DNA of 21,759 nucleotides from positions 1-21,759 of the forward strand of contig JAQVDA010000005.1 of assembly GCA_028698535.1 (NCBI GenBank), given 5' to 3'. The notes beneath the pieces are model-generated. The model ran no database searches. It was not told the origin of the DNA and saw only the letters and a program-made list of their open reading frames with translations. Each line of letters opens with the position of its first letter. Within the stretch, counting starts at the first letter, position 1. Position numbers and translations under genes: made by a program. Source of the stretch: Bacilli bacterium (GTDB lineage Bacteria > Bacillota_I > Bacilli_A > RF39 > UBA660). Below are positions 1 through 21,759 of the stretch, in pieces.

Positions 1-1284
1 ATTAAGGGAACCGGCATGAGTGCCTTAGCCCATATTTATCATGATTTAGGTTATCAGGTACAAGGCTCTGATGTTACTGAGCATTTATTTACTCAAGACG
101 ATTTAGAAAAAAAGAAAATTAAGCTATTACCTTTTAATCGTGATAATATTCATCATGATATGCAGGTTATTGTTGGTAATGCTTTTGATAATAACCATGT
201 GGAAGTAAAAAGGTGTCATGAACTGAAGGTAAAAACGCAAAGATATTATGAGGCTCTAAATACGGTTATTAATAACTATAAAACAATAGCCGTTAGTGGT
301 TGCCATGGGAAGACTACTACTACGAGTTTACTAGCGCATTTATTAAATAATATAGTTGGGTGTAATTATTTAATTGGTGATGGTACTGGCTATATGCAAA
401 GAGATAATCGTTACTTTGTTTTTGAGGCTTGTGAGTATAAAAGAATTTTTTTAAATTATTATCCTACCTATACTATTATTACTAATATTGAATTAGAACA
501 CGTTGATTATTATAAGGATTTAAATGATGTTTTATCTAGTTTTCAAACCTTTGTTAATCAAACTAAAGAAATAGTTTTAGCTTGTGGTGATGATCCTAGT
601 ATTCGTTCTTTAAAATATAACCAGGTAAAGTTTTATGGTTTTAATGATAATAATGATATTATTGCTAGAAGAGTAAAACTAACTAGTAAAGGATCTAACT
701 TTGATGTTTATATCAATAATAACTTATATGGTCATTTTACCTTACCTTTGTATGGTAAACATATGATTTTAAATGCTTTAGCTGTTATTGGTATTTGTCA
801 TCATGAGGGTTTAAATAGTAGTGAAGTAAGTAAACAATTAAAATGTTTCCCAGGAGCCAAAAGACGATTTAAGGAAAAGAAGATTAAGGATATAGTGACG
901 ATTGATGATTATGCACATCATCCCACCGAAATAAAAGTTATGATTGACGCGGTTAGACAAAAATATCCAAAGCGGGAAATTGTGGCTGTTTTTAAACCGA
1001 ATACTTATACTAGAACCAAAGCATTAGCGACCGATTTTATTAACGCTTTAAATTTAGCTGATAAAGCTTATGTAACGGATATCTTCTGTGATAGGGAGAA
1101 AAAGGAAGATTATCCGCATATTACTTCCTCTTTAATTATTGATAGATTAAAAAATGGTGATTATATTAGTGATGACAGCGTTAATAAATTGTTAAAACAT
1201 AAAAAAGCCGTTATTTTGTTTATGAGCTGTAAAAACATTTATACTTTGCGGGAAAAGTATGAGGCCTTATTAAAAAAAGATTAA
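1..1284 (+). CDS. murC: UDP-N-acetylmuramate--L-alanine ligase (5' end outside window)
   Basis: Cytoplasmic Mur ligase that joins L-alanine to UDP-MurNAc using ATP, the first amino-acid step of peptidoglycan stem-peptide synthesis. The frame is open from base 1: the window starts inside the N-terminal nucleotide-binding loop (IKGTGMSALA), so the ATG at 16 is internal and only a few residues are missing. The ATP-binding loop GCHGKTTTTSLL lies near residue 100, the Mur-ligase motif DDYAHHPTEI near 300, and PNTYTRTKAL follows in the C-terminal domain. The visible 427 residues fit a near-complete MurC. Using HG at the G-[CT]-HGKT loop and the HHPTE motif favours MurC over MurD/E/F. No dcw partner follows it, so it sits apart from the mraZ cluster at 16193. 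No terminator is seen between it and the next promoter. Confidence 0.95.
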   Translation: MKGTGMSALAHIYHDLGYQVQGSDVTEHLFTQDDLEKKKIKLLPFNRDNIHHDMQVIVGNAFDNNHVEVKRCHELKVKTQRYYEALNTVINNYKTIAVSGCHGKTTTTSLLAHLLNNIVGCNYLIGDGTGYMQRDNRYFVFEACEYKRIFLNYYPTYTIITNIELEHVDYYKDLNDVLSSFQTFVNQTKEIVLACGDDPSIRSLKYNQVKFYGFNDNNDIIARRVKLTSKGSNFDVYINNNLYGHFTLPLYGKHMILNALAVIGICHHEGLNSSEVSKQLKCFPGAKRRFKEKKIKDIVTIDDYAHHPTEIKVMIDAVRQKYPKREIVAVFKPNTYTRTKALATDFINALNLADKAYVTDIFCDREKKEDYPHITSSLIIDRLKNGDYISDDSVNKLLKHKKAVILFMSCKNIYTLREKYEALLKKD

Positions 1285-1317
1285 TTATAAATTACTACTA
1301 GGCAAAGTTTTTAAAAA

Positions 1318-1326
1318 TGGTATAAT
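1318..1326 (+). promoter_or_regulatory. Extended -10 promoter upstream of the mini-gene and pyrH
   Basis: The sequence TGGTATAAT is a perfect TATAAT with the extended TGn element. No convincing -35 box is present at 16-18 bp, which is tolerated for extended -10 promoters. It would start transcripts near 1333, just ahead of the small ORF at 1359 and then pyrH. Confidence 0.5.
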
Positions 1327-1358
1327 AATGATAATGAAAAAATAATGGAGGCTAGTAA

Positions 1359-1481
1359 ATGCGAATAAAGGATATAAAAACTACCTTAAATAAGATAAAT
1401 AATAGCTATCGCTTAATGATGTGGGCACTCGTTATAATTAATTTACTAATGATGAATAATGGTTTAATTAATAACTATTAA
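1359..1481 (+). CDS. Putative 40-aa single-pass membrane mini-protein
   Basis: Small ORF starting ATG after a good Shine-Dalgarno (GGAGG at 1347-1351) and ending in TAA. The protein has a basic N-terminal stretch (about residues 2-18, several K/R) and a hydrophobic segment at about 19-32 (LMMWALVIINLL), so it would be a short membrane-anchored peptide. I do not recognise a family. It lies directly behind an extended -10 promoter and its stop codon merges into the following hairpin, so it could be a genuine small protein or a leader whose translation influences that hairpin. Support is limited to the ribosome binding site, the promoter and the hydrophobic segment. Confidence 0.45.
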   Translation: MRIKDIKTTLNKINNSYRLMMWALVIINLLMMNNGLINNY

Positions 1482-1513
1482 AAATAAAGAATAAAGTTTA
1501 TTCTTTATTTTTT
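1480..1513 (+). terminator. AT-only terminator-like hairpin in the pyrH leader
   Basis: A long near-perfect inverted repeat centred on G1496, with one arm at 1480-1492 and the other at 1500-1512. It contains only one G-C pair and runs into a T-rich tail. It begins within the stop codon of the mini-gene and ends about 10 nt before the pyrH Shine-Dalgarno. The stem is weak, so partial read-through into pyrH is likely. Confidence 0.55.
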
Positions 1514-1537
1514 ATATCAACATAAAGGAGGGTAAAA

Positions 1538-2281
1538 ATGAAAAGAGTAGTGTTAAAAATAGGGGGCGAAACTTTAAAAAAACCAGATGGTCAGTATAAT
1601 CTAGATATCAAGATGGTTGAGAAGGTCTGTCAAGATATTGCTAAATTAAAATCATCAGGCTTAGAAATAATAATTGTGGTTGGGGGCGGCAATTTCTGGC
1701 GTGGTCGAAATGGCGATGAACTTGATCACGTCTTATCTGATCAAATCGGTATGCTAGGTACAATTTCTAATGCTTTAATTACCGCTTATAAATTAAATGA
1801 AATGGGGGTAGAGGCTGAGGTAATGAGTTCCGTTTATGTTGAATCACTAGTTCCCCGTTATGAAGTTTTTAAAGCAAGAAGAGCTTTAACAAACGGGAAA
1901 GTAGTAGTGGTTGGGGCCGGGACCGGATTACCTTATTTTACCACGGATATGGCGACTATTCAGCGGGCCAGGGAATTAAAGGCTGATACTATTTTGTTAG
2001 CTAAATCACCAGGTGGCGTATATGATAAAGACCCTAAACAACCAGATAGTAAAAAATATGATGAAATAGATTCTTTAGGAGTCCTTAAAATTCATATTGA
2101 AAGAGGTATTCATAAATTAGCGGTGATGGATTTTGTGGCCGTGGCTATGGCTTGTGAATATCAGGGTTATATATATGTTTTTGATATTAAGGATAAATTT
2201 TTTATTGAGGCGGTTACTAATAAAACTTTAGATCAATATTCTAAAGATAATTTTACTATTATTAATCCTATTGCGGATTAA
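1538..2281 (+). CDS. pyrH: Uridylate (UMP) kinase
   Basis: Cytoplasmic bacterial-type UMP kinase of the amino-acid kinase fold, converting UMP plus ATP to UDP for RNA, DNA and cell-wall nucleotide-sugar supply. At 247 residues it matches the usual length of about 240. Visible motifs are the N-terminal KIGGETL strand-loop, the glycine-rich VGGGNFWRGR near residues 48-57, the substrate loop GTGLPYFTTDMA near 125-138, and the nucleotide-binding KSPGGVYDKDPK near 155-166, where most family members have DGVY. The ATG at 1538 follows a strong AAGGAGGG at 1524-1531. pyrH often sits with tsf and frr; here it stands alone between a mini-gene and a tRNA. In the family, UTP and GTP act as allosteric effectors. 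Confidence 0.95.
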   Translation: MKRVVLKIGGETLKKPDGQYNLDIKMVEKVCQDIAKLKSSGLEIIIVVGGGNFWRGRNGDELDHVLSDQIGMLGTISNALITAYKLNEMGVEAEVMSSVYVESLVPRYEVFKARRALTNGKVVVVGAGTGLPYFTTDMATIQRARELKADTILLAKSPGGVYDKDPKQPDSKKYDEIDSLGVLKIHIERGIHKLAVMDFVAVAMACEYQGYIYVFDIKDKFFIEAVTNKTLDQYSKDNFTIINPIAD

Positions 2282-2297
2282 TTTTAGTTGAAATAAC

Positions 2298-2326
2298 TTG
2301 TCAATTTAATAATTATCTGATATTAT
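2298..2326 (+). promoter_or_regulatory. Promoter of tRNA-Met
   Basis: TTGTCA at 2298-2303, a 17-bp spacer, and TATTAT at 2321-2326. The predicted start near 2333 lies about 10 nt before the mature tRNA 5' end. Confidence 0.7.
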
Positions 2327-2342
2327 TGTATTGTTTATTATT

Positions 2343-2419
2343 GGCGATGTAGCTCAGTTGGTTAGAGCATCCGGCTCATACTCGGAAGGTCGGGGGTTCG
2401 AAACCCTCCATCGCTACCA
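2343..2419 (+). tRNA. tRNA-Met (CAT), elongator type
   Basis: A 77-nt cloverleaf with encoded CCA. The acceptor stem is GGCGATG/CATCGCT (first pair G-U); the D arm begins GCTC-AGTTGGTTA-GAGC; the anticodon stem TCCGG/TCGGA encloses the loop CTCATAC with anticodon CAT; the T arm has GGTTCGAAACC. It lacks the initiator features (unpaired 1-72 and the three G-C pairs in the anticodon stem). Its acceptor, D-arm and T-arm sequence resembles the Bacillus elongator tRNA-Met more than tRNA-Ile2(CAT). Monocistronic, with its own promoter and terminator. Confidence 0.93.
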
Positions 2420-2428
2420 TAAGTAAAT

Positions 2429-2457
2429 AAATCCTTATTAATAAGGATTTTTATTTT
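2429..2457 (+). terminator. Rho-independent terminator of tRNA-Met
   Basis: Perfect stem AAATCCTTA (2429-2437) with TAAGGATTT (2442-2450), a four-base loop, then a T-rich tail to about 2457. Confidence 0.85.
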
Positions 2458-2498
2458 TATTATCTATCTAGATTATGGGCGCTGATACGAGCTTTTTC

Positions 2499-2528
2499 TT
2501 GTGTTGCTTACGGGTTAGATGTTATAAT
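2499..2528 (+). promoter_or_regulatory. Promoter of the dnaB operon
   Basis: TTGTGT at 2499-2504, an 18-bp spacer, and TATAAT at 2523-2528 carrying an extended TGT just upstream. It would start transcription near 2535, giving a very short leader before the GTG start at 2551. Confidence 0.65.
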
Positions 2529-2550
2529 AAAATCATAAGTAGGTGATATT

Positions 2551-3846
2551 GTGAAAAAGGTCTCCATTTTACCCGCTGATACTTATATAGTGGTTAATAA
2601 AACCATGTTAAATGATGGTGATAGAAAAACCTTAACCATGTTATATCAACCTATAATTGGCTATCAAGCTATTAGTTTATATTTTTCTTTTTGGGCTGAT
2701 CTTGATCAAAGAGAAATTATGAGTAATGAATTTACTCATCATCATTTAATGAGTAAAATGCAGTTGAAATTAACCGATATTGTGACATCAAGAGAAAAAT
2801 TAGAAGCGCTTGGTTTGGTGAAGACTTATTTTAAGAAAGATGTCACTAACAGTTATGTTTATGAATTATATTCACCAATTAGTGTTAATGAATTTTTATC
2901 TAATCCTATTTTAAATGTGGTGTTATACAGTAATGTTGGGAAAACGGAGTATGATAAATTAATTAAATATTTTAGTTTGCCAAAGATTAATTTAAAAGAT
3001 TATGATGATATTAGTGTAAGTTTTAGTGACATATATACAACTATCCCCGCTGATTTAAAAAGTGAATTGGATACTAATTTACCTAAAAGGGAGCAACTTG
3101 ATTTAGTAATTGAGGCGTCAATTGATTTTAATTTATTAATAGAGTCAATACCAAATAATTTAATTAGTGATAGAGCCTTTAATAAAAGTGTTAAAGATTT
3201 AATTTCTAAATTGGCGTTTGTATATAATCTAGATTCTTTACAGATGCAGGAGATTATTAGACATGCTTTGACAGAGAAAGGTACTATCGATAAGGAGTTG
3301 TTACGTAAAGCTTGTCGCAATTTTTATCAATTTGAGCATGCGGGTAGTTTACCAACCATTATATATCGTAGCCAACCAGAATATTTAAAAACACCAGTTG
3401 GTGATACTTCTAAAAGAGCCCGAATGATATATACTTTTGAAAATACAACCCCTTATGATTTTTTAAGAAGTAAATATAATAATGCCGAACCAACGACCCG
3501 CGATTTAAAATTATTAGAATCACTAATGATTGATCAGGGTTTGAAACCGGGAGTAGTTAATGTCTTGATTGATTATGTTTTGTTAGTTAATAATCATAAA
3601 TTAACCAAGGCTTTTGTGGAAACAATTGCTGGGCAGTGGAGTCGGTTGAAAATTGAAACGGTTGAGGAGGCTATGAATATAGCGGAGAAGGAACATAAAA
3701 AGTATCAACATAAAACGCCTTCGGTCCGTAAAAACTTGAAAAAAGCAGAAAAAATTCCATCTTGGTTTGGGAAGGATATCAAAATAGAAAAAGCGAGTAT
3801 TGATGAGCAGAAAGAAATAGAAGCGATGTTAAAGGAATTTTCATAG
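2551..3846 (+). CDS. dnaB: Replication initiation and membrane attachment protein DnaB (DnaD/DnaB family)
   Basis: Firmicute-type DnaB, not the replicative helicase: with DnaD it recruits the helicase-DnaI complex to origin-bound DnaA and to restart sites. The 431 residues compare with about 470 in Bacillus subtilis. The N-terminal part (about 1-110) has the winged-helix-like family start LPADTYIVV...LYQPIIGYQAISLY. A second domain lies at about 290-380 (PYDFLRSKYNN...LIDQGLKPGVVNVLIDYVL), followed by the characteristic tail IPSWFGK near residue 405. It uses a GTG start with AGGTGA at 2541-2546. It is followed 10 nt later by dnaI, the expected partner, which strongly supports the call. nrdR, often just upstream in Bacillus, is absent. 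Confidence 0.9.
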   Translation: MKKVSILPADTYIVVNKTMLNDGDRKTLTMLYQPIIGYQAISLYFSFWADLDQREIMSNEFTHHHLMSKMQLKLTDIVTSREKLEALGLVKTYFKKDVTNSYVYELYSPISVNEFLSNPILNVVLYSNVGKTEYDKLIKYFSLPKINLKDYDDISVSFSDIYTTIPADLKSELDTNLPKREQLDLVIEASIDFNLLIESIPNNLISDRAFNKSVKDLISKLAFVYNLDSLQMQEIIRHALTEKGTIDKELLRKACRNFYQFEHAGSLPTIIYRSQPEYLKTPVGDTSKRARMIYTFENTTPYDFLRSKYNNAEPTTRDLKLLESLMIDQGLKPGVVNVLIDYVLLVNNHKLTKAFVETIAGQWSRLKIETVEEAMNIAEKEHKKYQHKTPSVRKNLKKAEKIPSWFGKDIKIEKASIDEQKEIEAMLKEFS

Positions 3847-3856
3847 GTGGTGGATT

Positions 3857-4774
3857 ATGAAAACAGTAACGGAGATTGTTCAAGAAAAATTTAGTTATAA
3901 AAAGGTAGTGTTATTAAAAGATTCTTATTTACAGGCTTTAAAAAAGGCTGAATTTAGAAAGTTAATATCAACTTTAAATCTGCCTGAAGAAGATTTAATA
4001 AAATATACTTCTAAATTAGAAGAATGTGCTTTTGAAATTAATAACTGTCAAAAGTGTCAGAATTTACTGTCTTGTCCCAATAATATGATGGGGTTTGTTT
4101 TTACCCCAATAAATGATGATAATCGTTTAATTTTCTCATATGTTGCTTGTCGTTACCAACAAAAAATAACAAAAGATAGAGCTTATCAAGATAATGTTTA
4201 TGCTGTTGATGTGCCAAAGGAAATAAGAATAGCTTGTATGAGAAAGATTGATACGACTGATAAAAATCGCTATGAAGTTATTACCTGGTTAAAAAAGTTT
4301 ATTGAACGCTATCTTAAGTCTTCATCAATTAAGGGTTTGTATTTAAGTGGTAATTTTGGCAGTGGTAAAACTTATTTAGTGGCGGCCATGTTTAATGAAT
4401 TAGCTAAAAAGAATATTCGTAGTGCCATTATTTATTGGCCCGAGTATTTGCGAAAATTAAAGGCATCATTTAATGATGACTTCGCGAATAATTTTGAATC
4501 TATTAAAAAAATACCGTTATTATTAATTGATGATATTGGGGCGGAAAATACTACCGCTTGGAGCCGCGATGAGATTTTGGGTTCCATTTTACAGTATCGA
4601 ATGCAGGAATATTTACCAACCTTTTTTACTTCTAATTTAAACCTAGATGAATTAAGGGACCATTTTAGTATAACTAGTAATAGTGTTGACCTTGTTAAGG
4701 CCACTCGTATTATTGAAAGGATAAAACAATTAACGACCGTAAAGCAAATGATAAGTGCTAACCGCAGAAAGTGA
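3857..4774 (+). CDS. dnaI: Primosomal protein DnaI, AAA+ helicase loader
   Basis: AAA+ ATPase that loads the replicative helicase onto origin DNA with DnaB and DnaD. The 305 residues match the family. The N-terminal helicase-binding domain carries a cysteine cluster (C57, C64, C67, C73, with C98 nearby) that in the family binds zinc. The ATPase domain shows Walker A GNFGSGKT (165-172), Walker B LLLIDDIGAE (221-230), a sensor segment FTSNLN near 257-262, and arginine-finger candidates in RIIERIK near 284-290. The start is ATG after GGTGG at 3847-3851, ten bases behind dnaB, so the two are surely co-transcribed. The order dnaB-dnaI on the way to thrS is the Bacillus arrangement. Confidence 0.94.
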   Translation: MKTVTEIVQEKFSYKKVVLLKDSYLQALKKAEFRKLISTLNLPEEDLIKYTSKLEECAFEINNCQKCQNLLSCPNNMMGFVFTPINDDNRLIFSYVACRYQQKITKDRAYQDNVYAVDVPKEIRIACMRKIDTTDKNRYEVITWLKKFIERYLKSSSIKGLYLSGNFGSGKTYLVAAMFNELAKKNIRSAIIYWPEYLRKLKASFNDDFANNFESIKKIPLLLIDDIGAENTTAWSRDEILGSILQYRMQEYLPTFFTSNLNLDELRDHFSITSNSVDLVKATRIIERIKQLTTVKQMISANRRK

Positions 4775-4865
4775 TTGTTAATGATAATTAAGAGTAGTAA
4801 ACATTAAAAAAAATATAATGTTAACTAGCTATCTTATATAAATCTAAAACATAATGGAGTAAGTA

Positions 4866-5621
4866 GTGCGGATGAGGGATTTTTGTAAGTATCAAAACAA
4901 TTATTATATAATAAAACCATTTACCATTGATAATACAGATACGCGAGTACGAGAGGATGGTTTTTCAGTAACCGTTGATAATGAAGGACGTCCTAGTTTA
5001 AATATTCATGTATCTTTAATTAGTTTAGAGTATTTAAAAAAAGGCTATGTAATAAGTTCCCTAAGAAAAGAAATGAAAACAAATAAAGTGGCGCCTCATT
5101 TGTGTCGAAAAACAATTGCGGCTTATTCATTACAACCGGGGCTAAGAAAGGTCTTAACCTTAAGTATTAAAAGAACGGCTGTCGGTTATAATTATTATTA
5201 TGCTACTTGTGAGGAAATAATGTTAACGCAAAATTATGCTTTTCGGGATAAAACGATTGATACGCGGTTTTATTATGTGTTTAATAAAATATTAACCCAA
5301 TTTCCAAATATTAGTAACGAACGAGTAGTTGATTATTTAATGTGTTGTTATTCCTTAGTTTTTTCTAAATTTTTACATTTAAATATGGTAGAATATGTTA
5401 AAGGTAATAAATTATCCCATAATGAAGAATATCAAAAGGCTAAGTTTACCACCCCCATCAGACAATCAGAGTCTTTATTTAATCAATTTATTTTGCTTCA
5501 ATATCTATGGCAATATTATAAGAAGATGGGAATTAGAAAACCATTAACGACTGAATTGTTTTCTAATGATGATATTAAGACGGTGGAAAAAGAAAGAATG
5601 AAAATATTAAGTTTAAAGTAA
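4866..5621 (+). CDS. Conserved-position hypothetical protein in the dnaI-thrS interval
   Basis: A 251-residue soluble protein I do not recognise; no signal peptide or membrane segment is visible. The first half (1-115) looks like mixed beta strands with many charged and aromatic residues. The second half (about 125-245) looks helical, rich in Tyr, Phe and Leu, and ends with a Lys/Glu-rich helix. I chose the GTG at 4866, placed 6 nt after GGAG (4856-4859); the in-frame ATG at 4872 is possible but sits 12 nt away. In Bacillus subtilis the dnaI-thrS interval holds ytxB and ytxC, but I see no motif tying this protein to either, so position alone is the hint. The 91-nt gap to dnaI holds no clear terminator. 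Confidence 0.75.
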   Translation: MRMRDFCKYQNNYYIIKPFTIDNTDTRVREDGFSVTVDNEGRPSLNIHVSLISLEYLKKGYVISSLRKEMKTNKVAPHLCRKTIAAYSLQPGLRKVLTLSIKRTAVGYNYYYATCEEIMLTQNYAFRDKTIDTRFYYVFNKILTQFPNISNERVVDYLMCCYSLVFSKFLHLNMVEYVKGNKLSHNEEYQKAKFTTPIRQSESLFNQFILLQYLWQYYKKMGIRKPLTTELFSNDDIKTVEKERMKILSLK

Positions 5622-5668
5622 TAATTAATAAAATATATGTTAGTTTTAATATTAAAGGAGCTAAGTAA

Positions 5669-6430
5669 ATGGCAAGCTGGGAACAAGCAGTTAAAAAGTT
5701 TTTAAAAAAATATAGTCATAATAAAAATATTTTGGGTGCTATGTTGATTGGTAGTTACGCGGTTAATAATTATAAGGTTAATTCTGATATTGATTTACAA
5801 TTAATAACTAGTGATGATGTTAAAAGTGAACGCGGTATTGTTGTTATTGATAATTATTTAATTGATTATTATATTAATACCTTAGACCAGCTTGTAAAAA
5901 TGATGGAGCGTGATTATGATAATGGCGAGATAACGCGGGCGAATGCTTTTAAGGGTGGTCGGATTCTTTTTGGTAATAGTAGCGCAATGGCTGAATTAAA
6001 AGAACGAGCGGAAACTTATTTAACAAAAGAATTAAGGCCTCTTAGTAAGGTTGAATTATCAACTAAGAAGTATAATTTATGGCGCACCTATATCTATCTT
6101 TTTGATAACCATGATAACCACTTATTTAGCTATTATTTTATTTATTATAATTTATTAAGAGATATTATGATATTATATTATGAGTATTACCAAATACCAA
6201 GGGTTGATATCTTAAAATTGGAAAAAATATATACTGATAAAACCTATCGCGAGCGGTATAATATAACGAAGATGCCCTCCCAAGAATATATTAAGCTTTT
6301 TTTAAACTGTCTAACTAACGCATCAATAAAGATAATGAATGATAATATAACTAAATTATATGATTTAGTACAGGCCGAAACGGGCGGTTTTAAAATAGAA
6401 AATTTTAAAGTGAAGGGAGAATTATTATGA
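5669..6430 (+). CDS. Nucleotidyltransferase-fold protein (DNA polymerase beta-like)
   Basis: The 253-residue protein has a minimal nucleotidyltransferase core: the GSY motif at 28-30, then SDIDL at 39-43 with metal-binding Asp40 and Asp42, and a likely third Asp in IDYY (Asp66). This is the pattern of the Pol-beta superfamily that includes aminoglycoside adenylyltransferases, MNT toxins/antitoxins and tRNA-modifying enzymes. The C-terminal two thirds are helical and Tyr-rich, and may form the substrate-binding helical bundle. The substrate cannot be read from sequence. It starts ATG after AAAGGAG (5655-5661) and its TGA overlaps the thrS ATG (ATGA at 6427-6430), implying translational coupling. 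That raises the possibility of a tRNA- or amino-acid-related role, but this is inference. Confidence 0.85.
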   Translation: MASWEQAVKKFLKKYSHNKNILGAMLIGSYAVNNYKVNSDIDLQLITSDDVKSERGIVVIDNYLIDYYINTLDQLVKMMERDYDNGEITRANAFKGGRILFGNSSAMAELKERAETYLTKELRPLSKVELSTKKYNLWRTYIYLFDNHDNHLFSYYFIYYNLLRDIMILYYEYYQIPRVDILKLEKIYTDKTYRERYNITKMPSQEYIKLFLNCLTNASIKIMNDNITKLYDLVQAETGGFKIENFKVKGELL

Positions 6431-8178
6431 TTAATATTAAAACGGACGCGACTTTAAATAAACTTAATCATTCGTGTGCTCATTTAATGGCGCACGCTAT
6501 TAAAAGGTTATATCCAAAAGCCTTATTTTGGGTTGGACCAGTAATTGAAGATGGTTTTTATTATGATGTTGATTTAGCTGAGGAAGTAATATCCGAAGAT
6601 AATTTAGTTAAGATTGAACAAGAAATGAAAAAAATAGTAACTGAGGCTTTAGTTTTTGAAAAGAAAGAATTATCAAAACAAGAAGCTTTGGCAATGTTTA
6701 AAGATGACCCATATAAACTTGATTTAATTAATAATATTGCTGAAGATATCGTTACTATCTATCAGCAGGGTGATTTTATTGATTTGTGTCGCGGACCTCA
6801 TGTTGAAAATACCAAAGAATTAAAATGTTTCAAACTTTCAAAAGTTTCCGGTGCCTATTGGAAGGGCGATTCTAATAATAAGATGTTACAGAGGATATAC
6901 GGTATTTGTTTTAAAGAAAAAACTGATTTAAATAATTATTTAACCATGTTAGATGAAGCCAAAAAAAGAGATCATCGAAAATTGGGACGGGACTTAGATT
7001 TATTTTGTTTTTCCGATCTAGTCGGTCCAGGGTTGCCTTTATACACTCCTAAAGGAACAATTATCAAAGAAGAGTTACAAAAAGCAGTTGAAAAAATATG
7101 TAAGCATTATGGCTTTCAAAAAGTCAGTTGCCCCTCATTAGCAACTATAGAGTTATTTGAAGCTTCTGGACATGCCCAGAAGTTTAATGACGAATTATTT
7201 AGGGTTGAATCTCCAAAAGGGCATAAAATGGTTTTGAAACCCGTTCAGTGTCCTCATCAAACACAAATTTATGCATCTAAAATAAGATCATATAAAGATT
7301 TACCGATTAGATATATGGAGTCAGATAAACAATATCGGGCTGAAATGCCTGGCGCGGTGAGTGGATTAAGTAGGGTATATGCCATTACTTGTGAAGATGG
7401 TCATTCATTTTGTACGGTTGGTCAAGTGAAACAGGAAGTTATTAATATGGTTAATATTATTAAAGATTTTTATAGTAGTTTAGGTTTATGGGGAAATCAT
7501 TGGGTATCACTATCGGTTAGAGATTATAATACCCCTGAAAAATATATCGGTGATTCAAAAGATTGGGATACATGTGAGAAAATGTTAGCGGAAATATCAG
7601 AAGAATTAGAATTGAATGCTAAAAAATGTGAAGGTGAAGCGGCTCTTTATGGCCCTAAACTAGATTTTATGTTTAAGGATGCTATGGGTAGAGAAATTCA
7701 AATTCCCACCGTTCAATTAGATTTTGCGACTCCTAAAAGGTTTGATTTAACTTACATAAATAATGAAGGGCGAAAAGAACATCCGGTTATGGTTCATAGA
7801 GCTATTTTAGGTTCTTATGAAAGATTTTTAGTGTTATTAATTGAACATTATGCAGGTGCTTTTCCTTTGTGGTTATCACCGGTGCAAGTAAATATTATCC
7901 CAGTTAATAATAAGTATCATCTACAGTATGGTAATAGGATAAAAGAATTATTACTTAATAGTGATATTAGAGTAGAATTGGATGATTTAGAAGAAAAATT
8001 AAGCTATAAAATAAGAAATTCCCAAGTTAATAAGATACCATATACTGTTATTATAGGTGATAAAGAAAAAGAAAATAATACCATTAGTTATCGTAAATAT
8101 GGGAGTAGAGAAACTATTATAGTAAATGTAAATCAATTTATAGATATGTTAAACGAGGAAATTATTTTGAAAAAATAG
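6427..8178 (+). CDS. thrS: Threonyl-tRNA synthetase, divergent form lacking the TGS domain
   Basis: Class II synthetase charging tRNA-Thr. The 583 residues compare with about 640 in standard bacterial enzymes; the protein starts directly at the editing domain, so the roughly 60-residue N-terminal TGS domain is absent. Editing-site residues are present: H15 and H19 (HSCAH) and C121/H125 (CRGPH). The catalytic-core zinc ligands are C275, H326 and H457. Motif 2 reads RYMESDKQYRAE...SGLSRVYAITCEDGHSFC, unlike the usual HRxE...GLxRVRxFTQDDAHIFC of Bacilli. The C-terminal anticodon-binding domain (about 480-580) is present. The start overlaps the upstream gene by four bases with AGGGAG nearby (6415-6420), and no initiation codon with TGS sequence exists upstream because another gene occupies that space. 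No T-box leader precedes it. Confidence 0.95.
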   Translation: MINIKTDATLNKLNHSCAHLMAHAIKRLYPKALFWVGPVIEDGFYYDVDLAEEVISEDNLVKIEQEMKKIVTEALVFEKKELSKQEALAMFKDDPYKLDLINNIAEDIVTIYQQGDFIDLCRGPHVENTKELKCFKLSKVSGAYWKGDSNNKMLQRIYGICFKEKTDLNNYLTMLDEAKKRDHRKLGRDLDLFCFSDLVGPGLPLYTPKGTIIKEELQKAVEKICKHYGFQKVSCPSLATIELFEASGHAQKFNDELFRVESPKGHKMVLKPVQCPHQTQIYASKIRSYKDLPIRYMESDKQYRAEMPGAVSGLSRVYAITCEDGHSFCTVGQVKQEVINMVNIIKDFYSSLGLWGNHWVSLSVRDYNTPEKYIGDSKDWDTCEKMLAEISEELELNAKKCEGEAALYGPKLDFMFKDAMGREIQIPTVQLDFATPKRFDLTYINNEGRKEHPVMVHRAILGSYERFLVLLIEHYAGAFPLWLSPVQVNIIPVNNKYHLQYGNRIKELLLNSDIRVELDDLEEKLSYKIRNSQVNKIPYTVIIGDKEKENNTISYRKYGSRETIIVNVNQFIDMLNEEIILKK

Positions 8179-8193
8179 TTGAATTAATATCAA

Positions 8194-8199
8194 TATAAT
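8194..8199 (+). promoter_or_regulatory. Possible -10 box for the peptide-rSAM-ABC-F locus
   Basis: A perfect TATAAT in the 50-nt gap after thrS. The nearest -35-like TTGAAA (8167-8172) is 21 bp away, too far for a classical promoter, so this is only a candidate. It would place a start near 8206, about 20 nt before the peptide ORFs. Confidence 0.3.
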
Positions 8200-8227
8200 G
8201 ATAGAGTAGTCGATAAAGGAGTGGATA

Positions 8228-8302
8228 ATGAATGAAAATAATAAGAAAAGCGAGGAAAACACATTCCATCATCAGGGGCTCAGTCATGTTTTCAAAAGAT
8301 AG
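8228..8302 (+). CDS. Alternative overlapping 24-aa ORF at the same ribosome binding site
   Basis: Starts at the first ATG of the ATGAATG pair, 6 nt after AAGGAG, and ends in TAG at 8300-8302. The product is acidic/polar at first (MNENNKKSEENT) with a HHQ and a C-terminal HVFKR, and has no cysteine. Better start spacing than the Cys-Cys ORF at 8232. It could be the real precursor instead, or a coupled upstream frame, or neither. Confidence 0.3.
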   Translation: MNENNKKSEENTFHHQGLSHVFKR

Positions 8303-8327
8303 TTGTTGTCCAGCAAGATCTAGGTAA
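8232..8327 (+). CDS. Candidate RiPP precursor peptide, 31 aa with Cys-Cys core
   Basis: A very short ORF directly ahead of a radical SAM/SPASM maturase, where precursor genes usually lie. The peptide has a strongly basic N-terminal half (MKIIRKARKTHS, leader-like), a middle containing IIRGSVMF, and a short C-terminal segment with two adjacent cysteines (KDSCCPARSR, C25 and C26). Shine-Dalgarno AAGGAG at 8216-8221 is 10 nt from this ATG, slightly long; a second ATG at 8228 in another frame is better spaced. I do not recognise a known precursor family. Support is position, Cys content and the ribosome binding site; the coding status is unproven. Confidence 0.45.
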   Translation: MKIIRKARKTHSIIRGSVMFSKDSCCPARSR

Positions 8328-8331
8328 ATAC

Positions 8332-8358
8332 GAAAGGGAAGTTATTTGCTTCCCTTTC
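8332..8358 (+). promoter_or_regulatory. Perfect 10-bp hairpin between the peptide ORF and the maturase gene
   Basis: GAAAGGGAAG (8332-8341) pairs exactly with CTTCCCTTTC (8349-8358) around a 7-nt loop. It begins 4 nt after the peptide stop and ends 26 nt before the maturase start. No T-run follows, so it is more likely an mRNA-stabilising or partial-termination element than a full terminator. Such hairpins behind a precursor gene commonly let precursor transcript exceed enzyme transcript. Confidence 0.65.
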
Positions 8359-8384
8359 ACTAAGTTTATTAAAGTGGTGGTTTT

Positions 8385-9683
8385 ATGAAATGGTCAATGT
8401 TTATAATAAGGGTTGCGGAAAATAAACAAATCTTACTATATAATACTTTTAACAGTGCTATAGTCATTATTGAGCAAAAAGAATATAGGTATATAAATTC
8501 CAATTTGGATAATTTGGATTTATTGAACAAAAATATAAAGGTTTTAATAAAAGAAGAATTTTTAATTGATAAAAATATAGATGAAAAACAACAGTTTTTA
8601 AAAGCTTTGCAAGCGGAATGGCAAGAAAATAAGCATTTTTGTATTCATATTTTACCGACTACAGCTTGTAATTTTTCTTGCCCATATTGTTATCAATGTG
8701 GAATAGAACGGGATTACTTTTTAGACACAGAAAAATTAAACAAAACAATTAATTATATTGATAACTATTTAGAAAAGAAGGAAATGTCATGGGCCACATT
8801 AATAATTCACGGTGGCGAACCAACAGTTTATTGGGAACCCGTCATAAAATTATTACCAAAAATTAACCAAGTTTTTAAAAAATATAAAGTATCATACAAT
8901 ACCCAAATAGTATCAAACGGTTATAATCTAACCAAAGAGAAAATAGATTTATTAGCAAAATATAACTGGAATCGCTTCCAAGTTACTTTAGATGGCCCTG
9001 CTTATATTCATGATAATAGAAGGAAACTCAAAAATGGTATGGGGACTTTTGACAAAATCGTAGAAAACATCAGGTATGCTATTGAAAACAATAAGATTAA
9101 ACAAGTAAGTTTACGGATTAATTATGATAATAATAATATCAAATATATTCCTGAATTATTAAAATATATTAAAAGAAACTTCGATATTAATCGAATAATA
9201 TTATCGTTTGGATTTATTTCTAACACAATTGGTGATAGCGAGGCTAACAAATATGTATTAAAGCACGCAATAGATTATGCCGATATTAAAGATACATATA
9301 CTAAGCTTTACAAAATCGCTATCGATTTAGGATTTGCAATGGATGATTTATTTATGTTTGATGGTATGTGTACAGCTAAATTAGATAATGCTATGGTAAT
9401 ATCAGCTGATGGCAATATATATAAATGTTTGAGTGGGGTTGGTAGAAAGGAATTTGTAGTTAATACAATAGATTCAAATAATTATGAACTACCTAATTAT
9501 TTATTTTTAGATTTATATGAACAATGTTTAGAAAAGCAATGTGAATTTCTACCATTATGTAATACTGGATGCCGATTTAATGCTTATTTAAAAAACAAGA
9601 ATATTAATAGTATTGATTGCCACCAAGAATGGTTAAAAAAAATTAATAATAAATTACTTAAAATTATTTATTTCAATAAATAA
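8385..9683 (+). CDS. Radical SAM/SPASM peptide maturase
   Basis: Iron-sulfur enzyme of the radical S-adenosylmethionine class. The N-terminal 80-90 residues resemble the recognition/leader-binding region of peptide maturases. The radical SAM core begins with the cluster motif C95xxxC99xxC102 (CNFSCPYC), with an extra C105, followed by GGEP at 143-146. A C-terminal SPASM domain supplies seven cysteines (C329, C348 in GNIYKC, C381, C386, C392, C396, C412) that would hold two auxiliary 4Fe-4S clusters. This architecture is typical of enzymes making thioether or C-C crosslinks in peptides, and also of anaerobic sulfatase maturases; no sulfatase is nearby, and a tiny Cys-Cys ORF lies just upstream. 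ATG follows GTGG at 8373-8378. An ABC-F gene follows 16 nt later. Specific product unknown. Confidence 0.9.
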   Translation: MKWSMFIIRVAENKQILLYNTFNSAIVIIEQKEYRYINSNLDNLDLLNKNIKVLIKEEFLIDKNIDEKQQFLKALQAEWQENKHFCIHILPTTACNFSCPYCYQCGIERDYFLDTEKLNKTINYIDNYLEKKEMSWATLIIHGGEPTVYWEPVIKLLPKINQVFKKYKVSYNTQIVSNGYNLTKEKIDLLAKYNWNRFQVTLDGPAYIHDNRRKLKNGMGTFDKIVENIRYAIENNKIKQVSLRINYDNNNIKYIPELLKYIKRNFDINRIILSFGFISNTIGDSEANKYVLKHAIDYADIKDTYTKLYKIAIDLGFAMDDLFMFDGMCTAKLDNAMVISADGNIYKCLSGVGRKEFVVNTIDSNNYELPNYLFLDLYEQCLEKQCEFLPLCNTGCRFNAYLKNKNINSIDCHQEWLKKINNKLLKIIYFNK

Positions 9684-9699
9684 TGGAGGTGATATTTAT

Positions 9700-11235
9700 A
9701 TGGTAGAAATATCTAACTTAACAATTAAAATAAGGCCTAATAGGCCTATCATTAATGGTTTAGATTTAATTTTAAATAAAGGTGATAAGCTTGCAGTAAT
9801 AGGAGAGGAAGGCAATGGCAAGAGTACCTTGTTTAAAGCTATTAATAATATTAATGATATAAAATCATATTGTGAAGTAGAAGGAACCATATTAAAGAAA
9901 AAATTAAAAATTGGCCTTTTAGAACAAGCATTAAGTAGTGATTGGAATCAGTTTTTAGTTTCTGAATATTTTTTAAAAATAACTCCTACTAATGAAATAG
10001 ATTATGATAAATATAACGATTTTCATAGATTAATTAACATATTATTAGCCTTAAATTTAGACCCTAAAATATTGGATTCCAACCAGAAAATTAAAACATT
10101 AAGTGGTGGCGAGAAAATCAAACTACAAATAGCGAAAGTTTTAATTAACGACCCAGATGTTTTATTATTAGATGAGCCGACCAATGACCTAGATTTATAT
10201 ACTTTAGAGTGGTTAGAAGATTTTATCAATAATCAGAATATGCCAATTATGTTTATCTCACATGATGAAACTTTATTAGAAAACACCGCTAATATGATTT
10301 TACATTTAGAACAAATTAAAGGCAAGCAAGAAGCAAGACATACTCTAGTTAAGAAAAGTTACCAAGAATATATTTATGAACGCGAGATTGCTCTTAAAAA
10401 ACAGGAGCAATTAGCGATTTATGATCAAAGAGATTATTTAAAAAGAAAACATGAATTAAGTTATCAAAAAAGTGCCGTTAGAAGTGCTCAAGAGAAAATA
10501 AAAGATTCGGCAGTGAGAAGAACTTTAAATAAAAAAATGAAAAACATCGTTCACCAGGAACAAAAGTTAGCTAATACTCAATTAACAACTAAACCAGATA
10601 TTGAAGATGCTATTTATATTGAGTTTGAACCTAATATAACAATACCCACTAATAAAGTCATTTTAAATTTAGAAAGGGATGAATTAAAAATAGGTCCTAA
10701 AAGGTTGACTCATAATATTAAATTATTAGTCAAGGGACCTGAAAAAATAGTAATAGTAGGGCAAAATGGTATTGGTAAGACTGTTTTATTAAAAATGATT
10801 TATGATGAACTTAAAAATAGAAAAGATATCAAAGTTGGCTATATGCCTCAAAATTATGATGATGTTCTAAATACTGATATGGTAGCCCTAGATTATTTAT
10901 ATGAGGGATTAGAAATTATAGATGAAAGCAAAATAAGGGCATATATGGGTAATATGAAATTTACTAGTGATGAAATGCTCTTTAAAATAGGTAATCTTAG
11001 TAGTGGACAAAAAGCAAAATTATTAATATTAAAGTTAATATTAGATAAATGTAATGTGCTCATTCTTGACGAACCAACTAGAAATTTGAGTCCGTTATCT
11101 AATCCAGTTATTAGAAAAATGCTAAAAGATTATAAAGGGACTATAATTAGTGTTTCGCATGATCGAAAATATATAATGGAAGTTAGGGATGTTGTTTACG
11201 AACTTACGTCAACTGGAATGGTAAAAAAAAACTAG
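9700..11235 (+). CDS. ABC-F family ATPase
   Basis: Soluble protein with two tandem ABC ATPase domains and no membrane segment, the ABC-F layout of ribosome-acting translation factors and antibiotic-resistance proteins. Domain 1 has Walker A GEEGNGKS (35-42), signature LSGGEK (134-139) and Walker B LLLDEPTNDLD (155-165). The charged linker at about 205-300 corresponds to the P-site tRNA interaction region. Domain 2 has Walker A GQNGIGKT (354-361), signature LSSGQK (433-438) and Walker B LILDEPT (454-460). The segment RNLSPLS after the second Walker B lacks the usual D-loop Asp. It starts after a strong GGAGGT (9685-9690), 16 nt behind the maturase, so both share a transcript. It could protect the ribosome from the peptide or a drug, or be a general ABC-F; sequence cannot decide. 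Confidence 0.88.
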   Translation: MVEISNLTIKIRPNRPIINGLDLILNKGDKLAVIGEEGNGKSTLFKAINNINDIKSYCEVEGTILKKKLKIGLLEQALSSDWNQFLVSEYFLKITPTNEIDYDKYNDFHRLINILLALNLDPKILDSNQKIKTLSGGEKIKLQIAKVLINDPDVLLLDEPTNDLDLYTLEWLEDFINNQNMPIMFISHDETLLENTANMILHLEQIKGKQEARHTLVKKSYQEYIYEREIALKKQEQLAIYDQRDYLKRKHELSYQKSAVRSAQEKIKDSAVRRTLNKKMKNIVHQEQKLANTQLTTKPDIEDAIYIEFEPNITIPTNKVILNLERDELKIGPKRLTHNIKLLVKGPEKIVIVGQNGIGKTVLLKMIYDELKNRKDIKVGYMPQNYDDVLNTDMVALDYLYEGLEIIDESKIRAYMGNMKFTSDEMLFKIGNLSSGQKAKLLILKLILDKCNVLILDEPTRNLSPLSNPVIRKMLKDYKGTIISVSHDRKYIMEVRDVVYELTSTGMVKKN

Positions 11236-11290
11236 TTGATGAGGCATCTAATCACTTAAAACCAAGGATGAAAGTGAAATAATAACTGAA

Positions 11291-11316
11291 AATAGAATAA
11301 AATTATTCTATTTTTT
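11291..11316 (+). terminator. Terminator after the ABC-F gene
   Basis: Stem AATAGAAT (11291-11298) with ATTCTATT (11305-11312), a six-base loop and a run of T to 11316. Closes the accessory operon starting near 8200. Confidence 0.65.
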
Positions 11317-11446
11317 AATTGGTCTAAAAATTTAAACCATCCAGTATTTAACCAGTTGCTTTTCCAATATTAGATAAATTTACTATTTGGGTTTAATCTA
11401 TCGTTATAAATTCTCTTGTATTTATTAATGTTTACTAATCCGTTAG

Positions 11447-11483
11447 TGTCAAGAGTTCTTGGGATTTTTTAGGAAGATAAGTT
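11447..11483 (+). repeat. Left copy of 37-bp imperfect direct repeat flanking the modification module
   Basis: This stretch, with core AAGAGTTCTTGGGATTTTTT, matches 15657-15693 with about 33 of 37 identical bases in the same orientation. It abuts the truncated transposase remnant on its right, so the repeat edge looks like a recombination junction. Confidence 0.75.
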
Positions 11484-11735
11484 AATTCCATCAAAGACTA
11501 CAATTGATTTCATCATGATATCCTTTTTATTATTACCTTGGGTATGAATCCATTTTTCATCAGCCATAATATATAACTTATCAGGACTTGGCAATGGTTT
11601 TAATTTAGGTTTTGATAGTTTGGTTTCTAAAACAACATTTCTCACTAACTGTCTATAACCTTATTTAGAATTCTTTTAGTTCCGTGCAAAGATTATGAAA
11701 ATCTATTGTTTTATATTTAATGCCATGATATAATT
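11469..11735 (-). pseudogene. Decayed ISLre2/UPF0236-type transposase fragment
   Basis: On the minus strand a reading frame from about 11660 to 11469 encodes RQLVRNVVLE, then LYIMADEKWIHTQ and IMMKSIVVFDGI. The ADEKWIHTQ...VVFDGI pattern resembles the catalytic-region signature of ISLre2-family (UPF0236) transposases. The homology stops at a TAA just after the I of FDGI, and the upstream part (to about 11735) continues only in other frames with stops, so this is a broken, frameshifted remnant of a protein normally over 400 residues. It fills most of the 525-nt gap between the ABC-F gene and the methylase gene. Family call is from memory of the motif, so moderate. Confidence 0.55.
11706..11734 (+). 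promoter_or_regulatory. Promoter of the modification module
   Basis: TTGTTT at 11706-11711, a 17-bp spacer ending in the extended TGA, and a perfect TATAAT at 11729-11734. Transcription would start near 11741, about 20 nt before the ATG. Confidence 0.7.
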
Positions 11736-11761
11736 TTACTAGTAGAGGTGGGTGGACTAGT

Positions 11762-13918
11762 ATGGGAATAAGAAAATTTAGTGAAGTAAAGATTGAATAT
11801 GATCAGGAATATTTAAACCAACCAGTTATTAATAGCATTGTGCCAGTAAATTTAAAAATAAATAAGCAATGTTCAATTAAAAATAATAAAAACGAACCTA
11901 ATGAAGAATTTTACAAATGGCAGTTAATATATAGTCTCATAAATTCTGGAATGTATTCCCGAGAGTTTATTGGAACAGAAGTTAGTTTCCCAAAAGGAAA
12001 CAAAAATTCGGCACCCATAAAATTTGATGTTGCAATTTTCAAAAGCAATAAATGGTTTAGTCATTATGCAGAGTATCATAAGACAAAAAAACAAGATGAA
12101 TTAGATTGGTTAAGGGAAAATTTAATTTGTGTTATTGAAATAAAAAAAGAAAACAATAAAAATATAGAAATAGTTTATAATCAACAACTCAAACCCGGAA
12201 TGAAAGAAGCGGAAAACAACTATGTTTTAGGTATGCTGTATGACACAGGAAAACTCTATTTATTTCAAAAAAGGGCTGATAAATTTTTAAGATACGATGA
12301 AACTTTAAATCGAAAAGGTGAAAAAAGCACGACAAAAGAACTGTCGTTAGATATCCCAGATGCCTATTATAAAATTCCATCATTTGATCAACTTCTTAAA
12401 AAATATGACTATATGCCTATAGATAGAAGCAATAGAACTGTAATGGACCTTGATATAATTTCTGGTGCCCTAAGTTCTCAATTGTCAGATAGTATAGGAA
12501 ATATTCTTAAGATTATGGATGCACAATCAATGACTAATGAACGCGGATATGAGATTTTAATTCAAATTCTAGCACTTAAAATATTCGATGAAAAAAGAAG
12601 CGAAGATGGCTTGCGAAATTTGGAATTATATATTCAAGATTATGAAAGTCGCAAAGTTGATTTATTGTTTTTTATCCGAGACAAGGAACGAGAATTTATT
12701 AAATTATCCGATGAGGATATTCAAACCTTCATAAAAAGATTACAAGCATTGTATGATTTGGCTTCTCAAAAGTATCACCATATATTAAAAGATTCAATAA
12801 TAGCTTGGAATAAGGAAGAACATGTTAGAATTATCGGTGAAATAGTAAAACAATTTCAAGACTACAGTTTTATAAGATCTGATCAGACCGATTTATATCA
12901 ACTTGTTTTTTATCAATTTGCGAGTGAATTTTCAAAAGCTAATAAAGGACAATTTGTAACTCCAATACCTGTAATAGAGTTTATTGTCGATATCATTAAC
13001 CCTAAAAGGGGAGAGACTATTGTTGATCCAACAGTTGGAATTGCTGATTTTTTGGCATTAGCATATAATCATTCTGACTCGAAATTAAATGATGAGAATT
13101 TATATGGTGTTGATAATGATGAACATATGATAATGCTTGCACAGTTAAATATGTTATTAAATGGTGATGGAAATTCAAATTTGCAGTATAAGCCTGATAA
13201 AGGTTCACTACTTTGGAAATTTAATTCTAATGGTGTACTTGTTGATTTAGATCCAAAAATTCATAAAAACGGAAATTGGGACACTTGGTATGACCAGACA
13301 AAATTGAAAAAATTTGATATCGTGTTAACAAATCCACCGTTTGGAGAAGGCAGAAAATATGAGCCTACTACTACTCAAGATAGAGAAATACTTGAGTTGT
13401 ATGAATTATGGAATATAGCTAGAGAGTCAAACTCAATTGATCCTGGCCTGATTTTTTTAGAAAATGCGTATAGAGTTTTAAATGAAAATGGTAGAATTGG
13501 CATAATTTTATCCAATTCTCTAGCTTCAGTTAAAAAATGGGAAAAAGCAAGAAACTGGTTACTTGAAAAAGTGCGTATTGTAGCTATATTTGATTTACCA
13601 GCTAATATTTTTGCTGACACCGGTGTTAACACTACGGTATTAATTGCCTATAAACCGTCTGCCAAACAAATTGATGAACTCAAAAAAAAGGACTATAGTA
13701 TATTTGTTAAAAACATAGAAAAAGTAGGTTATGAGGTAAAAACGATAAAGAGAACAAAATACTTTGAAAAACTTTATTTAATTGATAAGAAAGATTTTTC
13801 TTATCAAGTTGATTCAGAGGGGAATGCGATTATAGATGAGGATTTTACTAAAACTGTAGCAGAATTTAAAAAATGGTGCCTATCCCAAGAGGAAGAATTG
13901 AAATCAAAATTTTTATAA
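11762..13918 (+). CDS. Fused PD-(D/E)xK nuclease / N6-adenine DNA methyltransferase (type I-like or BcgI-like)
   Basis: The 718-residue protein combines an N-terminal domain like the HsdR N-terminus with an HsdM-type methylase. The N-terminal part shows KFDVAIF (Asp89) and CVIEIKKE (Glu126, Lys128), matching a PD-(D/E)xK nuclease core, preceded by a conserved-looking EEFYKWQLIYSLI helix and FPKGNKNSAP. The methylase part has GQFVTP (396-401), AdoMet motif I in the form DPTVGIADFL (422-431), where the usual GxG is GIA, and catalytic motif IV NPPF (524-527). A typical HsdM is about 500 residues. The partner specificity gene follows 15 nt later and no separate hsdR is present, so this resembles BcgI-type two-gene systems in which one subunit cuts and methylates. 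Cleavage activity is an inference. Start: ATG after GGTGGGTGG. Confidence 0.88.
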   Translation: MGIRKFSEVKIEYDQEYLNQPVINSIVPVNLKINKQCSIKNNKNEPNEEFYKWQLIYSLINSGMYSREFIGTEVSFPKGNKNSAPIKFDVAIFKSNKWFSHYAEYHKTKKQDELDWLRENLICVIEIKKENNKNIEIVYNQQLKPGMKEAENNYVLGMLYDTGKLYLFQKRADKFLRYDETLNRKGEKSTTKELSLDIPDAYYKIPSFDQLLKKYDYMPIDRSNRTVMDLDIISGALSSQLSDSIGNILKIMDAQSMTNERGYEILIQILALKIFDEKRSEDGLRNLELYIQDYESRKVDLLFFIRDKEREFIKLSDEDIQTFIKRLQALYDLASQKYHHILKDSIIAWNKEEHVRIIGEIVKQFQDYSFIRSDQTDLYQLVFYQFASEFSKANKGQFVTPIPVIEFIVDIINPKRGETIVDPTVGIADFLALAYNHSDSKLNDENLYGVDNDEHMIMLAQLNMLLNGDGNSNLQYKPDKGSLLWKFNSNGVLVDLDPKIHKNGNWDTWYDQTKLKKFDIVLTNPPFGEGRKYEPTTTQDREILELYELWNIARESNSIDPGLIFLENAYRVLNENGRIGIILSNSLASVKKWEKARNWLLEKVRIVAIFDLPANIFADTGVNTTVLIAYKPSAKQIDELKKKDYSIFVKNIEKVGYEVKTIKRTKYFEKLYLIDKKDFSYQVDSEGNAIIDEDFTKTVAEFKKWCLSQEEELKSKFL

Positions 13919-13933
13919 AAAGGAGAGATAGCT

Positions 13934-15379
13934 ATGTTAATAATTAAATATTCCGATATCATTAATAATAATTTTAGCCTTTCTCCAAATAATTATAATA
14001 AGGTGCCCATAGAAACCACCAATGTTGTTCCGCTTTCATTATTAGTTGAAAAAATTATTAAAGGTGAAGAAATAGGAAGCAGAAACTATACGCAAGAATC
14101 TGTGTATAAGTTTATCAGAACTTCTGGGATAGTTAACGATAAATATCTATTAGATGAAAACGAAAATTCTATTTTAAATATTAACCCAAACTCTTTTGTT
14201 AGTAAAAATTTAAGTCAAGGAGACATCTTAATTTGCAAAGATTCTAATGTTGGAGATGTTGCAATGCTTAGAAAAGATTATGACACATATATGTTCAGCA
14301 GCGGAATTAATAAATTAATCCTAAAAAGGCATAAAAATTATGTTTTTTCAGTGATGAAACATAAAAATTTCAAAAAACAATTAATAACCTTAATTTCAAA
14401 AGGATCGACTTTAAAGCATGCCAAAAATACATATTTAAAATGTTTAATTCCATTCCCCAATGATGACAAAGTGATTGAATATGTTTCAAATTTAACGTTA
14501 TCAATAGTTAATAAGGAAAAAATAATTTTAGAAAAATTCAATGAGATAAATAAATTTATAGAAAATACTATTGATAGTAATCAAAAAGCAAATATATTTG
14601 TTTTTAAGTTTCCAAGGTTAAGTCAAATACTAGGTAGAAGTAGATTAGATACGGGCATATATAATGAGGAATACAAGAAAATTGAACATAAGATATTAAA
14701 TTTTTCAAATGGTTATTACTATATTTCTAAAAATAAAATTCATGGCGGAAATACTCCGAAACAAAGAATTATAGGGGGTAATAAAGAATATGATTTTTAT
14801 TGGATAACACCAACATCTATTAATGATTTTGGTATATTTAACCTGGGTGATAGTATATATTGTAAAAAACAAAACATAAATAAAAATTGCATGTTAATTA
14901 TTAATAGAACATCAAAAGGCGGCAAAGGGGAATATGTTGGGATTGCACATTATTATGATTACAGACACTTTGGATTAGCACAACATAATCAAGGGATTTA
15001 TAGAATAGACGGATATCCTGATGAGGAATTGATATTTATGACTTGTTTGTTAAACTCAAAATACTATAGAAAACTATGTGCAAATTTAAGTATGGGTTCT
15101 AAAATGAAGGAAATAAAATTAAACAATATTCTCGAGATACCTTTTCCCAATTTTTCAAAAAATAATCGTAAAACCATTTGTCAAAATTATTATAATAAAG
15201 AGACTAAATTGAATGATATATCCCCAACCCAATTTTTATCAATAGATAATGAATGGAATAAAAAAGCGGGTATTATTAACATATATGAATCTTTACATGA
15301 AACTAAAAAAATTTTAAATAAGGTTATAGATGATATTTATAACAATGTTCCTATTAATATAACTTATAAAATATTTTAG
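13934..15379 (+). CDS. Type I-like restriction-modification specificity subunit (HsdS)
   Basis: Target-recognition subunit that would direct the upstream methylase/nuclease to a bipartite DNA site. The 481 residues contain two target-recognition domains: one at about 1-195, ending in a conserved-region helix (IVNKEKIILEKFNEINKF), and a second at about 225-415. The second begins with the typical entry segment FPRLSQILGRSRLDTG and carries the HsdS-like elements GGNTPKQRI and IEIPFPN-like closing strands (ILEIPFPNF). The C-terminal helix is near 440-475. ATG follows AAGGAG (13919-13925), 15 nt downstream of the methylase, so the two are co-transcribed. No inverted repeats or second S gene that would allow S-gene shuffling are seen. 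Recognition sequence not predictable. Confidence 0.88.
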   Translation: MLIIKYSDIINNNFSLSPNNYNKVPIETTNVVPLSLLVEKIIKGEEIGSRNYTQESVYKFIRTSGIVNDKYLLDENENSILNINPNSFVSKNLSQGDILICKDSNVGDVAMLRKDYDTYMFSSGINKLILKRHKNYVFSVMKHKNFKKQLITLISKGSTLKHAKNTYLKCLIPFPNDDKVIEYVSNLTLSIVNKEKIILEKFNEINKFIENTIDSNQKANIFVFKFPRLSQILGRSRLDTGIYNEEYKKIEHKILNFSNGYYYISKNKIHGGNTPKQRIIGGNKEYDFYWITPTSINDFGIFNLGDSIYCKKQNINKNCMLIINRTSKGGKGEYVGIAHYYDYRHFGLAQHNQGIYRIDGYPDEELIFMTCLLNSKYYRKLCANLSMGSKMKEIKLNNILEIPFPNFSKNNRKTICQNYYNKETKLNDISPTQFLSIDNEWNKKAGIINIYESLHETKKILNKVIDDIYNNVPINITYKIF

Positions 15380-15416
15380 TTATATTATTTCAACAACTAT
15401 TATGTTCCGCCAATAT

Positions 15417-15471
15417 AAAGTTCCAAACCGCTTTTCCCCACACCACCAGCGTTTTGGACTTTTTCTTTTTC
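15417..15471 (+). terminator. Terminator after the specificity gene
   Basis: AAAGTTCCAAAC (15417-15428) pairs with GTTTTGGACTTT (15451-15462) with one bulge, around a large C/A-rich loop, followed by TTTCTTTTT. Could work in both directions. Confidence 0.55.
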
Positions 15472-15656
15472 TTAAATTAAGAAAGATAAAAATAAAAAGA
15501 AATACTCAATAAACTTCAATCGGAGTGGGGGTGGATTGGTTACACTAAATTAGACAGTCAAATGTACGTTTGTAAATGATGCGAGACTAAAAAGTGTTGA
15601 CAATCTAATCTAACCTGCGATATAAATTAACGGCGTGATATTTTGTGTGTAATTAA
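15472..15656. other. Gene-free AT-rich stretch with possible IS-end remnant
   Basis: No ORF with a ribosome binding site is seen. It holds a G-rich patch (GGAGTGGGGGTGG near 15523-15535) followed by GGTTACACTAAATTAGACAG at 15538. A loosely similar sequence lies in inverted orientation near 15590-15615. This looks like the kind of end found on insertion sequences, but no transposase is next to it, and the match is from memory only. It also contains the promoter listed at 15597. Confidence 0.3.
15597..15626 (+). promoter_or_regulatory. Promoter upstream of the 85-aa orphan gene
   Basis: Consensus TTGACA at 15597-15602, an 18-bp spacer and TATAAA at 15621-15626. The next gene starts 130 nt further on, so the transcript would have a leader of about 125 nt that includes the right direct repeat. 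Confidence 0.55.
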
Positions 15657-15693
15657 TATCAAGAGTTTTTGGTATTTTTTAGGAAAATAAGTT
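15657..15693 (+). repeat. Right copy of 37-bp imperfect direct repeat
   Basis: Core AAGAGTTTTTGGTATTTTTT followed by AGGAAAATAAGTT. It matches 11447-11483 with four mismatches, in the same orientation, 4.2 kb away. The pair brackets the whole methylase/specificity operon. Confidence 0.75.
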
Positions 15694-15756
15694 TAAATAT
15701 AATTAAATAATTTAATTCTTTTGTTGAAAACTTACAATTTAGAATTGGAGAGCAAA

Positions 15757-16014
15757 ATGAAACAGGATAAGATATTAAAATTTGTTTGTAGTCTTGTGGA
15801 AAACAAATATATTGAAGAAATGAAAAAAGAAAAAAATCTAGGGGAATTAGATGAATTACAATTAAGAATTAGGCTATTTCCTTTTGGATGGTTTGAATCA
15901 TCAAATGATACTAAGAAAATTGAATTTCTGCAACGAGCTATTTCTACCAAAACAAATCTTCTTGATTTAGAGGGTATTAGTGTATTTGATGAAGGAATAA
16001 AATATGATACTTAA
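15757..16014 (+). CDS. Hypothetical 85-aa cytoplasmic protein
   Basis: I do not recognise this protein. I use the ATG at 15757, 6 nt after TTGGAG (15745-15750); an in-frame TTG at 15721 would add 12 residues but lacks a ribosome binding site. The product is charged, with Lys/Glu-rich helices at about 1-45, a hydrophobic/aromatic centre RIRLFPFGWFESS near 37-49, and an acidic C-terminus. There is no membrane segment or cysteine cluster (one Cys). It is alone between the right direct repeat and a strong terminator, so it may be cargo of the same acquired region. An immunity or antitoxin-like role is possible from size and setting, but nothing in the sequence proves it. Confidence 0.6.
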   Translation: MKQDKILKFVCSLVENKYIEEMKKEKNLGELDELQLRIRLFPFGWFESSNDTKKIEFLQRAISTKTNLLDLEGISVFDEGIKYDT

Positions 16015-16091
16015 AATTAATTAAGATAGTAATTGGCAAAACTAAATGGATTTTCAAAGATTTAATCTTCTTTTTATTAATGAAAGTTTAC

Positions 16092-16124
16092 AAAAAAAGT
16101 AAAAAAAGGCTTTACTTTTTTTTT
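16092..16124 (+). terminator. Terminator between the orphan gene and the division cluster
   Basis: AAAAAAAGTAAA (16092-16103) pairs with TTTACTTTTTTT (16111-16122) around a 7-nt loop, with a long T-run. It isolates the mraZ cluster from the accessory region. Confidence 0.8.
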
Positions 16125-16139
16125 ATTAAATAGTAAGAT
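16111..16139 (+). promoter_or_regulatory. Probable mraZ promoter
   Basis: TTTACT at 16111-16116 (in the terminator's 3' arm), a 17-bp spacer and TAAGAT at 16134-16139. Each box matches the consensus at four of six positions. The predicted start near 16146 falls within the MraZ-box array. Confidence 0.45.
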
Positions 16140-16140
16140 G

Positions 16141-16186
16141 GTGGTACGCAGTGGCATAATTATGGGTTAAAGTGGAAGAAGGTGGG
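16141..16186 (+). promoter_or_regulatory. MraZ operator: five GTGG-type boxes at about 10-bp spacing
   Basis: GTGG occurs at 16141, 16151, 16172 and 16182, and ATGGG at 16162, giving boxes every 10-11 bp on one face of the helix. Known MraZ proteins bind tandem TGG-containing repeats with 10-bp spacing upstream of their own gene. The last box overlaps the mraZ Shine-Dalgarno region, so MraZ probably represses its own cluster here. Confidence 0.65.
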
Positions 16187-16192
16187 GAAAAT

Positions 16193-16630
16193 ATGTTAAT
16201 GGGTGAATATCATCATAATATTGATGATAAAGGCAGATTAATCATCCCTTCAAAATTTAGAGAAGAATTAGGTGAATCATTAATTGTCACTAGAGGTCTA
16301 GATAATTGTTTATTTATCTATTCACCTAAAGAATGGAACTTAATTGTTTCTAAATTAAAGCAACTTCCCTTTACTAAAAAGGACGCTCGTTCCTTCACGC
16401 GTTTCTTTTTAGCCGGTGCGACAGTGTGTGAATTTGACAAGCAAGGTCGAATTAATATTACCTCTCCCTTGGTTAATTACGCCGATTTGGTGAAAGAATG
16501 CATCATTATCGGCGTAAATGACCGTTTAGAAGTTTGGTCAAAACATAACTGGGAGCAATTCTTAAAAACCAATGAAGATAATTTATCAAACATCGCGGAA
16601 GATTTATTTTTAAACAACATCGATGCATAA
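16193..16630 (+). CDS. mraZ: Transcriptional regulator MraZ
   Basis: DNA-binding protein with two SpoVT-AbrB-type swapped-hairpin domains that autoregulates the division/cell-wall cluster. The start is taken as the ATG at 16193, giving [11 protein letters not shown], the usual family N-terminus, 6 nt after AGGTGGGG; the in-frame GTG at 16172 would add seven residues that do not fit the family. At 145 residues it matches the family (about 143). Repeat 1 contains [13 protein letters not shown] (about 11-23), repeat 2 [12 protein letters not shown] (about 82-93), each with the DxxGR turn. It overlaps rsmH by 8 nt. An array of MraZ-like boxes lies just upstream. Confidence 0.95.
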
Positions 16631-17543
16631 GAGTGTTTTATTAAAAGAGGTAATTACTTATTTAAAAGTGAAGGAAAGGGGTATCTATGTCGACTGTACC
16701 GCGGGTTATGCCGGTCACAGTAGCGAGATATTAAAAAGGGTAAAAAGGGGTTACCTATTCGCCTTTGATCAAGATGAAGAAGCGGTTAAGTATAGTAATC
16801 AAAAATTACAAGTAATCGGTAAAAATTTTGAAGTAATAAACAGTAACTTTATTAACTTAAAGGCCGAATTAAACAAAAGAAAGGTTACTAAAGTTGATGG
16901 TATCTTATTTGATTTAGGGGTATCTAGTGTTCAATTAGATAAAAAAGAACGCGGTTTTAGTTACCATCAGGATGCCCGCTTAGATATGCGGATGGATCAA
17001 AATAATGATTTATCAGCGTATGAAGTTGTAAATGAGTATCCATTAGAAAAACTAATTAATATTTTTAAAATATATGGTGAAGAGCCAGCGGCTCGAAATA
17101 TCGCTAAAAAAATAGTATCAGCTCGGGAAAAAGAGCCAATTGTCACGACCTTAGAATTAGTTGATATTATTAAGGGGTCGGTTTCCGCCAAAAGAAGGCG
17201 TTTAGAACATCCCGCTAGACAAGTATTTCAAGCCATAAGAATAGAGGTAAACAAGGAATTAGAGGTCTTAGAAGCAGCTTTAGAACAAGCCATAACATTA
17301 TTAAATCCTGGGGGACGTTTATGTGTTATTACCTTTCATTCCTTAGAAGATAGAATTTGTAAACAATTATTTAAAAAATATAGTAGTGTTAATCAATCCT
17401 TAAAGAAATTACCATTTATCCCTGTTAGTGAAGAACCAATAATTAAATTAATTAATAAGCAAGTTATCGTGCCATCGGCATTAGAGATAAAAACCAATAA
17501 CCGCGCTAGATCAGCGAAGATGCGAGTTGTTGAAAAATTATAA
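16623..17543 (+). CDS. rsmH: 16S rRNA (cytosine-1402-N4)-methyltransferase RsmH
   Basis: AdoMet-dependent enzyme that adds the N4-methyl group at C1402 in the decoding centre of 16S rRNA; also known as MraW. The 306 residues match the family. The AdoMet-binding loop [11 protein letters not shown] lies at about 23-33, followed by the catalytic-region motif [11 protein letters not shown] (about 95-105), RMD repeats near 119-124 (DMRMDQ), the helical insert with [12 protein letters not shown] (near 197-208), and the closing FHSLEDR motif (about 238-244). The ATG at 16623 sits inside the last codons of mraZ, so translation is coupled. Position after mraZ is the standard dcw order. Confidence 0.96.
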
Positions 17544-17556
17544 GAGGGTGAGAATA

Positions 17557-17853
17557 GTGAGAGTAAAAAAGAACCGAAAATTAAAATTATTAAAAATTGA
17601 GAAGTTATTATATATGGTGGTGGCTCTATTAGTATTATTAACCCCAGTTTTAATTGTTTTTAGTAGTGCCACTTTATCGAAAGTAAATATCGAGGTAGAA
17701 AGATTAAAGGTGCAGATTGATCGCCAACAAAATAAAAATCAGAGTATCATGATGAAAATTAATGAACTAGCGTCATTAGAAAACATTCAATTAGTTGCTG
17801 AAAGTATGGGATTAAGTTATAATAATAATAATATAAAAGTTATTACGCAGTAG
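17557..17853 (+). CDS. ftsL: Cell division protein FtsL
   Basis: Small bitopic divisome protein, partner of DivIC/FtsB and the division PBP. I use the GTG at 17557, about 7 nt after AGAGGGTG (17543-17550); a TTG at 17527 in the same frame would overlap rsmH and lacks a ribosome binding site. The 98-residue protein has a Lys/Arg-rich cytoplasmic tail (1-16), a single membrane helix at about 19-40 (YMVVALLVLLTPVLIVF) and an extracellular coiled coil (about 45-75). It ends in ENIQLVAESMGLSYN, the typical FtsL C-terminal signature. FtsL is poorly conserved, so position between rsmH and the PBP gene carries much of the call. Confidence 0.88.
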   Translation: MRVKKNRKLKLLKIEKLLYMVVALLVLLTPVLIVFSSATLSKVNIEVERLKVQIDRQQNKNQSIMMKINELASLENIQLVAESMGLSYNNNNIKVITQ

Positions 17854-17868
17854 TTTTAAGGGTGTGAG

Positions 17869-20001
17869 ATGATGAGAAAAAGACCAACTAATCCAGTAAA
17901 AGTCAGTCCTTTAGTGTTAATAGTGTCTTTTTTTTGGTTGTTAGTTATTGCGGGTCGAACGGCTCAATTAGCGCTTTTATCAACAATTGATGGGATTAAT
18001 ATCCAAAAGTTTGCCACTTCACGTACTACTAGGAAACAAGTTTTAGTAGCTAATCGTGGTAATATTTTTGATATTAACGGTAATATCTTAGCCCAAAATG
18101 TCTCATCTTATACAGTTATTGCTTATTTAGATGAGAATAGAAGTAAAAATCAAGTAAGACCACAGCACGTCGTTGATAAAGAACATACCGCTAAGCAACT
18201 CGCCCCTATTTTAAAAATGAGCGAGGAAAGTATTTATAATTTACTAAATAGAAAAAATGTTACCCAAGTGGAATTAGGGCCTGGTGGACGTGGAATTACA
18301 GAGCTTACTAAGGAGGCCATTATAGCTTTAGAATTACCAGGGATTGATTTTTCAAAATCATATAAACGCTATTATCCTAATGGTCGGTTTTTATCATATA
18401 CGTTGGGTTATGCGAAAAGTAATAATCAAGATGAAATATACGGAGAATTAGGTTTAGAAGCTCATTATAATGATAAATTGAAAGGTACTAATGGTTACTT
18501 AGAATTTCAAGCTGATAGTAATGGTTATCAGATTCCGAATACTAATGAAAAAAGAATTGAGCCGGTTGATGGTCATGACCTTTATTTAACGATTGATAAT
18601 AATATTCAATTATTTGTTGAAAAAGCACTTAGTGAAAATTATGACGCTACATATCCAGAATGGTTATTAATGGTCGTGGCGGATGCTAAAACGGGACAAA
18701 TTCTAGCCTCTACTTCTTATCCTTCTTTTGATCCTAATATTAGGGATATAACAAGTTATTTAGATCCGGTAGTTTCGTATGCTTATGAACCAGGGTCAAC
18801 AATGAAAATATTTACCTATATGGCTACTATGGAAAATAATAGTTATCGGGGCAATGATACTTTCCCGTCTGGTTCCATTAGAATTGGTGAGTATACGGTT
18901 AGAGATTGGAATACTTATGGCTGGGGTAATATTAACTATGATTTAGGTTTTTGCTTGTCATCTAATGTGGGAGTTAGTCACTTAGTTGATAAGAATATTA
19001 ATCGTTTTATTCTAAGAGATTATCTTTTAAAAATGGGTTTTGGAAAGGTAACTGGGATTGAATTACCACGGGAAGTTCCCGGTAAAATTAATTTTAAATA
19101 TAAGATAGAAGTGGCTAATGCGGCTTTTGGTCAAGGAATAACTATTACGCCAATCCAAATGATTCAAGCTTTAACCGCTATTGCTAATGAGGGAATGATG
19201 TTAAAACCCTATTTAGTCGATAAAATTGTTAACCCTGATACAAATGAGATAATCCACCAAGGACTTAGAACCGAGTTACATCAAGTGGCTAATCAAGCCA
19301 CCATTAAAAAAATAAAAGAACTAATGTATAATGTTATTCATAATGATTCTAGTGCGACAACTGGTAGTACTTATAAAGTGGAGGGTTTAGATTTAATTGG
19401 TAAAACGGGCACGGCTCAAATTGCTGATGGCAAGGGTGGCTATATGAGTAATACTTTTATTTCCTCTTTTGCGGGCTTATACCCCAAAGATGATCCAAAA
19501 CTAATTATTTATACGGTAGCGCGTGGTGGCACTCGTAATACCATTATTAGTTCAGTTAAAAGGGTGGTAATGGATACCGCTAAGTATTTAAATATAAAAC
19601 AAACTAATAATGATGAAGAAAAGATAATTAATTATGTTATGCCATCTTTTCTAAATAAAGAAGTAAGTGATGTTAAAAATACTTTGCGAAAAGAAAATAT
19701 TTACGCCATTACTTTTGGTGACGGTGATAAGATAATTAGACAGTATCCTAATGCGGGTAGCATTATGTCGCATCAAGATTTAGTATTTTTGATAACAAAT
19801 GAGTCTCTAATTAAGATACCTAATATGTATGGTTGGTCTAGTCGTGAAGTATTAACCTTTACAAAGTTATTTTCTATTAAATGTGAATTAGATGGTTATG
19901 GTTATGTTGTCAGTCAAAACATTCCCCCGGGAAGTCTTCTTGATGAAGCGACTAACTTAATTATTGAGTTACAACCTAAATATGATTTTAAAGACACTTA
20001 A
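17869..20001 (+). CDS. Division-specific penicillin-binding protein with PASTA domains (PBP2B/FtsI type)
   Basis: Class B transpeptidase that crosslinks septal peptidoglycan; membrane-anchored, catalytic domain outside. The 710 residues comprise a short basic tail, one membrane helix at about 13-36, the RGNIFDINGNILAQN dimerisation segment (63-77), and a transpeptidase domain with active-site STMK (Ser310-Lys313), SSN (364-366) and KTG (512-514). Two C-terminal PASTA domains follow at about 588-648 and 649-704 (each opening MPSF or IPNMYGW). PASTA-bearing class B PBPs are the PBP2B/SpoVD type of Firmicutes; placement behind ftsL favours the division enzyme. The ATG at 17869 is followed by a second in-frame ATG; GGGTGTGAG precedes them. 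The usual mraY, murD and ftsW do not follow; a terminator overlaps the stop codon. Confidence 0.94.
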   Translation: MMRKRPTNPVKVSPLVLIVSFFWLLVIAGRTAQLALLSTIDGINIQKFATSRTTRKQVLVANRGNIFDINGNILAQNVSSYTVIAYLDENRSKNQVRPQHVVDKEHTAKQLAPILKMSEESIYNLLNRKNVTQVELGPGGRGITELTKEAIIALELPGIDFSKSYKRYYPNGRFLSYTLGYAKSNNQDEIYGELGLEAHYNDKLKGTNGYLEFQADSNGYQIPNTNEKRIEPVDGHDLYLTIDNNIQLFVEKALSENYDATYPEWLLMVVADAKTGQILASTSYPSFDPNIRDITSYLDPVVSYAYEPGSTMKIFTYMATMENNSYRGNDTFPSGSIRIGEYTVRDWNTYGWGNINYDLGFCLSSNVGVSHLVDKNINRFILRDYLLKMGFGKVTGIELPREVPGKINFKYKIEVANAAFGQGITITPIQMIQALTAIANEGMMLKPYLVDKIVNPDTNEIIHQGLRTELHQVANQATIKKIKELMYNVIHNDSSATTGSTYKVEGLDLIGKTGTAQIADGKGGYMSNTFISSFAGLYPKDDPKLIIYTVARGGTRNTIISSVKRVVMDTAKYLNIKQTNNDEEKIINYVMPSFLNKEVSDVKNTLRKENIYAITFGDGDKIIRQYPNAGSIMSHQDLVFLITNESLIKIPNMYGWSSREVLTFTKLFSIKCELDGYGYVVSQNIPPGSLLDEATNLIIELQPKYDFKDT

Positions 20002-20013
20002 GGTGTCTTTTTT
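19990..20013 (+). terminator. Terminator of the division cluster
   Basis: AAAGACAC (19990-19997) pairs with GTGTCTTT (20003-20010), followed by more T. The stop codon of the PBP gene lies in the loop. Confidence 0.85.
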
Positions 20014-20081
20014 ATAATGAAAGGGTAGTTTAGAGTTTAGGATTTGATTTGTTTTTAATAATAGAAAAAAGAAAGACCAAA

Positions 20082-20109
20082 TTTACCTTTTTATGGTAGC
20101 ATTTATAAT
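20082..20109 (+). promoter_or_regulatory. Promoter of the regulator / MutS-I pair
   Basis: TTTACC at 20082-20087, a 16-bp spacer and TATAAT at 20104-20109. Start would be near 20116. The partly inverted sequences TTTACCTT and AAGGGTAA (20082-20117) surround the promoter and may be an operator. Confidence 0.45.
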
Positions 20110-20158
20110 AAGGGTAATTGATTTTTAACTAAACAAATTATTGAAGGATGAATAGGGA

Positions 20159-20400
20159 ATTGATATTATTATTCCAATAATAAATAAAAAAAAACGGCAA
20201 AAAGAATTCAAGAATGTTTTAATTATTACCGTCTTTATTTAGAACTGCTTGAGGAAGAAATAGAACTTATTAAGGAAAAGAACTACCAAATCAAGATTAA
20301 GGTAAAAAAAATAATAACGGATCTTAAAAAAAGAAAAAAATTAAAATACATTAATCAATTAATCAAAAGATATAATAAATCATTTACCCATAATGAAAGA
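20159..20400 (+). pseudogene. Probable 5' half of the ArpU-like regulator, out of frame across an A9 run
   Basis: Upstream of the ATG at 20401 the same frame stays open back to 20188 but contains no ATG, GTG or TTG. A second frame, starting about ATT 20159, encodes DIIIPIINKKK. A minus-one shift on the nine A's at 20186-20194 joins it to TAKRIQECFNYYRLYLELLEEE-type sequence, which together resembles the N-terminus of ArpU-family regulators. Ribosome-binding-like AAGGA is at 20144-20148. Either this is a frameshifted pseudogene, a slippage-decoded gene, or an assembly error in the homopolymer. Confidence 0.45.
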
Positions 20401-20610
20401 ATGATTATTTATTATTCATTTATGAATTTGAATAAGCAATATAATTATGATATTGCGTTAAAATGTGGTTATTCAGAAACTTACTTTTATCGAAAAAAGA
20501 AAGAACTAATTTTTAAACTAGCACACTTATTAAACTTAGAGGAGTATGTTGAAGGGAAAGGCATCATAGATATAATGAGAGGGGTTGATAATGATGAAAC
20601 TAATTGTTAA
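20401..20610 (+). CDS. ArpU / sigma-region-4-like regulator, C-terminal part
   Basis: The ATG-started part has 69 residues, but the reading frame is open from 20188, and the residues just before the ATG (SFTHNER) belong to the same domain, so the ATG is probably internal. The visible domain is a helix-turn-helix: ERMIIYYSFMNLN, then NYDIALKCGYSETYFYRKKKELIFKLAHLL. This is the pattern of ArpU-family phage-type late regulators and of sigma region 4, in which the YSETYFYRKKKE helix contacts DNA. The end overlaps the next gene by 20 nt. It likely regulates its own operon or a neighbouring gene set such as the pilin-like gene at 21114; that is inference. Confidence 0.55.
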   Translation: MIIYYSFMNLNKQYNYDIALKCGYSETYFYRKKKELIFKLAHLLNLEEYVEGKGIIDIMRGVDNDETNC

Positions 20611-21025
20611 ATATTATTATCTTAAAAATCAATATCCGAAGGCATTAATTTTAATAAAAAGTGGTGTTTTCTATGAAGCGTTAAATGATGATGCTTATAT
20701 TATAAATTATTTATTTAATTATAAAATCAAGCAACGATCAAATTATATTATGGTGGGGTTTCCAGTTAATATCATCAAAAAGATAGAGGGGCAGTTACTA
20801 AAACAAAAGATCTCCTATGTTATCTTAAATGTTGATAATCAATATATAGCGCATGAAAATCCTCGTTCTCATAGACATTATGAAGTATTGTTAAAAAAAA
20901 GTAAGAAAAGTTATTGGCAACAGGAGGAAATAAACAAAATATACCAACGTTTAATTACCTTTAAAAATAGTGACAATATGGAAATAATTATTAATAGGAT
21001 AAACGAAATCGTAAATGAAATTTGA
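20591..21025 (+). CDS. Stand-alone MutS domain I-like protein
   Basis: A 144-residue protein resembling only the N-terminal mismatch-recognition domain of MutS. It has KALILIKSGVFYEALNDDA (about 17-35), with the F-x-E signature of MutS (Phe27, Glu29), then an aGFP-like VGFP near 59-62 and the strand KISYVILNV near 75-83. MutS domains II-V, including the ATPase, are absent. I use the ATG at 20591, 6 nt after AGAGGGG (20578-20584), not the TTG at 20585. It overlaps the upstream regulator frame by 20 nt, so translation is coupled. It could bind distorted DNA or have been repurposed; there is no membrane segment. It ends in TGA at 21023-21025. Confidence 0.65.
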   Translation: MMKLIVKYYYLKNQYPKALILIKSGVFYEALNDDAYIINYLFNYKIKQRSNYIMVGFPVNIIKKIEGQLLKQKISYVILNVDNQYIAHENPRSHRHYEVLLKKSKKSYWQQEEINKIYQRLITFKNSDNMEIIINRINEIVNEI

Positions 21026-21053
21026 CATATTATGCCAAAAACCATTAAAAGTA

Positions 21054-21082
21054 TTGACAAAGGAACAAACCTATGGTAAACT
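21054..21082 (+). promoter_or_regulatory. Promoter of the pilin-like gene
   Basis: Consensus TTGACA at 21054-21059, a 17-bp spacer ending in the extended TGG, and TAAACT at 21077-21082. Start near 21089, 25 nt before the ATG. Confidence 0.7.
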
Positions 21083-21113
21083 ATAAGTAATATAAAAGGA
21101 AGTAGTGGTAGTA

Positions 21114-21759
21114 ATGTATCAAAACAAAGGTTTTACCTTAATAGAATTATTGGCAGTAATTGTTGTATTAGGAATTGTTTTATTAATTGCTGTCCCGAAT
21201 GTTTTAAATATTATTAACAAAGCCAAAGATGAATCTTATGAAAGACAAAAGGAATTAATTGTTGATGCGGCTAAGAAGTATGTGACGTCAAATACCGATG
21301 ATATTAACTGGACTAGTGATATGGCTGAAGTTAGTCTAGCTGATTTACAAGCGGCAGGCTTATTACCAGATCCACTAGCGAATCCTAAGGGTGGCACTTT
21401 TCATAATACTGAAACTAAAGTAATCATTGTCAAAGAAGATAATCAATATATATATCAAGCCTTCGTTTTAGAAGATTTATATAACACTACTAAGGGCGTT
21501 AATATACCACAATTGGCACCGGGCATGACTCCGATAAAATGGAAAGACAACAAGTGGGAAAAAACAACCCCCGATGATAATGAATGGTATAGTTATGATA
21601 CTATTAATAAGAAATGGGCCAATGTGGAAACTAAAGATGGTTCAATGTGGGTGTGGGTCCCTAGATATGCTTATCAAATTTATTCTAATTATCATACATC
21701 AACTACCGGTACCATCAATGTTAAGTTTTTAAAGGGTTTAGAAAATACCGCGAGTGATG
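21114..21759 (+). CDS. Type IV pilin-like (pseudopilin) protein with aromatic C-terminal domain, 3' end outside window
   Basis: Open from the ATG at 21114 to the window end (215 codons seen, no stop). The N-terminus is a class III prepilin signal: MYQNKG then FTLIELLAVIVVLGIVLL, with cleavage expected after Gly6 and the conserved Glu at mature position 5, followed by a long helix. A peptidase of the PilD/ComC type would process it. The body (about 45-120) contains LADLQAAGLLPDPLANP, usual for pseudopilins. The later part is rich in Trp and Tyr (PIKWKDNKWE, EWYSYD, KKWANVE, WVWVPRYAYQI), resembling a repeated surface-binding module. I do not know its function. Its own promoter lies upstream; no pilus assembly genes are in the window. 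Confidence 0.85.
   Translation, partial: MYQNKGFTLIELLAVIVVLGIVLLIAVPNVLNIINKAKDESYERQKELIVDAAKKYVTSNTDDINWTSDMAEVSLADLQAAGLLPDPLANPKGGTFHNTETKVIIVKEDNQYIYQAFVLEDLYNTTKGVNIPQLAPGMTPIKWKDNKWEKTTPDDNEWYSYDTINKKWANVETKDGSMWVWVPRYAYQIYSNYHTSTTGTINVKFLKGLENTASD

Follow-up and report, generated by a model that had tools for sequence, protein, structure and literature searches.

Closest described systems

Geopeptide systems (TIGR04280) combine a SPASM maturase with a preceding precursor of 30-33 amino acids, which carries an I-I N-terminal segment and two adjacent cysteines (CC) near its C-terminus. These features are shared by a three-gene cassette located in a 21,759-nucleotide stretch of a Bacilli bacterium genome, referred to here as the window. 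However, the window enzyme reached 186.5 bits with TIGR04280, below the cut-off of 400, and falls outside the geopeptide clade of the enzyme tree (four rows, support 100/100); geopeptide precursors are devoid of the D-x-C-C-x-x-R core, and no ABC-F was recognised by eye among the neighbours listed for geopeptide loci. The best NCBIfam model for the window enzyme is CefB, the Cys-every-fifth maturase (NF038107), which matches over the full length with 209 bits, but this is below its cut-off of 600 and the window precursor has no Cys-every-fifth pattern. Scores with the models of the SCIFF maturase CteB (TIGR03974; 76 bits against a cut-off of 425) and of PapB (NF047865; 83 against 340) are likewise insufficient. 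The precursors of these SCIFF/PapB ranthipeptide systems differ from that of the window, and we know of no ABC-F partner of their enzymes. An earlier note made from the DNA sequence alone had not recognised the peptide class. The NCBIfam models nearest to the window enzyme (CefB, TIGR04463 and geopeptide) represent other families, and with none of the 25 best models does it reach the cut-off.

The ABC-F encoded by the third gene shares with the resistance proteins Vga, VmlR, Sal and Lsa two ATPase domains and a helical linker, but differs in falling below the cut-offs of the best 25 of 196 matched models and in being coupled to a RiPP-like cassette. LmrC and other antibiotic-cluster ABC-Fs are likewise encoded within a biosynthetic cluster whose product acts on the ribosome; LmrC belongs to a small-molecule cluster of Streptomyces, whereas the window product would be ribosomally made. 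According to excerpts of PMC8546547, the ABC-Fs of biosynthetic gene clusters occur almost exclusively in clusters for antibiotics targeting the peptidyl-transferase centre. In the excerpts of PMC12724294 the ABC-F is an unrelated resistance gene. The literature searched, without most subscription papers and without preprints, did not contain the term 'geopeptide', and among the titles listed (for ABC-F with bacteriocin the first 12 of 226) there was no ABC-F/RiPP/radical SAM/bacteriocin self-protection system, a prior description being possible.

The reading preferred here, to which we give a probability of about 60%, is that the cassette represents a new RiPP variant, in which an Asp/Cys core would be cross-linked, the product would act on the ribosome and the ABC-F would protect the producer.

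Predicted precursor peptide and maturase

The putative precursor is encoded by a 31-aa ORF at positions 8232..8327 of the forward strand, translated as MKIIRKARKTHSIIRGSVMFSKDSCCPARSR, with KDSCCPARSR as its core region. It is preceded by a Shine-Dalgarno-like AAAGGAG read from the sequence (8215..8221, forward strand), and G-rich sites of similar kind are found upstream of the other seven precursors. After 57 nt follows the gene of the predicted maturase, a radical SAM/SPASM protein of 432 aa (8385..9683, forward strand), and after a further 16 nt the ABC-F ORF. The small ORF, both spacings and the cysteine pattern of the enzyme (C95/C99/C102 plus seven SPASM cysteines) agree with the earlier note. 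An overlapping 24-aa ORF at 8228 was rejected as a candidate, having by eye no counterpart in other loci.

The enzyme has the CX3CX2C radical SAM motif and the SPASM cysteines expected of a SPASM-type RiPP maturase. C95, C99 and C102 are invariant among 46 aligned relatives, all of which also possess the SPASM residues C329, C348, C386, C392, C396 and C412, with C381 present in 44. In the full-length structure model residues 7-56 form three strands followed by helices, and alignment of the whole enzyme model begins at residue 4 with 5wgg and at residue 1 with 8vpo; the model points to an N-terminal RRE-like domain as a candidate leader binder. A sulfatase maturase was considered and rejected (63 bits against a cut-off of 349; the proteins of the window that were scanned lack a sulfatase domain), and the homologues, rather than being paired with another substrate such as a sulfatase, which according to the earlier note would speak against a peptide system, keep a short D-x-C(C) ORF. 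In the locus L020 the enzyme gene (6001-7313) is split across two overlapping frames, either by a frameshift or by an assembly error.

The earlier note had held that a genuine precursor should be conserved near homologous enzymes, and this expectation was borne out. Searching genome contigs with an alignment query confirmed at least 435 relatives, of which the best 80 were kept; six of these, at loci L019-L024, are 37-49% identical to the window enzyme. A single-protein query of genome contigs found no relative. Enzymes scoring at least 460 bits with the A1 profile were taken as family members, together with that of L207 (36.6% identity, no A1 score); loci in the range of 188-269 bits were set aside as other enzymes. 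In all eight loci of enzyme relatives with readable upstream DNA, window included, there is a short ORF whose end reads D-x-C(-C), with CC in seven and a single Cys in one; the truncated locus L021, which starts 117 bases before its enzyme match, is outside this count. Upstream of the enzymes of L019, L020, L022, L023 and L024 the short ORFs read ...KKLNIGGQDPCCGGRA, ...SSIAFSKDSCCGQRA, ...SLHKDGCCHAYRVSK, ...VIGGQDPCCPARA and ...FAVHKDSCCSSRG, respectively. L203, from a WOR-3 group genome, has ...SLHKDNCCRQKANIK, and L207, located on a Sarcina plasmid, has MIILNEKKPLVLIDKCPARA with one Cys; these two ORFs were found by reading, and a strict motif pattern would miss both.

The motif precedes these enzymes more often than by chance: when 178 loci were searched in six frames (1.84 Mb) with a strict pattern, ten matches were obtained, six ahead of related enzymes (window included) and four elsewhere and unrelated. 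In the 670-kb genome a degenerate DNA pattern encoding KDxCC is found a single time, inside the 31-aa ORF, a count which by itself proves nothing because a reversed control pattern was also found once. Other radical SAM enzymes were examined at 92 loci, each with 250 or more bases upstream; among the Cys-containing ORFs with a Shine-Dalgarno-like site no D-x-C-C ORF was found there. Several of these loci hold precursors of other kinds, six of them with CC near the C-terminus (L061, L063, L066, L074, L080 and L088); the enzymes tested, four of the six, are geopeptide maturases with TIGR04280 scores of 510-538 bits.

A hairpin absent from the earlier note lies in the gap between precursor and enzyme genes (8332..8358, forward strand; -17.5 kcal/mol, z -6.9). 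Among seven loci folded together six have a hairpin 3' of the precursor (weak in L024, z -1.6; none in L020), and L207 also has one. With a hairpin behind it in a leader region, the short ORF could encode a regulatory leader peptide, either ribosome-stalling or cysteine-responsive, with the hairpin as attenuator of the downstream genes; LmrC production itself, according to excerpts of PMC8546547, is switched on by ribosome-mediated attenuation. This explanation is nevertheless very improbable, given that the peptide is conserved at its two ends even in loci with an exporter as third gene, that L020 is without a hairpin, and that a SPASM maturase needs a peptide, with no other short upstream ORF recurring among those listed. 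The assignment of the two genes as predicted precursor and maturase is well supported by the sequence comparison.

The third gene

The ABC-F ATPase of 511 aa (9700..11235, forward strand), presumably involved in ribosome protection, has two ABC domains with a helical, PtIM-like linker (helices 221-266 and 270-291), as expected of a resistance ABC-F. Its best ABC-F model, NF000355, gave 279 bits, below the cut-off of 380, and the ABC-Fs of L019 and L020 scored 293 and 305 bits with the same model. The six best matches of its structure model are resistance ABC-Fs, with EttA close behind. The earlier note placed a terminator at the end of the unit. A hairpin and a T run follow the gene; this AT-rich element (11288..11315, forward strand; -9.1 kcal/mol, z -4.6) is a presumed terminator, although it is not listed by the consensus scan, which demands at least three G-C pairs. 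No promoter is claimed, since the number of consensus sites in the window (28) is close to that in shuffled sequence (27.4), and positions 7000-12000 gave no Rfam match at the gathering score.

Comparison of the loci, which the earlier note had recommended, showed that the ABC-F linkage recurs: the third gene is an ABC-F in the window and two other loci, and five loci hold an ABC exporter instead. Such an exchange would be expected of a third gene with a role in export or self-protection. Eight metagenome clusters also pair the enzyme with an ABC-F, as judged by coincident longest-contig size only. In this analysis all 118 enzyme clusters were compared with the 120 listed of 6633 ABC-F clusters, so the resulting linkage count is a lower bound; nine enzyme clusters, one of them that of the window, share the exact longest-contig size with a listed ABC-F cluster, compared to a mean of 0.7 and a maximum of 3 when sizes were shifted by 1-60 bases either way. 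Among the eight enzyme-bearing genomes, three (G000, which is that of the window, G097 and G098) have a close ABC-F (660-791 bits) directly 3' of the enzyme gene, and in the other five, including G101 with its downstream DNA masked, the best ABC-F scored 157-213 bits.

The enzyme tree comprised 73 rows, representing 60 of the 118 enzyme clusters and 13 locus rows; it omits 13 near-duplicates (P0002-P0006, P0008-P0011, P0013-P0016), P0052, P0056, P0065, P0070 and all but five of P0073-P0118, and includes only the second of the two L020 frames. In a clade of 32 rows (support 99/98) all ten rows with a known partner have an ABC-F, eight of them known by longest-contig size only. L019 is on another branch, and the exporter rows are elsewhere. 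The clade that unites every D-x-C(C)-linked enzyme has support of 94/88 and is not starred. The ABC-F label required two changes on this tree, against 6.8 in shuffles (0/500 as low), and the exporter label three against 4.6 (23/500 as low). On the ABC-F tree, built from 88 of the 120 listed clusters and two loci, the linked rows are not one clade, with 10 changes against 10.5 in shuffles (185/500 as low), the linkage being known for a minority of all rows. Distances between enzymes and between ABC-Fs are correlated over 11 pairs (r = 0.90, Mantel p 5e-5), which indicates lasting linkage and not function, because a single unit inherited as a whole would produce the same result. At the sequence level, comparison shows the precursor-enzyme pairing, the exchange of the third gene and the ABC-F linkage. 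The observation made in the earlier note is correct, and its interpretation as a minimal peptide system with an ABC-F as presumed self-protection largely holds and is regarded as supported.

The RiPP reading could be right and the ABC-F still confer no immunity, acting instead as a sensor on the ribosome, in the manner of LmrC, which signals in the lincomycin cluster, as a translation factor, or as a helper in precursor translation. The structural closeness of EttA to the ABC-F model would agree with this, but we consider it unlikely, as none of the three genes encodes a transcription regulator and the exporter cassettes are without an enzyme-adjacent ABC-F, so that an exchange of two protective functions fits better.

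A second ABC-F of the same family is encoded in the genome of the window (L221, 3425-4432; G000:C76), with no adjoining enzyme gene. It is 50% identical to the window copy, the contig ends inside it, and by eye it stands behind two small ORFs and a leucyl-tRNA synthetase-like ORF. This solitary copy counts against exclusivity of the enzyme/ABC-F linkage.

Proposed pathway and genome setting

For the self-protecting RiPP system favoured here we infer leader binding, a cross-link, a role of the hairpin, a ribosomal target and protection. In the 31-aa precursor a basic recognition segment at the N-terminus (MKII..) would precede a D-x-C-C-x-x-R core at the C-terminus; the enzyme would bind the segment with its own RRE-like domain and introduce at least one radical cross-link into the core. 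The most plausible link would be a thioether formed by a Cys of the core, for which the conserved Asp is the candidate acceptor. This is an economical guess based on PapB, which according to excerpts of PMC9413430 joins Cys to Asp and tolerates 0-6 intervening residues, incompletely at 0 and 6; in the PapB substrate Asp follows Cys, whereas in the window core it precedes Cys. The hairpin after the precursor gene may allow more precursor than enzyme to be made. The small product would inhibit the ribosome near the peptidyl-transferase centre, a target suggested by the almost exclusive association of cluster ABC-Fs with antibiotics acting there, and the co-transcribed ABC-F would protect the ribosomes of the producer; in cassettes without ABC-F an ABC exporter would take its place. 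The ABC-F in place of an exporter suggests an undescribed kind of peptide acting on the ribosome.

If correct, this would be a ribosomal peptide system of three small genes, with a resistance gene hinting at the target, and would show that in RiPP clusters an ABC-F can replace an exporter as a means of self-protection; target and chemistry would be directly testable, since cluster ABC-Fs point to the peptidyl-transferase centre. A more far-reaching possibility, considered unlikely, is that the D-x-C-C cassettes form a RiPP class not yet described, whose very small cores (D-x-C-C-x-x-R) become ribosome-binding peptides through cross-linking, the ABC-F lineage making an unexported intracellular toxin that stops translation, with the ABC-F as antidote. 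If true, modified peptide and ribosome-guarding ATPase would form a toxin-antidote pair.

Family members are rare. Each of the following counts includes the centre genome of the respective set. For the genome of the window (670 kb, 80% completeness), members were found in one of 392 genomes of its phylum at subfamily score (four more at 188-205 bits), one of 291 of its family, and 1/297, 2/238, 1/225 and 1/245 in other sets. In a set of 147 genomes two exceeded 460 bits and 11 matched at E 1e-70, and among 97 genomes including that of the window the next best match was 129 bits against 982. The enzyme/ABC-F cassette apparently occurs in Bacillota and, by protein names alone, in Dojkabacteria. 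Among viral contigs the best 80 of 85 relatives had a top E of 6e-29 at 29% identity; the one strict-motif match in viral contigs, L178, is far from the enzyme match, and the best match in phage records was 29% identical.

The distribution also bears on the idea that the product is a signal or a cofactor-like small molecule derived from the peptide, with the third gene handling transport or side effects. Other small SPASM products, PQQ and mycofactocin, are cofactors, and the cores are very small, both of which would favour it. The patchy, rare distribution and the location on a small plasmid fit an accessory function, however, and the ABC-F would be left without an obvious role, making this idea rather improbable.

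Upstream of the cassette, the gene at 6427-8178 is presumably a threonyl-tRNA synthetase, as read by eye. Downstream, a gene-poor stretch contains a 58-aa ORF on the reverse strand (11469-11645) without family match, which by eye resembles a decayed mobile-element gene. It is followed by an N6-methylase and a type-I-specificity-like protein (11762-15379), weakly similar to MAD2 and MAD5 of the methylation-associated defence system, and a 146-aa protein at 20585-21025 matches the first domain of MutS only. L022 continues directly with another SPASM enzyme and another transporter-like ORF (8974-11915); as no separate precursor was seen, the two enzymes may share one peptide as substrate. A tiny cassette related to but different from the D-x-C(C) cassettes was observed on plasmid p8 of Sarcina sp. 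JB2 (L208, 2343-5053), comprising a mini-ORF, MKLIGKSGLEVDSICGVQIG, a radical SAM gene and an MFS transporter.
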